Shown: in pieces, positions 1 through 64,000 of the stretch
Numbering within the stretch: position 1 is the first letter of the stretch
How the letters are laid out: each line of letters begins with the position of its first letter
Origin: Pigmentiphaga litoralis
GTDB taxonomy: Bacteria; Pseudomonadota; Gammaproteobacteria; Burkholderiales; Burkholderiaceae_B
NCBI RefSeq assembly: GCF_013408655.1
Contig: NZ_JACCBP010000001.1
Span: 2,356,001 to 2,420,000 of the forward strand
Direction of reading: 5' to 3'
Length of the DNA: 64,000 bases
Notes under the pieces: model-generated
Seen by the model: only the letters and a program-made list of their open reading frames with translations
Database searches by the model: none
Told to the model about the DNA's origin: nothing
Made by a program: the position numbers and the translations under genes

Positions 1-2
1 CC

Positions 3-626
3 AACTATGATCGCGAGATCGTGACCGTATGCGTCATAGGACTGCTCTTTTTGGCAGGATATTTACTGCAGAAGGAGCGCCCCACAGACTTTGCAACGGC
101 GGCGCCGTCAGATATTGTCGCTGCGCCAGCGGTTGCGAAAAGGCCGGAGCAAGCAATCGAAGCTCGCATTTACAGGCCAAGCAAGGCTAGCGAGCCAATC
201 GAAAGTCTGAAGTTCATGCCCCCGATGCTGGCTCCGAACGGCTCCCCTTGGCCGCGGGCCGCCGCTTATGTCGTCGATTACCCACGGCTTAAAAGTGAAG
301 GTCTTTCGAGTGTCACGGTGGACAATAGTCGCAATGGCAGTCCTGTATTCGGCAAACTGTTTGCTTTAGATGGACTTTCGAACACTGCAGTTCGCTACTT
401 CTATATCCCAGGCTTTCAAACTTTCACCCTTGATACAGTGACGGCAGGCAGATACGACGTTCGTTATCAAAACCTTGATGACGGCGGCTTTTCAAAGACG
501 GAATCCTTCAACCTTTACGAAAGGGAAGTCTACAACGGGACTGAATACAGCAATCTGACCCTTACTCTCTTCAAGGTAGCCAACGGAAATATGCGTACTA
601 CGCGAATATCTGCAAGCGAGTTCTAA
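3..626 (+). CDS. Hypothetical membrane-anchored protein, 5' end outside window
   Basis: The frame is open to the left edge, so the true start probably lies upstream. A GTG at 21 is the first start codon inside the window. A hydrophobic segment encoded at about 21-75 looks like a single N-terminal membrane anchor or signal anchor. It is followed by an Ala/Pro-rich linker and then a soluble domain of about 130 residues rich in Tyr, Thr and Asp, with alternating short strands, which suggests a beta-sandwich outside the cytoplasm. I do not recognise the family. It lies in the region I read as the end of an integrated element, and its AT content is higher than that of the core genes to the right. 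Confidence 0.6.
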   Translation, partial: NYDREIVTVCVIGLLFLAGYLLQKERPTDFATAAPSDIVAAPAVAKRPEQAIEARIYRPSKASEPIESLKFMPPMLAPNGSPWPRAAAYVVDYPRLKSEGLSSVTVDNSRNGSPVFGKLFALDGLSNTAVRYFYIPGFQTFTLDTVTAGRYDVRYQNLDDGGFSKTESFNLYEREVYNGTEYSNLTLTLFKVANGNMRTTRISASEF

Positions 627-859
627 GGTATTTCAGCGACATACTCAAAGGGGAGGATCTCTACCTTCCCAGATAACGATCGCCTCGGCTTCAAAACGCC
701 CTCTTGCCAATGGTCGGACCCAGCAATCTGCAAGCACACTTCGGCACGACTCGACAGGGTTACCGGTGAGTCCCTGGCCATAGGGCACCCACCTAAACCC
801 GGCGGTCAACTCAGTCGAACCTAGCCCATGCCGCCCTCTTTAGCGCACGGTACTTTCAG

Positions 860-1275
860 CTACCGATTGAACAACTTTCCTGGCGCACCCGTCTCTATAT
901 CCCTCGGTATAGTGGCCCGCTCCGATAGCGGCAAAGTCACCTCGGCGGCGGAACTGCGGCATTGCTGCCAACCGATGCCAGTGGTAGTTGCGGCGTCGCA
1001 GACATCCCCGACCCGTTCGCCCCCGATCCCTACTTTTCGGTGGCCATCAGACTGCCCATCGGCAAATGTCCCAACGTCCGGCATACCCAACGCAAAGTTG
1101 AACTTGGCCCGAAATGCTAGAGCCGCGATCGCCGGGGCACACCTTGTAGCTTTGCGACAGCGAATACCGCCAGCGTTTGCACTGTGACAATCATTCAGTG
1201 ATCCGATCAACGAGCCCGTGAATACCAATCTGTCTACCGGCCGCCATTACTCAGTCGTCGCCAACATCCGCTAGC
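860..1275 (+). pseudogene. Possible decayed coding region
   Basis: No intact gene is convincing between 627 and 1420. Short protein-like stretches appear on the plus strand in shifting frames. One, at about 955-1110, contains IPDPFAPDPYFSVAIRLPIG. Another, at about 1200-1275, ends in HYSVVANIR followed by a stop. They are separated by in-frame stops and frame changes. This pattern fits a gene broken by several small indels, in keeping with the truncated recombinase next to it. The two overlapping open frames in this stretch (828-1187 plus, 860-1228 minus) have no recognisable domain. The family is unknown and the call is tentative. Confidence 0.25.
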
Positions 1276-1420
1276 CTCGGACTACTAGGGTGTCGCTCGG
1301 AGCCATGCAGCCTTGACGATGCGCACCAGTATGCAAGGTGCGCGTGATGCCAACCTTTAACATTGTCATCGCCCAGATTACTGTTCGCTGCCGCTGTTGA
1401 GATAGTAGGCAAAGCCGGCC

Positions 1421-2002
1421 GTGCGAGTTCGGTGGATGACACGGGCGCAAGCCGACGCCTTGATCGAAGCCATCCCTTGGGACTGGATGAAGGACGCATG
1501 CGCCTGCGCCTTGGCCACGGGCATGCGGGCTGCGGAAATCCTGACCGTGAGATTCAACCAAGTCGACCTGTCGCGGCGACTGGCATGGGTGTCCGCTGCA
1601 GACGCGAAGTCAGGTCGCGCCAGGGCCGTGCCGCTCAATGACGAGGCGGTCGCAATCGTCGAGCGGCGCAAGCGCACTCATCCGTCGCTGGTGTTCACCC
1701 GCAACGGGCGGCCGCAGCCGCAGATTGACCCGAAGATGTTCGGCCGGGCATGCGCCCGAGCAGGCATTGAGGATTTGCGCTTCCACGACCTTCGGCATAC
1801 CTGGGCAAGCTGGCATGTCCAGGCAGGAACGCCGCTGTTTGTACTCAAGGAGCTTGGGGGTTGGGAGACGCTGGAGATGGTCAAGAAGTACGCCCACCTG
1901 AACCCTGAACACCTGGCCGCGTACGCAGGCGCGGTCACGTTTTGGGCACAACCAGCGCCAGAAGCAAAAACGCCACCGGCTAGGGTGGCGTTAAATGCTT
2001 GA
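1421..2002 (+). pseudogene. Truncated tyrosine recombinase (phage/island integrase), catalytic domain only
   Basis: The 193 residues cover only the C-terminal catalytic domain of a phage-type integrase; family members are usually 320-400 residues. Visible active-site residues are Arg36 in TGMRAAE, Lys63, His122 and Arg125 in HDLRHT, Trp148 in the LGGW motif where many relatives have His, and nucleophile Tyr157 in KKYAHL. The frame upstream is closed by two consecutive TAG codons at 1403-1408, so the arm-binding and core-binding domains are missing. GTG at 1421 is only the first possible start. The gene ends 16 bases from the 3' end of tRNA-Met, the usual position of an island integrase at its attachment site. 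Recombination activity is unlikely without the lost domains. Confidence 0.8.
1966..1992 (-). terminator. Intrinsic terminator of tRNA-Met (minus strand)
   Basis: A perfect 9-bp stem (AACGCCACC at 1969-1977 with GGTGGCGTT at 1984-1992) has a 6-base loop. Read on the minus strand it is followed by five T residues. It lies just downstream of the tRNA-Met 3' end and inside the last codons of the recombinase on the other strand, so the element's coding sequence has merged with a host terminator. Confidence 0.8.
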
Positions 2003-2018
2003 TTTACAACGGTATTCT

Positions 2019-2095
<77 letters not shown>

Positions 2096-2211
2096 AAATG
2101 CAGAGGCCGAACTATACCTAATTTTTTTGCCGTGCGCAATTCGTGCCGGTTTCGTCGTAAAGTAATTGGCTTGCCTGCGCGAATGTCGCGACTGCCCATC
2201 GGGAACACCGC

Positions 2212-2242
2212 AAAAAAAATGGCCCGACATTGCTGTCGGGCC
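2212..2242 (-). terminator. Intrinsic terminator downstream of cobA
   Basis: A perfect 9-bp stem (GGCCCGACA at 2221-2229 with TGTCGGGCC at 2234-2242) has a TTGC loop on the plus strand. On the minus strand it is followed by A and then eight T residues (2212-2219). It would end transcripts coming from nasS-cobA, about 220 bases after the cobA stop. Confidence 0.85.
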
Positions 2243-2462
2243 AATAGGGAGCACACAATATCGCGCCTCAATATGCTCGCGGGGGAAGCGCGATATCGGT
2301 GTCAGAGTCGCAGCACAGCGAGCCAATCGGGGGATCTGCGGATTCCGCCATGGCCCTTGACGCCGTGCGCGTCTCAGAGCTTGCAGTCTAGATCCAACCC
2401 TCTGACATCAACCTGAACATTGCTGCAGCGCGATGTCACGCGTTGTATCGGCTGCGCCGGGC
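2243..2462 (-). other. Long cobA 3' untranslated region with hairpin; no gene seen
   Basis: These 220 bases separate the cobA stop from its terminator. No convincing open frame is present. A second inverted repeat, ATATCGCG (2258-2265) with CGCGATAT (2289-2296), encloses a 23-base loop just before the terminator. The stretch could be a structured 3' UTR or the source of a 3'-derived small RNA; the sequence alone does not decide. Confidence 0.4.
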
Positions 2463-3383
2463 TCAGCCGGCCGTCATCAACCGCGCTTCAGCCAGCGGCG
2501 CGCGGTCCAGCACATCATTCGCCATCGCCATGGCATGGGACACTGCATCGCCCAGCACGATCACGGCCGGACTGCCCATGTCGTGCGTCTCGATATCGGC
2601 CGCCATGTGCGCCACGGTCGTCGTCAGATGCCGCTGATCCGCACAGGTGGCGCGTTGCACGACCGCGACCGGCAGGTCGGCCCGGAAGCCGGATGCCATC
2701 AGCATGCGCGCCAGGCGGCCCGGGTCGCTCATGCCCATGTAGCAAACGATCGTCAGGCCGCTTTGCGCCAGGGCCTTCCAATACGGTTGGGACCCTGCCC
2801 CGGTTTCGTCCACCGTGTGCGCCGTGACCAGGGCCACGCCACGCGCGACCTGGCGGTGGGTGATGGGCAATCCCATCTGCGCGCCGATCGCGAGCCCGGC
2901 CGTCAGGCCGGCCACCGCTTCGACCTGCACGCCGCGTTCGGCCAGCCACGCCCATTCTTCGCCGCCCCGGCCAAAGATGAAGGCATCGCCGCCCTTCACG
3001 CGCGCCACGGTTTCGCCCTGGCGGGCGTAGCGCAGCATCAGCCGCAAGATGAAGGGTTGCGGCGTCGATTTGCAGCCACCGCGTTTGCCGACGCGCACGA
3101 TGCGGGTTCCGGGCGCTGCCAACTCCAGCACGCCCGGGCCAACCAGATCATCGACCAGCCATACGGTGCAGGCAGCCAGCGTCTTGACGGCACGCACGGT
3201 CAACAGGTCCGGATCCCCCGGGCCCGCGCCGACCAGCCAGACCTTGCCGCGGCAGGGCACGGACCGCACGGGCTCGGACGAAAACGTCGACGACGGCAGC
3301 GGGTTGAACGACAAGGCGTCAGACACCACCGCCGTCGCTGGCAGTGCGGACACAGGCAGATCCGTGATCAGGGCGGATGTCAT
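2463..3383 (-). CDS. cobA: Uroporphyrinogen-III C-methyltransferase (SUMT)
   Basis: This enzyme methylates uroporphyrinogen III at C2 and C7 with SAM to give precorrin-2, the branch point to siroheme and B12. The 306-residue protein shows the family motifs VGAGPGDPDLL (51-61), KGGDAFIFGRGGEE (130-143), ITHR (174-177) and TAHT (187-190). Residues 1-45 are a non-conserved extension. The start overlaps the nasS stop by four bases (ATGA), so the two are translationally coupled. Siroheme is the cofactor of assimilatory nitrite reductase, which explains cotranscription with the nitrate sensor. The usual Asp-Arg of the second motif reads DDLV here, a mild deviation. Confidence 0.93.
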   Translation of the reverse strand: MTSALITDLPVSALPATAVVSDALSFNPLPSSTFSSEPVRSVPCRGKVWLVGAGPGDPDLLTVRAVKTLAACTVWLVDDLVGPGVLELAAPGTRIVRVGKRGGCKSTPQPFILRLMLRYARQGETVARVKGGDAFIFGRGGEEWAWLAERGVQVEAVAGLTAGLAIGAQMGLPITHRQVARGVALVTAHTVDETGAGSQPYWKALAQSGLTIVCYMGMSDPGRLARMLMASGFRADLPVAVVQRATCADQRHLTTTVAHMAADIETHDMGSPAVIVLGDAVSHAMAMANDVLDRAPLAEARLMTAG

Positions 3384-4573
3384 GACGTCACCTCGTTGGA
3401 AGTCGATGCGGGCGTCGATGCAGCAGCGGCAAACTGGCTCAGATACGTATCGGCATGGCGCGCGTCCCACGTGACGCCGTCCAGCAGCACCGCGCTGCGC
3501 CACGGGCTTGCCGGCACGGCCACCCCGGCCATGGCCGCGGCATCCTGGTACACATCGATCCGATGCACGGCGCGGGCGACCGCCTCGTAGTCCGGCACGT
3601 CGCGCAGCAGGCCCCAGCGCACGAACTGCGTCAGGAACCACATGCCGTCCGACACGAAGGGATAGGTCACTTCCCCGTCATTGAAAAAGGTCAGCGGGTG
3701 CGTATCGCGCCAGCGGCGGCCCTGCGCATCGCTGGACATGCCCTGCAGGCAATCGGCCAGCAGCGTGTAGGGCTGGTCGATGGCATCGGCCGCGGCCAGG
3801 CGGCGGGCCACGCCGTCGCGGGCGCGCATCGTGTCCAGATAGCGGGCGGTGTCCAGCAGCGCGGCGACCAGGGCGCGCGCGGTGTTCGGATGGCGCGTGA
3901 CCCAGTCGTCGGTCGCGGCCAGGACTTTTTCGGGATGGTCCGGCCAGATGGCCTGGCTGGTGCACGCAATGATTCCTTCGTTGCGCTGCGCGGCCAGGGT
4001 GTTCCACGGCTCGCCCACGCAGAAGGCATGTACCAGTCCTTCCTGCGCGGCAGCCACCATGCGCGGCGGCGGCACCACCACGCGGTCCACATCGCGCGCC
4101 GGATCGATGCCGTGCGCCGCCAGCCAGTAGGCCAGCCACATTGCATGCGTGCCCGTGGCAAAGGTATGCGCCAACGTCAGGCCGGCGCCGTCGCGCACTG
4201 CGCGCGCCATGGACCAGCCATCCCGCACACCCTGCTCCGCCAGGCTTTTGCCGATCGTGATGCCCTGGCCGTTGTGGTTCAGGCCCATCAATATCGACAT
4301 GGGCGTGGCGGCCGACCCGATGCCCAGATGCGCGCCGTACACCATGCCGTACAGCGCGTGCGATGCGTCCAGCGATCCATTGGCCAGACCGTCGCGCACC
4401 ATCGACCAGGAGGCCTGACGGACCGGTTCGATGCGGATGCCGTAGCGCCGGTCGAACCCGAGTTCGGCGGCCATGACAACGGTCGCGCAGTCCACCAGCG
4501 GGATGAAGCCTAGCCGGACGGTGTCGAGTTCTGGGGCGTCGCCATCGGCGCGCCGGGAAAGAGGGGATGTCAT
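3380..4573 (-). CDS. nasS: Nitrate-sensing NasS-type protein (cytoplasmic NrtA/CmpA-like)
   Basis: The 397-residue protein has the periplasmic-binding fold of nitrate/bicarbonate receptors (NrtA, CmpA) but no signal peptide. That, plus the adjacent nasT, identifies it as the soluble sensor NasS. In studied proteobacteria NasS binds NasT and releases it when nitrate or nitrite is bound, allowing antitermination. Start ATG 4573 is chosen because the upstream in-frame ATG at 4615 lies inside the terminator hairpin of the leader. The stop overlaps the cobA start. Transcription appears to depend on a sigma-54 promoter and an ANTAR-type leader directly upstream, so NasS would be produced under both nitrogen limitation and nitrate induction. 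An exported transporter component is less likely. Confidence 0.85.
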   Translation of the reverse strand: MTSPLSRRADGDAPELDTVRLGFIPLVDCATVVMAAELGFDRRYGIRIEPVRQASWSMVRDGLANGSLDASHALYGMVYGAHLGIGSAATPMSILMGLNHNGQGITIGKSLAEQGVRDGWSMARAVRDGAGLTLAHTFATGTHAMWLAYWLAAHGIDPARDVDRVVVPPPRMVAAAQEGLVHAFCVGEPWNTLAAQRNEGIIACTSQAIWPDHPEKVLAATDDWVTRHPNTARALVAALLDTARYLDTMRARDGVARRLAAADAIDQPYTLLADCLQGMSSDAQGRRWRDTHPLTFFNDGEVTYPFVSDGMWFLTQFVRWGLLRDVPDYEAVARAVHRIDVYQDAAAMAGVAVPASPWRSAVLLDGVTWDARHADTYLSQFAAAASTPASTSNEVTS

Positions 4574-4598
4574 GCCTTGCTCACTCGGTTCCGGAATG

Positions 4599-4646
4599 AA
4601 AAAGCGCCCGTCCACGCCAGGAAACCTTCCTGACCTGAACGGACGC
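4599..4646 (-). terminator. Attenuator terminator in the nasS leader
   Basis: Read on the minus strand, GCGUCCGU (4646-4639) pairs with ACGGGCGC (4611-4604), with one G-U pair. It encloses an inner CAGGAA/TTCCTG hairpin (4618-4632), and five U residues (4603-4599) follow. It sits 26 bases before the nasS ATG, so it must be read through for nasS and cobA to be expressed. Its 5' arm is shared with the hexaloop hairpin at 4639-4656, which makes the two structures mutually exclusive. Confidence 0.8.
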
Positions 4647-4704
4647 CGTTGTCCGTGACGCGGCTGTCACGATGCGCCGTCATTGGTGCATCGAGCCACG
4701 CTCG
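4639..4704 (-). promoter_or_regulatory. ANTAR-type antitermination leader (tandem hexaloop hairpins)
   Basis: On the minus strand three consecutive hairpins have six-base loops. Hairpin 1 is 4692-4671: stem GAUGCACC/GGCGCAUC with one mismatch, loop AAUGAC. Hairpin 2 is 4671-4654: stem CGUGAC/GUCACG, loop AGCCGC. Hairpin 3 is 4656-4639: stem ACGGAC/GUCCGU, loop AACGGC. ANTAR proteins such as NasR and NasT recognise paired hairpins with hexaloops having A at position 1 and G at position 4. Loops 1 and 3 satisfy this; loop 2 has A1 but not G4. Hairpin 3 uses the terminator's 5' arm. The upstream nasT gene encodes the expected ANTAR partner. Confidence 0.8.
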
Positions 4705-4714
4705 TTGATCATCA

Positions 4715-4731
4715 TGCAAAGCGCGTGCCAG
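4715..4731 (-). promoter_or_regulatory. Sigma-54 promoter of the nasS-cobA leader
   Basis: The minus strand reads CTGGCACGCGCTTTGCA (4731-4715), matching the sigma-54 consensus YTGGCAC-N5-TTGCW, with GG (4729-4728) and GC (4717-4716) exactly ten bases apart. The predicted transcript start, about 12 bases downstream near 4704, falls just before the first hexaloop hairpin, so the full leader would be transcribed. Confidence 0.8.
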
Positions 4732-4839
4732 TGTGCGGCGGTTGAGCTGGCTGGCCAGCAAGGGCGGGGACCCGGGCCGGAGCCTGGCCGCCTTCCTGGG
4801 TTGGCCAGGCGATCTGCGAAGGGCGGCTTCCGGTCGCCG

Positions 4840-4856
4840 TGCACCAAACCCATGCA
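4840..4856. promoter_or_regulatory. NtrC-like dyad upstream of the sigma-54 promoter
   Basis: TGCACCAAACCCATGCA resembles the NtrC site TGCAC-N7-GTGCA, with one base off in the right half. Its centre lies about 144 bases upstream of the predicted start, a normal distance for an enhancer-bound NtrC. Only one clear site is seen. Confidence 0.5.
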
Positions 4857-4902
4857 TACAGGCACCAGAAACGGTCAACGCAAGGCGCCGGCCGCCGCCG
4901 CA

Positions 4903-5481
4903 TCACGGCTTGAGCCACCCCGCCACTTCCACCATTTCGCGCGCCACGTCACCGATGCGCCGCTGGCTTTGCATCGCCCGTTCGCGCAGCAGCTTGTAGG
5001 CTTCGTCTTCGGACACGCCGCGCAGCTGCATCAACAGGCCCTTGGCCTTGTCGACCCACTGCCGTTCGGCCAGCTTCTTCTTGGCGTCCTGCAGCTCTTC
5101 GCGCAGTTCACGTTCGACACTGAAGCGTTCGATCGCCACGTCCAGCAAGGTCTGGATACGTGTGGCGGGCACTTCACCGACGACATAGGCCGCCACGCCG
5201 ACTTCCAGCGCCAGCCGGATCGTATTGCGGCCGCCGTCTCCCGTGAACATGACGACCGGACGCGCGCTGTGTTCGCTTGCCACACAGACGTCTTCCAGCG
5301 TGTCGCGCGAGGGCGCGTCCGAATCGATCAGCACGACATCGGGCTTGAGCTTGGCGATGACGCTCGCCATTCCGACGCTGGCCTCGATCTCGGCAATCAC
5401 ATTGACGCCCGCTTCGGCCAGTGTCTTCCGCAGCGACACCGCCCTGCCCGATCCGTCGTTAATCAGTACCACATTGAGCAT
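4903..5481 (-). CDS. nasT: NasT-type ANTAR antitermination regulator
   Basis: The 192-residue protein has an N-terminal receiver-like domain (about 1-120, with Asp53/Asp55 in the VVLIDSDAP strand). A coiled linker and a C-terminal ANTAR RNA-binding domain (about 130-188) follow; the core VDKAKGLLM...EDEAYKLLR...IGDVA matches the family. NasT binds hexaloop hairpins in nitrate-assimilation leaders and prevents termination unless held by NasS. ATG 5481 is preceded by GGGGAA at good spacing; longer frames would run back toward miaB, which is divergently transcribed. The nasS gene follows after a 329-base leader region containing the probable target RNA. Confidence 0.9.
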   Translation of the reverse strand: MLNVVLINDGSGRAVSLRKTLAEAGVNVIAEIEASVGMASVIAKLKPDVVLIDSDAPSRDTLEDVCVASEHSARPVVMFTGDGGRNTIRLALEVGVAAYVVGEVPATRIQTLLDVAIERFSVERELREELQDAKKKLAERQWVDKAKGLLMQLRGVSEDEAYKLLRERAMQSQRRIGDVAREMVEVAGWLKP

Positions 5482-5620
5482 GTTGTTCCCCGTCGCTTCC
5501 GGCGACGCAAGTTGTATGCCATTGCTGGCTTCGTGATGCCGCCATCCCCAATGCCCATGCGGGGTCGCGTGATAAACTGGCCGGCTTGCCCCCGGGCTAA
5601 TTCCCGTTACGGCACCTTCA

Positions 5621-7018
5621 ATGACCGAACCCCGCAAACTCTATATCCGCACTTTCGGCTGCCAGATGAACGAGTATGACTCGGACAAGATGGTCGATGT
5701 GCTCAATGCCGACTCCCCGCTCGTCTTGACCGACACGCCGGAAGACGCCGACGTGATTCTATTCAACACCTGTTCGGTGCGCGAGAAGGCGCAGGAAAAA
5801 GTCTTCTCGGACCTGGGCCGCGTCAAGCAGCTCAAACGCAACAAGCCTGGCCTGGTGATCGGCGTGGGCGGCTGCGTCGCCAGCCAGGAAGGCGCGGCCA
5901 TCGTGGCGCGCGCGCCGTATGTCGATGTGGTCTTCGGCCCGCAAACGCTGCACCGCCTGCCCCAGCTGATGGAAAAGCGCCGCGTGACCGGCCAGTCGCA
6001 GGTCGACATCAGTTTCCCCGAAATCGAAAAGTTCGACCACTTGCCGCCCGCGCGGATTGACGGCCCGTCGGCCTTCGTGTCGATCATGGAAGGCTGCAGC
6101 AAGTACTGCAGCTTCTGTGTGGTGCCCTATACCCGTGGCGAAGAAGTGTCGCGCCCGTTCGAAGACGTGCTGACCGAAATTTCCGACCTGGCGGACCAGG
6201 GCGTCAAGGAAGTCACGTTGCTGGGCCAGAACGTGAACGCGTACCGCGGCCAGATGGGCGACACGGCGGAAATCGCCGACTTTGCCCTGCTGCTGGAATA
6301 CGTGCACGACATCCCGGGCATCGAACGCATCCGCTTCACGACGTCGCATCCCAAAGAGATGTCGCAGCGGCTGATCGACGCCTACGGCAAGTTGCCCAAG
6401 CTCACGTCCTTCCTGCACCTGCCTGTGCAGGCCGGCAGCGATCGCATCCTGATGGCCATGAAGCGTGGCTACACCGCGCTGGAATTCAAGTCCATCGTGC
6501 GACGCCTGCGCGCCGTGCGGCCCGACCTCGTCATGTCGTCGGACTTCATCGTCGGGTTTCCTGGCGAGACCGAAGAAGATTTCGGCAAGACCCTGAAGCT
6601 GATCGAAGACGTGAACTTCGATGCCTCGTTCTCGTTCGTGTATTCGCGCCGCCCGGGCACGCCCGCCGCCGACCTGCACGACGAAGTGGCGCAAGAGGTC
6701 AAGCTCGAACGGCTGCAGCGGCTGCAAGCCCTGATCAACCAGCAGGCGGCCGCGATCAGCGAAGCCATGGTCGGTTCGATCCAGCGCGTGGTGGTCGAAG
6801 GCGTGTCGCGCAAGCGCGCCGACGAACTCATGGGCCGCACCGAAAACAACCGCATCGTCAACTTCCCGGCGCCCGCGCGGCTGCTCGGAACCCTGGCCGA
6901 CATCCGCATCACGGCGGCCATGTCCCACACCCTGCGCGGCGAGGTCGTGACGCACGACCCCGTCAGCCCCGGCGCCCACTCCGGCGCCATGACCGAATCG
7001 AGTCCCTCGCACGCATGA
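5621..7018 (+). CDS. miaB: tRNA-2-methylthio-N6-dimethylallyladenosine synthase
   Basis: This is a radical-SAM methylthiotransferase that adds a 2-methylthio group to i6A37 of tRNAs reading UNN codons. The 465 residues contain the UPF0004 domain with auxiliary-cluster cysteines Cys14, Cys51 and Cys85. The radical-SAM domain carries Cys159, Cys163 and Cys166 (CSKYCSFC), and a TRAM RNA-binding domain lies at about 385-450. All six cluster ligands are present. The gene is divergent from nasT and overlaps phoH by four bases (ATGA), starting the miaB-phoH-ybeY-corC-lnt operon typical of proteobacteria. A C-terminal tail of about 20 residues (Ser/Gly/Ala) is not conserved. Confidence 0.97.
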
Positions 7019-8037
7019 CAGATCCCCGTTCCGCTTCCCCTGCCCGCCGCAACCTGCCCGTCGTCCTGACGCTGGATGAAGACAATGTCCGTCTTGCGAA
7101 CCTGTGCGGTCCGCTCGACGAAAATCTGCGCCAGCTGGCGGCGGCCTATGGCGTCGAACTGACGCGGCGGGGCACGCGGCTGACCTTCGACGGCGACCGT
7201 GCCGACGATGCCGCCGCAGCCGTGCTGTTCCTGCACCAGCGCGCGCAGGAACCCATTTCCATCGACGACCTGCAATTGACCCTGGTCGAACTGGGCGCCA
7301 TGGACACGCAGCACGATCCGCGCGACGTGCCCGCCCTGGTGCCCGGCACCGGCAACGAATCCGAGATCGTGCTGCGCATTCCGCGCCGGCAGGACCTGAA
7401 GGGCCGTACGCCGCGCCAGCGCGATTACCTGCGCAACATCCTGTCGCACGACATTTCGTTCGGCATGGGTCCGGCCGGTACCGGCAAGACCTATCTGGCC
7501 GTGGCCTGCGCGGTGGACGCGATGGAACGCGAATCGGTCAAACGCATCGTGCTGACGCGTCCGGCAGTGGAAGCCGGCGAACGTCTGGGCTTCCTGCCGG
7601 GCGACCTGTCGCAAAAGGTCGACCCTTATCTGCGTCCGCTGTACGACGCGCTGTATGACCTGCTGGGCTTCGAGAAGGTCGGCAAGCTGTTTGAAAAGCA
7701 GGCGATCGAAATCGCGCCGCTGGCCTACATGCGCGGCCGCACCCTGAACAACGCATTCGTGATCCTGGACGAAGCGCAGAACACGACGCCGGAACAGATG
7801 AAGATGTTCCTGACCCGGATCGGCTTTGGCAGCCGCGCGGTGATTACCGGCGACCCGTCGCAGGTCGACCTGCCCAAGGGCCATCGCAGCGGTCTGGTGG
7901 ACGCTGCGAACATCCTGTCGGCGGTCAAAGGCATTTCGTTCACGCAGTTCACAAGCAGCGACGTGGTCCGCCATCCGCTGGTGGCGCGGATCGTCGATGC
8001 GTATGAAAAGCATGGCGCGAGCAGCAGTGGCAAGTAA
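7015..8037 (+). CDS. phoH: PhoH-like ATPase (YbeZ)
   Basis: The 340-residue cytoplasmic P-loop ATPase of the PhoH family has Walker A GPAGTGKT at 152-159 and Walker B VILDEAQN near 245. An N-terminal KH-like region of about 110 residues is typical of YbeZ. It is thought to act with YbeY in RNA and ribosome metabolism; its exact reaction is not settled. It overlaps miaB by four bases and the possible longest ybeY frame by 41 bases, which suggests strict cotranscription. Confidence 0.93.
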
Positions 8038-8584
8038 GGTGGCGGCAAAGCAGGCGGCAACGAAGAAAGTGACGACACCGCAGGCCGCGGTTGACATGAC
8101 CGAGGCTTCGCCCACTGTCACGCCGCTCAGCCTGTCCGTGCAGTACGCCGTCGACGACGACCGCCTGCCCCGGTGGCGCGTGCGCCGCTGGGTGGCGCTG
8201 ACGCTCAAGCATCTGCGCACGTCGAAGTCGGCGCCGACCGCCGTCCACCTGACCCTGCGGATCGTGGGCGCGGCCGAAGGGCGTCGATTGAACCGCGACT
8301 TTCGCGAGCGCGACTACGCCACCAACGTGCTGACCTTCGAATACGGCGACGATCCGTCGGGCACCACCAGCGGTGACATCGTGCTGTGCCTGCCGGTGCT
8401 GGTCAAAGAAGCACGCGAACAGAAAAAGCCCTTCCTGAATCACGCCGCGCATCTGGTGATTCACGGCGTCCTACACGCATTGGGTTACGATCATTTGAAC
8501 GCGCGGGAAGCCACACGCATGGAGCGTCTGGAAACCCGCATTTTGGCCGAATTGGCAATACCCGACCCGTATCGGGTATCCTGA
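7997..8584 (+). CDS. ybeY: Endoribonuclease YbeY (rRNA maturation factor)
   Basis: YbeY is a zinc-dependent single-strand endoribonuclease for 16S rRNA 3' maturation and 70S quality control. The zinc motif H-x3-H-x5-H is intact as HGVLHALGYDH, residues 156, 160 and 166 from the longest start. The start is uncertain. ATG 7997 overlaps phoH and gives a basic Ala/Lys/Thr-rich 33-residue extension unlike other YbeY proteins. ATG 8096 gives about 162 residues, closer to the usual 150-180. GTG 8039 is a third option. The core domain is unambiguous. Confidence 0.93.
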   Translation: MRMKSMARAAVASKVAAKQAATKKVTTPQAAVDMTEASPTVTPLSLSVQYAVDDDRLPRWRVRRWVALTLKHLRTSKSAPTAVHLTLRIVGAAEGRRLNRDFRERDYATNVLTFEYGDDPSGTTSGDIVLCLPVLVKEAREQKKPFLNHAAHLVIHGVLHALGYDHLNAREATRMERLETRILAELAIPDPYRVS

Positions 8585-8612
8585 GACCTTCACAAACTGT
8601 CCTGTCAGGACG

Positions 8613-9506
8613 ATGTCAGACTCCTCCCCTAGTCCGGCGTACGCATCGCGTGCGCCCAAACATCCTCCCAAAACCTTCTTCGAGCGACTCTCGGCGCTGA
8701 TCCATCGCGAGCCGGAAGACCGCGAAGACTTGAAGGCGGTGCTGGAAGCGGCCTATGGTCGCGACCTCCTCGACGCCGAAGCGCTGTCGATGATCGAAGG
8801 CGTGCTGGCCGTGTCCGAACTGGCCGCCGGCGACATCATGATCCCGCGGTCGCGCATGGACATGCTGGAAGTCAGCGAACCCATCGAAGCCCTGCTGCCG
8901 GGCGTCATCGAAACCGCCCACTCGCGCTTTCCGGTATATGAAGAAAGCCGCGATAACGTGATCGGCATCCTGCTGGCCAAAGACCTGCTGCGCTGCGTGG
9001 TGGACCGCCACCTCGAACTGCGCACGCTCTTGCGTCCGGCGGTGTTCATTCCCGAATCCAAGAAACTGAACGTGCTGCTGCGTGAATTCCGCAGCAACCG
9101 CAACCACATCGCGATCGTGGTGGATGAGCATGGCGGTACCGCCGGGCTGATCACGATCGAAGACGTGCTGGAACAGATCGTTGGCGAGATCGAAGATGAG
9201 TACGACGACATCGACGTCGAACAGTCCATCCTGCCCGACGGCAAGAACCGCTGGCGCGTGATGGCCACGACCAGCATCCGCCGGTTCAACGAGACCTTCG
9301 GGTCTTCGCTGGACGACGACGAATACGACACCGTGGGTGGCTGGATGGCCGGCAATCTGGGCCGCATCCCCCGCCGCGGCGACCATATCGAACGCGACAA
9401 CCTCAAGCTCGACGTGATCCGGGCCGACGCGCGCCGCGCGTTGTGGCTGCGTGTGGCGCGGCTGCCCAACGACGGGTCCGAGCCGACGCCGATCGACGAG
9501 CGATAG
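8613..9506 (+). CDS. corC: CBS-domain protein CorC (Mg/Co efflux accessory)
   Basis: The 297-residue soluble protein has tandem CBS domains (about 70-190, beginning near DIMIPRSRMDML) and a C-terminal CorC/HlyC transporter-associated domain (about 205-285). It lacks the DUF21 membrane domain, as expected for the YbeX/CorC subgroup. That subgroup is linked to magnesium/cobalt resistance and, through its position next to ybeY, to ribosome metabolism. It lies 28 bases after ybeY and 10 bases before lnt, within one operon. Confidence 0.92.
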   Translation: MSDSSPSPAYASRAPKHPPKTFFERLSALIHREPEDREDLKAVLEAAYGRDLLDAEALSMIEGVLAVSELAAGDIMIPRSRMDMLEVSEPIEALLPGVIETAHSRFPVYEESRDNVIGILLAKDLLRCVVDRHLELRTLLRPAVFIPESKKLNVLLREFRSNRNHIAIVVDEHGGTAGLITIEDVLEQIVGEIEDEYDDIDVEQSILPDGKNRWRVMATTSIRRFNETFGSSLDDDEYDTVGGWMAGNLGRIPRRGDHIERDNLKLDVIRADARRALWLRVARLPNDGSEPTPIDER

Positions 9507-9516
9507 GCCGGCCGCC

Positions 9517-11211
9517 GTGCGTCGTCCTTCCGCGTCGCTCGTGGGCGCCCTGCTGCTGGGCGCGCTCCACGGCCTGGCCTTTGCGCCTGTTCCGTTCCCT
9601 GCCTGGCTCCTGCCTTTCGTCCAGATCGCCGCGTTCGCGGGTCTCTGCGTTCTGACGTGGCGCTCGGCCTCCGTACCGCGCGCCACGGTGCTGGGCTTCG
9701 TGTTCGGCATGGGGCACTTTGGCGTCGGCATTTCCTGGATCTACACCAGCCTGCATGTGTACGCGCACATGGTCGCGCCCCTGGCCATCATGGGCGTGGT
9801 GCTGCTGTCCGCCTACCTGTCGATGTTCACGGCGGCGGCCACGTCCTTCGCGCGCTGGGTGTCGCGGGGGCCGGATGCTCCTGCCGGGGTTCCCACGCGC
9901 TGGACTGCCCTGCTGTCCACCGTCGCGATGGCCACGGCCTGGACCGCGGCCGAATGGGTACGCGGCGTGCTGTTCACCGGGTTTCCGTGGCTCAACGCGG
10001 GCTACGCGCATGTCGACGGGCCGTTGCACGGCTGGGCATCGCTGGTCGGCGTGTACGGCGTGGCCTTCCTGGCGACCCTGACCGCGGCGGGCATTGCTGC
10101 GTTCGTGATGCACGCCAAGACGCAGCGCGGCGCGGGCCTGCCGCTGGCGCTGGCCGTGCTGATCTGTCTCTTGGGCGCGGGCGCGGGGCGGATTTCGTGG
10201 GTCACGCCCCATGGCGACCCCATCACCGTGCGCCTGGTGCAGGCCAATATTCCGCTCGACGACAAATTCGATCCGGCCTTCATCTGGCAAGGCATGGACG
10301 CCCACCGCCGCCTGGCCGAGATGCCGACGGCCAATGGCCGCCCCATCGACCTGACTTTGCTGCCCGAAACCGCCGTGCCGGTGTTCCAGGACCAGCTGAC
10401 GCCCGCCGCCTGGGGCGAATGGGTCGGCAGCGCGGCCACCGCCAAGAGCACCTTCGTGCTGGGCGTGGCGCTGCGCGACGTGCGGCCTGACCGCGAATAC
10501 TTCTACAACGGGGTCGTGGAACTGGACGGCAATACGTCCGAAGACGCGCTGGTGGCCGGCCGCCCCGGACATCGCTACAGCAAGAACCACCTGGTGCCCT
10601 TTGGCGAATTCGTGCCACCCGGCTTCAAGTGGTTCGTCAATGCCATGGTGATGCCGCTGGGCGATTTCGACCGCGGCGCGCCACGCCAGCGGCCGTTCGC
10701 GATCGCGGGTCAGCACGTCGCCATGAACATCTGCTACGAAGACGTGTTCGGTGAAGAACTGCTGCCCGCCATCCGGCCGTGGAGTGGCGATGACGACGAT
10801 GCGCCCGAACAGGCGCCCGACGACGACGCCGATCTGGAAGCCGGCGCCACCATTCTGGCCAACGTCAGCAACCTGGCGTGGTTCGGCGATTCGCTCGCCT
10901 TGCCGCAGCATCTGCAGATGTCGCGGATGCGGGTGCGCGAGACCGAACGGCCCATGCTGCGCGCGACCAATACCGGCATGACCGCCGTCATCGACGCCAC
11001 CGGCAACGTGCAGTCGCAGCTGCGTCCGCTGACCGTCGGCGCGCTTGATGCAACCGTGCAGGGCACGACCGGATTGACGCCGTATGCGCGCACCGGCAAC
11101 GCCCCGGTGCTGGGCGTGCTGCTTGCCCTGCTGGCCTTTTTGACATGGCACCGCAAGCGCCGCAAGGCCCCCGCCCAGACAAAGACGGCGCGATCGGCCC
11201 GGCGCAGTTAA
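9517..11211 (+). CDS. lnt: Apolipoprotein N-acyltransferase
   Basis: This inner-membrane enzyme transfers a third acyl chain to the N-terminal Cys of lipoproteins. GTG 9517 is preferred because it follows the corC stop by 10 bases and leads straight into the first membrane helix; an earlier start would sit inside corC. The 564 residues have five to six N-terminal helices, then a nitrilase domain with the catalytic triad Glu284 (LLPETAV), Lys356 (YSKNHL) and Cys406 ([10 protein letters not shown]). A strongly acidic insert follows the catalytic Cys at about 421-447 (GDDDDAPEQ...PDDDAD), which is unusual for the family. Pal, encoded later in the window, would be one of its substrates. Confidence 0.95.
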
Positions 11212-11214
11212 AAT
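11208..11214 (+). promoter_or_regulatory. Possible -10 element ahead of glyQ
   Basis: TTAAAAT lies between the lnt stop and glyQ, 86 bases before the glyQ ATG. No good -35 is seen at 17 bases, so this is a weak prediction for the start of the glyQ-glyS transcript. Confidence 0.3.
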
Positions 11215-11299
11215 CCCCCCTTTCGTCTTGCGGTCCGCCCTCGCCGGGCAGGACCGGACGTACCCTCGGCAAGCAAGCGCCGAATTCACCGCGAACACC

Positions 11300-12196
11300 A
11301 TGCTGACATTTCAACAGATCATTCTTCGACTCCAGGAATACTGGGCCCAACAAGGCTGCGCGCTGCTGCAGCCGTACGACATGGAAGTCGGCGCGGGCAC
11401 GTCCCATACCGCGACCTTCCTGCGTGCACTTGGCCCCGAGCCCTGGCGTGCGGCGTATGTGCAGCCCTCGCGGCGCCCCAGCGACGGCCGGTACGGCGAG
11501 AACCCCAACCGCTTGCAGCACTACTATCAGTTCCAGGTCGTGCTCAAGCCGGCGCCCACCGACATCCTCGAGCTGTACATCGGCTCGCTCAAGGCGCTTG
11601 GCATCGACCCGCAGCAGCACGACGTCCGCTTCGTGGAAGATGACTGGGAAAACCCCACGCTGGGCGCCTGGGGCCTGGGCTGGGAAGTCTGGCTCAACGG
11701 CATGGAAGTGACCCAGTTCACGTACTTCCAGCAGGTCGGCGGCATCGACTGCAAGCCGACCACCGGCGAGATCACCTACGGGATCGAACGCCTGGCCATG
11801 TATCTGCAGGGCGTTGAAAGCCTGTACGACCTGGTCTGGACCGACAGCCCGCACGGCAAGCTGACCTACCGTGATGTGTATCACCAGAACGAAGTGGAAC
11901 AGTCGACCTATAACTTCGAGCACTCGTCGCCCGATATCCTGTTCCAGCACTTTACCGATTACGAAACCCAGGCCAAGCACCTTGTCGAGGTGCCCCTGGC
12001 TTTGCCCGCCTACGAGATGGTCCTGAAAGCCGCCCACACGTTCAACCTGCTGGATGCGCGCGGCGCGATCAGCGTCACCGAGCGCGCCGCCTACATCGGC
12101 CGCATCCGCAATCTGTCGCGCGCCGTTGCGCAGAGCTATTACGAGTCCCGCGAACGCCTGGGCTTCCCGATGCTGGCGCGCAAGGAGGCTGCATAA
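11300..12196 (+). CDS. glyQ: Glycyl-tRNA synthetase alpha subunit
   Basis: This is the catalytic alpha chain of the bacterial alpha2beta2 glycyl-tRNA synthetase, forming glycyl-adenylate. The 298 residues begin [12 protein letters not shown] and contain the class II signatures [15 protein letters not shown] and [15 protein letters not shown]. Length agrees with family members (about 300). ATG 11300 matches the conserved N-terminus; upstream in-frame codons have no family similarity. The stop is immediately followed by the glyS start. Confidence 0.97.
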
Positions 12197-14338
12197 ATGG
12201 CGCACGCTTCCCAGCCCCTGCTGATCGAACTGTTTACCGAAGAGCTGCCCCCCAAGGCGCTGAACCGCCTGGGTCATGCGTTTGCCGATGGCGTGGCGGC
12301 CGGCCTGTCGGCCCGCGGCCTGCTGGCTGACGGCAATACCGTCACGCCGTTTGCGTCGCCGCGCCGCCTGGCCGTGCGCCTGTCGGCCGTGCTGGCGCAA
12401 GGCGCTGACGCCGCCTTTGCCGAAAAGCTGATGCCTGCCAGCGTGGGCCTGACGGCCGACGGCAAGGCATCGCCCGCCCTGCTCAAGAAGCTGGCCGCCA
12501 AGGGCCTGCATGACCTGGACGTGTCGACCCTCGCGCGCGAGTCCGATGGCAAAAACGAGAACCTGGTCTATCGCGGTGTGGCGCCCGGCGCGGCGCTGAC
12601 GGCAGTGCTGCAAGGCATCGTCGAAGACGCGCTGACCAAGTTGCCGATCCCGAAGGTCATGAGCTATCAGCTGGCCGATGGTGAAACCACCGTCAAGTTC
12701 GTGCGCCCGGCCCATGGCCTGGTCGCGCTGTACGGCAACGACGTGGTCGACATTTCCATTCTGGGCCTGAAGTCGGGCCGCAGCACGACCGGTCACCGCT
12801 TCCAGTCCAGCGGCACGATCGACCTGCCGTCGGCCGACAGCTATGAAGACAAGCTGGCCGGCCAGGGCCGCGTGATCGCCGCGTTCGACGCGCGCCGCGA
12901 CAATATTGAAAAGCAGCTGCGCGACCATGCCGCGCGCCTGAACGCATCGCTGGGTGACGAAAGTGACGTCGGCCCCCTGCTGGACGAAGTGAATGCCTTG
13001 GTCGAGTACCCCACCGTGTACGTGGGCGAGTTCGAACCGGAATTCCTGGCCGTGCCGCAGGAATGCCTGATCCTCACCATGCGCCTGAACCAGAAGTACT
13101 TTCCGCTGTTCGAATCGGACGGCAGGAAGCTGACCAACCGTTTCCTGATCGTCAGCAACATGGCGCTGACCGATCCGGCCAACATCGTTGACGGCAATCA
13201 GCGGGTCGTGCGCCCACGCCTGGCCGACGCGCGCTTCTTTTTCGAAACCGACAAAAAGACGTCGCTGGCCTCGCGGGTCGATCAGCTTGGCACCATCGTC
13301 TATCACAACAAGCTGGGTTCGCAGCTGGACCGTGTACAGCGCGTGCGCCAACTGGCCTCGTGGGTGGCCGAACGCATCGGCACCGACCCTAAGCTGGCGG
13401 ACCGCGCCGCGCTGCTGGCCAAGACCGATCTGGTCACCGGCATGGTGGGCGAATTTCCGGAACTGCAGGGCCTGATGGGTTCCTACTACGCCGTGGCCGA
13501 TGGGGAAGACCCGGCCGTGGTGGCCGCGATCCGCGATCAGTACCGCATCCGTTTCGATGATGCGGTGGAAGACGAAACCGCCGTGGCGGCGGCGCTGTTC
13601 ATTGCCGACCGCGCCGAGACGCTGGTCGGGATCTGGAGCATTGGCCTGGTGCCCACCGGCGACAAGGATCCGTTTGGTCTGCGCCGCGCGGCGCTTGGCC
13701 TGATCAGCGCCTTTGAACAGCTGGCCGCCGGGGATCGCCTGGGCACGGGCGGCGAACCGTTTACGCTGGACCTGCTGCTGGAACGCGCGGCGGCCACCTT
13801 TGGCACGTCGGCAGCGGCTGTCATCGTGACTGAAGTGCGCGCCTTTGTGTTCGAGCGTTATCGCAACCAGCTGGCCGCGACGTACGACCGGTCGGCCGTG
13901 GACGCGGTCATTGCCGTCACGCCGCCGCTGGAAGAAGTGCCCGCCCGCGTGCGCGCCGTCGTGGCCTTCGGCGCCCTGCCCGAAGCCGCCAGCCTGGCGG
14001 CCGCCAACAAGCGGATCGGCAATATCCTGAAAAAGAACGAAGGTGAAGGCAAGATCGGCAAGGTTGATCCGGCCCGCCTGGTGGATCCGGCCGAGCAGGC
14101 CCTGGCGGCCACGGTGGAACGCCTGCGGCCCGAAGCCGAATCGCGTTTTGCGGCAGGCGATTTTTCGGGTGCGCTGACGGTGCTGTCCGAAGCGCGCGGC
14201 CCGGTGGATGCCTTCTTTGCGGATGTGATGGTCATGGCAGAAGACCCGGCGCTGCGCGCCAACCGCCTGGCGCTTCTGGCCGATCTGCACGGGGTGATGA
14301 ACCGCGTGGCGGACCTTTCCCGTCTGGCGGCCGCGTGA
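12197..14338 (+). CDS. glyS: Glycyl-tRNA synthetase beta subunit
   Basis: The 713-residue tRNA-recognition beta subunit starts LLIELFTEELPPKAL. Its central region contains RVVRPRLADARFFF and HNKLGSQLDRVQR, and a C-terminal anticodon-binding (DALR-like) region ends near NRVADLSRLAA. The start codon directly abuts the glyQ stop, so the two subunits are translationally coupled for equal output. The 3' end overlaps the longest gmhB frame. Confidence 0.97.
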   Translation: MAHASQPLLIELFTEELPPKALNRLGHAFADGVAAGLSARGLLADGNTVTPFASPRRLAVRLSAVLAQGADAAFAEKLMPASVGLTADGKASPALLKKLAAKGLHDLDVSTLARESDGKNENLVYRGVAPGAALTAVLQGIVEDALTKLPIPKVMSYQLADGETTVKFVRPAHGLVALYGNDVVDISILGLKSGRSTTGHRFQSSGTIDLPSADSYEDKLAGQGRVIAAFDARRDNIEKQLRDHAARLNASLGDESDVGPLLDEVNALVEYPTVYVGEFEPEFLAVPQECLILTMRLNQKYFPLFESDGRKLTNRFLIVSNMALTDPANIVDGNQRVVRPRLADARFFFETDKKTSLASRVDQLGTIVYHNKLGSQLDRVQRVRQLASWVAERIGTDPKLADRAALLAKTDLVTGMVGEFPELQGLMGSYYAVADGEDPAVVAAIRDQYRIRFDDAVEDETAVAAALFIADRAETLVGIWSIGLVPTGDKDPFGLRRAALGLISAFEQLAAGDRLGTGGEPFTLDLLLERAAATFGTSAAAVIVTEVRAFVFERYRNQLAATYDRSAVDAVIAVTPPLEEVPARVRAVVAFGALPEAASLAAANKRIGNILKKNEGEGKIGKVDPARLVDPAEQALAATVERLRPEAESRFAAGDFSGALTVLSEARGPVDAFFADVMVMAEDPALRANRLALLADLHGVMNRVADLSRLAAA

Positions 14339-14964
14339 TCAAGCCCGTCTCCAACAAACCGGCTGGCAAGCCCGCGGGCAAGACCGGCGCCAGCAGCGGC
14401 ATGCCGCGCAACCGGCTGATCATCCTGGACCGTGATGGGGTCATCAACCAGGACAGCCCCGAGTTCGTAAAGTCGCCCGACGAGTGGATCCCCCTGCCGG
14501 GCGCGCTCGAGGCCATCGCGCGCATGAACCAGGCCGGCTACCGGGTGGTGATCGCCACCAATCAGTCGGGCCTGGGCCGCGGGCTGTTCGACGCCGCCAC
14601 GCTCAACGCCATCCACATCAAGCTGAAAACGCAGCTGGCCAAGGTGGGCGGTACGGTGGACGCCATTTTTATCTGCCCGCATGCGCCTGACGATGAATGC
14701 GACTGCCGCAAGCCCCTGCCCGGCCTGTTCTATTCGATCGCGCAGCGCTTCGACATCGACCTGGCGGGCCTGCCCGCCGTGGGCGATTCGGCGCGTGACT
14801 TGCAGGCGGCCTATACCGCTGGCTGCACCCCGTGGCTGGTGCTGACGGGCAATGGACTCAAGACCCAGGCGCAGGGCAACCTGCCCCCCACTACGGTGGT
14901 CTGGGAATCGCTGACGGCCGTGGCCGAAGCGCTGGAAACCGCCAACCTGGCGGAGGAACACTGA
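14335..14964 (+). CDS. gmhB: D-glycero-beta-D-manno-heptose-1,7-bisphosphate 7-phosphatase
   Basis: This HAD-family phosphatase removes the 7-phosphate in ADP-heptose synthesis for LPS inner core. It has the catalytic loop LDRDGVINQ, motif II TNQSG and the zinc-binding loop CPHAPDDECDC, which is diagnostic for GmhB. The 209-residue form begins with GTG 14335, overlapping the glyS stop by four bases, and carries a 22-residue Lys/Gly/Pro-rich tail not seen in relatives. ATG 14401 gives 187 residues, nearer the usual size, and may be the true start. Confidence 0.92.
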   Translation: MIKPVSNKPAGKPAGKTGASSGMPRNRLIILDRDGVINQDSPEFVKSPDEWIPLPGALEAIARMNQAGYRVVIATNQSGLGRGLFDAATLNAIHIKLKTQLAKVGGTVDAIFICPHAPDDECDCRKPLPGLFYSIAQRFDIDLAGLPAVGDSARDLQAAYTAGCTPWLVLTGNGLKTQAQGNLPPTTVVWESLTAVAEALETANLAEEH

Positions 14965-14965
14965 T

Positions 14966-15721
14966 ATGGCGTGGTTACGCTCGGCGTTGTATGCGGTTTT
15001 CCTGCTGGTTACCGTCATTCCGTTTGCCCTGGGCAGCGTGCTCTGGTCTCCGTTGCCGCTGTCGTGGCGCTATCGCCTGACCGTCGGCTGGCCACGGCTG
15101 GCCGTCTGGGGCGCACGGTTCATCGTGGGCATCCGCTGGCAGATCAAGGGCTGGGAAAACCTGCCCGACAAGCCGGTGGTCATCCTGTCCAAGCATCAGT
15201 CGGCATGGGAAACCATGTTCCTGATCGCGTGGATGCCGCGCGAACTGTGCTTTGTCTACAAGCGCGAACTGCACTGGGTGCCCTTCTTTGGCTGGGGCCT
15301 GGCGCTGCTCAAGATGATCGCGATCAACCGCAAGAAAGGCAGCGATTCGTTTGAACAGGTCGTGGCCCAAGGACGTGAAAAACTGGCGGCTGGCCGCTGG
15401 ATGATCATGTTCCCGGAAGGCACGCGGATTGCTCCGGGCAAGGCAGGCAAGTACAAAAGCGGTGGTGCTCGCGTGGCCGTGCGGACCGGCGCCTGGGTGG
15501 TGCCGATCGCGCACAACGCCGGCGAATGCTGGCCGCGCAACGCATTCGTGAAACGCCCCGGTGTGATCACGGTGTCCATCGGACCGGCCATCAATTCCGA
15601 AGGGCTCACCGCCGACGCATTGAACCGGCAGGTCGAAGCCTGGATCGAAGGCGAAATGCGTGTTCTCAACCCCGAGCGCTACAAGGATGGTCGCCCGTCC
15701 GAGCGCCCGTCGCCCAGGTAG
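14966..15721 (+). CDS. plsC: 1-acyl-sn-glycerol-3-phosphate acyltransferase
   Basis: This enzyme acylates lysophosphatidic acid to phosphatidic acid at the inner membrane. The 251 residues have an N-terminal hydrophobic segment (about 7-30) and the acyltransferase motifs HQSAWE (77-82, an H-x4-E variant of the usual H-x4-D) and FPEGTR (149-154). The gene starts one base after the gmhB stop. Gene order gmhB-plsC-metallopeptidase-gloA is typical of Bordetella-like genomes. The last 15 residues are Arg/Pro/Ser-rich and not conserved. Confidence 0.93.
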   Translation: MAWLRSALYAVFLLVTVIPFALGSVLWSPLPLSWRYRLTVGWPRLAVWGARFIVGIRWQIKGWENLPDKPVVILSKHQSAWETMFLIAWMPRELCFVYKRELHWVPFFGWGLALLKMIAINRKKGSDSFEQVVAQGREKLAAGRWMIMFPEGTRIAPGKAGKYKSGGARVAVRTGAWVVPIAHNAGECWPRNAFVKRPGVITVSIGPAINSEGLTADALNRQVEAWIEGEMRVLNPERYKDGRPSERPSPR

Positions 15722-15735
15722 TCCTGTCGCTGAAC

Positions 15736-16683
15736 ATGGCTGGTTCCCGTCGTCCCGATTCCGTGCATCCTGATCCGTCCCGCCCGCGCGTCCGTCCGGC
15801 GAGCGCGGCGGCCGCACGTGCGCCGGGCAAAAGTGACCCGCCGCCCCAGCTCGAATTGCTGCTGAACCCGCCGTCCCCGACCCCGGTGGCATCGACGCCG
15901 CCGGTTGCACCGCCCGATCCGGCCGTGCAACTGCCCCCGGGCGCGCGCTGGCGCGAAGTGACGGCCGACGGCCAGGTGATCCGCTTCGTGCTGCAACGCT
16001 CGCGCCGCCGCAGCATCGGCTTCGTGATCGGCGACGACGGCCTGCGTGTCACGGCGCCCCGCTGGGTGGTGCTGGCCGACATTGACACGGCCGTGCTGGA
16101 AAAGTCGCGCTGGATCCTGTCCAAGCTCAACGACTGGCAAAACCGCAAGGAACGCCTGGCGCTGAATCAGACCAAGTGGGAAGACGGTGGCGAATTGCCG
16201 TACCTGGGCAAACGCATCACCATCCGGCTGGACGCGCATCGCAGCCTGCTGCTGGAAGGCGACGCCCTGGCGCCGCAGGATGGCGACGTGTTGTGGCTGC
16301 CACTGCCGCACGATGCCGGCGCCGCGCGGGTGCGCGACTCGGTCCAGGCCTGGCTGCAATCGCGGGCCCGCGCAATCTTTGACGTGCGCCTGAAGGACTT
16401 CCTGGACCGCACTGGCCTGACCATCAACCGGTGGAGCCTGTCGTCGGCCGCCACGCGCTGGGGTTCCTGCACCAGCGCCGGCAACATCCGGCTCAACTGG
16501 CGCCTGATCCACTTCCCCATGAACGTGATCGATTACGTGATCGCGCACGAACTGGCGCATCTGCGCGAAATGAACCACAGCGCCGACTTCTGGGCCGAAG
16601 TCGGCCATCTGCTTCCGGGCTTCGAAAGCGCGCGGGAAGCCCTGCGCCGCCACGACCCGACCAGCCTGCCGCAGTTCGTCTAG
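15736..16683 (+). CDS. YgjP/WLM-type M48-like metallopeptidase
   Basis: The 315-residue protein of the YgjP (DUF45) family has a zincin motif HELAH (271-275), followed by His281 in EMNHSADFW as the third zinc ligand. Residues 1-75 are a Pro/Ala-rich, probably disordered region. An N-terminal beta domain with RRRSIGFVIGDDGLRVTAP is typical of YgjP. ATG 15736 is chosen because earlier in-frame codons overlap plsC. The family is related to SprT and WLM peptidases; its physiological substrate is unknown. It may be expressed with plsC, 14 bases upstream. Confidence 0.85.
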   Translation: MAGSRRPDSVHPDPSRPRVRPASAAAARAPGKSDPPPQLELLLNPPSPTPVASTPPVAPPDPAVQLPPGARWREVTADGQVIRFVLQRSRRRSIGFVIGDDGLRVTAPRWVVLADIDTAVLEKSRWILSKLNDWQNRKERLALNQTKWEDGGELPYLGKRITIRLDAHRSLLLEGDALAPQDGDVLWLPLPHDAGAARVRDSVQAWLQSRARAIFDVRLKDFLDRTGLTINRWSLSSAATRWGSCTSAGNIRLNWRLIHFPMNVIDYVIAHELAHLREMNHSADFWAEVGHLLPGFESAREALRRHDPTSLPQFV

Positions 16684-16713
16684 CGGCCGGCGTTCTCTTC
16701 CAAGGACCCTATC

Positions 16714-17118
16714 ATGCGACTTCTCCACACCATGCTGCGCGTCGGCGACATGCAGCGTTCCATCGACTTCTACACCAACGTGCTGGGCATGCGCCTGCTG
16801 CGCAAAAGCGACTATCCGGAAGGCAAATTCACGCTGGCGTTTGTCGGCTACCAGGACGAGAAAGACGGCGCCGTGCTGGAACTGACGCACAACTGGGACA
16901 CGTCGTCGTACGAACTGGGCACGGCCTACGGCCACATCGCGCTGGAAGTCGACAACGCGGCCGAAACCTGTGACAAGGTGCGCGAACTGGGCGGCAAGGT
17001 GGTTCGCGAAGCCGGCCCCATGAAGCACGGCACCACCGTGATTGCTTTTGTCGAAGATCCGGACGGCTACAAGATCGAATTCATCCAGCGCGGATCGCGC
17101 AAGGGCGCCAGCGACTGA
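16714..17118 (+). CDS. gloA: Lactoylglutathione lyase (glyoxalase I)
   Basis: It converts the hemithioacetal of methylglyoxal and glutathione to S-lactoylglutathione in the cytoplasm. The 134-residue protein has metal ligands His5, Glu56, His74 and Glu122 at the same numbers as the nickel-dependent E. coli enzyme, which suggests the Ni/Co rather than the Zn class. It lies 30 bases after the metallopeptidase gene and is followed by a strong terminator. Confidence 0.95.
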
Positions 17119-17134
17119 TCGCTGCGTGCACCGC

Positions 17135-17167
17135 AGGCGCCGGGTGGCATCCTCGGCGCCTTTTTTT
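17135..17167 (+). terminator. Intrinsic terminator after gloA
   Basis: AGGCGCCG pairs with CGGCGCCT around an 11-base loop, and the second arm runs into seven T residues (17161-17167). It closes the gmhB-plsC-gloA transcription unit. Confidence 0.88.
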
Positions 17168-17218
17168 CATCTTCCTTGCCCGCCGCGCGGCGCGGCGTGA
17201 CGCCACGACGGGCCCTTC

Positions 17219-18448
17219 ATGCTCAACAAACTCTGGTTCGGATTCTTCCTGACCGCGGCGGTGGCGGCCTTTGGCCGCTGGGCCATTGCCGGCGACCCGT
17301 CGGTATTCCCCGCCATCGTCACCGCCCTGTTCGCCATGGCCAAGCTGTCGGTCGAGGTCATGGTGCTGCTGTTCGGCACCATCACCTTGTGGCTGGGTTT
17401 CCTGCGCATTGCCGAGCAGGCCGGCCTGGTGGATGCGCTGGCGCGCTTGCTCGGACCGCTGTTCGCGCGCCTGATGCCCGATGTGCCGCGCGGCCATCCG
17501 TCCATCGGCCTGATCACGCTCAACTTTGCCGCCAATGCGCTGGGCCTGGACAATGCCGCCACGCCGATCGGACTGCGGGCAATGAAGTCGCTGCAGACCC
17601 TTAATCCCAGTACGACCACCGCCAGTAACGCGCAGATCTTCTTCCTGGTGCTGAATGCCTCGGCGCTCACGCTGATCCCGGTGACCATCTTCATGTACCG
17701 CGCGCAGCAAGGCGCGTCCGACCCCACCCTGGTCTTTTTGCCGATATTGCTGGCCACCAGCGCGTCGACCCTGGCCGGCTTCATCAGCGTGGCGCTGGTG
17801 CAGCGGCTCAAGCTGTGGGACCCGGTCGTGATCGCGTGGATAGGCTCGTCAGTGCTGCTGATGGGCGGCTTCATGGCGCTGCTGGCCACCTTGTCGGTCA
17901 CCGCCCTGAGCGCGCTGTCGTCCTTGCTGGGTAACGTGACGCTGTTCGGGCTGATCCTGCTGTTCCTGATCGCGGGCGCGATCAAGAAGGTGCCGGTCTA
18001 CGAAAGCTTTATTGACGGCGCCAAGGAAGGGTTTGACGTCACCAAGAGCCTGCTGCCCTATCTGGTGGCCATGCTGTGCGCAGTCGGCGTGCTGCGGGCG
18101 TCAGGCGCGCTGGATCTTGCGCTGGACGGGCTGCGCTGGCTGGTAAGCGGAATGGGCCTGGACACCCGTTTTGTCGATGCCATGCCCACGGCGCTGGTCA
18201 AGCCGTTTTCCGGCAGCGCGGCGCGCGCCATGATGATCGAGACCATGCAGAACTTTGGCGTGGACAGCTTTCCGGCCCTCGTGTCCGCCACCGTGCAGGG
18301 CAGCACCGAGACGACCTTTTACGTGCTGGCCGTGTACTTTGGCGCGATCGGCATCCAGCGCACGCGCCACGCGGTCAGCTGCGCGCTGATCGCCGACGTG
18401 GCCGGTGTCGTGGCGTCGGTGCTGGTGTGTTACTGGTTTTTTGGGTGA
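17219..18448 (+). CDS. SpmA-SpmB fusion, nucleoside-recognition (Gate) domain membrane protein
   Basis: The 409-residue polytopic membrane protein combines the two halves that are separate SpmA and SpmB proteins in Bacillus. Each half is a nucleoside-recognition Gate domain: the first includes NFAANALGLDNAATPIGLRA, the second PFSGSAARAMMIE and TVQGSTETTFYVLAVYFG. Six or more helices are visible. In Bacillus the pair contributes to spore-core dehydration, but this organism type does not sporulate, so the role here is probably small-molecule transport of unknown specificity. It ends 20 bases from the convergent ksgA. Confidence 0.85.
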   Translation: MLNKLWFGFFLTAAVAAFGRWAIAGDPSVFPAIVTALFAMAKLSVEVMVLLFGTITLWLGFLRIAEQAGLVDALARLLGPLFARLMPDVPRGHPSIGLITLNFAANALGLDNAATPIGLRAMKSLQTLNPSTTTASNAQIFFLVLNASALTLIPVTIFMYRAQQGASDPTLVFLPILLATSASTLAGFISVALVQRLKLWDPVVIAWIGSSVLLMGGFMALLATLSVTALSALSSLLGNVTLFGLILLFLIAGAIKKVPVYESFIDGAKEGFDVTKSLLPYLVAMLCAVGVLRASGALDLALDGLRWLVSGMGLDTRFVDAMPTALVKPFSGSAARAMMIETMQNFGVDSFPALVSATVQGSTETTFYVLAVYFGAIGIQRTRHAVSCALIADVAGVVASVLVCYWFFG

Positions 18449-18467
18449 CGGGCTGGCGGCCAGGGAC

Positions 18468-19247
18468 TCAGACCACGCCAGCCTTGTGCAGCACGTCCGA
18501 CAGCGCTATGAACTGCGCCACCGACAGCTCTTCGGCACGTGAACTGTCGGCAATGCCGAGTTCTTCCCACGGCACCAGCGCCGCCCATTCGCCGAGTCCC
18601 CGCCGCAGCATCTTGCGGCGCTGCGCGAACGACTTCTGCACCGTCAACGACAGGGCTTCGTCGCTGACCGGACGTGGACGATCCTGCGGCAGCGGGATCA
18701 TGCGCACCACCGCCGACACCACGCGCGGTGGCGGATCAAACGCTTCGGGGGGCACATCGAACAATTTTTCCATGTCGTAGCGCGACTGCAGCATGACCGA
18801 CAGGCGGCCATAGTCCGAATCACCCGGCCGCGCGACCATGCGGTCGATCACTTCCCGCTGCAGCATGAAATGCTGGTCGAACACCTGATCGGCAAACGGC
18901 ATCAGGTGAAACAGCAGCGGGCTGGAAATGTTGTACGGCAGGTTGCCCACGATACGCAGACGATCGCCAAACTGCGCAAAGTCCACCGTCAGCACGTCGG
19001 CTTCGGTGATCTGCAGGCGGTCTTCGGTATGCTGCTTGCGCAGCCGGGCAGCCAGGTCCCGGTCAATTTCAATGACTTGCAGACGGTCCAGTTTTTCCAG
19101 CAGCGGCCTGGTCAGGGCCGACAGGCCCGGACCGATTTCCACGACGTTGTCGGTGCGGCGCAAGGCTGCGGCGCGCACGATGGCGTCGGGAATGCTGTCG
19201 TCGATCAGGAAGTGCTGGCCAAAGCGCTTGCGCGCCTGGTGCTTCAT
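18468..19247 (-). CDS. ksgA: 16S rRNA dimethyladenosine transferase
   Basis: It dimethylates A1518 and A1519 of 16S rRNA late in 30S assembly. The 259 residues have the SAM-binding motif [16 protein letters not shown], the acidic EIDRDL strand and the catalytic NLPYNIS motif. Length is normal. The start overlaps the pdxA stop by four bases, forming the conserved lptD-surA-pdxA-ksgA operon. Confidence 0.96.
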
Positions 19248-20320
19248 GCCGCGGCTCCGCGGGTGGCGGGGGACGGCGCGGCGGCCTGGGAAGGCAATTC
19301 GAAGTCGGTGGCGGGGATCATCTGTAACGCAGTAAGAATGGCGTGCTGCATGCTGCCGGCGTCGGCCCGGCCGGTGCCGGCCAGATCCAGGGCAGTGCCG
19401 TGGTCGACTGACGTGCGCACATACGGCAGGCCAAGGGTAATGTTGACGCCCTGCCCGAAGCTGGCGTGCTTGAGCACCGGCAGCCCCTGGTCATGGAACA
19501 TGGCCAAGGTCGCGTCGTAACCGGCCACATGGCTGGGCACGAACAGCGTGTCGGCGGGGAACGGTCCGGTCACGTCAATGCCGGCGGCGCGGGCCGCGGC
19601 AACGGCCGGGATGATGACGTCGATCTCTTCATGACCCAGGTGGCCACCTTCGCCCGCATGCGGGTTCAGCCCGCAAATGGCGATGCGCGGCCTGTCCAGG
19701 CCCCAACGTGACCGCAGGTCGGCATCCAGGATCGTCATGACCTGCATCAGGGTGTCGTGCGTGACGGCATCCGGCACGTCACGCAGCGGCAGGTGGGTGG
19801 TGGCCAGCGCCACGCGCAGTCCCCCGCCCGCCAGCATCATGACCACCTTGTCGACGCCGGCATGCTCCTGGAAATACTCGGTGTGGCCGGAAAACGCCAC
19901 GCCGGCATCGTTGATCACGCCCTTGTGCACCGGCGCCGTCACGATCGCCGCGGCCTTGCCGCCCTCGATCATGGCAATGGCGGCATCCAGCGTATCGAGC
20001 ACGTAGCGGCCGTTGTCGACCGCCAGGACACCTGCTTCCGACGGCGCGCGCAGCGGCACGGCGGCGATCGACACGCCATCCAGCGCGCCGATGTCGATGT
20101 GCGGCGCCCGGGACGCCAGCAAGGCCGGGTCGCCGATCAGCACCAGTTGCGCGGCACGCAAGCGGGGCAACACGGCCAGATCGGCGTCCGACCAGCCTTC
20201 GGTCGACACGGCGCCCGTGCGCAACCCCGCGAACCACGCCGCGGCCGCGACCGACAGTTCCGGTCCGACCCCGGCGGGTTCACCGGTGGTCAGGGCGAGC
20301 GTGGCGGCCGACGGGATCAA
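19244..20320 (-). CDS. pdxA: 4-hydroxythreonine-4-phosphate dehydrogenase
   Basis: This enzyme of vitamin B6 synthesis oxidises 4-phosphohydroxy-L-threonine with NAD. The 358 residues show [10 protein letters not shown] at the N-terminus, the metal-binding His in GHTEYFQ and the [16 protein letters not shown] motif. The only start fitting the conserved N-terminus is TTG at 20320, which overlaps the surA TGA (TTGA), so translation is probably coupled to surA. A non-conserved tail of about 30 residues (Ala/Pro-rich) ends the protein. Confidence 0.94.
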
Positions 20321-21873
20321 TTGAGGGGCGCGTCCGTGTTGGGACCCAGGCGCACTTCCACATAAGCGCGGTCGCGCAGCTGGCGGGCCCAGTCTTCGTA
20401 CTGCTGGTCCACCTTGCGCTGGTAGATCGCCTGGCGGGCAGCGGCGCGCTGGCGCTCGCGGCCAACGTCTTGCGTGCGGCGGCCCGTGACCTGGATCAGG
20501 TGCCAGCCGAAGGGCGACTGCACGGGCTGGCTGATTTCGCCCGGCTTGAGCGCATCCATCGCCTGCTCGAACGCCGGCACGGTTTCGCTGGGCGACAGCC
20601 AGCCCAGATCGCCGCCCTGGGGCGCCGATGCGTCGTTCGAATACTGGCGCGCCATGTCGGCAAACGTGACGTTACCGGCCACGACCCGGTTGCGGATATC
20701 GCTCAGGCGCTGGCGGGCCAATTCATTCGGCATGATTTCCGACGTGCGGATCAGGATATGGCGGGCCTGCGTCTGCTGGATCGGCACGGCCGATGCTTCG
20801 CCTGCGGCGGTGCCGGTCTTGCGGTCGATCAGCTTGACGATGTGGAAACCGTTGCCGCTTTGCACGATGCCGCTGATCTGACCCGGCTGCAGCTTGGCGA
20901 CGGCTTCAATGAAGATGCCGGGCCAGCGGTCGGTAGGCCGGGTGCCCAGATCGCCGCCCCGCAGCGCTTCTTCGCCGTCGGACGCCGATGCCGCCAGCCG
21001 CGCAAAGTCGGATGGGCCACGCGCCTGGTTCAGCAGCGTTTCGGCCTTGCGGCGCAGTTCAGCCACCCGTTCCGACGACGAGCCTTCCGGCACGCGCACC
21101 AGGATCTGCGCCAGCGTCAGTTGCGACGGCGTCGTCTGGTTCTGGTCGGTCAGGAAGTTGTCGATCTCGGATTCGGACACCTGCACCTGGCTGTCCACGG
21201 CGCGTTCACGCAGGCGCACCAGCGTGATTTCCTGGCGGAGGTCTTCGCGGTACAGCGCGAAAGGCAGGCCTTCCTTTTCGATCTGGTCACGCATTTCGGT
21301 GACCGAGACCTTGTTCTGTTCGGCAATGCGGCTGATCGCGCGGTCCAGCTGGAAGTCGTCGATGCGGATGCCGGTCTGCGCGGCTTCCTGCATCTGCGTG
21401 CGTTCCACGATCATGCGCTCCAGCACCTGGCGTTCCAGCGACTCGGGGTCCGGCTGCGGAATGCCCTGGCGCGACAGCGTCGCGATCGCGGCCTGCACCC
21501 GCTGTTCCAGCTCGCGGCGCGTGATGGCCTCGCTGTTCACCACGGCGGCGATCGAGTCGCCAGCCTGCGTGCCGCTTTTACGCGGCGCGCTGCCTGGCGC
21601 CGGGGCCGACCGCAGCGGCTGCTGCGCATTGCGCGGATTGGTCGTCATCGTCGGCGATTGCGGCAGCGGGCTCTGAGGCTCGGTCACCTGCGGCGTGATC
21701 ATCGATCCGCTGCCTGACGACATGCCACTGTCCCCGCCGCCCGACATGCCACCGGGAAGGCGCAGGCCCTGCGCGTGGGCGCCCACACTGCTGGCCAGCA
21801 AGGCAGCCAGCAGAGAGGACATCACGGCGCGACGGGCCAGGCGAAGAGGATGAGGCGTAACCATGGAATGCAT
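20317..21873 (-). CDS. surA: Periplasmic chaperone/peptidyl-prolyl isomerase SurA
   Basis: SurA escorts outer-membrane beta-barrel proteins, including LptD encoded just upstream, to the Bam complex. The 518 residues start with a signal peptide (cleavage near AHAQ) and then a Gly/Ser/Met-rich low-complexity stretch of about 60 residues. The SurA N domain with [11 protein letters not shown] follows, then two parvulin PPIase domains (around 230-345 and 365-470). The protein is longer than the E. coli form (428) because of the low-complexity region after the signal peptide. Its ATG lies immediately after the lptD stop. Confidence 0.95.
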
Positions 21874-24300
21874 TTATTCGTACCTTTCGAAACCCGTGCC
21901 TTTCTCAGGCGGCGGGTTGATCACCTGATACCCCGGAATACTCCGGCGCAGTGTGTTGATGGGACTTGTACCGACCCGTGCGAAGCCGTTTAGTTCGAGT
22001 TGCAGGAAAAACGCCGTGGTCGTATCCCGCGTCGCAACCGCATAGCGCTGGACCACCGCACGGACGGCAAAACAGCAGGCCGAGTTGTACTCGACACCCG
22101 CCACCACTTCGGCAATCCGGTTCTGCAGCAGCGAATAGTCGAAGCGGCCCACGCCGAACCAGCGTGGCGCCAGCGGCCACTGGAAGGCCAGGTCGATCTG
22201 TTCCCGGCCCAGCACGCTGACCGACTCGCGCTGATAGCGGTAGGACAGGGCCACCGTGCTTGCGCGGGCGGGGCTGAAACGCGCGCCCACGGTCGAGCGC
22301 GAGACCCGGCTGATCTGGGGATTGTATTGCACCGTGGTCTCGCCGCTCAGACTGGAGGTCAGCGCGCCATAGACCGAGGCCAGATAATCCGACCGGCCGT
22401 CGGACCGCACCGCGTCGCCCGGCAGCGTCACGCGCTGGTCGCTGAAGTACAGGCGCTGGGCGCCGGTCACGCGGGCGCGTTCCACGCCGGTCTTGGGATC
22501 GAGCCAGCGCGAGGTCAGCGCCGCCGTCACCTGGTTGGCTTCGGCGATCCGGTCATTCCCCGCGTAGATGTTTTCAGAAAAGATCTGCGCAAAGTTGAAG
22601 TCGGCCAGCGCCGTGTCGAACACGGGCAGGCGCGACTGGTCGCGATAGGGCACGCGCAGGTAGTACAGGCGCGGTTCCAGGGTCTGGGTGACGTCCTGGC
22701 CCAGCATGCGGCCGTCGCGCTCGAAGATCAGACCGGTGTCCAGCGACACGATCGGCGTCGTGCGGTTGGCCCGGTAGGCATCGGCGCCCTGGAAGGCATC
22801 CACGTCATACCGCGTCGTGTTGATCCCGATCTTGGGGATCAGGAAGCCGCCCGGCCGGATGATCGGATAGGCGACCGACGGATAGGCGTAGCTGCGGGTG
22901 CCCGAAATCAGGCGGCTGTTCTTGAATCGGGTGGTGTCGACTTCGACCCGCGCGTCAAACCCGTTCCAGTCGTAGCGCGCGCCATTCAGGCGCAGTTGCG
23001 GTTCACGATCGTAGGGCGGGATGATGGGCAGCAGCGGATCCTGCAGGGTCTGGAACTTGACCACGCGGCCAAAGGCGTCCCAGTACCCGCTCTTCCAGGT
23101 CAGCGCGGCCGACCGTTCCAGCGTGGCGGTCGACGCCAGGCCCGTTCCGGCCACGGAAAAGTCGCGGAAGTAGTTGTCGTCGGACGCGCCGTTGATGTTG
23201 AAATTCAGGCCCAGCGTGTCGGTCAGGCGCTGACGGTGCGCAAACGAATACAAGTAGCGGTCGGTTTGCGTGACCCGGTCGTTGCTCAGGTACGTGGCGC
23301 GCGCTTCACCGCTGTAGTTCGGTTCCAGGTAGCGGAATTCGCCGCCCAGCTGCAAGCCGCGGCGTTCCATGTAGCGCGGCGAAATCGTCGCATCGCGGTT
23401 GGGCGCGATGTTGAAGTAGTACGGTGTCAGCAGCTGGGGACCGCTCTTGCTGGTGATGCCGAACGTGGGCGAAATGAAGCCGGACTTGCGGGCGTCGCTG
23501 ATCGGGAACGACATCTTGGGCGCGCCCAGAATGGGCAGGCTCTTGAAGTACAGGGTGCTGCCGTAGCTGGTGGCTTCACCGGCGTCGTAATCGAAATCGA
23601 TGCGGCGCGCGCGCATTTCCCACGACGGTTCTTCGCAGTCGCAACCCGTATAGCTGACGTTGTCGGCCCGGACACGGCCCTGGCCCAGCAGTTCGACGTG
23701 GTCGGCCGTGCCGCGGCCCCCGTTCAAGCCAAAAAAGAAACGGGCATTGTCGAGTTCGCCGACGCCGGTGTTCAGGTTCAGCTTCAGCCGGGGTCCGCTG
23801 ACCACATTGCCGTCGCGCGCCAGGCGCACGCCGCCGGTCGCCTCGACCTCGCCTTCCACCTGGCGGTATTCGATGCTGTCGCCCTTCAATACCGTGTCGG
23901 TGCGGCGGATCTGGGCATTGCCGTCCAGCCGCAGATTGCTTTCGCCGTCGCCCGTCAGGCTGTCGGCTTCCAGATAGACAGGAAGATCATCGGGATCACG
24001 CAGCGGACGGGGCTGCAACGCCGGCGACAGGCGCAGGCCCGGGCCGCTCACCTGCCCTTGCGCCTGCCCCTGCGCGGCTTCGGGCGCGGACGCATTGGTG
24101 CGCTGCTGCTCGGGCGTCACCGGGATCTCGCGGACCGGCGGATCATCCTGGCCGAACAGGCTTTCCTGCCCGAAGGGCGATCCCCCATACGAAGGCATCT
24201 GCCCGTAAGTGGCCGACTGCCCATACGTCGGCGATTGCCCATAGGCAAAAGGGGTCGCAGTCACTGCGGTAAATAGGCTGAACCACCGGATCAATCGCAC
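21874..24300 (-). CDS. lptD: LPS-assembly outer-membrane protein LptD
   Basis: LptD forms with LptE the translocon that inserts LPS into the outer leaflet. The 808 residues comprise a signal peptide (about 1-21), a repetitive Tyr/Gly/Gln tract, a periplasmic OstA beta-jellyroll (LEADSLTGDGESNLRLDGNA region) and a large C-terminal beta-barrel. Four cysteines are present: Cys220 and Cys222 (CDC) and Cys742 and Cys743 (CC). The C-terminal pair matches the disulfide pair of E. coli, but the N-terminal pair is a CxC instead of two distant residues. It is the first gene of the lptD-surA-pdxA-ksgA unit and is divergent from amgK. Confidence 0.95.
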   Translation of the reverse strand: MRLIRWFSLFTAVTATPFAYGQSPTYGQSATYGQMPSYGGSPFGQESLFGQDDPPVREIPVTPEQQRTNASAPEAAQGQAQGQVSGPGLRLSPALQPRPLRDPDDLPVYLEADSLTGDGESNLRLDGNAQIRRTDTVLKGDSIEYRQVEGEVEATGGVRLARDGNVVSGPRLKLNLNTGVGELDNARFFFGLNGGRGTADHVELLGQGRVRADNVSYTGCDCEEPSWEMRARRIDFDYDAGEATSYGSTLYFKSLPILGAPKMSFPISDARKSGFISPTFGITSKSGPQLLTPYYFNIAPNRDATISPRYMERRGLQLGGEFRYLEPNYSGEARATYLSNDRVTQTDRYLYSFAHRQRLTDTLGLNFNINGASDDNYFRDFSVAGTGLASTATLERSAALTWKSGYWDAFGRVVKFQTLQDPLLPIIPPYDREPQLRLNGARYDWNGFDARVEVDTTRFKNSRLISGTRSYAYPSVAYPIIRPGGFLIPKIGINTTRYDVDAFQGADAYRANRTTPIVSLDTGLIFERDGRMLGQDVTQTLEPRLYYLRVPYRDQSRLPVFDTALADFNFAQIFSENIYAGNDRIAEANQVTAALTSRWLDPKTGVERARVTGAQRLYFSDQRVTLPGDAVRSDGRSDYLASVYGALTSSLSGETTVQYNPQISRVSRSTVGARFSPARASTVALSYRYQRESVSVLGREQIDLAFQWPLAPRWFGVGRFDYSLLQNRIAEVVAGVEYNSACCFAVRAVVQRYAVATRDTTTAFFLQLELNGFARVGTSPINTLRRSIPGYQVINPPPEKGTGFERYE

Positions 24301-24409
24301 GGGTATCGGGAGAACACAAAAATCGAAACGGAAGGATACGCGACTGAGGGACGCGCGCGGCTACAAACTAGATACCTCGGAAACGGTATCGCTCGGTATT
24401 ATAGGAGGC

Positions 24410-25489
24410 ATGGAACCTGTTACTTCTCCCCGTGCCGGTCAGCCCGGCCAAGACCCGCGTATCGGGCAACTCATCACGTGGCTGGGCACCCTGCCCGCCG
24501 ACCTTGGCATCGATGCCGACAGCCTGCGGCCCGCGTCCAGCGACGCCAGCTTCCGCCGCTATTTCCGGGTCGACGCCGCCAACCGCACGCTGGTCGTCAT
24601 GGACGCGCCGCCCGACAAGGAAGACTGCCGCCCCTTCCTGCACGTGGCCGGCCTGCTGAAAGACGGCGGGCTGAACGTGCCCGACATCCTGGCGCAGGAC
24701 CTGGCACAGGGTTTCCTGCTGCTGTCCGACCTGGGATACACCACCTACTACAACTATCTGCAGGCATCGCCGTCGGCACAGGACACGCATCGTCTCTATC
24801 TGGACGCCTTGCGCGCGCTGGTAAAGATACAACAAAGCGCGACAACCGGCCTCGATCATTACGATTACGACCGCTTTCACGCCGAACTGGGCCTCTTTCC
24901 CGAATGGTATGTGGGCACCCACTGCAAGTTCGAGCTGGACGAGAAGACCCGTGCCGACCTGGAAACCGTCTTTGCCACCCTGATCGAAGCCAACCTGGCC
25001 CAGCCAACCGTGCTGGTGCACCGCGACTTCCACTCGCCCAACCTGATGATCACCGAAGCCCTGGGCGCGGGCGCCGACTTCGGCCCCAACCCGGGCGTGA
25101 TCGACTTCCAGGATGCCGTCGTCGGCCCGATCACGTACGACCTGGCCTCCTTGCTGACCGACGCCCGCACCACCTGGGACGAGCCGCAGCAGCTGGATTG
25201 GGGCATCCGCTATTGGGAAATGGCCCGCGCGGCCGGCCTGCCCGTGCCGAACGACTTTGCCGAATTCCATCAAGCCTATGAATGGATGGGCCTGCAGCGG
25301 AACCTGCGCATTCTGGGCGTGTTCGCGCGCCTGGCGCATCGGGATGGCAAGGAAGCCTATCTGGCCCACATTCCGCGCGTGAACGGCTACGTGCGCCAGG
25401 TGGCGCAGCGCTACATCGCCTTCAAGCCGCTGATCCGCCTGCTCGACAAGCTGGACCAGACGCAGATCACGACGGGGTACACGTTCTGA
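24410..25489 (+). CDS. amgK: N-acetylmuramate/N-acetylglucosamine anomeric kinase AmgK
   Basis: This aminoglycoside-phosphotransferase-fold kinase phosphorylates MurNAc or GlcNAc at the anomeric position in the peptidoglycan recycling bypass. The 359 residues have the Brenner catalytic motif HRDFHSPN (204-211) and the metal-binding Asp232 in IDFQDAVVGP. A GGAGG ribosome site precedes ATG 24410. The stop overlaps the murU start (TGATG). Divergence from lptD and pairing with murU are conserved in pseudomonads and many betaproteobacteria, which supports the assignment over a generic phosphotransferase. Confidence 0.9.
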   Translation: MEPVTSPRAGQPGQDPRIGQLITWLGTLPADLGIDADSLRPASSDASFRRYFRVDAANRTLVVMDAPPDKEDCRPFLHVAGLLKDGGLNVPDILAQDLAQGFLLLSDLGYTTYYNYLQASPSAQDTHRLYLDALRALVKIQQSATTGLDHYDYDRFHAELGLFPEWYVGTHCKFELDEKTRADLETVFATLIEANLAQPTVLVHRDFHSPNLMITEALGAGADFGPNPGVIDFQDAVVGPITYDLASLLTDARTTWDEPQQLDWGIRYWEMARAAGLPVPNDFAEFHQAYEWMGLQRNLRILGVFARLAHRDGKEAYLAHIPRVNGYVRQVAQRYIAFKPLIRLLDKLDQTQITTGYTF

Positions 25490-26169
25490 TGCACGCCATG
25501 ATCCTCGCGGCGGGCCGCGGCGAGCGCATGCGGCCCCTGACCGACACCCTTCCCAAGCCGCTGCTGACGGTGGGCGGCAAGCCGCTGATCGTCTGGCACA
25601 TTGAACGGCTGGCGGCGGCCGGGATCCAGGACATCGTCATCAACCATGCGTGGCTGGGCGACAGGATCGAAGCCGCCCTGGGCGATGGCGCCCGGTGGCA
25701 CGTGCGCCTGCGGTATTCGCCCGAGGCGACCGCGCTGGAAACGGCCGGGGGCATCAAGAATGCCTTGCCGCTGCTGGGGAATCAGCCCTTCCTGGTGATC
25801 AATGGCGATGTCTGGTGCGACTGGTCGCCCGAGCAGGCCCAGGCCATCGCAGCCGATCTGACGGCCAGGCAGGATCAGGCCTGGCTGCTGCTGGTGGACA
25901 ACCCCGAACACCATCCCGACGGCGACTTCGTGCTGCGCCGGGACGGCTCCGTGCTGCCGCGGGGGAATGACGCCGCGCTGACCTTTTCGGGCATCGGCAT
26001 CTACGCGCCGTCCTTGTTCGATGGCGTCGAACCCGGCCACGGCGCGCGCCTGGCGCCAGTGCTGCTGGCTGCCATGGACGACAACCGGGTGCATGGCGCG
26101 CGGCATGACGGCCGGTGGGTCGATGTCGGTACGCCTGAGCGGCTGGCTGCGCTGGACGCCAGCCTCTGA
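25489..26169 (+). CDS. murU: N-acetylmuramate alpha-1-phosphate uridylyltransferase MurU
   Basis: It makes UDP-MurNAc from MurNAc-1-phosphate, by-passing MurA, the fosfomycin target. The 226-residue nucleotidyltransferase begins with the signature MILAAGRGERMRPLT followed by PKPLL, and has NGDVW for metal/nucleotide binding and WVDVGTPERL near the C-terminus. ATG 25489 overlaps the amgK stop, and upstream codons have no family similarity. Confidence 0.92.
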   Translation: MHAMILAAGRGERMRPLTDTLPKPLLTVGGKPLIVWHIERLAAAGIQDIVINHAWLGDRIEAALGDGARWHVRLRYSPEATALETAGGIKNALPLLGNQPFLVINGDVWCDWSPEQAQAIAADLTARQDQAWLLLVDNPEHHPDGDFVLRRDGSVLPRGNDAALTFSGIGIYAPSLFDGVEPGHGARLAPVLLAAMDDNRVHGARHDGRWVDVGTPERLAALDASL

Positions 26170-26275
26170 AGGCGAACGGCCTGGCGGCCTGGCTGGAATT
26201 GTCCTGGCTCTGCGCTGCATGCCGCCCGGCACCCGCCTACAATCAAGATAGTCCCCGATTACCGGAACCTGCCCC

Positions 26276-27625
26276 ATGAGCATTCCCGCGCAAGATTTCT
26301 CGCCTTTCGCCGCACGCCGCGCGCGCGTGCTCGACACCTTGCGATCGCAGGGGGGCGGGATCGCCATCCTGGCAACGTCGCCCGAAGTGGTCCGCAACCG
26401 CGATGCCGAGTACGACTACCGGCATGACAGCGACTTCTATTACCTGACCGGCTTTCACGAGCCGCAGGCTTGGCTGGTGCTGATTGCCGGCGACACCGAC
26501 CGCAGCATCCTGTTCTGCCGCAGCAAGAACCTGGAACGCGAAATCTGGGACGGCTATCGCGTCGGCCCCGATGCCGCCAAGGAAGTCTACGGCTTTGACG
26601 CCGCGTATCCCGTGGACCAGCTGGACGCCGAACTGCCCAAGCTGATCGCCAACCAGCCACTGCTGTGCACGCCGCTGGCCAGCGACGCCGCGTTCGACCG
26701 CCGCCTGCGCACGTGGCTCGACGCCGTGCGCGGCCTGGGCCGTTCGGGCACGCTGATCCCGCTGCGCACGCTGGACCTGCGCAGCCTGCTGGCCGAAATG
26801 CGCCTGTTCAAGGACGCATCCGAAATCGCCATCATGAAACGCGCCGCGCAGATCTCTGCCGGCGCCCATGTGCGGGCCATGCAGCGCACGCGCGTCGGCA
26901 TGCACGAATACGAAGTCGAAGCCGAACTGCTGCATGAATTCCGCCGCCATGGGGCCCAGGCCGTGGCCTACAACTCCATCGTCGCGACGGGCGCCAATGC
27001 CTGCGTGCTGCATTACCGCGCAGGCGACGCCGTGCTGCAAGACGGCGACCTGCTGCTGATCGACGCCGGGTGCGAACTGGACAGCTATGCGTCCGACATC
27101 ACCCGCACCTATCCGGTCAACGGCCGGTTCACTGGCCCGCAGCGCGCCCTGTACGACCTGACCGTGGCCGCGCAAGAAGCGGCCGCGGCGTTGACCCGGC
27201 CAGGCGCGCACTGGAACGAAGGCCACGAGGCTGCGGTGCGCGTGCTGGCCCAGGGCATGATCGATGAAGGCCTGCTGACCGGCACGCTTGATGGCGTGAT
27301 CGAATCGCAGCAATACACCCGCTTCTACATGCACCGCACCGGCCACTGGCTCGGGATGGATGTGCATGACGTGGGCGACTACCGCGAGCCCGGCGCACCG
27401 CATTCTGCCGAGACCCCTCGCCCCTGGCGCAAGCTGGAAGCGGGCATGGTGCTGACGATCGAACCGGGCATCTATGTCCGGCCTGGCGACGACGTGCCTG
27501 AGGCTTTCTGGAACATCGGGATCCGCACCGAAGACGATGCGGTCGTGACGAAGGACGGTTGCGAGCTGATCACGCGCGGTGTGCCCGTTGACGCCGGCGA
27601 GATCGAAGCGCTGATGCGCGGGTGA
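26276..27625 (+). CDS. pepP: Xaa-Pro aminopeptidase (M24B)
   Basis: This dinuclear-metal peptidase releases N-terminal residues before proline. The 449 residues have an N-terminal AMP domain (about 1-170) and the pita-bread catalytic domain. Metal ligands are visible in LIDAGCELDSYASDITRTYP (two Asp), HRTGHWLGMDVHD (His), TIEPGIY (Glu) and RTEDDAVV (Glu). The linkage pepP-ubiH-type gene, with a four-base overlap at the end, is the common proteobacterial arrangement. Confidence 0.95.
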   Translation: MSIPAQDFSPFAARRARVLDTLRSQGGGIAILATSPEVVRNRDAEYDYRHDSDFYYLTGFHEPQAWLVLIAGDTDRSILFCRSKNLEREIWDGYRVGPDAAKEVYGFDAAYPVDQLDAELPKLIANQPLLCTPLASDAAFDRRLRTWLDAVRGLGRSGTLIPLRTLDLRSLLAEMRLFKDASEIAIMKRAAQISAGAHVRAMQRTRVGMHEYEVEAELLHEFRRHGAQAVAYNSIVATGANACVLHYRAGDAVLQDGDLLLIDAGCELDSYASDITRTYPVNGRFTGPQRALYDLTVAAQEAAAALTRPGAHWNEGHEAAVRVLAQGMIDEGLLTGTLDGVIESQQYTRFYMHRTGHWLGMDVHDVGDYREPGAPHSAETPRPWRKLEAGMVLTIEPGIYVRPGDDVPEAFWNIGIRTEDDAVVTKDGCELITRGVPVDAGEIEALMRG

Positions 27626-28866
27626 TGGCCATGGTTCCCGACAGCGACATCACGATCCTGGGCGGCGGCCCGGTCGGCACCACGCTTGCGCTGCTGCTGG
27701 CCCGGCTCACGCCCCGGCCCGAACGCATCGTGCTGTGCCGGCCGGAACGGGCGGTCGGACCCGGCCCTGCAGTGGCCGACACCTCCAGCCCGGACCCCCG
27801 TGTGATGGCGCTGAACCATGGCAGCCGCGTGTTGCTGCAGAGCCTGGGCGCCTGGCCGGAAGGCGGCGCAGACATCGCCGACATCCACGTGTCGCAACGC
27901 GGACGGCTGGGGCGCACGCACATCTCGCACGCCGACTTTGGCGTGGACGCCCTGGGCACCGTCCAGTCCTACGCCGCCATCATGCAGGCGCTGGCCGACC
28001 CGCTGGCTGCGTCGGGCGTGACGGTGCGGGCCGGCGCGGCCAGCATCGTTTCGCAGGACGACTCCGCCGTCCACCTGATCCAGGGCGATCTCGCCTGGAC
28101 AAGCGCGGCCGTCGTGCAAGCCGAAGGCGGCACGTTCGACCAGCAGGAAGCCAAGGACGTCCACCGGAAATACGACCAGCATGCGGTCCTGGCCATTGTC
28201 ACGGCGGAACGTCCGCGCCAGGGGTGGGCATTCGAGCGTTTCACCCGCGAAGGTCCACTGGCGCTGCTGCCTTTCCCGAGCCATCTGAACCATCAAAGCC
28301 ATCCGGGCCACCCGGGCGCAGGCGGGGGCGCAACCGCATCCGGCCGCTACGCCCTGGTCTGGTGCTGCCAGCCAGACCGTGCCGCCGCGCTTGCAGCCAT
28401 GGACGACGCTGCCTTTGCCGCCGAACTGAATGCCACCTTTGGCACGCGGCTTGGCACGCTGTCCGTTGCGGGCCCGCGCCACAGCTACCCGCTGGGCATC
28501 AATGTCAAGAAGCAGATCGTCGACCGCCGTCTCGCGGTGATCGGCAACGCCGCTCAGACCCTGCACCCGGTGGCCGGCCAAGGCCTGAACCTGGGCCTGC
28601 GCGACGCGGCAAGGCTGGCCCAGGCGCTGGCCCCGGCGCTGCGGCAGACTGGCGGCGACCCGCGCCCGCTGCTGGCGCAGTATGCCCTGGCGCGGCGTGC
28701 CGACCGATGGCTGACAGCCGGCCTGACCGACCTGATGCCGCGCATCTTCGCCACGGGCTTTTCGCCCATCGAGCATGCCTGCGGCCTGGCTCTGCTGACG
28801 CTGGACCTGTCGCGCACGGTTCGCACGCCGCTTGCCCGCCAGATGATGGAAGGCGCCCGGGCGTAA
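27625..28866 (+). CDS. ubiH: UbiH/UbiF/VisC-family FAD monooxygenase
   Basis: The 413-residue flavoprotein hydroxylase of ubiquinone synthesis has the FAD-binding GGGPVG motif close to the N-terminus and a C-terminal motif GNAAQTLHPVAGQGLNLGLRD, equivalent to the conserved GDAAH...P.AGQG. Asp in the usual GDAA is Asn here. Position directly after pepP favours UbiH, which hydroxylates 2-octaprenyl-6-methoxyphenol, but ring-position specificity cannot be read from sequence. ATG 27625 overlaps the pepP TGA; GTG 27622 is an alternative. Confidence 0.85.
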   Translation: MAMVPDSDITILGGGPVGTTLALLLARLTPRPERIVLCRPERAVGPGPAVADTSSPDPRVMALNHGSRVLLQSLGAWPEGGADIADIHVSQRGRLGRTHISHADFGVDALGTVQSYAAIMQALADPLAASGVTVRAGAASIVSQDDSAVHLIQGDLAWTSAAVVQAEGGTFDQQEAKDVHRKYDQHAVLAIVTAERPRQGWAFERFTREGPLALLPFPSHLNHQSHPGHPGAGGGATASGRYALVWCCQPDRAAALAAMDDAAFAAELNATFGTRLGTLSVAGPRHSYPLGINVKKQIVDRRLAVIGNAAQTLHPVAGQGLNLGLRDAARLAQALAPALRQTGGDPRPLLAQYALARRADRWLTAGLTDLMPRIFATGFSPIEHACGLALLTLDLSRTVRTPLARQMMEGARA

Positions 28867-29003
28867 CCGGCGGTGGTAACCCGGCGGCGCCATGGGGCAT
28901 CGCTACAACCACCTGCCGGCGCGTAGCGGTACAATCCACCCCCATTTCCAACTTTCCTCCGGCGCGCCCTTCCCCACCCTGCGGGAACGTGGCGCCACAC
29001 GTC

Positions 29004-30008
29004 ATGCGTATCGGTCCCTACGATCTGCCCAACAATGTGTTTGTCGCGCCCATGGCTGGCGTGACGGACCGGCCTTTCCGGCAGTTGTGCAAACGCCTGG
29101 GCGCGGGGCATGCCGTCTCGGAAATGGCCGCCAGCAATCCGCAGCTCTGGCACAGCGTGAAAACCGCGCGACGGCTGGACCATGATGGCGAAAGCGAACC
29201 GATCGCCGTGCAGATCGCCGGCAGCGATCCGGCCATGATGGCCGAAGCCGCCGTGTTCAACATCGGCAAGGGCGCGCGCATCATCGACATCAACATGGGC
29301 TGTCCGGCCAAGAAGGTCTGCAACGTGCTGGCAGGCTCGGCCCTGCTGCGCGACGAAGACCTGGTCGCCCGCATTCTTGACGCTGTCGTCACCGCCTGCA
29401 CGCCGCATGGCGTGCCGGTCACGCTCAAGACCCGCACCGGCTGGAACCGCGCCAACCGCAACGTGCTGCGCGTCGCGCGCCGGGCGCAGGACATCGGCAT
29501 CGCGGCGCTGGCGCTGCACGGCCGCACGCGCGAAGACCTGTACACCGGCACGGCCGAGTACGAGACCATCGCGATGGTCAAGGCCGAACTGACAATTCCG
29601 ATCATCGCCAATGGCGATATCTGCACCCCCGAAGACGCGCGCCATGTGCTGGACGTGACCGGTGCCGATGCCGTCATGATCGGCCGGGCTGCCCAGGGAC
29701 GGCCCTGGCTGTTCCGCGAAATCGACACCTACCTGCGCACCGGAAGCCACCACGCGCCGCCCACCCCGACCGAGATCCGCGACCTGCTGCTCGAGCATCT
29801 TGACGATCACTACCGGTTCTACGGCGAATTCACCGGGGTCCGGACGGCGCGCAAGCACATCGGCTGGTACCTGGGATCGCTTGAGGGCGGCCCGGCGTTC
29901 TGCGCACGCATGAACCTGATAGAAAACACGCGCGAGCAGTGGCAGGCCGTCGCGGACTGGTTCGATCACGCGATAGCCCACGCGTCCGACCGGCTGCTCG
30001 CTGCCTGA
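29004..30008 (+). CDS. dusB: tRNA-dihydrouridine synthase B
   Basis: This FMN enzyme reduces uridines in the D-loop of tRNA. The 334-residue TIM barrel starts RIGPYDLPNNVFVAPMAGVTDRP and has the catalytic Cys in NMGCPAKKV, LKTRTGW for tRNA/FMN contact, and the IANGDI and GRAAQGRPW phosphate-binding loops. It precedes fis by 22 bases, the classic dusB-fis operon. A TACAAT at 28930-28935 in the 137-base gap after the ubiH-family gene could be its -10 element, though no good -35 is seen. Confidence 0.95.
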   Translation: MRIGPYDLPNNVFVAPMAGVTDRPFRQLCKRLGAGHAVSEMAASNPQLWHSVKTARRLDHDGESEPIAVQIAGSDPAMMAEAAVFNIGKGARIIDINMGCPAKKVCNVLAGSALLRDEDLVARILDAVVTACTPHGVPVTLKTRTGWNRANRNVLRVARRAQDIGIAALALHGRTREDLYTGTAEYETIAMVKAELTIPIIANGDICTPEDARHVLDVTGADAVMIGRAAQGRPWLFREIDTYLRTGSHHAPPTPTEIRDLLLEHLDDHYRFYGEFTGVRTARKHIGWYLGSLEGGPAFCARMNLIENTREQWQAVADWFDHAIAHASDRLLAA

Positions 30009-30030
30009 ACCCCGCATCAAGGATAAAAAA

Positions 30031-30267
30031 ATGAAAGAACATACGCTTGAAGAATGCGTGCGCCAGACGCTGGAACGCTACTTCAAGGACCTGGAAGGCG
30101 AGACCACCAGCGGTGTCTGGGAGATGGTGCTGTCGGCCGTCGAGCGCCCCATGCTCGAAGTGGTGCTCGGCCGCGCGCAGGGCAACCAGTCGCGGGCGGC
30201 CGAGATCCTCGGCATCAACCGCAATACACTGCGCAAGAAGCTCGACCACTACCAGATCAAGGCCTGA
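30031..30267 (+). CDS. fis: Nucleoid protein/transcription factor Fis
   Basis: The 78-residue DNA-bending protein has the C-terminal helix-turn-helix ERPMLEVVLGRAQGNQSRAA...INRNTLRKKLDHY. It is shorter than E. coli Fis (98), lacking most of the N-terminal beta-hairpin that contacts invertases, as is usual in betaproteobacteria. It is cotranscribed with dusB and has an AAGGATA ribosome site. Confidence 0.95.
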   Translation: MKEHTLEECVRQTLERYFKDLEGETTSGVWEMVLSAVERPMLEVVLGRAQGNQSRAAEILGINRNTLRKKLDHYQIKA

Positions 30268-30368
30268 CCCCCGAAGCGCCCGCTTCCGGTCCGGCTCCGC
30301 GGCCTCGTGCCCGTCTCCGCCATTCCGTTCACCGCCGCTTCCCGCGCGGCACCTTTGCTTAGCTGACC

Positions 30369-31958
30369 ATGAAAATCGAACGCGCGCTGCTTTCCGTCTC
30401 CGATAAATCCGGCATCGTTGAATTTGCCCAGGCGTTGAACCAACGCGGGGTGCAACTGCTGTCCACCGGTGGCACGGCAAAGCTGCTCGCCCAGGCCGGC
30501 CTGCCCGTGCAGGAAGTGTCCGACTACACCGGCTTTCCCGAAATGATGGACGGCCGCGTCAAGACGCTGCATCCGAAGATTCATGGCGGCCTGCTGGCGC
30601 GCCGCGATGCCGAGTCGCACCTGTCTGCGATCGCCGAGCACGGCATCGGCCGCATCGACCTGCTGGTCGTGAACCTGTACCCATTCGTCGAAACGGTCGC
30701 CAAGCCGGACTGCGCGTTTGAAGACGCCGTGGAAAACATCGACATCGGCGGCCCGGCCATGCTGCGCGCGGCCGCCAAGAACCACGGTACCGAAGCCGGT
30801 GGCGTCACGGTCGTGATCGACCCGAGCGACTACGACCGTGTGCTGAACGAGATGGACACGCGTGACGGCGTCACGTCGTTCGGCCTGCGGCTGGACCTGG
30901 CCAAGAAGGTGTACGCGCACACCGCGGCGTACGACGGCGCGATCGCCAACTACCTGACCAGCATGACGGCCGACCCGGAACAGACGGCCGTGCCCGAACG
31001 CGCCGCCTACCCGAACGTGCTGACCTTCCAGGTCCGCAAGACCCAGGAAATGCGCTACGGCGAAAACCCGCACCAGTCCGCGGCGTTCTATACCGACGCG
31101 GCGCCAGCCGCCGGCCTGCTCGCCAACTACACGCAGCTGCAGGGCAAGGAACTGTCGTTCAACAACATCGCCGATGCCGACGCGGCCTGGGAATGCGTGC
31201 GCACGTTCGATGCGCCCACCTGCGTCATCGTCAAGCATGCGAACCCATGTGGGGTGGCCGTGGCCGACAGCCCGCTCGCCGCCTACCAGAAAGCGTTCAA
31301 GACCGACCCCAGCTCGGCCTTTGGCGGCATCATCGCCTTCAACCGCCCGGTCGACGCCGCCACGGCGCAGGAAGTCAGCAAGCAGTTCGTCGAAGTGATG
31401 CTGGCCCCGTCGTACGACGAAGGCGCGCGCGCCATCTTTGCCGCCAAGCAGAACGTACGCCTGCTCGAAGTGCCGATGGGCGACGGCGCCAATGATTTCG
31501 AAGTGAAGCGCGTCGGTGGCGGCTGGCTCGTGCAGCAGCCCGACAACTTCAATGTGCCGCGCGACCAGATCAAGGTCGTCACCAAGATCGCGCCAACCGC
31601 CGCGCAGATGGACGACCTGCTGTTTGCCTGGAAAGTGGCCAAGTACGTCAAGTCGAACGCCATCGTGTTTACGGGCAACGGCATGACCCTGGGCGTGGGC
31701 GCGGGCCAGATGAGCCGTATCGACTCGGCCCGCATCGCCAGCATCAAGGCGGCCAATGCCGGCCTGAGCCTGGCCGGTTCGGCCGTGGCGTCCGACGCGT
31801 TCTTCCCGTTCCGTGACGGCCTGGATGTCGTGGCCGACGCCGGCGCCACCTGCGTCATCCAGCCGGGTGGCAGCATGCGCGACGCCGAAGTCATTGCCGC
31901 CGCCGACGAACGTGGCATCGCGATGGTGCTGACCGCCACGCGTCATTTCCGCCACTGA
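30369..31958 (+). CDS. purH: Bifunctional AICAR formyltransferase/IMP cyclohydrolase
   Basis: It carries out the last two steps of IMP synthesis. The 529 residues have an N-terminal MGS-like IMP cyclohydrolase domain (about 1-140; [12 protein letters not shown] and [10 protein letters not shown]). The AICAR transformylase domain follows, with the catalytic Lys-His in [11 protein letters not shown] and the end motif [18 protein letters not shown]. Length and both active sites are normal. It lies 100 bases after fis and 4 bases before ruvC. Confidence 0.97.
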
Positions 31959-31962
31959 CCGG

Positions 31963-32526
31963 ATGCGTATCCTTGGCGTGGATCCCGGCTTGCGGCGCAC
32001 CGGCTTCGGTGTGATCGATGTCGACGGTCCACGCATGCGGTATGTGGCCAGCGGCACGATCGTCGTTCCCACCGACGACGAACTCGGGCCGCGCCTGAAG
32101 GTCATACTCGATAGCCTGCGCGAGATCATTCGTGAATACGCGCCGCAGACCTCGGCCATCGAAAAAGTTTTCGTGAACAGCAATCCCACTTCCACCCTGT
32201 TGCTCGGGCAGGCGCGCGGCGCGGCCTTCTGCGCCCTGGTGGACTGCGGATTGGGCGTGCAGGAATACACCGCGCTGCAGATCAAGAAATCGGTGGTGGG
32301 CACCGGACGCGCCGCCAAGGAGCAGGTGCAGTCCATGGTGCAGCACCTGCTGGCGCTGGATGGCGCGCCGGCTTCCGATGCGGCCGATGCCCTGGCCTGC
32401 GCCATCTGTCACGCCCATGCCGCGCCACTGGCGGATCGCCTGCGGGCCGCGGGCGTGCTCGACCAACCCGCCTTCGGCCGTCGCGGCACCCGCATGCGCA
32501 ACGGCCGGATGATTGGAAATCCCTGA
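31963..32526 (+). CDS. ruvC: Holliday junction resolvase RuvC
   Basis: This Mg-dependent endonuclease resolves four-way junctions. The 187 residues start [16 protein letters not shown], with the first catalytic Asp, then carry a Glu in SAIEKVFVN, and end with the acidic pair in [15 protein letters not shown]. All four catalytic acidic positions are present. It heads ruvC-ruvA-ruvB with tight spacing. Confidence 0.96.
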
Positions 32527-32528
32527 CC

Positions 32529-33101
32529 ATGATTGGACGTCTTACCGGAACGCTCGTCGAAAAGTTTCCGCCCCTGGTGTGCCTGGACGTGCAAGGCGTG
32601 GGCTACGAAATTGACGTGCCCATGAGCACCTTCTATTCGCTGCCCGATGTCGGCGCGAAGACGACGCTGCTGACCCACCTTGCCATCCGCGAAGACGCGC
32701 ATGTGCTGTATGGCTTTGCCACTGCGAATGAACGCAGCGCGTTTCGCGAACTGATCAAGATCAGCGGCGTGGGCGCGCGGATTGCGCTGGCCGTGCTGTC
32801 CGGCATGACCGTGACCGAACTGTCGCAGGCGATCACGCTGCAGGAAGCCGGCCGCCTGACCCGCGTGCCGGGCATCGGCAAGAAGACCGCCGAACGCCTG
32901 CTGCTGGAATTGCGGGGCAAGCTCGGCGCCGACCTGGGCACGACGCCCACGTCCGTGCCCGACAGCCAGGCCGACATCCTGAACGCATTGATCGCACTGG
33001 GGTACTCTGATCGCGAGGCCGTCGCGGCCCTCAAGACCTTGCCGGCCGGCGTGGGTGTCTCGGACGGCATCAAGCTGGCCCTGAAAGCGCTCGCGCGCTA
33101 G
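32529..33101 (+). CDS. ruvA: Holliday junction DNA helicase subunit RuvA
   Basis: The tetrameric junction-binding protein directs the RuvB motor. The 190 residues have an OB-like N domain ([12 protein letters not shown]), helix-hairpin-helix motifs ([13 protein letters not shown] and [13 protein letters not shown]) and the C-terminal RuvB-binding three-helix domain ([16 protein letters not shown]). It starts two bases after the ruvC stop. Confidence 0.96.
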
Positions 33102-33141
33102 GCCTCCGGCCCGGCGCCCTCTTCACTAGGCGAATCCTTTT

Positions 33142-34227
33142 ATGGCGATCCAGTCAGACAAACTTTCCGTTCGCGAGGACCCCAAGCGGGACCCGGTCGC
33201 CGACGCGCGCATCATCTCGCCGCGGCCGGCCTCGCCCAATGAAGAGGCGATCGAACGCGCGCTGCGGCCCAAGGCGTTGGACGAATACGTCGGCCAGCAG
33301 CGGATCCGCGAACAGCTCGAAATCTTCATCACCGCCGCCCGCCAGCGCAGCGAATCGCTGGACCATGTGCTGCTGTTCGGCCCCCCGGGCCTGGGCAAGA
33401 CGACCCTGGCGCACATCGTCGCGCGCGAGATGGGCGTGCAGTTGCGCCACACCTCGGGCCCGGTGCTGGAGCGCGCCGGTGACCTGGCCGCGCTGCTGAC
33501 CAATCTGGAACGCAACGACGTGCTGTTCATCGACGAGATCCACCGGCTGTCGCCGGTCGTCGAAGAAATCCTGTATCCGGCGCTGGAAGATTTCCAGATC
33601 GACATCCTGATCGGTGAAGGCCCGTCGGCCCGCAGCGTCAAGCTCGACCTGCAGCCCTTCACCCTGGTCGGCGCCACCACGCGCGCGGGCATGCTGACCA
33701 ATCCGCTTCGCGACCGCTTCGGGATCATCGCGCGACTCGAGTTCTACACGGCCGCGGAACTGACCAAGATCGTGACGCGCAGCGCCGGGTTGCTGAACGC
33801 GCAGATTTCGGAAGACGGCGCGCATGAAATCGCGCGGCGCTCACGAGGCACGCCGCGGATCGCCAACCGGCTGCTGCGGCGGGTGCGCGACTATGCCGAG
33901 GTCAAGGCAAAAGGGATCATCACGGGCGATGTGGCCAAGGCGGCATTGGCCATGCTTGATGTGGACCCGGAAGGCCTGGACGTCATGGACCGCAAGATTC
34001 TTGAAGCCATCGTGCACAAGTTCGATGGCGGGCCGGTGGGCCTGGACAGCCTGGCCGCCGCGGTGGGCGAAGAACGCGACACGATCGAAGACGTGATCGA
34101 GCCCTACCTGATCCAGAACGGCTACATCCAGCGCACAGCGCGCGGCCGCGTGGCCACGCTCAGCACCTACCGGCATCTTGGACTGGCGGCGCCGTCGAGC
34201 GGCGGCACGGGCGAGCTGTTGCTGTAA
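33142..34227 (+). CDS. ruvB: Holliday junction branch-migration ATPase RuvB
   Basis: The AAA+ motor of branch migration is 361 residues long, with Walker [10 protein letters not shown], Walker B LFIDEIH, sensor 1 GATTRAGML and the C-terminal winged helix ([15 protein letters not shown]). Length and motifs are normal. An acidic/basic extension of about 25 residues precedes the conserved core. It closes the ruvCAB unit. Confidence 0.97.
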
Positions 34228-34273
34228 ACGCGCCGCCCAACGCGGCGGCCCGAACAAGCGCCCGCCCAAAGAA

Positions 34274-34304
34274 AAACGGCCGGATCATCACGATCCGGCC
34301 GTCG
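34274..34304 (-). terminator. Strong intrinsic terminator oriented on the minus strand
   Basis: A perfect 11-bp stem (ACGGCCGGATC at 34278-34288, GATCCGGCCGT at 34294-34304) has a 5-base loop. Five A residues lie on its left and no T run on its right. It therefore functions best for minus-strand RNA entering from the ruvB-ybgC gap, although the hairpin could also slow plus-strand transcription after ruvB. Confidence 0.7.
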
Positions 34305-34690
34305 GTGTATGTGAGCGCCGTGCCTGGGCATCCCCCAGGTCACGTGCTCGCTGCGACAAGCGCAGTTGACTGGTGCAGTGACTGTGAACACTGCGAAGTG
34401 AATGATATCGACGCCGCGTGACACCGCGGTGACAGAAAGCAAGCACTCGTAAAGAGGCGGAAGCGTCAACAGACCCGGACGGCGCCACCCACGCACCCGA
34501 AGCCGTACAGGCGCAAAATCAACGCTTCCTGAATGTCAGACGGCCCCGTTGCGCCAAAGTTCGCTGCTTTACACGCCGTCACATTTACTCGTGCATGAAG
34601 TGCATGCGCCAATGCGGACGCCGTCCGGGTTGTTTACAATTTCGCGTCCCGGCCCGTCGCCGGTCCGACCTGAGCAAGGCTTTCGATAAC
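34305..34690. other. Intergenic region ruvB-ybgC, possible small RNA on the minus strand
   Basis: No convincing coding frame exists in these 386 bases. The preceding minus-oriented terminator has no gene to serve on that strand, so a minus-strand small RNA starting within about 34400-34620 is possible. I tested the sequence by eye against 6S, 4.5S and tmRNA signatures and found no match. Confidence 0.3.
34635..34640 (+). promoter_or_regulatory. Probable -10 element of the ybgC-tol promoter
   Basis: TACAAT preceded by TTGTT lies 50 bases before the ybgC GTG. It would place the transcript start near 34647, which argues against the upstream in-frame ATG at 34595 as the ybgC start. Confidence 0.45.
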
Positions 34691-35161
<471 letters not shown>

Positions 35162-35198
35162 TCCGTCATCTTCTTTCGAATATCTACAAGGACTTTGC

Positions 35199-35875
35199 AT
35201 GAACGCCACCCAGGACATGTCGATCCTGTCTCTGATTACCCAGGCCAGCTTCACGGTGCAAATCGTGATGGGCATCCTGGCGGTTGTTTCTTTGATGTCC
35301 TGGACGTTTATCTTCCGCAAGGCCATCGCGCTCAAGCAGGCCAAGGCACAGACCGACCGGTTCGAATCCGACTTCTGGTCGGGCGGCGACTTGAACATGC
35401 TGCATCAGTCCGTGGCCACGCGGCGTACCGAACATGGCGCGCTGGCACGTATCTTCGAAGCCGGCATGGCCGAATTCGTCAAGGGCCGCCAGGTCAAGAT
35501 GGCCGACACCAACACGCTGCTCGACGGCTCGCGCCGCGCCATGCGTGCGGCCTACCAGCGGGAAATGGACGCGCTTGAATCGCACCTGAACTTCCTGGCC
35601 TCGACCGGTTCGGTCAGCCCGTACGTCGGCCTGTTCGGCACGGTGTGGGGCATCATGCACGCCTTCCGCGGCCTGGCCAATGTGCAGCAGGCCACGCTGG
35701 CCAGCGTGGCGCCAGGGATTGCCGAGGCGCTGGTCGCCACCGCGATCGGCCTGTTCGCCGCCATCCCGGCGGTGGTGGCCTACAACCGCTACTCGCATGA
35801 CATCGACCGGATCGCCATCCGCTTCGACAGCTTCATCGACGAGTTCCTGAACATCCTGCAAAGACAGGTGCGCTG

Positions 35876-35876
<1 letters not shown>
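35199..35876 (+). CDS. tolQ: Tol-Pal motor subunit TolQ
   Basis: The inner-membrane stator protein of the proton-driven Tol complex acts in outer-membrane constriction at division. The 225 residues have three membrane helices (about 18-40, 130-155 and 170-195) and the ExbB/MotA signature STGSVSPYVGLFGTVWGIMHAF. ATG 35199 is preceded by AAGGA; longer frames overlap ybgC. The stop overlaps the tolR start (TGATG). Confidence 0.95.
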
Positions 35877-36310
<434 letters not shown>

Positions 36311-36316
36311 TCGTCT

Positions 36317-37402
36317 ATGGTGCCGAACGACAATTCACGCCGTCCCCTGCCGGTCCCGCCCGAGCCCGGGAAGTGGCCCGCGATAGGCCTGGCGGTGCTC
36401 ATGCACCTGATGCTGGCGCTCGCCTTCATCTTCGGCCTGTCGTGGAACACGACGGCGCCGGGCCCGGTGCAGGCCGAACTGTGGACGGCCTTGCCGCCCC
36501 CGAACCGGCCTGAACCCGACCCGACGCCGGATCCGACGCCCGCGCCGGCGCCTCGTCCTACGCCTGCCCCCACGCCCAAGCCGCTTCCTCCTCCGCCGCC
36601 ACCGCCCGAAACGCGCGTGACGCCGGAAAAGCCCGATATCGCCATCGAGCAGGAAAAGAAGCGCCGCGAAGCCGAAAAGAAACGCCAGGCCGACCAGGAC
36701 GCCGCCGAGCAGCGCGAACGCGACCGCAAGGAAGCCGATCGCAAGCTGGCCGACAAGAAAGCGGCCGACAAGAAAGAAGCCGATCGTCAGCAGGCCGAAC
36801 AGGCACGCCGCGACCAGGACAAGAAAGAAGCGGACAAGAAGCTGGCTGACAAGAAGGAAGCCGATCGCCTGGCGGCCGAGAAGGCCCAGAAAGCCATCGC
36901 CGACAAGGCGGCTGCCGAAAAGGCTGCCGCTGAGAAGGTCGCCGCCGACAAGAAGGCCGCTGCCGAAAAGCGTGCGTCCGACGAACGCGACCGCAAGTTG
37001 CGCGAAGCCTTCCGTAGCGACACCGCGCGCGCAGCCGGCCTGGAAGGCGGACGCGAAGGTGGCCGCGAGGGTGGGCGTGAAGGCGGCAACGCCGATCGCA
37101 ACCAGGCAGCCGGCGCCAGTGGCAACCCCGGATACGCCGACCTGATCCGGTCGTGCGTGCGTCCGGGCGTGATCTACGCCGCGACCGGCAGCTCGGCCAA
37201 CGGGAACCCGACGGCCGTGTTCCGAGTCCAGTTACTACCTTCCGGCGACCAGGCCGGAGCCCCACGCCTGATTCGCAGCTCAGGCGTACCCGCGTTCGAC
37301 CGCGCCGTCGAGAACGGCATCCGGCGCTGCGATCCGTTCCCGCGCCCGCCTTCCGGCCGGTTCGAGTCCAACATAGAAGTTCAATATCGGATGTTCGACT
37401 AA
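36317..37402 (+). CDS. tolA: Tol-Pal energy-transducing protein TolA
   Basis: The 361-residue bitopic protein spans the periplasm. It has an N-terminal helix (about 22-40), a Pro-rich stretch (about 70-100), a long Lys/Ala/Glu/Asp helical domain II (about 110-240) built of repeats such as ADKKEADR, a short GGREGGREGG-type repeat (about 243-255), and a compact C-terminal TonB-like domain that contacts TolB and Pal. The Gly-Arg-Glu repeat between domains II and III is unusual. The stop overlaps the tolB start (TAATG). Confidence 0.92.
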   Translation: MVPNDNSRRPLPVPPEPGKWPAIGLAVLMHLMLALAFIFGLSWNTTAPGPVQAELWTALPPPNRPEPDPTPDPTPAPAPRPTPAPTPKPLPPPPPPPETRVTPEKPDIAIEQEKKRREAEKKRQADQDAAEQRERDRKEADRKLADKKAADKKEADRQQAEQARRDQDKKEADKKLADKKEADRLAAEKAQKAIADKAAAEKAAAEKVAADKKAAAEKRASDERDRKLREAFRSDTARAAGLEGGREGGREGGREGGNADRNQAAGASGNPGYADLIRSCVRPGVIYAATGSSANGNPTAVFRVQLLPSGDQAGAPRLIRSSGVPAFDRAVENGIRRCDPFPRPPSGRFESNIEVQYRMFD

Positions 37403-38763
37403 TGACCCTTGCACATACCCTCGCCCTCACGCCACCGCCCAGCGCGGCGCGCCGCCACGGCCTCGGCCTGTCCCTGAAACGCCGTCTGCGGACGGCCGTC
37501 CTGTCGATGATGACCGCTGCCATCGGGCTGGCCGCCAACGCCGCCCATGCCCAATTGACGGTGCAGATCTCGGGCGCCGGCGCCAACCAGTATCCGATCG
37601 CCATCGCCGACTTCGAATCGTCCGACCCCCAGGGCAAGGCGATCGCCGACGTGATCCGTGCCGACCTGGGCCGCACCGGCCTGTTCAAGCTGATCGACGC
37701 CACCGGCGCCAACCTGTCGGACTCGTCCACGATCGGCTTTGCCGCCTGGAAGACCCGCGGCGCCGACGCGCTGTCGGTCGGCAGCGTGCAGCGCGGCGCC
37801 GATGGCCGCTATGACATCCGCTATCGCCTGGTCGACACCGTCAAGCAGGCCCAGATCGACGGCGTGGCCTTCGCCGCCGGCAACAACCCCAACGAAATTC
37901 GCCGCACCGCGCACCAGATCGCCGATCGTATCTACGAAAAGCTGACCGGTGATCGCGGCGTGTTCTCGACACGTATCGCCTACGTGCTCAAGCAAGGTCC
38001 GCTGTTCGAACTGCAGATCGCCGATGCCGACGGCCAGAACGCCCAGACCGCCCTGCGCTCGCGCGAGCCGATCATCTCGCCCGCCTGGTCGCCCGACGGC
38101 TCGCGCCTGGCCTACGTCAGCTTCGAATCGCGCAAGCCGGTCGTGTACGTGCACAGCATCCAGACCGGCCAGCGCGTGCCGGTCGCCAACTTCAAGGGCA
38201 ACAACAGCGCCCCGGCCTGGTCGCCCAACGGCAACCAGCTGGCGGTCGTGCTGACCCGGGACGGCCTGTCGCAGATCTACCTGATGGGCGCCGACGGTTC
38301 CGGCCTGCGCCGCCTGACGCAATCCCCCGGGATCGACACTGAGCCAGTGTTCACACCCGATGGCAAGTCGCTGCTCTTTACCAGCGATCGCGGCGGCGCG
38401 CCACAAATCTATCGTTTGAGCATCGACAGCGGTTCTGCCGAGCGCGTGAGCTTCAAAGGCACTTACAATATCTCTCCCCAGTTGTCGCCTGATGGCAAAA
38501 CCTTGGTGTATGTCACCCGCCGTGCCGGTTACCAGATCGCATCGCTCGACCTTGCCTCCGGCAACGAAATGCTGCTGACCAGCAGCGGCAAGGACGAGTC
38601 ACCAAGTTTTGCTCCCAACGGAAAAATGATTCTGTATGCAACGTCCCAAGGCGGCCGTGGCGTGCTTGCCGCCGTGTCATCCGACGGCCGCATCACGCAG
38701 ACGCTTTCGGTTCTGAGCGGCGACGTGCGCGAACCTACCTGGGGGCCTTTCCTCACCAACTGA
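37402..38763 (+). CDS. tolB: Tol-Pal periplasmic beta-propeller TolB
   Basis: The 453-residue protein has an unusually long N-terminal region before the signal-peptide core (AAIGLAANAAHA, cleavage near residue 50). The TolB N domain follows (YPIAIADFESSD), then a six-bladed WD40-like propeller with repeated SPAWSPDGSRLAY-type blades. It binds Pal and the TolA C domain. A later start could give a shorter signal peptide, but ATG 37402 overlaps the tolA stop. Confidence 0.95.
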   Translation: MTLAHTLALTPPPSAARRHGLGLSLKRRLRTAVLSMMTAAIGLAANAAHAQLTVQISGAGANQYPIAIADFESSDPQGKAIADVIRADLGRTGLFKLIDATGANLSDSSTIGFAAWKTRGADALSVGSVQRGADGRYDIRYRLVDTVKQAQIDGVAFAAGNNPNEIRRTAHQIADRIYEKLTGDRGVFSTRIAYVLKQGPLFELQIADADGQNAQTALRSREPIISPAWSPDGSRLAYVSFESRKPVVYVHSIQTGQRVPVANFKGNNSAPAWSPNGNQLAVVLTRDGLSQIYLMGADGSGLRRLTQSPGIDTEPVFTPDGKSLLFTSDRGGAPQIYRLSIDSGSAERVSFKGTYNISPQLSPDGKTLVYVTRRAGYQIASLDLASGNEMLLTSSGKDESPSFAPNGKMILYATSQGGRGVLAAVSSDGRITQTLSVLSGDVREPTWGPFLTN

Positions 38764-38927
38764 TACCACCCACCTTGGCGAAATGTCGCGCCGCCGCATC
38801 GTTGTCACGCCTTGCAACGAGCGGCGGCGCGTAGTCCATGTGACACTGCCACGTAACGGGTTGGATTAATCCGGCAATTCGTTTTCTACCCACGCTTTCA
38901 TCTCTGAAAAAACCCAAGGAATCGATC

Positions 38928-39467
38928 ATGTCTACTCGTGCATTAAAGATGTTTATGGTTGCCGGCCTCGCTGCCGTCATCACCGCTTGCTCCAGCCCGG
39001 TCAAGCTCGATGAAAGCTCGAACGTGCCGGTTGAAGACCGTACCGCAGGCTCGCAGTCCGGCGCCGACCCACGTGGCGTTGCTCGTGTCGACACTACCCA
39101 AGGCGGCCTCGATCCCCTGAACGACCCGAAGGGCGTGCTGGCCCAGCGTTCGGTCTACTTCGACTTCGACAGCTACGCCGTCAGCGACAAGTTCAAGCCG
39201 CTGGTCGAAAACCATGCGCGTTTCCTGAACTCCAACCGCAACCGCAAGATCGTCATCGAAGGCAACACCGATGATCTGGGTGGCAGCGAATACAACCTGG
39301 CCCTGGGCCAGCGCCGTTCGGAAGCCGTGCGCCGCATGATGGTATTGTTGGGCGTCCGTGACGACCAGGTCGAAGCCGTGTCGTTCGGCAAGGAAAAGCC
39401 CAAGTCCACCGGCAGCGATGACTCGTCGCGCGCCGAAAACCGCCGTGCCGATATCGTTTACCGTTAA
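38928..39467 (+). CDS. pal: Peptidoglycan-associated lipoprotein Pal
   Basis: The outer-membrane lipoprotein of 179 residues has a lipobox ITAC with Cys at about 21, a disordered tether, and an OmpA-type peptidoglycan-binding domain (VYFDFDSYAVSDKF, EGNTDDLGGSEYNLALGQRR, ENRRADIVYR). It would be triacylated by Lnt. The 164-base gap after tolB probably holds its own promoter, but I could not fix one with confidence. Confidence 0.96.
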   Translation: MSTRALKMFMVAGLAAVITACSSPVKLDESSNVPVEDRTAGSQSGADPRGVARVDTTQGGLDPLNDPKGVLAQRSVYFDFDSYAVSDKFKPLVENHARFLNSNRNRKIVIEGNTDDLGGSEYNLALGQRRSEAVRRMMVLLGVRDDQVEAVSFGKEKPKSTGSDDSSRAENRRADIVYR

Positions 39468-39479
39468 GGATCTGCCGCA

Positions 39480-40259
39480 ATGATGTTTCGCGCTTCCCGC
39501 AATCAGGTCTTGGCAGCCGTGCTCTTGAGCGCCGCGCTGTCGAGTGTCCCGGCCCACGCTGCGCTGTTTTCCGATGACGACGCGCGCCAGGCCATCATCG
39601 ACCTGCGCAAGGAAGCGCGCGACCGATCAGACCAGCAGGCCCAGCAGCTTCAGGATGCCCTGTCGCGCCTCGAAAACAACCAGCGCGCGCAATTGCAGCT
39701 CGCCGGTCAGATCGAATCGCAGCAGCAAGAGATCGCCCGTTTGCGCGGGCAGATCGAAATCCTGACGAAGCAGGTTGCCGACACGCAGCAAGCCCAGAAA
39801 GACATCTACCTGGACGTCGATACCCGGCTGAAGCGGCTCGAGCCGCAAGCCGCGTCGATCGACGGCCAGCAGGCGATGGTCGATCCGGGTGAAAAACGGT
39901 CGTACGACGCTGCGATCGACATGTTCCGAAGCGGCGCCTACGCCGATGCGATCCCCGCGCTGTCCGCCTTCGTGCGCCAGTACCCGCAAAGCCCGTACAC
40001 GCCCGCCGCCCAGTTCTACATCGGCAGCAGCCAGTACGCGCTCAAGGACTACAAGGCCGCAATCGCGCAGCAGCAGGCGCTGGTCAAGAACTTCCCGACC
40101 AACGTGCGGGCCCCCGACGCGTTGCTGGTCATTGCCGGCAGCCAGGTCGAACTGAACGACCGGCGCGGCGCGCGGACCACGCTCGAACGCATCGTGAAGG
40201 ACTACCCCGGCGTGCCCGCGGCCCAGACGGCCAAGGACAGGCTTGAGTTGCTGAAGTAA
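39480..40259 (+). CDS. cpoB: Cell division coordinator CpoB (YbgF)
   Basis: The periplasmic protein of 259 residues has a signal peptide (cleavage near AHAALFSD), an N-terminal coiled coil (about 45-115, Gln/Arg-rich) that trimerises, and C-terminal TPR repeats (about 140-255) including YDAAIDMFRSGAYADAIP. It coordinates Tol function with PBP1B. It is the last gene of the tol-pal operon, 12 bases after pal. Confidence 0.93.
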   Translation: MMFRASRNQVLAAVLLSAALSSVPAHAALFSDDDARQAIIDLRKEARDRSDQQAQQLQDALSRLENNQRAQLQLAGQIESQQQEIARLRGQIEILTKQVADTQQAQKDIYLDVDTRLKRLEPQAASIDGQQAMVDPGEKRSYDAAIDMFRSGAYADAIPALSAFVRQYPQSPYTPAAQFYIGSSQYALKDYKAAIAQQQALVKNFPTNVRAPDALLVIAGSQVELNDRRGARTTLERIVKDYPGVPAAQTAKDRLELLK

Positions 40260-40283
40260 TTAGGTAGCAGCGCCTGTTTCGAT

Positions 40284-40312
40284 TTGACAGGCGCATCTAC
40301 CTTTGCCATAAT
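40284..40312 (+). promoter_or_regulatory. Sigma-70 promoter of tRNA-Lys
   Basis: A perfect -35 TTGACA (40284-40289) and a -10 CATAAT (40307-40312) are separated by exactly 17 bases, ending 10 bases before the mature tRNA 5' end. An 8-bp inverted repeat (GCGCCTGT 40270-40277, ACAGGCGC 40287-40294) overlaps the -35 and may form a hairpin at the end of the cpoB mRNA. Confidence 0.88.
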
Positions 40313-40322
40313 CTATGGCTTC

Positions 40323-40398
40323 GGGTCGTTAGCTCAGCTGGTAGAGCAGCGGACTTTTAATCCGTTTGTCGTGGGTTCGATCCCCGCACGACCCACCA
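40323..40398 (+). tRNA. tRNA-Lys (anticodon TTT)
   Basis: A complete 76-base cloverleaf has acceptor GGGTCGT/ACGACCC, D arm AGCTCAGCTGGTAGAGC, anticodon loop CTTTTAA with TTT, T arm GTGGGTTCGATCCCCGC and an encoded CCA. Confidence 0.98.
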
Positions 40399-40447
40399 GT
40401 ATTTTTGTTATGCGTTGGTCCACGAAAGTGGGGTGATGCAGGCAGGT

Positions 40448-40477
40448 AAAAAAGCCACCAGCAATGGTGGCTTTTTT
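40448..40477. terminator. Bidirectional intrinsic terminator after tRNA-Lys
   Basis: AAAAAAGCCACC (40448-40459) and GGTGGCTTTTTT (40466-40477) are perfectly complementary around AGCAAT. The T run serves plus-strand tRNA transcripts and the A run would serve minus-strand RNA. Confidence 0.88.
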
Positions 40478-40646
40478 GCGTCTGGCACGCTGGTTCGCTC
40501 GTATCCGCCCTGCCAAGATGTCGTGGGTCGTTCACCCTCAGCACGAGGACAAATGCGGCATACCCCCGACGCAACATCCCACCGGCCGACGATAGAATGA
40601 CCTTGATCCAGTCACCTTGCGTGACTGCACGCTTCAAGGACCCGCA

Positions 40647-41084
40647 ATGCGCCTGCGTTTTGCCCCATCCCTACGCCGTCAACGCCAGACCCACCGCCAA
40701 CGCGCCAACGACGCGCAGGGGACAACAGCGCTTGCGCGAGATGAGATGAACGCCAGGTTGGAGACGATCGACGCGCGCGTCGATGGGCGGATGCGGCGGG
40801 GGGAGGATTCCATGTCGTTCATGATCGAGTCCATCCGCGAAATGCGGACGGCACTCCGGAACGTGCAGATGACGATCATCGTGACGGCGATCGGGGCGAC
40901 GCTGACGATCCTGCTGGGGCTTGCGGCCTTCAATGCCACGCTGCTGTCGAACATGGTCGCCAGTTTCGATTCAGGCAAGGGAATGGCATCGTCGCTGGCC
41001 GAGATCTCGGCCAAGATACAGATGACCAATCTTCACCAGGAACGCATCGAGTCGGCACTGCGGCAGCTGCAGCCGGCGCAATAG
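40647..41084 (+). CDS. Hypothetical coiled-coil protein with one membrane helix
   Basis: The 145-residue protein has a strongly basic N-terminus (about 1-25), a helical/coiled-coil stretch with Arg, Glu and Met (about 34-80), one hydrophobic segment (about 82-105; TIIVTAIGATLTILLGLAAF) and a C-terminal helical tail. ATG 40647 follows AAGGA at seven bases; an in-frame TTG at 40617 lacks such a site. The layout is reminiscent of small coiled-coil membrane proteins near mobile elements, but I cannot assign a family. It stands alone after tRNA-Lys and its terminator. Confidence 0.6.
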   Translation: MRLRFAPSLRRQRQTHRQRANDAQGTTALARDEMNARLETIDARVDGRMRRGEDSMSFMIESIREMRTALRNVQMTIIVTAIGATLTILLGLAAFNATLLSNMVASFDSGKGMASSLAEISAKIQMTNLHQERIESALRQLQPAQ

Positions 41085-41140
41085 CGGTGCGCGGCCACAT
41101 CAGGTGGCGGTCGATCACCACCCGATGTGGCCGGCTGGAC

Positions 41141-41419
41141 CTAGGCGTTGGCTTGAGCTGACACGGTCACCACATTCACAAAGGCAGGCTTGCGCCGGTG
41201 CCGATCGATCCAGCGCTTTGCGAGCGCGCGGCCGCCCTCTTCCGCTTCGGGTTCCTTCCTGAACACGGACACGCCCTTGCCCCCGAACCAGGGGTTGCGT
41301 TGGGACACGCCCGAGTCACCTTCGGTGATCCAGCAATCGACGGCGTAGCCGGCAGCGCAGCGGTAGACGAGCATGACGTACGAGTCGCCGCCGTAGTGTT
41401 CGACGGGGTGTTGTTTCAT
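41141..41419 (-). CDS. Small conserved-looking hypothetical protein
   Basis: The 92-residue soluble protein starts MKQHPVEHYGGDSYVMLVY. ATG 41419 has GGAAG seven bases upstream; longer frames add low-quality sequence. It contains two Cys (about 25 and 32) and a basic C-terminal half (KRWIDRHRRKPAF). No family is recognised. It is convergent with the coiled-coil gene and divergent from the receptor-like gene at 41819. Confidence 0.55.
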   Translation of the reverse strand: MKQHPVEHYGGDSYVMLVYRCAAGYAVDCWITEGDSGVSQRNPWFGGKGVSVFRKEPEAEEGGRALAKRWIDRHRRKPAFVNVVTVSAQANA

Positions 41420-41818
41420 GGCACTTCCGGTTAAGACACCAAGACCAAGGTACGGACAGGGCGTGCAGGTCACAAGATCGGGTTCGCAACGTGGGGCAAC
41501 ACGCAACGCGCCGGGGCGAGCAAGGTAACAAGTGGCGTCGCAGGGCGATCGATGACGGTGTCGGCAAAGCGACAGAGAAGGCACCCAGCGTACCGGTCTA
41601 TTCGATCGCGCGCGATACGTCATAGACGCGAATCACGGACGGCAGCGGTGACTAATCGTGAACCATTCGGATACCTCCCTGATGAGGCCTCGCGGGGTAA
41701 CCCTTGCACATCGGAACGCGCCGGACGCCGCCGCTTCTGGATCCACCCGGTGGCCGCCAGCAACCGACAGCGGGTACAGTGACGCTGACAAGCACTTTCC
41801 ACCGCTCAAGGAGACTCC
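41420..41818. other. Intergenic region without a recognisable gene
   Basis: These 399 bases separate the small minus-strand gene from the receptor-like gene. Short open frames on both strands have no ribosome sites or family similarity. A perfect 12-bp palindrome ATCGCGCGCGAT lies at 41605-41616. No clear sigma-70 promoter was found. Confidence 0.4.
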
Positions 41819-42556
41819 ATGACCGCATCCCCCGATCTCATCCGTGAACTGGCCCCAACCGGCCGCCTGCGCGCCGCGCTCAACTTCGGCAACATCGTCC
41901 TGGCGCAGCGTGACGCGCAAGGCCAGCCTGCCGGCGTGACGGTGGATCTGGCGCGTGAACTGGCGCGCCGCCTCGGCCTCGAAGTCGATTTCCTGTCGTA
42001 TGAATCGGCGGGCGTGGTCGCGGATCAGGCGCAGGATGGCGTGTGGGACATCGGCTTCATGGCGCGCGATCCCGCACGGGCCACGGGCATCTCGTTCACG
42101 GCGCCCTACGTCATCATCGAGGGCAGCTACCTGGTGCCGGCCGATTCGCCGCTGCAGACGATTGCCGATGTGGATGCCAGCGGCGTGCGCGTGGCCGTCG
42201 GCAAGGGCGCGGCGTACGACCTGTTCCTGAGCCGGACGCTGAAGCACGCCGAAATCGTGCGTGCGGCGACGTCGGCCGATGCCATCGACCTGTTCGTGGC
42301 GGACAAGCTCGAGGCCGTCGCCGGGGTAAAACAGCCGCTGATCAAGTACGCTGCGGCGCACCCGGGCTGGCGTGTGATCGAAGGCCGCTTCACGGCGATC
42401 GAGCAGGCCATGGCCGTGCCCAAGGGCCGTCCGGAAGCGTTCGCGTATGTGCATGCGTTTGTCGAAGAGATGAAGGCGTCTGGCTTCGTGGCCGACGGCC
42501 TGGCCCGCAGCCAGCAGTTCGACGCCGCCGTCGCGCCACCCGAAGCCATGCCGTGA
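41819..42556 (+). CDS. Cytoplasmic SBP_bac_3-type amino-acid-binding-like protein
   Basis: The 245-residue protein has the family 3 solute-binding fold: GRLRAALNFGNIVLAQRDAQG at the N-terminus (first strand), DVGVWDIGFMA-like ligand region DGVWDIGFMARDPARA, and FTAPYVIIEGSYLV. No signal peptide or lipobox precedes it, and there are no transporter genes nearby. It may be a soluble sensor or a decoupled receptor rather than an ABC transporter component. ATG 41819 has AAGGAG at good spacing, so the missing signal peptide is unlikely to be a start-site error. Confidence 0.75.
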   Translation: MTASPDLIRELAPTGRLRAALNFGNIVLAQRDAQGQPAGVTVDLARELARRLGLEVDFLSYESAGVVADQAQDGVWDIGFMARDPARATGISFTAPYVIIEGSYLVPADSPLQTIADVDASGVRVAVGKGAAYDLFLSRTLKHAEIVRAATSADAIDLFVADKLEAVAGVKQPLIKYAAAHPGWRVIEGRFTAIEQAMAVPKGRPEAFAYVHAFVEEMKASGFVADGLARSQQFDAAVAPPEAMP

Positions 42557-42656
42557 CACACGCTGATGGCACCGGTGGCAACCTGTCAGCACACTGAACA
42601 TTGCACTGACGGCGTACCGATCGCGTACTGACGGCATACTCCCCATTGCCACCGTA

Positions 42657-42693
42657 CAAAAGCCGGACCCCTCAACAGGCGTCCGGCTTTTTT
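42657..42693. terminator. Bidirectional intrinsic terminator between convergent genes
   Basis: AGCCGGAC (42661-42668) pairs with GTCCGGCT (42681-42688). It is flanked by four A on the left and six T on the right, so it can end both the plus-strand receptor-like gene and the minus-strand catabolic operon that converge here. Confidence 0.85.
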
Positions 42694-42761
42694 GCGTCCG
42701 CGAAGAACGCCTGCCGCACCATCCGCGACTCGCCCGGCCGCAACAACCTTTACACCTGCCC

Positions 42762-43766
42762 TCAGACCTTCAGGCGGCTGTAAACCTTTCTGGCGTTGCC
42801 TTCGAATATCTTCGCCTTGGCATCGTCGCCAATCTTCGACGCATCGATATACCGCCGCGTGTCGTCGAAATAGAAACCCGTCTCCGGGTCGATGCTGCGC
42901 ACCGCGCCCACCGTTTCCGACGCGAACAGGATATTTTCGGCCGGAATCACATCCAGCAGCAGGTCGATGCCGGGTTGGTGATACACGCAGGTGTCGAAGT
43001 ACACGTTGTTGAGCAGCAGTTCCTTCAGGGGTGGCAGGCCCATGTCCAGCGCCAGGCCACGATAGCGGCCCCAGTGATACGGGGCGGCGCCACCGCCGTG
43101 CGGGATGATGAACTTGAGTGTCGGAAAGTCCTTGAACAGCTTGGACGTCAGGAACTGCATGAAGGCAGTGGTATCGCCGTTGATGTAGTGCGCGCCGGTC
43201 GCATGAAAGTGCGGGTTGCACGACCCGCTCACGTGGATCATGGCGGGCACGTCCAGTTCGACCATCTTTTCGAACAGCGGGTACCACCACTTGTCGAACA
43301 GTGGCGGATCGGTCCACATGCCGCCGGTCGGATCCGGGTTCAGGTTGCAGCCGATGAAGCCAAGTTCATTCACGCAACGTTCCAGCTCCGGAATGCAGTT
43401 GGCCGGCGCAACGCCCGGGCTTTGCGGCAACTGGCAGACGCCCGCAAAGTTCTCGGGGTAGAGCTGGCACACCCGGTGGATCAAGTCGTTGCACACGGTG
43501 GACCATGCTTCGCTGGTCTTGGCGTCGCCCACGTGGTGCCCCATGCCGATCGCGCGCGGCGAAAAGATCGTCAGGTCGGTGCCGCGTTCGCGCTGGATAC
43601 GCAATTGCTTGCCTTCGACGCTTTCGCGGATCTGGTCGTCCGAAATCACGGGCGCCGGGAAGATGCAGCCGCTGCCGCCACATTCGCAGGCCGCGACTTG
43701 CAGGCGCCGGTATTCGTTCAGTTCTTCGGGGGCGGTGGTGTAGTGCCCGTGGCAATCGATGATCAT
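42762..43766 (-). CDS. ligJ: 4-oxalomesaconate hydratase (LigJ type)
   Basis: This amidohydrolase-superfamily hydratase converts 4-oxalomesaconate to 4-carboxy-4-hydroxy-2-oxoadipate in the protocatechuate 4,5-cleavage and gallate routes. The 334 residues start MIIDCHGHYTTAPEELNEYR and carry the metal-binding His6 and His8, the IHVSGSCNPHFHATGAHY segment, FIIPHGGGAAPYHWGR and NILFASETVGAVR. These are strongly like Sphingobium LigJ and Pseudomonas relatives of the same type. ATG 43766 has AAGGAG upstream and overlaps the preceding gene's stop by four bases. It is last in a four-gene minus-strand operon; its product would be the substrate of the LigK-type aldolase encoded divergently. Confidence 0.85.
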   Translation of the reverse strand: MIIDCHGHYTTAPEELNEYRRLQVAACECGGSGCIFPAPVISDDQIRESVEGKQLRIQRERGTDLTIFSPRAIGMGHHVGDAKTSEAWSTVCNDLIHRVCQLYPENFAGVCQLPQSPGVAPANCIPELERCVNELGFIGCNLNPDPTGGMWTDPPLFDKWWYPLFEKMVELDVPAMIHVSGSCNPHFHATGAHYINGDTTAFMQFLTSKLFKDFPTLKFIIPHGGGAAPYHWGRYRGLALDMGLPPLKELLLNNVYFDTCVYHQPGIDLLLDVIPAENILFASETVGAVRSIDPETGFYFDDTRRYIDASKIGDDAKAKIFEGNARKVYSRLKV

Positions 43767-44659
43767 GCGAACTCCTTGTTGTCGTCTGGGGTGGCCGACG
43801 CGGGGTCGGCCTGCAATGCGGGGTAAAGCATTTCTGCAGTCTTGCGAAAGACCCAGTCCTGGTCGCCGGCCGATGCCCAGGCCAGGGCCGCTTGCGTGTC
43901 CTGCAGCAAGTCTTTGAGCGAGCCCGGGCTGGCCGGAAAATTCGATCCCCACGCGATACGCGGCGCGCCGAACTCGGCGAACACCTGCTTGAAAAAGGAC
44001 TCGGGGGTGGCCTTGCCTTCCCGGGCCTTTTTCAGGATCACGGGCGTCAGCTTCAGATAGATGTTCGGGTAGGCAGACAGCCCGTACAGCGCCTCGGCCT
44101 CGTGGTACGGCGGGCCATCGTCGAGCGGAATATTCAGCAGGTGGTCGATGATGATGGGCAGGTCAGGATATCGATCCAGCAGCACCTTCAGTTGCGGCAG
44201 GCCAGCCACGCGCATCTGCACACACACCGGCAGATTCAAGTCCGCGGCGCAATCCCAGGCCGCAAAGCTGGCCGGGTCACCCAGGCCGGGCGCCTGGCCT
44301 GTGATGGTGCTGCCGGCCGTGAACAGACGCAGGCCGGTCAGCTTCCGGTCGACCCAATGGCGGATACGTTCCGGGGCATCCGGCGCCATGACATCCACCG
44401 AAAACACGCCAGTGAACCGATCCGGGTGCGCCGCCACGGCATCGGCCACATACGCGTTGTCAAAGCCATAGCAGGTCGACGCCTGCACGATCGCGGCCCG
44501 GGCCACGCCCGCGTCATCCATGGCGGCAAGCAGTTGCTCGGTGGTGGTGGGGCGCTCCTGCGACCAGGTGGACTGCGTGCCGTGCAAGGGTGCGCGAGGG
44601 TAGGTCGCGGTGTCCGTCGTGATGATGTGCGGATGGACGTCGATGACGTGGAGAGTCAT
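43763..44659 (-). CDS. Amidohydrolase family 2 (LigI/PDC-lactonase-like), copy A
   Basis: The 298-residue TIM-barrel amidohydrolase has the metal motif DVHPHII, RAAIVQASTCYGFDNAYVAD, GLRLFTAG, IIIDHLLNIP and the C-terminal Asp/Asn region RIAWGSNFPASPGS. The family includes 2-pyrone-4,6-dicarboxylate lactonase LigI and related lactonases. Next to ligJ this role is attractive, but sequence alone cannot fix the substrate. A clear paralogue lies at 49544-50398 in the opposite operon. Translation is coupled to ligJ by a four-base overlap. Confidence 0.75.
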   Translation of the reverse strand: MTLHVIDVHPHIITTDTATYPRAPLHGTQSTWSQERPTTTEQLLAAMDDAGVARAAIVQASTCYGFDNAYVADAVAAHPDRFTGVFSVDVMAPDAPERIRHWVDRKLTGLRLFTAGSTITGQAPGLGDPASFAAWDCAADLNLPVCVQMRVAGLPQLKVLLDRYPDLPIIIDHLLNIPLDDGPPYHEAEALYGLSAYPNIYLKLTPVILKKAREGKATPESFFKQVFAEFGAPRIAWGSNFPASPGSLKDLLQDTQAALAWASAGDQDWVFRKTAEMLYPALQADPASATPDDNKEFA

Positions 44660-44710
44660 GGAAGCGGTCTCTTCATAAAGATGCGGTGGAAAACGGTGCC
44701 GGCGGCCGGA

Positions 44711-45307
44711 TCACCGCGCCAGCTCGGGCAGGCGTCCGGGAAATTCGGGGGGCACCTGCATGTCGACCAGGGCAAGCATGGCGGCGGTATTGGCATAGGT
44801 CCCCATCAGCACCACCAGCTCCAGCATCTGACGGGTTCCGAAACGTGCATGCAGCTGGGCATAGGTGTCGGCGCTGACCCGATGGGTGCGCCACAACTGC
44901 CGTGCCAGATCGATGATCAGGACGTCTTCATCAGGCAGACCATCCAGCGCGCGGCCGTGGCGAATCGCTTCGACCACTTCGGACGGCACGCCGACCCGCA
45001 GCGCCTCGGCCTCGTGCGTGGCCCATTCGAACTGGCTGTCCATCTCACGCGCGGTGGCCAGGATCGCGACTTCACGAACGCGCGGCGCAAACCCTGCCGC
45101 TTGCCGCAGGTAGATGTTCAAGGCCGCCAGATGGGGGGAGGTCTCGGGGCTATGCAACTGCAGGCCCGCCGGGCCGCGCAGACCGGCCAGCGTGCCCGGT
45201 CGGTTGGCGCGGTCCCATGCGGCCTGCCCGGCCTCGCCCAGCGCGTCGCGCGACGGCAGCGGCAGGCGGCAGCCGGAATGGGGATCGATGTCTTGCGGGT
45301 GTGGCAT
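44711..45307 (-). CDS. Carboxymuconolactone-decarboxylase-like protein
   Basis: The 198-residue helical protein of the AhpD/CMD superfamily contains REVAILATAREMDSQFEWATHEAEALRVGVP. The paired-Cys CxxC of the peroxidatic AhpD branch is absent; Glu and His occupy that region (EWATHE), as in the CMD-like branch. A role in decarboxylating or isomerising a lactone intermediate would fit the surrounding ring-fission-product enzymes, but this is inference. It sits between the Bug receptor gene and amidohydrolase A. Confidence 0.75.
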   Translation of the reverse strand: MPHPQDIDPHSGCRLPLPSRDALGEAGQAAWDRANRPGTLAGLRGPAGLQLHSPETSPHLAALNIYLRQAAGFAPRVREVAILATAREMDSQFEWATHEAEALRVGVPSEVVEAIRHGRALDGLPDEDVLIIDLARQLWRTHRVSADTYAQLHARFGTRQMLELVVLMGTYANTAAMLALVDMQVPPEFPGRLPELAR

Positions 45308-45383
45308 GCAGCATCCTGGGGATGGACGTAAAGAACCGCGGGGGAAAAAGGCCCCTGCCCGCGCACGTTGGCGACATCGCGCC

Positions 45384-46448
45384 TCACTGCAGCGGGATCT
45401 CGGCCTGCACGATCACTTTCTTCCATTTGGCAGCGTCGTCGCTGATGCGGGTCGTCATCTGCTCGGGCGTGCTGGCAGAGGCCACGTAGCCCATGCCCTG
45501 CAAGGACGCCTGCACGTCGGGGGACGCCACGGCGGCCTGCACGATGGCCGACAGCTTCTGCACGACGGGCGTCGGTGTCGCGGCCGGCACGCTGAAACCG
45601 GCCCACGACGACGCATCAAAGCCCGGCACGCCGCCCTCGGCCACCGTCGGGACGTTCGGCAGGCCAGGGAACCGTTTGCTCGCGGTCACGGCCACGGCGC
45701 GGATGGCGTTCGATGACAACTGCCCCAGGATCGGCGACAGCACTTCAAAGGCCACCTGCACGTCGTTCGCGCGGACGGCGCTGACCATCTCGCCGGTGGT
45801 CTTGTACGGCACACTGACGGCATCGATGCCGGCCATGGACTTGAACATTTCGGCCGCCAGATGCTGCGTGCTGCCGATGCGCGACGTGCCGATATTGAGC
45901 TTGCCGGGGTTCCCCTTGGCGAACGCGATCACGTCGGCAACCGATTTGAACGGCGACTGCCCGTCCACGATCAGCCCCAGGTCGAACGACGCGATCGACG
46001 ACACGTGGCGAAAGTCCCGCGCCAGGTTGTAGGGCAGGTTCTGGAACAGCACCGAACTGATGGCCGTGCCGTTGCCCGTCAACAGCACCGTGTAGCCATC
46101 GGGCTTGGCTTTGGCGACCGTGACGGCCGCGGCCGCAGCGCCGGCACCGGGCCGGTTTTCAACGATCACGGATTGCCCGGTGGTGGCCGACATGGCCTGC
46201 GCCACGCGGCGGGTCACCAGGTCCCCGGCGCCGCCCGGGCCGAAGGCCACCACCACGGTGATCGGCTTGTTCGGGTAGTCCGGTGCGATCCCCTGCGGTT
46301 GAGCCAGCGCGCCGGTCGCCAGGGCTGCGCAGGCGGCCACTGCCAGGCCCCTGCGCCAATGCATGCGGCCATGCGTGGCCGAAGGCATGGCTGGCCCCTG
46401 GGCCGGGTTCGCGCCTGGGTTCACATCCCGCGTCGTGGTTCTTGTCAT
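45384..46448 (-). CDS. Bug-family (TctC-like) periplasmic receptor
   Basis: The 354-residue tripartite-tricarboxylate-type receptor has a long basic N-terminal lead, then a signal peptide (about 30-50, LAVAACAALATGALAQP). The family motifs are YPNKPITVVVAFGPGGAGD, VENRPGAGA and DGYTVLLTGNG. Bug proteins bind carboxylates, often aromatic or pyrone acids. ATG 46448 has an excellent AAGGAGA site. No TctA/TctB membrane genes are in the window, as is common for orphan Bug genes. It is the first gene of the minus-strand operon. Confidence 0.9.
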   Translation of the reverse strand: MTRTTTRDVNPGANPAQGPAMPSATHGRMHWRRGLAVAACAALATGALAQPQGIAPDYPNKPITVVVAFGPGGAGDLVTRRVAQAMSATTGQSVIVENRPGAGAAAAAVTVAKAKPDGYTVLLTGNGTAISSVLFQNLPYNLARDFRHVSSIASFDLGLIVDGQSPFKSVADVIAFAKGNPGKLNIGTSRIGSTQHLAAEMFKSMAGIDAVSVPYKTTGEMVSAVRANDVQVAFEVLSPILGQLSSNAIRAVAVTASKRFPGLPNVPTVAEGGVPGFDASSWAGFSVPAATPTPVVQKLSAIVQAAVASPDVQASLQGMGYVASASTPEQMTTRISDDAAKWKKVIVQAEIPLQ

Positions 46449-46558
46449 CGTGTCTCCTTTCTTGTCGTCGCCGACCTCCGGCCCCGTCCTGCCGCAAAAG
46501 CTGGCGGGTGCCGTATCGACGCCTGTGCATTCTGCCCTCGCAGTTGCCGCCCGACCCA

Positions 46559-46666
46559 TTGAGTATTCCTTCCGAGCCGTTGAAGGAACACTCAACCCAC
46601 CGCGTGGGACGGCCGTCTCAGGCACCCACTTAACGATTCACTCAACCCCACGGAAGCAATACTCAA
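46559..46666. promoter_or_regulatory. Operator array in the divergent catabolic promoter region
   Basis: A near-perfect 37-bp inverted repeat (TTGAGTATTCCTTC 46559-46572, 9-base spacer, GAAGGAACACTCAA 46582-46595; one mismatch) is followed by ATTCACTCAA (46636-46645) and GGAAGCAATACTCAA (46652-46666). The last matches the left arm in 14 of 15 bases when reversed. Four ACTCAA/TTGAGT half-sites in about 108 bases between two divergent operons indicate cooperative regulator binding, most simply by the LysR protein encoded at the end of the plus-strand operon. Confidence 0.7.
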
Positions 46667-46748
46667 TTGATCGCGGCCGCAGGCCAGAGGCAACATCCTC
46701 TCCGACAACACGCCGGCGTCCATGAACGCCGGCACAAGGAGACATGCC

Positions 46749-47744
46749 GTGAAACTGTTGCGCTTCCGCGTTCGCCGGACCACTCTCGCCCTCGTCATTT
46801 CGACCGTGGCGGCCGCCCACGCCCTGCCCGCCGCGGCGCAGGGCAACACCTATCCCGACAAGCCCATTCGTATGTCCCTGCCCTATGGCGCAGGCGGCAT
46901 CGGTGACCTGACCGCGCGGGTCGTCACCCAGAAGGTCAGCGAGATCCTCGGGCAACCGATCGTGATCGAGAACCGGCCCGGCGCCGGTGGCGTGCCTTCG
47001 TTCCAGGCCGGCATGCAGGCGCCCGCCGATGGCTACACACTCGTCACTGGCGGCAATGGCACGGCCATCACGCAGACGCTGATCAAGGACCTGCCCTACA
47101 GCATCATCAATGACTTCACGCAGGTCGCCACCATGTCCAAGTTCGCCCTGGTCGTGGTGGTGCGCGCCGACTCGCCCTACAAGTCGCTGGGCGAACTGGT
47201 GGCCTACGGCAAGGCCAATCCCGGCAAGCTGAGCCTGGGCACCGCCAACATGGGGTCGTCGCAGCACCTGGGCGCCGAACTGTTCAAGTCGGTGGCCGGC
47301 ATCGATGCCCAGGTCATTCCCTACAAGATGAGCCCCGCGCTGCTGACCGGCATCCGGTCGGGCGACATCGACGCCGCATTCGAATTCGTGCCGCCCATGC
47401 TGGCATCGATCAAGGGCGGCACCGTCCGCGCGCTGGCGATTGCCGACGACAAGCGCAGCCCGGCCTTGTCGGATGTGCCGACCTCCAAGGAAAGCGGCCT
47501 GGATGGCTATGTCGTGACGTCGTGGAACGGTGTGTCCGCCCGCGCCGGCACGCCGCCCGAGATCGTTGAAAAGCTCAACAAGGCGTTCGTCGCGGCGGTG
47601 AACTCGCCCGAAGTCGCACAGAAGCTGCGCGACATGAATTCCGAACCCTATGCGCTGACGGCCCCCCAGGCCCGCGAACTGATGGTCTCCGATGTCGCCA
47701 AGTGGAAGACCGTCATCCAGCGCGCCAACCTTCCGATCAACTGA
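46749..47744 (+). CDS. Bug-family (TctC-like) periplasmic receptor
   Basis: The 331-residue receptor has a signal peptide (cleavage near PAAAQGNTYP) and family motifs YPDKPIRMSLPYGAGGIGD, IENRPGAGG and DGYTLVTGGNGTA. GTG 46749 follows AAGGAG by seven bases and yields a proper signal peptide; the earlier in-frame ATG at 46722 does not have such a site. It is a paralogue of the receptor encoded divergently, sharing the same layout at each motif. First gene of the plus-strand catabolic operon, 13 bases before the aldolase. Confidence 0.9.
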   Translation: MKLLRFRVRRTTLALVISTVAAAHALPAAAQGNTYPDKPIRMSLPYGAGGIGDLTARVVTQKVSEILGQPIVIENRPGAGGVPSFQAGMQAPADGYTLVTGGNGTAITQTLIKDLPYSIINDFTQVATMSKFALVVVVRADSPYKSLGELVAYGKANPGKLSLGTANMGSSQHLGAELFKSVAGIDAQVIPYKMSPALLTGIRSGDIDAAFEFVPPMLASIKGGTVRALAIADDKRSPALSDVPTSKESGLDGYVVTSWNGVSARAGTPPEIVEKLNKAFVAAVNSPEVAQKLRDMNSEPYALTAPQARELMVSDVAKWKTVIQRANLPIN

Positions 47745-47757
47745 ACGAGGCTTCTTC

Positions 47758-48450
47758 ATGAGAACAGTCGCTGTACGAAACATCCCGCGCGGTCCGGCAG
47801 ACGCCATCCAGGCGCTCGGCGTAGCGGGGGTCGCCACCGTGCACGAAGCCATGGGCCGATCGGGCCTGATGGCGCCCTACCTGCGGCCGATCTATGCCGG
47901 CGCCAGCATTGCCGGATCCGCTGTCACGGTGCTGGTCGCCCCTGGCGACAACTGGATGCTGCACGTCGCGATCGAACTGTGCCAACCCGGCGACGTATTG
48001 GTCGTTGGCGTGATGTGCGAGAACACCGACGGCATGATCGGCGACCTGATCTCGACGGCCCTGCAGGCGCGGGGCGTGCGGGGCGTGGTGATCGATGCCG
48101 GCTGCCGCGACGTCAAGACCCTGACCGAGATGGGCTTTCCGGTCTGGTCGCGTGCCATCTCGGCGCGGGGCACGGTCAAGACGGTCGTTGGCAACGTCAA
48201 CCTTCCGGTCGTGTGCGCCGGTGCGATGGTCAATCCGGGTGACGCGGTGATCGCGGATGACGATGGCGTCGTGGTGGTGCCCCGGCTGGACATCGAACGG
48301 ATTGCCGGACTGGCTCGCCAACGCACTGACAAAGAAGACCGCTCACGGCCGCGTTATGCCGCGGGTGAACTCTCGCTGGACGTGGCGGGCATGCGCGCGG
48401 GGCTGGAAGCCGCGGGCCTGGTCTACGTCGACAGCGCCGACGACCTGTGA
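47758..48450 (+). CDS. ligK: 4-carboxy-4-hydroxy-2-oxoadipate aldolase (LigK/RraA family)
   Basis: This class II pyruvate aldolase cleaves 4-carboxy-4-hydroxy-2-oxoadipate to pyruvate and oxaloacetate, the last step of the 4,5-cleavage and gallate routes. The 230 residues match the family closely: GVATVHEAMGRSGLM, YAGASIAGSAVTV, GDNWMLHVAIE, the catalytic/metal segment GCRDVKTLTEMGFPVW (Arg117, Asp118) and VVCAGAMVNPGD. The C-terminal extension AAGELSLDVAGMR...LVYVDS is typical of LigK/GalC enzymes and not of plain RraA RNase inhibitors. Confidence 0.88.
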   Translation: MRTVAVRNIPRGPADAIQALGVAGVATVHEAMGRSGLMAPYLRPIYAGASIAGSAVTVLVAPGDNWMLHVAIELCQPGDVLVVGVMCENTDGMIGDLISTALQARGVRGVVIDAGCRDVKTLTEMGFPVWSRAISARGTVKTVVGNVNLPVVCAGAMVNPGDAVIADDDGVVVVPRLDIERIAGLARQRTDKEDRSRPRYAAGELSLDVAGMRAGLEAAGLVYVDSADDL

Positions 48451-48534
48451 TGCCTGCCATGCAAGGGCTTCGAAGCGCGCCTTGGCCGGCCGCCGCGGGC
48501 CTCCCCTTTTCATTCCATTGAAGACACCGACTCC

Positions 48535-49521
48535 ATGACCTCCTCTCAACCGCTTCCCCTGAAAATCGCCATTGCCACCTACGGTCACACCGCTGCCCTC
48601 AAGCAAGGCAAGGTCGAGATCGACGGCGTCCAGCCCGACTTCGTCGAGATCAAACCCATCATCGCGGCCTTCCGCCGCATGGTGCGCGACGTCGAGTTCG
48701 ACGTGTGCGAAATGGCCCCTGTCACCTACCTGATCGCCCGCGAAGCGGGCGCGAAGTTCAAGGCGCTGCCGGTGTTCATCTTCCGCCGCTTTCATCATGC
48801 CGGCCTGGTGTATCGCGACGACGCGGGCATCAAGGAACCGCGCGACCTGGAAGGCAAACGTGCCGGCGTGCGGGCCTATTCCGTCACGACCGGCCTGTGG
48901 ACTCGCGGCATCCTGATGAACGACTACGGCGTCGACAACAGCACCATCACCTGGGTGGTCGACGATGAAGAACACGTCTCGTCATTGGTGCTGCCCGACA
49001 ACGTCGAACAGGCACAGGACGGCAAGTCGCTGGTGGACCTCATGGCCAGCGGCTATCTGTCGGCCGCCTTTACCGACAACGCCGGCATCGGCCGCGCCGG
49101 CGCGCCCGCCGACGGATGGCAAGCCGGTGGCCGCATCAAGCCGCCCGAATACCGCGAGCTGTTCCCCGACGCCGCCAAGCTCGAAGCCGAGTGGTACGCC
49201 AAGACCGGCATCTATCCGGTGCACGGCCTGATCGTGGTGAAGGACGAATTGCTGGCCCAGTACCCGTGGCTGGCCAAGTCCCTGTACGACGCCTTCCTGG
49301 AATCCAAAGAGATCTATCTGAAGCAGCTGGCGGCGGGCGAATCGGTGTCGGACAAGGACACCCATTACCGGGCCATGGCCGAGATCGTGGGCGACCCCCT
49401 GCCCTACGGCATCAAGGCCAACCGGGCATCCATCGAAGCCATGATGCAGTACTGCTTCCAGCAAGGCCTCCTGAAGAAACAACACGCGGTCGACGACCTG
49501 TTCGTTGACGTCGGCAACTAA
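48535..49521 (+). CDS. 4,5-dihydroxyphthalate-decarboxylase-like protein, copy A
   Basis: The 328-residue protein has a periplasmic-binding-like fold but no signal peptide, as in 4,5-dihydroxyphthalate decarboxylase (Pht5). Shared features are DVCEMAPVTYLIAREAG, GKRAGVRAYSVTTGLWTRGIL, the Glu/Tyr/Thr stretch EWYAKTGIYPVHGLIVVK, and YGIKANRASIEAMMQYC...DLF near the end. That enzyme gives protocatechuate from 4,5-dihydroxyphthalate, which would feed the 4,5-cleavage route. A decarboxylase for another polycarboxylate, or a cytoplasmic receptor, cannot be excluded. Paralogue at 50421. Confidence 0.7.
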   Translation: MTSSQPLPLKIAIATYGHTAALKQGKVEIDGVQPDFVEIKPIIAAFRRMVRDVEFDVCEMAPVTYLIAREAGAKFKALPVFIFRRFHHAGLVYRDDAGIKEPRDLEGKRAGVRAYSVTTGLWTRGILMNDYGVDNSTITWVVDDEEHVSSLVLPDNVEQAQDGKSLVDLMASGYLSAAFTDNAGIGRAGAPADGWQAGGRIKPPEYRELFPDAAKLEAEWYAKTGIYPVHGLIVVKDELLAQYPWLAKSLYDAFLESKEIYLKQLAAGESVSDKDTHYRAMAEIVGDPLPYGIKANRASIEAMMQYCFQQGLLKKQHAVDDLFVDVGN

Positions 49522-49543
49522 TCAGACATCAAGGAAACACACC

Positions 49544-50398
49544 ATGGCAACGCGCCTGATCGATATCCATCCGCACATCATTTCCCCTGACGAAAAGAAG
49601 TATCCGCTTGATCCGCTGGGCGGCGAACGCTCGGGCTGGTCCGCCAAGCGCCCGGCCACCTTCGAACAGTTCGTGGCCGAGATGGACAAGGCCGGCGTCG
49701 ACAAGGCGGCCATCGTGCATTCGTCGACCACCTATGGCTTCGACAATTCCTATGTGGCCGATTCCGTTGCCACGGACCCCAGCCGCTTTGCCGGCGTCTA
49801 TTCGATCGACCTGCTGGCCCCCGACGCCGCCGAAAAAATCCGCTACTGGAAGGAACGCGGCCTGTCGGGCCTGCGCATCTTCACCACGGGCAGCACCATG
49901 CCCGGCCAAGCGCCGACGCTGGAATCGCCGGATCTGCACGGCGCCTGGAGCCTGGCGGGCGACATGGACTTATCGGTATGCGTGCAGATGACCAAGGCGG
50001 CCATTCCGGCGCTCGAAAAGCTGCTGACCGCCTTTCCGGCTACTAACGTCATCATCGACCACATGATGAAGCCGCCGATCGCCGACGGCGCGCCCTACCC
50101 CGGCGCCCAGTTCCTGTTCGACCTGGCCCGCTACAACAACGTGCACCTGAAGCTGAGCAGCCGCAACACCGAAGAATCGCAAGCGGGCAAGGCCACGCCC
50201 CAGACGTTCTTTGGCAAGGTCGTCTCCACCTTCGGCGCCGACCGCATTGCGTGGGGGTCCAACTTTCCGGCCAGCGAAGGCAGCTTGCTTGACATCGTCA
50301 ACGACCTGAAGCGCTGCATCGACTTCCTGCCCGCCGCCGACCAGCACTGGATCATGGCCGGCACCGCGCAGAAGCTGTATCCGCAACTGGCCGACTGA
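49544..50398 (+). CDS. Amidohydrolase family 2 (LigI-like), copy B
   Basis: The 284-residue amidohydrolase is paralogous to copy A in the divergent operon. It shares IDIHPHIISPD, KAAIVHSSTTYGFDNSYVAD, GLRIFTTGSTMPGQAPTLE, VIIDHMMKPP and DRIAWGSNFPASEGS. It probably hydrolyses a lactone or pyrone. Placement between the two decarboxylase-like genes suggests that the three work on one substrate. ATG 49544 has AAGGA upstream. Confidence 0.75.
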   Translation: MATRLIDIHPHIISPDEKKYPLDPLGGERSGWSAKRPATFEQFVAEMDKAGVDKAAIVHSSTTYGFDNSYVADSVATDPSRFAGVYSIDLLAPDAAEKIRYWKERGLSGLRIFTTGSTMPGQAPTLESPDLHGAWSLAGDMDLSVCVQMTKAAIPALEKLLTAFPATNVIIDHMMKPPIADGAPYPGAQFLFDLARYNNVHLKLSSRNTEESQAGKATPQTFFGKVVSTFGADRIAWGSNFPASEGSLLDIVNDLKRCIDFLPAADQHWIMAGTAQKLYPQLAD

Positions 50399-50420
50399 CC
50401 CCCACATTCAAGGAACAACC

Positions 50421-51317
50421 ATGTCCACTGCTGATACCCGCGTGCTGACCCTGAAAACCAACCTTGCCGACTCGCCCGTCGTCGCGGCCATGAAAGACGG
50501 CCGCATCACGTCCGACCTGGTGCAACTCGATTTCTGTGGTCCCAAGACCGCCCACGACGGCTTCAAGCCGATGATCCGCAACAACGACTTTGACGCCGGT
50601 GAACTGGCCATCGTTACCTACCTGCAGGCCAAGGCCTTCGGCAAGCCCTTCGTGATGCTGCCAGCACCGGTGGTGGGCCGCTTCCAGCACCACTGCATCG
50701 GCTTCAACAAGGAATTCGGGCACCTGAACCCGAAAGACATCGAAGGCAAGAAGGTCGGCGTGCGCAGCTATGCGCAAACCACCGGCCTGTGGGTGCGCGG
50801 CATCCTGCAGCACGAACACGGCGTCGACCTGGACAAGGTCACCTGGATGACGATCGACGACTCGCACCTGGCCGAATACCAGGACCCGCCCAATTGCCAG
50901 CGCCTGCCCAAAGGATCGTCCATTCCGCAGATGATGCTGGACGGCGAACTGGCTGCGGCCATCCTGGGCAACGACATGCCCAAGGACCCCCGCGTGCAGA
51001 CCCTGATTCCCGAGCCGATCGCCGCCGCCAAGGCCTGGTACGAACGCGAACACGTTGTGCCCATCAACCATGTGTTCGTCGTGCACCAGGACATCTCGCG
51101 CAAGCACCCGGAGGTGGTGCGCGACATCTACCGCATGATCAAGGAAAGCCGCGCCCTGGCGCCAGAGTCGGCGCTGGCGACGTTGCCGCCGCTGGGCCTC
51201 GAGGCCAACCGCAAGGGGCTCGAGATGGCCATTGACTGGTCGTACGAACAAAAGATCATTCCCCGCAAGTTCTCGGTGGATGAACTGTTCGACGACGTGA
51301 CGGGGTCGCTGGACTGA
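50421..51317 (+). CDS. 4,5-dihydroxyphthalate-decarboxylase-like protein, copy B
   Basis: The 298-residue cytoplasmic protein is of the same family as copy A but clearly diverged. Shared positions include FDAGELAIVTYLQAKAFGKP, GKKVGVRSYAQTTGLWVRGIL, INHVFVVHQDI and LEANRKGLEMAIDW...SVDELFDDV. It is 30 residues shorter in the central ligand loop. Two diverged copies in one operon could form a heteromeric enzyme or act on successive intermediates. Ribosome site AAGGAA precedes ATG 50421. Confidence 0.68.
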   Translation: MSTADTRVLTLKTNLADSPVVAAMKDGRITSDLVQLDFCGPKTAHDGFKPMIRNNDFDAGELAIVTYLQAKAFGKPFVMLPAPVVGRFQHHCIGFNKEFGHLNPKDIEGKKVGVRSYAQTTGLWVRGILQHEHGVDLDKVTWMTIDDSHLAEYQDPPNCQRLPKGSSIPQMMLDGELAAAILGNDMPKDPRVQTLIPEPIAAAKAWYEREHVVPINHVFVVHQDISRKHPEVVRDIYRMIKESRALAPESALATLPPLGLEANRKGLEMAIDWSYEQKIIPRKFSVDELFDDVTGSLD

Positions 51318-51378
51318 ACCCCGTCGAGTAGAATCCCCCGGGGCTTCCGGCCCTGCACTCTTTCCCGGGGGAACTTGC

Positions 51379-52344
51379 ATGACGCAAATCGACTGGTACA
51401 TGCAGCTCAATCTGAAAGCCCGCCATCTGCGGTTGATTACCGCGCTCTACGACCACGGCAATCTGAAGCAGGTCGCCGAGATCTCGCACGTGACCGTGCC
51501 CGCGGTATCGAAGGCACTGGCGGAACTGGAAAAGGGACTGGGGCTGGAACTGTTCAGCCGCACTGCGCAAGGCCTGCGGCCCACCGCCTACGGCGAGTGC
51601 CTGGTGCGCCATGCACGCACCCTGATGACCGAAATCCACCAGGCCCGCGACGAACTCAAATCGCTTAGCTCCGGCGCCGAAGGCAAGGTCCACGTCGGCG
51701 CTTTTCCGGCCGCAACGTCAGTGCTGCTGCCACAAGCCATTGCCCTCCTCAAGCAGCGATCCCCGCGCACCAACGTGCTGGTGACCGAAGGCATCGCCCA
51801 GACCCTGCTGCCCGAATTGTGGCAAGGCCGCGTCGATATCGTCGTGGGCCGCCTGCCGGTGCGCAACGCCACAGACGGCTTCGACGAAAAGGAACTGCTC
51901 GACGAGCCCGTCAGCCTGATGATCCGCAACCAGCATCCGCTGGCGCGCAAGAAGCGGCTGAAGTGGTCAGATCTGCAACCCTACCCTTGGGTGCTGCCGC
52001 CCACCGGCACGATCCTGCGCGCCCCGCTGGAGCGCACGCTGGAACAGCACGGCGTGGCGCTGCCGAACAACTATGTCGAGACGCTGTCGACCAGCCTGGC
52101 GCGGGCCTACTTGCTGGTGACCGACGCCATCGCCGTGATGGCGGGCGCGGTGGCGCACGACGCGGCCCAGCCTTTGAAGATCCTGCCGCTGACTTTCCCG
52201 CATGTGATGCGGCCCCGCGGGGTGCTGTGGAACAAGAACCGCGGGCTGACCCCCGGCGCGGAACTGATGGTGCAGTGCCTGGAAGAAGCCGCCACGGCGA
52301 TGAAGCTGCGGCCGGCGACCCCGGTCAGTGATCAGGACACATGA
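51379..52344 (+). CDS. LysR-family regulator (probable regulator of the ligK/ligJ operons)
   Basis: The 321-residue regulator has an N-terminal winged helix (about 10-70; NLKARHLRLITALYDHGNLKQ with LKQVAEISHVTVPAVSKALAELEK) and a PBP2-type effector domain like the GbpR/PcaQ/CbhR group. The genes of that group often control aromatic-acid or sugar-acid operons. It follows the decarboxylase-like copy B by 61 bases in the same direction and is the only regulator gene between the two divergent operons and their ends, so it is the best candidate to bind the operator array at 46559-46666. Confidence 0.85.
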   Translation: MTQIDWYMQLNLKARHLRLITALYDHGNLKQVAEISHVTVPAVSKALAELEKGLGLELFSRTAQGLRPTAYGECLVRHARTLMTEIHQARDELKSLSSGAEGKVHVGAFPAATSVLLPQAIALLKQRSPRTNVLVTEGIAQTLLPELWQGRVDIVVGRLPVRNATDGFDEKELLDEPVSLMIRNQHPLARKKRLKWSDLQPYPWVLPPTGTILRAPLERTLEQHGVALPNNYVETLSTSLARAYLLVTDAIAVMAGAVAHDAAQPLKILPLTFPHVMRPRGVLWNKNRGLTPGAELMVQCLEEAATAMKLRPATPVSDQDT

Positions 52345-52380
52345 CGGGCCGGCGACGTGATACTGCCTGTCGCCCCCAGG

Positions 52381-52926
52381 TCAACGCGGTGGCGGTGGCG
52401 GATCCTGGCGAGCGCGATAGCTTGGAATATCAGGCGCGGCGGCGGCAGGCGGGTGGTCCTCCAACGCCTTGATCAAGGCCTGCATGTCACCAATTTCCTT
52501 GACCTGCGCGCGAATGATTCCGTCGGCCAGTTCCCGAACGCGGGGGTCGCGGATATGCGCACGTTCACTGGTCAGAATGGCAATCGAGTGGTGCGGAATC
52601 ATCGCTTTCATGTAGGCCACGTCGTCTACTGTCTGTTGGCTTCGAACGAGCCATAGACTCCCCGCGAACACCGCGATGCCACCGATAACGATCGCTACGT
52701 TCACCGTACGCCGGGCGTACATCGCCCACATGAACCCGATCATCACCACCGCCATCACCGCGCCCATCACCAGCGCCATCCACATTCGCGTCTGGCTGAA
52801 CTCGATGTGCTCGACGCTAAAAACGTTCAAGTACATCAGGCCATACATGAGCACTGTCGACACAGCAATCATGGCGGCGAATCGCCCGTAGCCCATCGCC
52901 ATTGACTTCATACCTTGTTCGGTCAT
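52381..52926 (-). CDS. DUF305 family membrane protein
   Basis: The 181-residue protein has four probable helices (about 13-30, 45-62, 65-82 and 85-105), followed by a DUF305 domain containing MIPHHSIAILTSERA and RELADGIIRAQVKEIGDMQ. DUF305 proteins are ferritin-like four-helix proteins often linked to metal (copper) handling. ATG 52926 is chosen because AAGGA lies six bases upstream; ATG 52932 is an alternative. The tail is rich in Pro, Ala and Arg. It is convergent with the LysR gene and has no functional neighbours. Confidence 0.8.
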   Translation of the reverse strand: MTEQGMKSMAMGYGRFAAMIAVSTVLMYGLMYLNVFSVEHIEFSQTRMWMALVMGAVMAVVMIGFMWAMYARRTVNVAIVIGGIAVFAGSLWLVRSQQTVDDVAYMKAMIPHHSIAILTSERAHIRDPRVRELADGIIRAQVKEIGDMQALIKALEDHPPAAAAPDIPSYRARQDPPPPPR

Positions 52927-52984
52927 CGTCATTCCTTGGGAGGGGTAAAGAGTCCGACAGAGCAAGGGGCATGCCGGACGGACG

Positions 52985-53725
52985 TCAGACGAACAGCGCG
53001 CGTTGCCCCGGCGCACGCGTCGCCATGAACCACTCCAGCTTGCGCGCGAAATAATTCCAGGAATGCTCGACATGCACGGGGGTCATGATCTGCGCATTGC
53101 GGCGGGCGCGTACTGCAGGGTTGGGCATCGTCGTGGCCGCGGCGGACTTGTTGCCAAGGACGTGGATACGCGCGGCGCGTTCCAGGAACACACCGATGAT
53201 GATCGCGTGCTCGATCGACGTTCCGCAGAACGACACGCCATGATTGGCCATCAGCACGGCAAAGCTGCTACCCAGGCTGCGTGCCAGCGCTTCGCCTTCT
53301 TCCTTGCGTGTGATCAAGGCCACGTCGTCGGTATGCCGGGGGATCTCGTCAAAGTAGTCGGCATCCAGGGTGAACGGCTGCAAGGCGCCTTCCATGGCGG
53401 AAAGAATGCTTGCGTGCAAGGGATGCGTATGCGCGACGACCTGCACGTCGGGGCGTAACCTGAAAATCTCGGAATGGATGGGCCATTCGGAATGGCGGCC
53501 GCCGTCTCCTTCAAGCTTGTTGCCGTCGAAGTCGACCAGCACGAAGTCCGCCGACGACAGCACTTCGCCAAGGCCGATCCTGTTGCGCTTCATCCAGAAG
53601 CCTCGCCCATTCGGGTCGCGCAGCGAGACATGCCCGAGGGACATGTCTCCGTGCCCTTCCAGCTCAAGTATCCGGCTGCCTACCGCAAGCCGATCCAGCA
53701 TCGCACTCAGTTCTGCATCCATCAT
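52985..53725 (-). CDS. Class II aldolase/adducin (AraD/FucA) family protein
   Basis: The 246-residue zinc aldolase-fold protein has HGDMSLGHVSLRD, metal ligands in VVAHTHPLHASI (two His) and ANHGVSFCG (third His). Such proteins act as sugar-phosphate aldolases or as decarboxylases; specificity is not readable. It is last in a five-gene minus-strand unit with an ABC importer, two bases after the permease stop, so it probably acts on the imported compound. ATG 53722 is a second start option. Confidence 0.85.
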   Translation of the reverse strand: MMDAELSAMLDRLAVGSRILELEGHGDMSLGHVSLRDPNGRGFWMKRNRIGLGEVLSSADFVLVDFDGNKLEGDGGRHSEWPIHSEIFRLRPDVQVVAHTHPLHASILSAMEGALQPFTLDADYFDEIPRHTDDVALITRKEEGEALARSLGSSFAVLMANHGVSFCGTSIEHAIIIGVFLERAARIHVLGNKSAAATTMPNPAVRARRNAQIMTPVHVEHSWNYFARKLEWFMATRAPGQRALFV

Positions 53726-53727
53726 TG

Positions 53728-54486
53728 TCACTCTTGAAGATGGCTCCACCGCAGCGCACGGTTGCGCACGGCGATCACGCCATGGTCCAGTACCCATCCC
53801 AGCAGCCCGATGCTGACGATGCCCGCGTAGAGCTTGTCGGGCCGGAATGAGGTGCCCGCATAGCCCACATAGAACCCCAGCCCGTGGGTGTCGCCGATCA
53901 TTTCGGTCACCACGACAACGGTGATGCCGATCGGCAATGCGATGCGCAGGCCCGCCAGGATCCCCGGCAGGGCCGCGGGAATCAGCACGTGGCGCAGCAG
54001 GCCCGCACCTTTCAACCCCATGTTCTGCGCAGCCCATACGACCTCGCGGCCGATACCGCGCGTCGCCAGATGGGTCGCGACGACGACCGGATACAGGCAC
54101 TCGACGGCAGCAAACGCAATTTTTGATGGCGTGCCGATTCCGAAGACGAAGGTGAAGATCGGAAACAAGGCGATCTTGGGAACCGGATAGCCTGCAAAGA
54201 AAACCGGCTCAAACAGGTACTCGACCCACTTGACGCGGGCAAGTGCAAAGCCGATCAGCACCCCCGCAATCGACCCAATCGCGAAGCCCGACAGCGTCCG
54301 GTACAGCGTGATGCCTGCGTGATAAGGAAGATTGCCGTTGGCCATGTCAGCCAGCCAGGCAGTAGCCACACGATCCAGTGGCGGCAATACCCGGGGCGAG
54401 ACCCAACCCGACCAGGCGACCGCTTGCCAGATCAGCAGCAGCAGCGGGATCGAGTACCAACGTTCCATACGGCGCGTCAAGGTCAT
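53728..54486 (-). CDS. ABC transporter permease (SsuC/TauC type), copy 2
   Basis: The 252-residue inner-membrane permease has about six helices and the EAA-like loop NMGLKGAGLLRHVLIPAALPGILAGLR. It belongs to the nitrate/sulfonate/taurine group of importers. ATG 54486 overlaps the stop of the first permease by four bases, so the two probably form a heterodimer. Confidence 0.88.
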   Translation of the reverse strand: MTLTRRMERWYSIPLLLLIWQAVAWSGWVSPRVLPPLDRVATAWLADMANGNLPYHAGITLYRTLSGFAIGSIAGVLIGFALARVKWVEYLFEPVFFAGYPVPKIALFPIFTFVFGIGTPSKIAFAAVECLYPVVVATHLATRGIGREVVWAAQNMGLKGAGLLRHVLIPAALPGILAGLRIALPIGITVVVVTEMIGDTHGLGFYVGYAGTSFRPDKLYAGIVSIGLLGWVLDHGVIAVRNRALRWSHLQE

Positions 54487-55286
54487 GTCCGCGCCTCTTG
54501 CGTGCCGATCAGTGAGCCACGCAGCACACGATGCCTGATGCGCAACAGCAGGCGGTCCGCCAGGAATCCCAGAACGGCGTATCCCAAGATGCCCGTCAGC
54601 ATGATGTCGTAGCGCACCCATTCTTCACCTTCGACGATCAGGCGACTCAACCCCGTCTTTGCGCCGATCAATTCGGCAGCGAACAACACCACGAAGCTCA
54701 GCGCCAGTCCCACCCTCAGGCCCGCGAAGATGCCAGGCAGCGCCGCAGGGAACACCACTCTCGACCACAGGGTCAGAACGGGCGTTTCGAAATTGCGGGC
54801 AACCCAGATCAGGTGGCGATCCACCTGCGCCACGGCTTGCTGCGCCCCGAGAAAGACCGGGAACGACACGCTGAGTGCGACGATGGCGATCTGCGTTGCG
54901 TGCGTCAGGCCGAACACGAGCAGCACAACCGGCAGGAAGGCTATCTTGGGGACGGGATTGACCACCGCGACCAAGGGGTCCAGAAAGTTGCGTGCCGTGC
55001 GCGACATCCCGGCTGCCATGCCCGTCAGCACGCCAACCATCGCCCCGATCGCAAAGCCGCACACCAACCTCAACAGCGTCGCGCGGACGTGCATCCACAA
55101 TTCACCGTCGGCCGACAGTTCACGCGCCGCGGCCCAGATGGCGCCGGGCCAGGACAGGTAATGCGGCAGCCGTTCGGTGCTGCCCATCCACTGCCACGCC
55201 AGAATCACGGCAAGCGGAACGGCGCAGCGGCCGATTCCTCGCAGCGCCTGCCGTGCCAGGGCAGGCCATGCGTGCGCGCGGGTCAT
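54483..55286 (-). CDS. ABC transporter permease (SsuC/TauC type), copy 1
   Basis: The 267-residue permease has six predicted helices and the EAA loop RNFETPVLTLWSRVVFPAALPG, related to copy 2. It lies ten bases after the ATPase gene. Two different permease genes in one NitT/TauT-type system are less common than a single homodimeric permease. Confidence 0.88.
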   Translation of the reverse strand: MTRAHAWPALARQALRGIGRCAVPLAVILAWQWMGSTERLPHYLSWPGAIWAAARELSADGELWMHVRATLLRLVCGFAIGAMVGVLTGMAAGMSRTARNFLDPLVAVVNPVPKIAFLPVVLLVFGLTHATQIAIVALSVSFPVFLGAQQAVAQVDRHLIWVARNFETPVLTLWSRVVFPAALPGIFAGLRVGLALSFVVLFAAELIGAKTGLSRLIVEGEEWVRYDIMLTGILGYAVLGFLADRLLLRIRHRVLRGSLIGTQEART

Positions 55287-55296
55287 GTCGCCCTGC

Positions 55297-56085
55297 TCAT
55301 GCCGTACCGTCCAGAGCCCTGGCTTTCAGCACTTCTTCGCGGACAGCTTCCCAAAGCTGCGTCCGCAGTTCGAAGAAGCGCTGCGACTTCCGAAAGGCGA
55401 CAAAGTCCATCTCTCCGCGATCGACTGCCAGATCCAGCTTGATGCGGCCAGGCCGTGTCGTGAACACCACGATACGCGTGGCCAGGGCGACCGCTTCGTC
55501 GATGTCGTGCGTGACGAACAACACGGTGCGCCGGTGGCGGGTCCAGATGTGGCCCAGTTCTTCCTGGAGCAATTCCCGGTTCTGCGCGTCCAGCGCACCA
55601 AACGGCTCGTCCATCAGCATGATGCGAGGTTCCAGAGCGAGCATCCGCGCCAACGCTACGCGCTGCCGCATGCCTCCGCTCAATTGCCCTGGATAAAGGC
55701 CCGCGCCGGTAGGCAGACCGACCATGACGAGGAGTTCGCGCACCCGTTCGGCGCGCGTTGCCGTATCGACGCCAGCCACGCGCATCGGCCAGCCAATGTT
55801 GTCCGCCACGGTGGCCCACGGGAACAGCGAGTAGCCCTGGAACATCATGCCGCGATCGCGGCCCGGCGCCGTCACCCGCTTGCCGTCGACGCGAATCTCG
55901 CCCGCCGTGACCGCTTCAAAGCCGCCGGCCATATGCAGGAAGGTGCTCTTCCCGCAGCCGGAGGGACCAAGTATCGCTAGGAACTCGCCTTCCTGGACCT
56001 GCAGGTCGAACCCATCCAGCGCCGAGACCGTGCCAGAGGGCGTCGTGAAGGACTTGACGACGCTCACGGCTTCCAGAATGGTCAT
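55297..56085 (-). CDS. ABC transporter ATPase (SsuB/TauB type)
   Basis: The 262-residue ATPase has Walker A GPSGCGKST, Q-loop MMFQGYSLFPW, signature LSGGMRQRVALARML, Walker B IMLMDEPFGALD and H-loop THDIDEA. The Q-loop carries Gly-Tyr-Ser instead of the common Asp-Ala-Ala. It starts four bases after the receptor gene stop. Confidence 0.93.
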   Translation of the reverse strand: MTILEAVSVVKSFTTPSGTVSALDGFDLQVQEGEFLAILGPSGCGKSTFLHMAGGFEAVTAGEIRVDGKRVTAPGRDRGMMFQGYSLFPWATVADNIGWPMRVAGVDTATRAERVRELLVMVGLPTGAGLYPGQLSGGMRQRVALARMLALEPRIMLMDEPFGALDAQNRELLQEELGHIWTRHRRTVLFVTHDIDEAVALATRIVVFTTRPGRIKLDLAVDRGEMDFVAFRKSQRFFELRTQLWEAVREEVLKARALDGTA

Positions 56086-56089
56086 GCGG

Positions 56090-57082
56090 CTACTTCGCGG
56101 GCAGATACGACAGATCGACGAGGGTGGCCAGATCGACGGCCTTGCGCTGAAAGCCCTTCGCAACCAGCAGATCCTGCATCTGGCCAAGCGCCTTGACGTC
56201 GACGCGGGCCGATGGGTCCCGGTAGTAGTCGGCCATCGGCAGATAGATGTCGGGCGAGATGCGCACCTGCTTCCCATCGATCAGAGCCTGGCGCGCCGGC
56301 TTCGGATTGCCGTTGTAGTACCGCGTCGACGCCACCAGATCGCCAAGAAAGGCTTTGACCGCCGCGGGCTTGGAGGCAAGCACCGCAGGCGATGCGATGA
56401 CGACCATCAGTTCCTCATCGAAAGGTACGCCATCCTTCGACGTAAACAGCGTGCGCACACCGCCTTTCATTTCTTCGGCCGTGGCGAACGGCTGCGGAAA
56501 CGCGCCGACGTCGATCTTGCCTGACCGGAGGGCTTCACCTTGTGCCGGAAAACTGACCGGCGTGAAGGTCACGTCACGGTCAGGATTCAAGCCATTTTTT
56601 TCCAGCACCATCTTGGCCCACAGATGCGATGAGCTGTTCAGGTTGTTGACGCCGATGGTCTTGCCCTTCAGGTCCTTCACGGTCTTGACGGGGGAATCCT
56701 GCTTGACGAAGTATTTGGTCGAGAAGCCTTGCGTGCTCTCGCGCGACAGCGACGCGATGATCTTGAACTGAGCGCCTTCCGACGCAGCCAGCATGGCGGC
56801 GTTCGCGCTGGCGGTTGCCAAATCGAGTGCGCCGGCTTCGAAGGCCTGGAAGCGTTTGTCCGTGCCGGGGAAACGTGTCACGTCCAGGGTATAGGCCTTG
56901 CCTTGCTCCGGCCCGACGTCCGGCTTGGCCTGCATCAACCAGAGTTGTTCCTCGGCCGCGCCACCGGTTCCCAGGCGCAGCGGAAGCGGCTGGGCCAGGG
57001 CGGTGGCGGCCAGGGTGAGGCTCCCATACATAAGGAGCGGCGCAAGGAAACGTCGGACGGCACAACAGGCTTGCGTGGGCAT
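56090..57082 (-). CDS. NitT/TauT-type ABC substrate-binding protein
   Basis: The 330-residue periplasmic receptor has a signal peptide (about 1-30, cleavage near ALAQPLP) and then an SsuA/NMT1-like fold (FEAGALDLATASANAAM, LKGKTIGVNNLNSSSHLWAK). ATG 57082 follows GGAG at six bases; ATG 57100 lacks such a site. The substrate is unknown: sulfonates, thiamine precursors and aromatic acids are all possible for this fold. First gene of the importer-aldolase unit, divergent from a LysR gene. Confidence 0.9.
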   Translation of the reverse strand: MPTQACCAVRRFLAPLLMYGSLTLAATALAQPLPLRLGTGGAAEEQLWLMQAKPDVGPEQGKAYTLDVTRFPGTDKRFQAFEAGALDLATASANAAMLAASEGAQFKIIASLSRESTQGFSTKYFVKQDSPVKTVKDLKGKTIGVNNLNSSSHLWAKMVLEKNGLNPDRDVTFTPVSFPAQGEALRSGKIDVGAFPQPFATAEEMKGGVRTLFTSKDGVPFDEELMVVIASPAVLASKPAAVKAFLGDLVASTRYYNGNPKPARQALIDGKQVRISPDIYLPMADYYRDPSARVDVKALGQMQDLLVAKGFQRKAVDLATLVDLSYLPAK

Positions 57083-57130
57083 GCGATCTCCATCAGTCAT
57101 CGGGAAAGTTTGTGCCAGGAGACCAGGGGT

Positions 57131-57161
57131 GTCTAATACGAAATTCCGGGCCGATTAAGAC
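57131..57161. promoter_or_regulatory. Candidate LysR operator (inverted repeat)
   Basis: GTCTAAT (57131-57137) and ATTAAGAC (57154-57161) form an imperfect inverted repeat in the 91-base gap between the divergent importer and LysR genes. Its size and position suit autoregulatory LysR binding. Confidence 0.45.
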
Positions 57162-57173
57162 GTTTTGCATATT

Positions 57174-58067
57174 ATGGAACTTCGTCAGTTGCGCTACTTC
57201 GTGGTGGTCGCCGAGGAACTTCACTTCAGTCGTGCAGCCGCGCGGCTCAATATGTCGCAGCCGCCACTAAGTCAGCAGATCAAGGCGCTGGAGGCCGATA
57301 TCGGCGCGACCCTGTTTCACCGTACCAAACGCAGCGTCGCGCTGACGGCGGCAGGTCGCGATCTGTATGAGCAATTGGGGCCCTGGCTGGCGGGTCTGGG
57401 CGACATCGTCGGCCGGGCCCGCCGTATTGCCAAAGGCGAAGAGGGGCAACTGAGCGTGGCCTGCAGTTTCTCGACCACGCAGGCGCTGCTGCCCCAGATC
57501 ATCCGCAACTTTCGCGACAGCTATCCCAAGATCACGCTGCGCCTGCGAGAGATGCAGATCGAACAGCAGCTCGAATCCCTGGCAAGAGGACTGGTCGATA
57601 TCGGCATCATGCGGTTGCCGGTGGACGAATCGCACCTGATGACCGCACCTTTGTATGACGAAGCCCTGATGGTGGCCTTGCCGCTGCATCACCCGCTCGC
57701 CGCCCGCAAGCATCTGTCGCTGATCGATCTGAAAGACGAAGTCTTCCTCAAGGCCAGCCGCAATTCGGCCGCCCTGTTCGAATCGATTCAGTCGATCTGC
57801 CGACGGGCAGGCTTCGAAGCGACCGTGACCGATGTCTCGTCCAACCTGAACACCGCGGTCGGACTGGTGGGCGTGGGCATGGGGATCGCGCTGGTGCCCG
57901 AATCGATGCGCTGGGCCAAGCCCAGCCAGATCGTCTACCGCCCGTTGCGCGACTCGCCCCGATCGACCGTGGGGGCGGTGTGGCGGCGCGGCGATGCGCC
58001 ACCGGCGATTGCGCTGTTCGTGGATGTTGCCAACAAGACTGCCGTGGCGTCCCAGGCGAAACGCTGA
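57174..58067 (+). CDS. LysR-family regulator, divergent from ABC importer
   Basis: The 297-residue regulator starts MELRQLRYFVVVAEELHFSRAA and has helix-turn-helix residues LNMSQPPLSQQIKALE. An effector domain of the CatR/BenM/HcaR type follows. ATG 57174 gives the conserved N-terminus. Divergent orientation to the NitT/TauT-type importer and class II aldolase genes suggests that it controls them. Confidence 0.9.
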   Translation: MELRQLRYFVVVAEELHFSRAAARLNMSQPPLSQQIKALEADIGATLFHRTKRSVALTAAGRDLYEQLGPWLAGLGDIVGRARRIAKGEEGQLSVACSFSTTQALLPQIIRNFRDSYPKITLRLREMQIEQQLESLARGLVDIGIMRLPVDESHLMTAPLYDEALMVALPLHHPLAARKHLSLIDLKDEVFLKASRNSAALFESIQSICRRAGFEATVTDVSSNLNTAVGLVGVGMGIALVPESMRWAKPSQIVYRPLRDSPRSTVGAVWRRGDAPPAIALFVDVANKTAVASQAKR

Positions 58068-58133
58068 GCGTCAGAAGCACCGTCGCGCGCGGGCTCGTTT
58101 TGATCGCACTCGATTCGGAGCGCGCGCGTTTTT

Positions 58134-58159
58134 GCGCACGCTCGTTTTTGAGCGTGCGC
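58134..58159. terminator. Strong hairpin between convergent genes
   Basis: A perfect 10-bp stem (GCGCACGCTC 58134-58143, GAGCGTGCGC 58150-58159) has a GTTTTT loop. It lies between the LysR stop (58067) and the Bug receptor stop (58174, minus strand). No T run follows on either strand, so it may be a Rho-assisted or weak terminator. Confidence 0.5.
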
Positions 58160-58173
58160 TATCCCGAGCACGC

Positions 58174-59154
58174 TCAATCCACCGTAATGTTCCGCGCCTT
58201 GATCAGCCCCGCCCACCGCACCTGTTCGTCAGCGATCAGCTTTCGCATCTCCTGCGGCGTATCCAGCGACGGGACGGATCCGATGTCCTGCAGGCCCTTT
58301 ACCACCTCCGGTTCGCTCAGCACGCGCGCCAGTGCGGCGTGGACGCGGTCGACGGCCGCGGACGGCATGCCGGCGGGGCCGAGGATGCCGAACCAGCTGA
58401 CGCCGTCGACGCCGGGGTAGCCCTGTTCGGCGATGGTGGGGATGTCGGGCGCGGCGGGGCTGCGGGTGTCGCCGACCATGCCGAGGGCTTTGACGGTGCC
58501 CGCCCTGATCAGGGGCAGCGCGGCGGGCAGGTCCACGAAGACGCCGGCGATCTGGCCGCCCATGACGTCGGCCAGGGCCGGGGCGACGCCTTTGTAGGGC
58601 ACGTGCACCAGGTTCGCGCGGGTCGATTCCTTCAGCAGTTCGAGGTACAGGTGCGTGATGTTGCCGGTGCCGGCGGACCCGACAGCCACGGGTGTGGCGG
58701 ACTTGGCCGCATAGGCGACAAATTCCTTGATGTTGTTGGCCGGCACCTGTTTGTTGACCAGGAGCGCGCTGCCGTTGGCCACCACCCGCGCGATGGGCGT
58801 CAGGTCGCGCAGCGGGTCGTAGCTCAGGTCCTTGTAGAGCCCGGGACTGATGGTGAGCATGCCCGAGGTGGCGAACAGCAGCACGCTGCCGTCCGCGGCA
58901 GCTTTCGATACGGCCTGCACACCGATCACGCCGTTGGCGCCGGGGCGGCTGTCGACCACGACCACGGTGTTGAGCTGCGGGCCGAGGCGGTCGGCTATCT
59001 TGCGGGCGATGACGTCGGCCGGTCCGCCTGCGGCGAAGGGCACCACCAGGCGGAGGGTGCGGCCTGCGGGTTGTGCGACGGATGCCGTCGCGGCAAGCGC
59101 CATCAGGGCGCCCGCAAGAAGGCGGGTGGCAACATCGCGAAGACGTAGGCGCAT
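58174..59154 (-). CDS. Bug-family (TctC-like) periplasmic receptor
   Basis: The 326-residue receptor has a signal peptide (about 1-28, cleavage near SVAQPAG) and family motifs RLVVPFAAGGPADVIAR, VDSRPGANG and PYKGVAPALADVMGG. ATG 59154 gives the proper signal peptide. It is 115 bases downstream of the enolase-superfamily gene on the same strand, so the two are probably cotranscribed; it may sense or bind the substrate of that enzyme. Confidence 0.9.
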   Translation of the reverse strand: MRLRLRDVATRLLAGALMALAATASVAQPAGRTLRLVVPFAAGGPADVIARKIADRLGPQLNTVVVVDSRPGANGVIGVQAVSKAAADGSVLLFATSGMLTISPGLYKDLSYDPLRDLTPIARVVANGSALLVNKQVPANNIKEFVAYAAKSATPVAVGSAGTGNITHLYLELLKESTRANLVHVPYKGVAPALADVMGGQIAGVFVDLPAALPLIRAGTVKALGMVGDTRSPAAPDIPTIAEQGYPGVDGVSWFGILGPAGMPSAAVDRVHAALARVLSEPEVVKGLQDIGSVPSLDTPQEMRKLIADEQVRWAGLIKARNITVD

Positions 59155-59269
59155 GATCTTTCCAGGAGGGGCGACGACACAGGGACGAACGACACAGGGG
59201 CGAACAACACAGGGGACACGCAATACAAAGGGCAAGAACAACCTGGGGCAAGCGACGGAAAGCGGCACG

Positions 59270-60343
59270 TTAAGACACGGCCCGGCGATGCACACCGACC
59301 CCGGGGCCTTCCGGCAGGCTCAGGTATCCGTCCTGCACGGTCAATCCTTCAAAGGGATCGTTCAGCAGTTTCTGGAACTCGGCCAGTTCGCACGCGTAGG
59401 TCAGGTTGGGCAGGGTCACCGCCAGGTGCAGGGCATGGGCGGCGAGCAGCTGGCTGCCGACGTTGGCGCCCATGCGGCATCCCAGGTGCGCGACTTCGCA
59501 AATGCGCGCGGCGGTCTGCACGGCGCGCAGGCCGCCCATCTTGGGCACCTTGAGGCTGACAGCGTCGATCGCGCCGGTGGCGGCAAGCCGGTAGGTGGAC
59601 TCGGCCGAATAGGCGCTTTCGTCGGCTTCGATGGCGATGCTGGACAGTTGCGTGACATGGCGCAGGCCTTCCAGATCGTCGGTGCGTACGGGCTGCTCGA
59701 TGATGTCGACGTCGTAGTCCACGGCGCGCTGGGCAAAGGCGATGGCATCCTTGGCCCGGTAGGATTGGTTGGGATCCGCAACCAATCGCACCGCGTCGCC
59801 CACTTGTTTGCGTACGGCCGCCAGGCGGGCGATGTCGTCGCGCACCTCGCCGCCTACCTTCAGCTTCAGGTGCCGGTAGCCCTGATCGACCAGGCGCTGG
59901 GCGCGCTCGGCCATCTCGTGCGGCGCTTTCAGTCCCAGCATGCGGCAGATGGCGATGCGGTCCACGACCTTGCCCCCCAGCAGTTCGTACAGGGGCACTT
60001 CGAGCAGCCGCGCTTTCAGGTCATGCAGCGCGCAGTCGATCGCGGCCTTGGCCGGATGGTTGCCGACCAGCGCCCCGTTCACGAAGCGCAGATTGCCCTC
60101 GATCGCCATCACGTCGCGGCCCACCAGCCCGGTGCAGATGCGCTGCAGGGCACCTTCGACACCCAGGGCCGTGGCGGCCAGATGGGGAAACGCGGCGGCA
60201 TACCCGATGCCCCGTGTGCCATCTTCGGCAATGATGGTCAGGATGCAGGCGTCATTGGTGGGATAGGCCTGCCCCGCGAATTTCCAGTTGGGGTCTTCGT
60301 CGGGCAGGCTGATATGTTCGATCTCGTAGGCAAGGATCCGCAC
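59270..60343 (-). CDS. Enolase-superfamily enzyme, muconate-lactonizing subgroup
   Basis: The 357 residues contain the MLE-subgroup active site: Lys160 and Lys162 (KLK), metal ligands Asp190 (ADPNQSY), Glu216 (IIEQP) and Asp241 (EADES), and Lys265 (SLKVPK). These residues support cycloisomerisation or racemisation; candidates are muconate cycloisomerase, N-succinylamino-acid racemase and dipeptide epimerase. Substrate cannot be settled. GTG 60343 follows GGAGA at good spacing. It is divergent from a LysR gene and shares an operator-like element with the YciI/RidA genes. Confidence 0.88.
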   Translation of the reverse strand: MRILAYEIEHISLPDEDPNWKFAGQAYPTNDACILTIIAEDGTRGIGYAAAFPHLAATALGVEGALQRICTGLVGRDVMAIEGNLRFVNGALVGNHPAKAAIDCALHDLKARLLEVPLYELLGGKVVDRIAICRMLGLKAPHEMAERAQRLVDQGYRHLKLKVGGEVRDDIARLAAVRKQVGDAVRLVADPNQSYRAKDAIAFAQRAVDYDVDIIEQPVRTDDLEGLRHVTQLSSIAIEADESAYSAESTYRLAATGAIDAVSLKVPKMGGLRAVQTAARICEVAHLGCRMGANVGSQLLAAHALHLAVTLPNLTYACELAEFQKLLNDPFEGLTVQDGYLSLPEGPGVGVHRRAVS

Positions 60344-60421
60344 GCGAAGTCTCCAGCAGATAAAAGAAGGCAGTTCGTCAGGCCGACTCTAGCAGCGCCC
60401 TTTTGCCCGCTGCATTCGCAT

Positions 60422-60453
60422 TTGGTGCGGTGCGAGAACCAAACGGTTATGGC
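60422..60453. promoter_or_regulatory. Shared operator element, copy 1
   Basis: TTGGTGCG (60422-60429) is followed seven bases later by AACCAAACGGTTATGGC (60437-60453), with AACC/GGTT dyad symmetry. The same arrangement occurs at 61908-61940. It lies in the 189-base gap between the divergent enolase-superfamily and LysR genes. Confidence 0.6.
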
Positions 60454-60532
60454 TCCCGGCATGGCATGGCAATGCGGGCGTTGTTGGTTAAGATCGCGGA
60501 ATCAACCGCCCAAGCTCCGGCAAGGATTCCCC

Positions 60533-61525
60533 ATGTCTGCCGATCGTTCGATCGAACGTATCCTGACCACCCAGATCAAGCTGCGTCAATTGATGCTGCT
60601 CAAGGCGGTGGCCGATTGCGGCACCGTGTCCCGGGCGGCGGAGGCCCTGCACATGTCGCAGCCGGCCGTCTCGAAAACGATTCACGAACTGGAAGCCCTG
60701 CTGGAAGAGCCCCTGTTCGAACGCACGTCCAAGGGGGTGACGCCCACGGTGTTCGGCCGCCATGTCATCCGTTATGCCCGATCGGTGCACGCGGAACTGC
60801 GGCGCGCCGCGGATGAGCTGACCGCCTTGCGGCATGGCGGAGGTGGCAAGCTGACGATAGGCAGCTACATGGTCGCCCTGCCGCAATTGCTGCCCCGGGC
60901 GCTGTCGATTTTCTTTGACCGCGACGACACCGCGCGGATCACCGTCGTGGACGGCAACAAGGAAAAGCTGATGGGCGGCCTGGTGGCGGGCGAGATTGAC
61001 ATCGTGGTCGGGCGCATGACGGACCTGGGCGACATGGAGTGGATCACGCAGGTGCCGCTGTATTTCGAGCCCATCGTGCTGGTCGCCGGAAGCCAGAACC
61101 CGCTGGCGCAGCGCGATTCGCTGGTGGCCGCCGACCTGCTGGACCAGGAGTGGATCATGCCGCATGCGACCAGTGTGGTGCGTACGCCGATCAATCTGTT
61201 TCTGATGCGCGAAGGCCTGCCGCGGCCCCGCCGCATTATCGAAACGGTATCGGTGCCGCTGATCCGCAGCCTGCTGGCGCAGCGGCCGGCGGTGGCGGCG
61301 CTGCCCTGGCAAGTGGTGCAGGCGGATATCCAGCAAGGCCTGTTGACCCAATTGCCGATCGATATCGGCTACCCCGCCTTGCCGGTCGGCATCAGCACCA
61401 ACGACACCTTCAAGCTGTCGGACGCGGCCATCTCGATGATTGCCTGTCTGCGTGAAGCGGCGGCCGAGCTGTATCACGCGGCGCCCGGCGCGGCGCGGGT
61501 GCAGGCGCCCGGCGCGGTGTCGTGA
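60533..61525 (+). CDS. LysR-family regulator, divergent from the enolase-superfamily gene
   Basis: The 330-residue regulator has a winged helix at about 15-75 (TQIKLRQLMLLKAVADCGTVSRAA, with LHMSQPAVSKTIHELEALL) and an effector domain resembling the GbpR/PcaQ group, similar in style to the regulator at 51379. ATG 60533 follows CAAGGA. It is the likely binder of the shared element in the gaps at 60422 and 61908. It ends one base before the convergent YciI-like gene. Confidence 0.9.
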   Translation: MSADRSIERILTTQIKLRQLMLLKAVADCGTVSRAAEALHMSQPAVSKTIHELEALLEEPLFERTSKGVTPTVFGRHVIRYARSVHAELRRAADELTALRHGGGGKLTIGSYMVALPQLLPRALSIFFDRDDTARITVVDGNKEKLMGGLVAGEIDIVVGRMTDLGDMEWITQVPLYFEPIVLVAGSQNPLAQRDSLVAADLLDQEWIMPHATSVVRTPINLFLMREGLPRPRRIIETVSVPLIRSLLAQRPAVAALPWQVVQADIQQGLLTQLPIDIGYPALPVGISTNDTFKLSDAAISMIACLREAAAELYHAAPGAARVQAPGAVS

Positions 61526-61843
61526 TCAGTGGCCTTCTGCCGATGCGGGCGCCGCGTCGGGATTCCACTGGCCGCGCCGCATGCGGGAAATCGAAACCCG
61601 TTTGAACAGGCCCGCCTTGCGGAAAGGTTCATTCAAGGAAAACGCTTCGGCATCGGCCAGGCTGGGCACGTTCAGGATCAGCACGCTGCCGGTGCGTTTG
61701 ACGCCGTCTTCGGCAAGCAGGGCCCCGCCCAGCACCAGCACGGATTCGAAGCGGTCAAGGTAGGCAAGATGATCGGGTTTGACCTGCTGGCGGATCTCGG
61801 CGGCGCCGTCGTCGCGGTCTTCCTGGTAGATGATGTAGAGCAT
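61526..61843 (-). CDS. YciI-family protein
   Basis: The 105-residue ferredoxin-like alpha-beta protein of the YCII domain family starts MLYIIYQEDRDDGAAEIRQQ and has the conserved region KPDHLAYLDRFE, with Asp-His, and GSVLILNVPSLADAEAFSLNEPF. Relatives include lactone dehalogenase/isomerase-like proteins, and a role with a muconate-type cycloisomerase is conceivable. ATG 61843 has AGGATAG upstream. It is divergent from ridA. Confidence 0.88.
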   Translation of the reverse strand: MLYIIYQEDRDDGAAEIRQQVKPDHLAYLDRFESVLVLGGALLAEDGVKRTGSVLILNVPSLADAEAFSLNEPFRKAGLFKRVSISRMRRGQWNPDAAPASAEGH

Positions 61844-61907
61844 GCGGCTATCCTGGTCGGTGCAGGCGCCCATCATAGAAGCGCGCACGGACCCCGCCCC
61901 ATTCCAC

Positions 61908-61948
61908 TTGGTGCGCCCGCTACAACCGGCCGGTTATGGCGGGCGCAC
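61908..61948. promoter_or_regulatory. Shared operator element, copy 2, in a large dyad
   Basis: TTGGTGCG (61908-61915) and AACCGGCCGGTTATGGC (61924-61940) repeat the element at 60422-60453. Here it is embedded in a 38-bp dyad: GTGCGCCCGC (61911-61920) and GCGGGCGCAC (61939-61948) flank a central AACCGGCCGGTT. It lies between the divergent YciI and RidA genes. Confidence 0.65.
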
Positions 61949-62033
61949 AAACCGTCAGCACCGGGTCACGAAACCGGCGCATGCTGTGTCTGTTTCGCGC
62001 CCGCTTCCTGGTTCATTCTTCTGGAGCTTCACC

Positions 62034-62540
62034 ATGACCAACCATCCTGTCCCGCCACCCATCGACGCCGACGAATTACCCGAAGCGCGCCTGCGCCGTC
62101 TGGGGATCGAGCTGCCCGAGCCGGCGCGCCCGCGTGCCGCCCGCATCCTGATGGCGCGCCGCGTCGGCAACCAGCTGTGGGTGTCCGGCCAGTTGCCCAG
62201 CTGGAATGGCGAACTGCGGTACGTGGGCCGCGTCGGCAGCCGGTGGACGCTGTCAGAAGCGCAGGACGCCGCCCGATTGAGCGCGCTCAATGTCCTGGCG
62301 CAGGCCCGCGCGCTGTTGACCCATGGCCTGGATGACGTGGTGTCGGTCATCAACCTGCGGGGTTTCGTGACCGTCGAACCCGACTTTACGCAGGTGGCCG
62401 ATGCCGTCAACGGCGCGTCGGACCTGATGATGACCGTGTTCGGCGAAGCGGGCGCCCATACCCGCACGGCCGTCGGCGTGGCCAGCATGCCCTACGGGGT
62501 GGCGGTGGAAATCGAAGCCTTGTTCGAAGTGCGGGGCTGA
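62034..62540 (+). CDS. RidA-family protein (YjgF/YER057c/UK114)
   Basis: The 168-residue protein has the RidA trimer fold: VGNQLWVSGQLP near the N-terminus, a central helix with AARLSALNVLAQARALL, and HTRTAVGVASMPYGVAVEIEA at the end. The Arg105-equivalent in HTRTAVG supports an imine or enamine deaminase-like site, and MPYGVAVEIE replaces the usual L-P-xx-VEIE. The protein is longer than archetypal RidA (about 128) by an N-terminal 40 residues. Good ribosome site GGAG. Confidence 0.9.
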   Translation: MTNHPVPPPIDADELPEARLRRLGIELPEPARPRAARILMARRVGNQLWVSGQLPSWNGELRYVGRVGSRWTLSEAQDAARLSALNVLAQARALLTHGLDDVVSVINLRGFVTVEPDFTQVADAVNGASDLMMTVFGEAGAHTRTAVGVASMPYGVAVEIEALFEVRG

Positions 62541-62565
62541 CCGGTCCGGCCGACACGGGAACGGG

Positions 62566-63555
62566 CTAGCGCCTGCGGCTGCGCTGCCGGCTTCCATCCG
62601 CCGGGCCCGGCAACACGACCGCGCCTTTGGCGGTCTGATGGATCTCTGCCAGACGCGCCGTCAGGATGTCCTGGAACCGGGTCAGCGCCAGGCTGACCGG
62701 ACGATCCACCCGCCGCACCAGGAAGCGCGATACCGACAGGCCGGCAACCGGCCCGCCGATGAACGCGCCGCGTTCGATGCCGCGCACCACGGCCGAATAC
62801 GGCGACAGATGGCTACCGACCCCGCGCCGCACCAGGTCCTTGATCAGGTGCAGCGCTTCCGCTTCGACCACGACCTTGAGTGTCAATTTCTGGCGCGCGG
62901 CCTGATCGTCCAGCATCTGGCGCAGCGTGTTGGCCCGGCTGGGCTGGATCAAGTCGCGGCTGGCCACATCGGCCAATTGATAGCGCTTCTTGCGTCGCGG
63001 CGCGCCATCGGCCGCCGGGGGCTCCATCAGCCAGATCTGCTCGTCGTACAGGTGGGTGGTGACCAGCAAGGGGTTGACGTCCTGCCCGGTAATAAAGGCC
63101 AGGTCCAGACGATCGCCCAGCAGGGCATCGCGCATGGCATGGCTGTAGCCTTCCTGCAGGCTCAGTTCGACATTGGGGTGCCGTGACCGGAAAGTGCCGA
63201 TGACGTCTCCCAGCAGCAAATCCCCCATGGATGGCGGAAAGCCGATGCGCAGCGAACCCGACACCACCGCGCTGGACGCGATCACATCGGCCCGCGTCTG
63301 TTCCAGCAAGCGGAAAATGGCCTGCGCGCCCATGCGCAACTGCCGGCCCGCTTCCGTCGGCTCGGCGCCGCGGCTGTGGCGATACAGCAGTTGCACGCCC
63401 AGCTCGTCTTCCAGCAGATGCACGTGCCGCGTGATCGCCGGCTGGGCAATATGCAGCGCAGCCGCCGCCTTGGTGAAGCTGCGCAGGTCCACCACCTGCA
63501 CGAAATACCGAAGCTGCAACAGATCCACGACGACCGCTCCCTGACTGTCGATCAT
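62566..63555 (-). CDS. LysR-family regulator, divergent from the cyclodeaminase gene
   Basis: The 329-residue regulator of the Nac/CynR style starts MIDSQGAVVVDLLQLRYFVQV. It has the helix-turn-helix ALHIAQPAITRHVHLLEDEL, a PBP2-type domain and a basic tail (RQRSRRR). The start is uncertain because the family usually begins one to three residues before LLQLRYF, and GTG codons are available there. It is divergent from the ornithine cyclodeaminase-like gene and probably controls it. Confidence 0.88.
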   Translation of the reverse strand: MIDSQGAVVVDLLQLRYFVQVVDLRSFTKAAAALHIAQPAITRHVHLLEDELGVQLLYRHSRGAEPTEAGRQLRMGAQAIFRLLEQTRADVIASSAVVSGSLRIGFPPSMGDLLLGDVIGTFRSRHPNVELSLQEGYSHAMRDALLGDRLDLAFITGQDVNPLLVTTHLYDEQIWLMEPPAADGAPRRKKRYQLADVASRDLIQPSRANTLRQMLDDQAARQKLTLKVVVEAEALHLIKDLVRRGVGSHLSPYSAVVRGIERGAFIGGPVAGLSVSRFLVRRVDRPVSLALTRFQDILTARLAEIHQTAKGAVVLPGPADGSRQRSRRR

Positions 63556-63723
63556 CGAATGATGATCCCGGAACGCCAACCCGCCGTCCCATCACACAAT
63601 GTTATCGCTTCCATCAAAACACGGTATTTCCTGAATGACACGCCGCGCCTCTACAGTCGCACAGCGGCAGGCAACGATGCCGTGCTTCCTGACCTTCTGC
63701 CCCCGTTCCTGCGACGAGACCCC

Positions 63724-64000
63724 ATGGCCCGATTCCTGACCGAAGACGATGTTGGACGTTTGCTCACCATGCCCATGGCCCTGGACGCCGTGGAGGCGGT
63801 CATGGCCGAAATGGCGGACGGCGCCGCGCAGAACATTCCGCGTGAACGCCTGCGCACGCCAGGCACGACGCAGCACCTGTTGCAGGGCCTGGTGCCCAGC
63901 GAACAGGCCGTGGGCTACAAGGTCTACACGATCAGCCAGGGGGTCGTGCGCTTCCTGCTCCATGTCTACGACACGACCGATGGCCACCTTGCCGGGATCC
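63724..64000 (+). CDS. Ornithine cyclodeaminase/mu-crystallin family protein, 3' end outside window
   Basis: ATG 63724 opens a frame running off the right edge. Its first 92 residues match the N-terminal substrate-binding half of the family (MARFLTEDDVGRLLTMPMAL, VEAVMAEMADG, RERLRTP, GYKVYTI). The family includes ornithine cyclodeaminase, ketimine reductase and amino-acid dehydrogenases; the NAD-binding half lies beyond the window. A RidA-family gene close by would suit a pathway producing imines. Confidence 0.85.
   Translation, partial: MARFLTEDDVGRLLTMPMALDAVEAVMAEMADGAAQNIPRERLRTPGTTQHLLQGLVPSEQAVGYKVYTISQGVVRFLLHVYDTTDGHLAGI

Follow-up and report, generated by a model that had tools for sequence, protein, structure and literature searches.

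A predicted NasT-type antitermination leader between nasT and nasS-cobA in a Pigmentiphaga-like genome

In Paracoccus, the NasS-NasT complex is described as dissociating with nitrate, and NasT as binding the nasA leader (PMC3795266). The leader model made up of the hairpins P1 and P2 and a terminator is likewise published (PMC3369931, PMC3369936). According to PMC5424462, nasT and nasS of Paracoccus are cotranscribed, with nasT the more strongly nitrate-induced, so separate control of nasS is not general. In Pseudomonas, NasT, sigma-54 and NtrC act on NalA, the nirBD leader, as summarized in a review (PMC12830290). Here we describe a leader found in a 64,000-nucleotide stretch of DNA, analysed whole and called the window below; its membership of this class is ordinary and well supported, and its position is the instructive part.

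The host genome is Pigmentiphaga-like, the nasS of the window being 96% identical to that of P. litoralis (L001). The original prediction had put a leader between nasT and nasS-cobA on the minus strand, and it had this context right: coordinates and Pfam and NCBIfam matches agree. The features of the locus are as follows; mismatches are counted against the sigma-54 consensus.

5506..5521, minus strand: sigma-54-like site TGGCATACAACTTGCG before nasT, three mismatches
4903..5481, minus strand: nasT, receiver-ANTAR antiterminator (PF03861, 63.8 bits)
4840..4856, minus strand: NtrC-like enhancer site TGCATGGGTTTGGTGCA, from a pattern search, 110 bases upstream of the sigma-54 promoter
4715..4730, minus strand: sigma-54 (-24/-12) promoter TGGCACG-CGCT-TTGCA (TGGCACGCGCTTTGCA), zero mismatches
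4702..4706, minus strand: putative transcription start near 4704, about 12 nt past the -12 GC, from sigma-54 geometry
4694..4701, minus strand: 5' half of the P1 basal extension, GCGUGGCU, paired with 4665-4658 (AGCCGCGU) in the minimum-energy fold
4671..4692, minus strand: P1 hairpin GAUGCACC-AAUGAC-GGCGCAUC, A1/G4 hexaloop, one A.C mismatch
4655..4670, minus strand: "hairpin 2", GUGAC-AGCCGC-GUCAC, unsupported as a functional hairpin
4639..4656, minus strand: P2 hairpin ACGGAC-AACGGC-GUCCGU, predicted antiterminator, A1/G4 hexaloop
4599..4647, minus strand: intrinsic terminator, stem 4647-4604 and U5 run 4603-4599
3380..4573, minus strand: nasS, NrtA/NasS (NMT1_2) family nitrate sensor, no signal peptide (Pfam PF13379, 285 bits)
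2463..3383, minus strand: cobA, uroporphyrinogen-III C-methyltransferase of the siroheme pathway (NCBIfam TIGR01469, 259 bits)

The start of cobA overlaps the stop of nasS; the gene directly after nasS is cobA and not a permease gene, and a MiaB-like frame lies upstream of nasT on the opposite strand. NasT, encoded adjoining the leader, is the one ANTAR protein found in the genome, and an NtrC gene above the NCBIfam cut-off is present. We rejected an NrtA identity for the nasS product: it lacks a signal peptide, no permease gene stands next to it, and in the tree it groups with the NasS of a genus-mate (G116) and a Parachitinimonas protein, apart from NrtA (support 100/97). That tree kept 29 rows after the motif used had dropped 18 candidates, including four of five Pseudomonas NasS; its signal-peptide-less proteins are spread over more than one clade (4 changes), and the crude flag used for signal peptides was wrong for L056, L150 and L151, where twin-arginine signals are seen by eye. 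The name NasS therefore rests on gene context as well as on the tree. Downstream of cobA, a phage-integrase-family frame (PF00589, 193 aa; window 1421-2002, plus strand) ends 17 bases from a tRNA-Met (2019-2095, minus strand), which looks like the edge of an integrated element.

The predicted fold bears out two structural claims made earlier from the letters alone. Loops 1 and 3, AAUGAC and AACGGC, do follow the A1/G4 rule, and the last hairpin, P2, does consume the 5' arm of the terminator: that arm contains loop bases 4-6 and the 3' arm of P2, and the shared bases make the two structures mutually exclusive. A 131-nt leader segment folds at -63.8 kcal/mol, compared with -44.5 kcal/mol for 200 shuffles (sd 3.65; z -5.3). 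When the RNA is folded at growing lengths, P2 is predicted first and then gives way to the full terminator, which is favoured by about 11.5 kcal/mol (-60.8 kcal/mol versus -49.3 kcal/mol with P2 forced), an arrangement in which a protein holding P2 would permit read-through. Close pairs of A1/G4 hexaloop hairpins are not special in themselves (7 in the window, both strands, versus 13.0 per shuffled window); the composite of such a pair with a terminator that uses the second 3' arm occurs once, versus 0.1 per shuffled window (40 shuffles). The P1 and P2 loops are 28 nt apart here and 15 to 71 nt apart across the 49 class leaders assembled below, and the linker measures 14 nt without the P1 extension and 1 to 3 nt with it. 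In the eutP leader, a 14-nt P1-P2 linker is described as having impaired EutV (PMC3369931).

Of the three hairpins originally placed directly before the terminator, "three instead of two", the outer ones stand as P1 and P2 and the middle one falls. We discarded it as a conserved third element, as it is out of the predicted fold, broken in P. litoralis and at chance level across the class. On paper it is worth -5.0 kcal/mol, and the minimum-energy fold uses its AGCCGCGU with GCGUGGCU to lengthen P1; two arm substitutions in P. litoralis abolish it (-5.0 to 0.0 kcal/mol) and leave the P1 extension intact. Across the class, hairpins of -4 kcal/mol or better occur in 17 of the 30 testable linkers of at least 12 nt (19 more were too short) and in 311 of 600 shuffles, no more commonly than by chance. 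In the nrtABC and nirB leaders of this genome the linker does form a stable hairpin (-10.1 and -15.9 kcal/mol), so that a linker hairpin may serve as a spacer in individual leaders.

The sigma-54 promoter and the NtrC-like site had both been missed earlier. Both sigma-54 sites (4730-4715 and 5521-5506) are named by comparison with the consensus, TGGCACGNNNNTTGCW, and the site at 4856-4840 by comparison with that of NtrC. At 4730-4715 the -24 GG and -12 GC stand in consensus context, as expected of a sigma-54-dependent promoter. Sites with at most one mismatch number 2 in the window, one of them exact, versus 0.7 per shuffled window (28 in 40 shuffles), and with so many expected by chance, position and conservation count as evidence too. 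The exact promoter and the NtrC-like site together suggest that nasS-cobA is a separate, nitrogen-regulated operon. Before nasT, no hexaloops were found after the sigma-54-like site, which is followed by a short hairpin (GTCGC..GCGAC). That site is identical in P. litoralis, which says little because the whole miaB-nasT gap is nearly identical there.

For the nasS leader, the one close relative is P. litoralis. Upstream, 51 of 104 spacer bases are kept (21 gapped), compared with 16 of 16 in the sigma-54 site, 14 of 17 in the NtrC-like site (two of the other three being gaps), 43 of 44 in P1 with its extension, and 17 of 18 in P2. The terminator keeps 36 of 44 (8 substitutions), at -34.6 kcal/mol here and -33.6 kcal/mol there; one pair is changed on both sides (C-G to U-A) and one on one side, two pairs of the window fold are lost, and the stem re-registers. 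The compensatory changes named beforehand as support are seen in one terminator pair and, across the class, in P1 and P2; within P1 itself, identical in P. litoralis, there is none in this comparison.

Class leaders were drawn from the best 80 of 501 confirmed nasS/nrtA stretches, from regions flanking matches within the genus and the family, and from Pseudomonas matches to the Rfam family P11. Ninety-five rows led by a sigma-54 site were reduced to 84 with a P2 motif, 79 with P1 and finally 49 under 85% identity, among which L001 stands for the window leader. P1 arms pair in 89% of cells versus 61% shuffled and P2 arms in 81% versus 71% (0 of 1000 shuffles reach either value), figures that are upper estimates because the motifs used for picking leaders favour stems; of the P2 pairs, the two outermost are weak (28 and 18 of 49 leaders). 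Overlap of P2 with the terminator played no part in selection; in 48 of 49 leaders, four or more of the five nucleotides in the 3' arm of P2 go into the terminator, versus 368 of 980 shuffled tails. With the terminator register fixed to the U-run, pairing did not clearly stand out (50 and 78 of 1000 shuffles did as well), because the register varies between leaders, and the per-sequence fold test was used instead.

A MAFFT alignment of 40 of these leaders (A1) omitted the three rows of this genome and P. litoralis, two whose spacing is long, and L009, L015, L052 and L072 for doubtful P1. In A1, 93.1% of cells pair versus 76.5% shuffled (0 of 500 shuffles; slid controls at most 56%), covariation is 0.517 versus 0.213 (0 of 500; at most 0.150 when slid), and 8 of 10 pairs change on both sides, as many as are reached by 8 of 500 shuffles. 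The covariance model built from it (R1), which holds no leader from this genome or P. litoralis, finds the nasS leader in the window at 4693-4638 with 37.4 bits (E 5.8e-7; next best 18.9 bits, E 0.0092). Genome-wide, with 150 scored out of 9356 first-look candidates and 19 matches listed at E <=10, R1 ranks nrtABC at 41.2 bits, nasS at 37.4 (E 5.6e-5), nirB at 27.0 (E 0.012) and the next match at 23.6. This last (C1:1850345) has no recognised sigma-54 site beside it and was not accepted as a leader. Three of the five modelled P1 pairs of the nasS leader are aligned as non-standard, so that its score is carried mainly by loops and P2. The Rfam models give 20.6 bits for RF00625 (P11; full model, E 0.015 to 0.019) and 16.3 bits for RF03032 (narK RNA), under their gathering cut-offs of 70 and 43.2.

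The leader is thus recovered at rank two in its genome by a model trained on the leaders of others, and the reading of this RNA as an ANTAR-type antitermination leader is supported by the A1/G4 loops of P1 and P2, the terminator overlap and the model match. That nrtABC and nirB of the same genome carry the same kind of leader had been overlooked. The leader is a standard member of the NasR/NasT antitermination class and, judged from its sequence, very probably acts on nasS-cobA by antitermination.

Placement between nasT and nasS, called unusual at the outset, is real and not unique. We searched 399 genomes of the order with R1 at E <=0.002, under stricter filters that lose weak matches; 71 genomes gave matches at 74 places, of which two are this genome's own and the other 72 were read. 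A sigma-54-like site (at most three mismatches, within 130 nt upstream) is present at 70 of the 72 and a U-run of at least four within 110 nt downstream at 69. The first recognised gene is nrtA-like at 50 places, narK-like at 9, nirB-like at 6, nasA, NasS-like and cobA at one each, and none at 4. Of 51 NrtA/NasS-like products, the N-terminus could be read in 44, and inspection by eye finds no signal peptide in three of these (L228, L242, L243). These belong to three genomes of the Burkholderiales genus g121, in which nasT, leader, nasS and a nirB-like gene follow one another on one strand, an order that matches the window as far as nasS; at L228, Pfam matches bear out both the NMT1_2 and the receiver-ANTAR protein.

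Beyond this search, in Parachitinimonas caeni (L011), a leader precedes nasS and then a NarK-like transporter (297.8 bits versus a TIGR00886 cut-off of 311.7), and no nasT was seen in the 4-kb locus. This leader, some 120-250 nt ahead of the tblastn start (518), has a sigma-54-like site and three A1/G4 hexaloop hairpins before a terminator; the first and last loops are 128 nt apart with the third between, outside the range of the 49 class leaders, and it is possibly a true three-hexaloop leader. Four of five Pseudomonas nasS-nasT loci (L058, L065, L068 and L080; not L041) show a sigma-54-like site, P1- and P2-like hexaloops and a terminator before nasS, the P2 stem having about 3 pairs. Of the places found across 11 genomes of the genus, those of this genome and P. 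litoralis alone have the leader directly before nasS. In G116 a single leader precedes nrtABC-nasS-cobA and nasT is divergent; in seven others nasT lies farther off and another NrtA/NasS-like gene follows nrtABC (over a contig break in G199).

The genus holds two NasT lineages: the NasT of the window is 38-40% identical to those of seven genus-mates (L136-L141, L143; nrtABC-nasT-(nasS-like)), 71% like the divergent one of G116 and 58-69% like the NasT proteins of other Alcaligenaceae. At two Alcaligenaceae loci, L149 (G081) and L150 (G053), nasT is divergent from nrtABC-nirB-nasA; NasS/NrtA matches number 3 and 2, and among the matches listed the one strong match in each is nrtA, so that NasT may work without a dedicated NasS in these genomes. 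In G480 (C2:1400922-1401451; L237 and L245), two leader matches some 360 bases apart are divergent; one precedes a nirB-like gene and the other, lacking a U-run of 4, precedes cobA-nasT-nasS.

Among the titles and abstracts surveyed, none describes an ANTAR leader placed immediately in front of nasS, which is not proof of absence. Given its recurrence in g121, Parachitinimonas and some Pseudomonas, together with the amiE precedent discussed below, a sensor that belongs to its own antitermination regulon is a design that recurs. In the window and in g121, and probably in Parachitinimonas, the antiterminator gene does not come directly after the leader of the sensor gene.

The position of the leader can be read in other ways. 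NirB requires siroheme, so cobA has to be induced along with nitrite reductase, and the leader might be kept for cobA, with nasS a mere passenger and NasS feedback without physiological weight. Work by Romeo in 2012 reportedly placed P. aeruginosa cobA within a NasT-controlled nirBD-PA1779-cobA operon; in this genome, the 19-kb nirB locus has no cobA match, G116 also has nasS-cobA behind one leader after nrtABC, and the leader-like match before cobA-nasT-nasS in G480 points the same way. Leaders nevertheless precede nasS where the next gene is not cobA (NarK-like in Parachitinimonas, nirB-like in g121, nasT in Pseudomonas), and we regard this reading as rather unlikely.

Far less credible is a plain, unregulated 3' terminator of nasT with hexaloops arisen by chance, which has the least to recommend it: its position 3' of nasT, a simple terminator scan without excess (1 found versus 1.0 in shuffles) and the unenriched hexaloop pairs (7 versus 13.0) would suit it, but a sigma-54 promoter sits between nasT and the leader, R1 ranks the leader second in the genome, and P1 and P2 are kept against P. 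litoralis while the spacer is lost. Scarcely more probable is that the terminated leader is a small RNA with targets of its own, attenuation of nasS being secondary; Rfam lists the related Pseudomonas leader as the sRNA P11, yet in three Pseudomonas genomes P11 matches over the cut-off stand, leader-like, immediately upstream of a nirB-like gene.

We favour a switch in front of nasS that is probably controlled by the neighbouring NasT. Under nitrogen limitation, NtrC and sigma-54 RNA polymerase would start the RNA near 4704, and its default fold would be the terminator ending at the U-run 4603-4599, before nasS. Nitrate or nitrite would free NasT from NasS; a NasT dimer would bind the P1 and P2 hexaloops and hold P2, its 3' arm would be kept from the terminator, and transcription would continue into nasS and cobA. 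With the same leader type on nrtABC and nirB, one NasT regulon would cover uptake, reduction, siroheme supply and the sensor. For this locus we infer NasT binding, the nitrate response, the start site, the use of NtrC and physiological feedback alike.

Since NasS inactivates NasT, a nasS leader opened by NasT would close a negative loop, in which free NasT raises NasS and leaves less free NasT; published NasS/NasT biochemistry and the gene order make this loop a reasonable proposal. Without a nitrate signal the same logic would lower NasS, so that restraint of NasT would depend on basal or lingering NasS. The placement puts the gene for the nitrate sensor in the regulon of the antiterminator that it restrains, with siroheme supply linked through cobA, and if the loop works as drawn it would offer a small, testable circuit for the NasS/NasT balance. 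More speculatively, and we are doubtful of it, the nasS leader might act as a pulse generator and stoichiometry control of antiterminator and anti-antiterminator, reached in several lineages. Here nasT would have its own leaderless nitrogen-limitation promoter and nasS would be made only with the help of NasT, so that on nitrogen starvation NasT would precede its inhibitor; a nitrate-independent pulse of the nas regulon would follow, ended by NasS, and later expression would need nitrate.

The proposed NasT-controlled nasS leader most resembles that of nirBD-cobA in Pseudomonas, NalA or Rfam P11, which from its position is presumably the same RNA. The nasS leader shares with it a sigma-54 promoter, two A1/G4 hexaloops, an overlap of P2 with the terminator, and cobA in the regulon. 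Control by NasT is known for NalA (PMC12830290, a review) and predicted for the leader of the window, which differs in having nasS and not nirB as its first gene and in scoring 20.6 bits against the P11 gathering score of 70. The three Pseudomonas P11 matches before nirB-like genes (L152, L153, L154) hold a sigma-54-like site and ANTAR hexaloops inside, and P11 there looks like a nirB leader. Second leaders with ACGACAAAGACGTCGC at L041:4371, L058:4304, L065:4522 and L068:4288 match the narK RNA consensus, which itself begins with a sigma-54-like site, and from these sequences narK RNA is probably an ANTAR leader too. The comparison thus suggests that P11, and probably narK RNA, are ANTAR leaders and not a separate sRNA and a motif of unknown role.

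The Klebsiella nasF leader, served by NasR, shares the anatomy of P1, P2 and terminator (PMC3369936); unlike NasT in the window, NasR is a one-component NIT-ANTAR sensor, with no separate sensor gene for feedback. Other units with a leader before nasS differ from the window in the gene after nasS, and in Pseudomonas nasT is also behind the leader. A precedent for the circuit is already published in amiEBCRS, where AmiC, a ligand-binding inhibitor, is encoded behind the leader that its ANTAR antiterminator AmiR opens (PMC5259723, PMC3369936). In P. aeruginosa, however, AmiR is described as lying with AmiC behind the amiE leader (PMC5259723), whereas in the window nasT stands outside, with a sigma-54-like site of its own.
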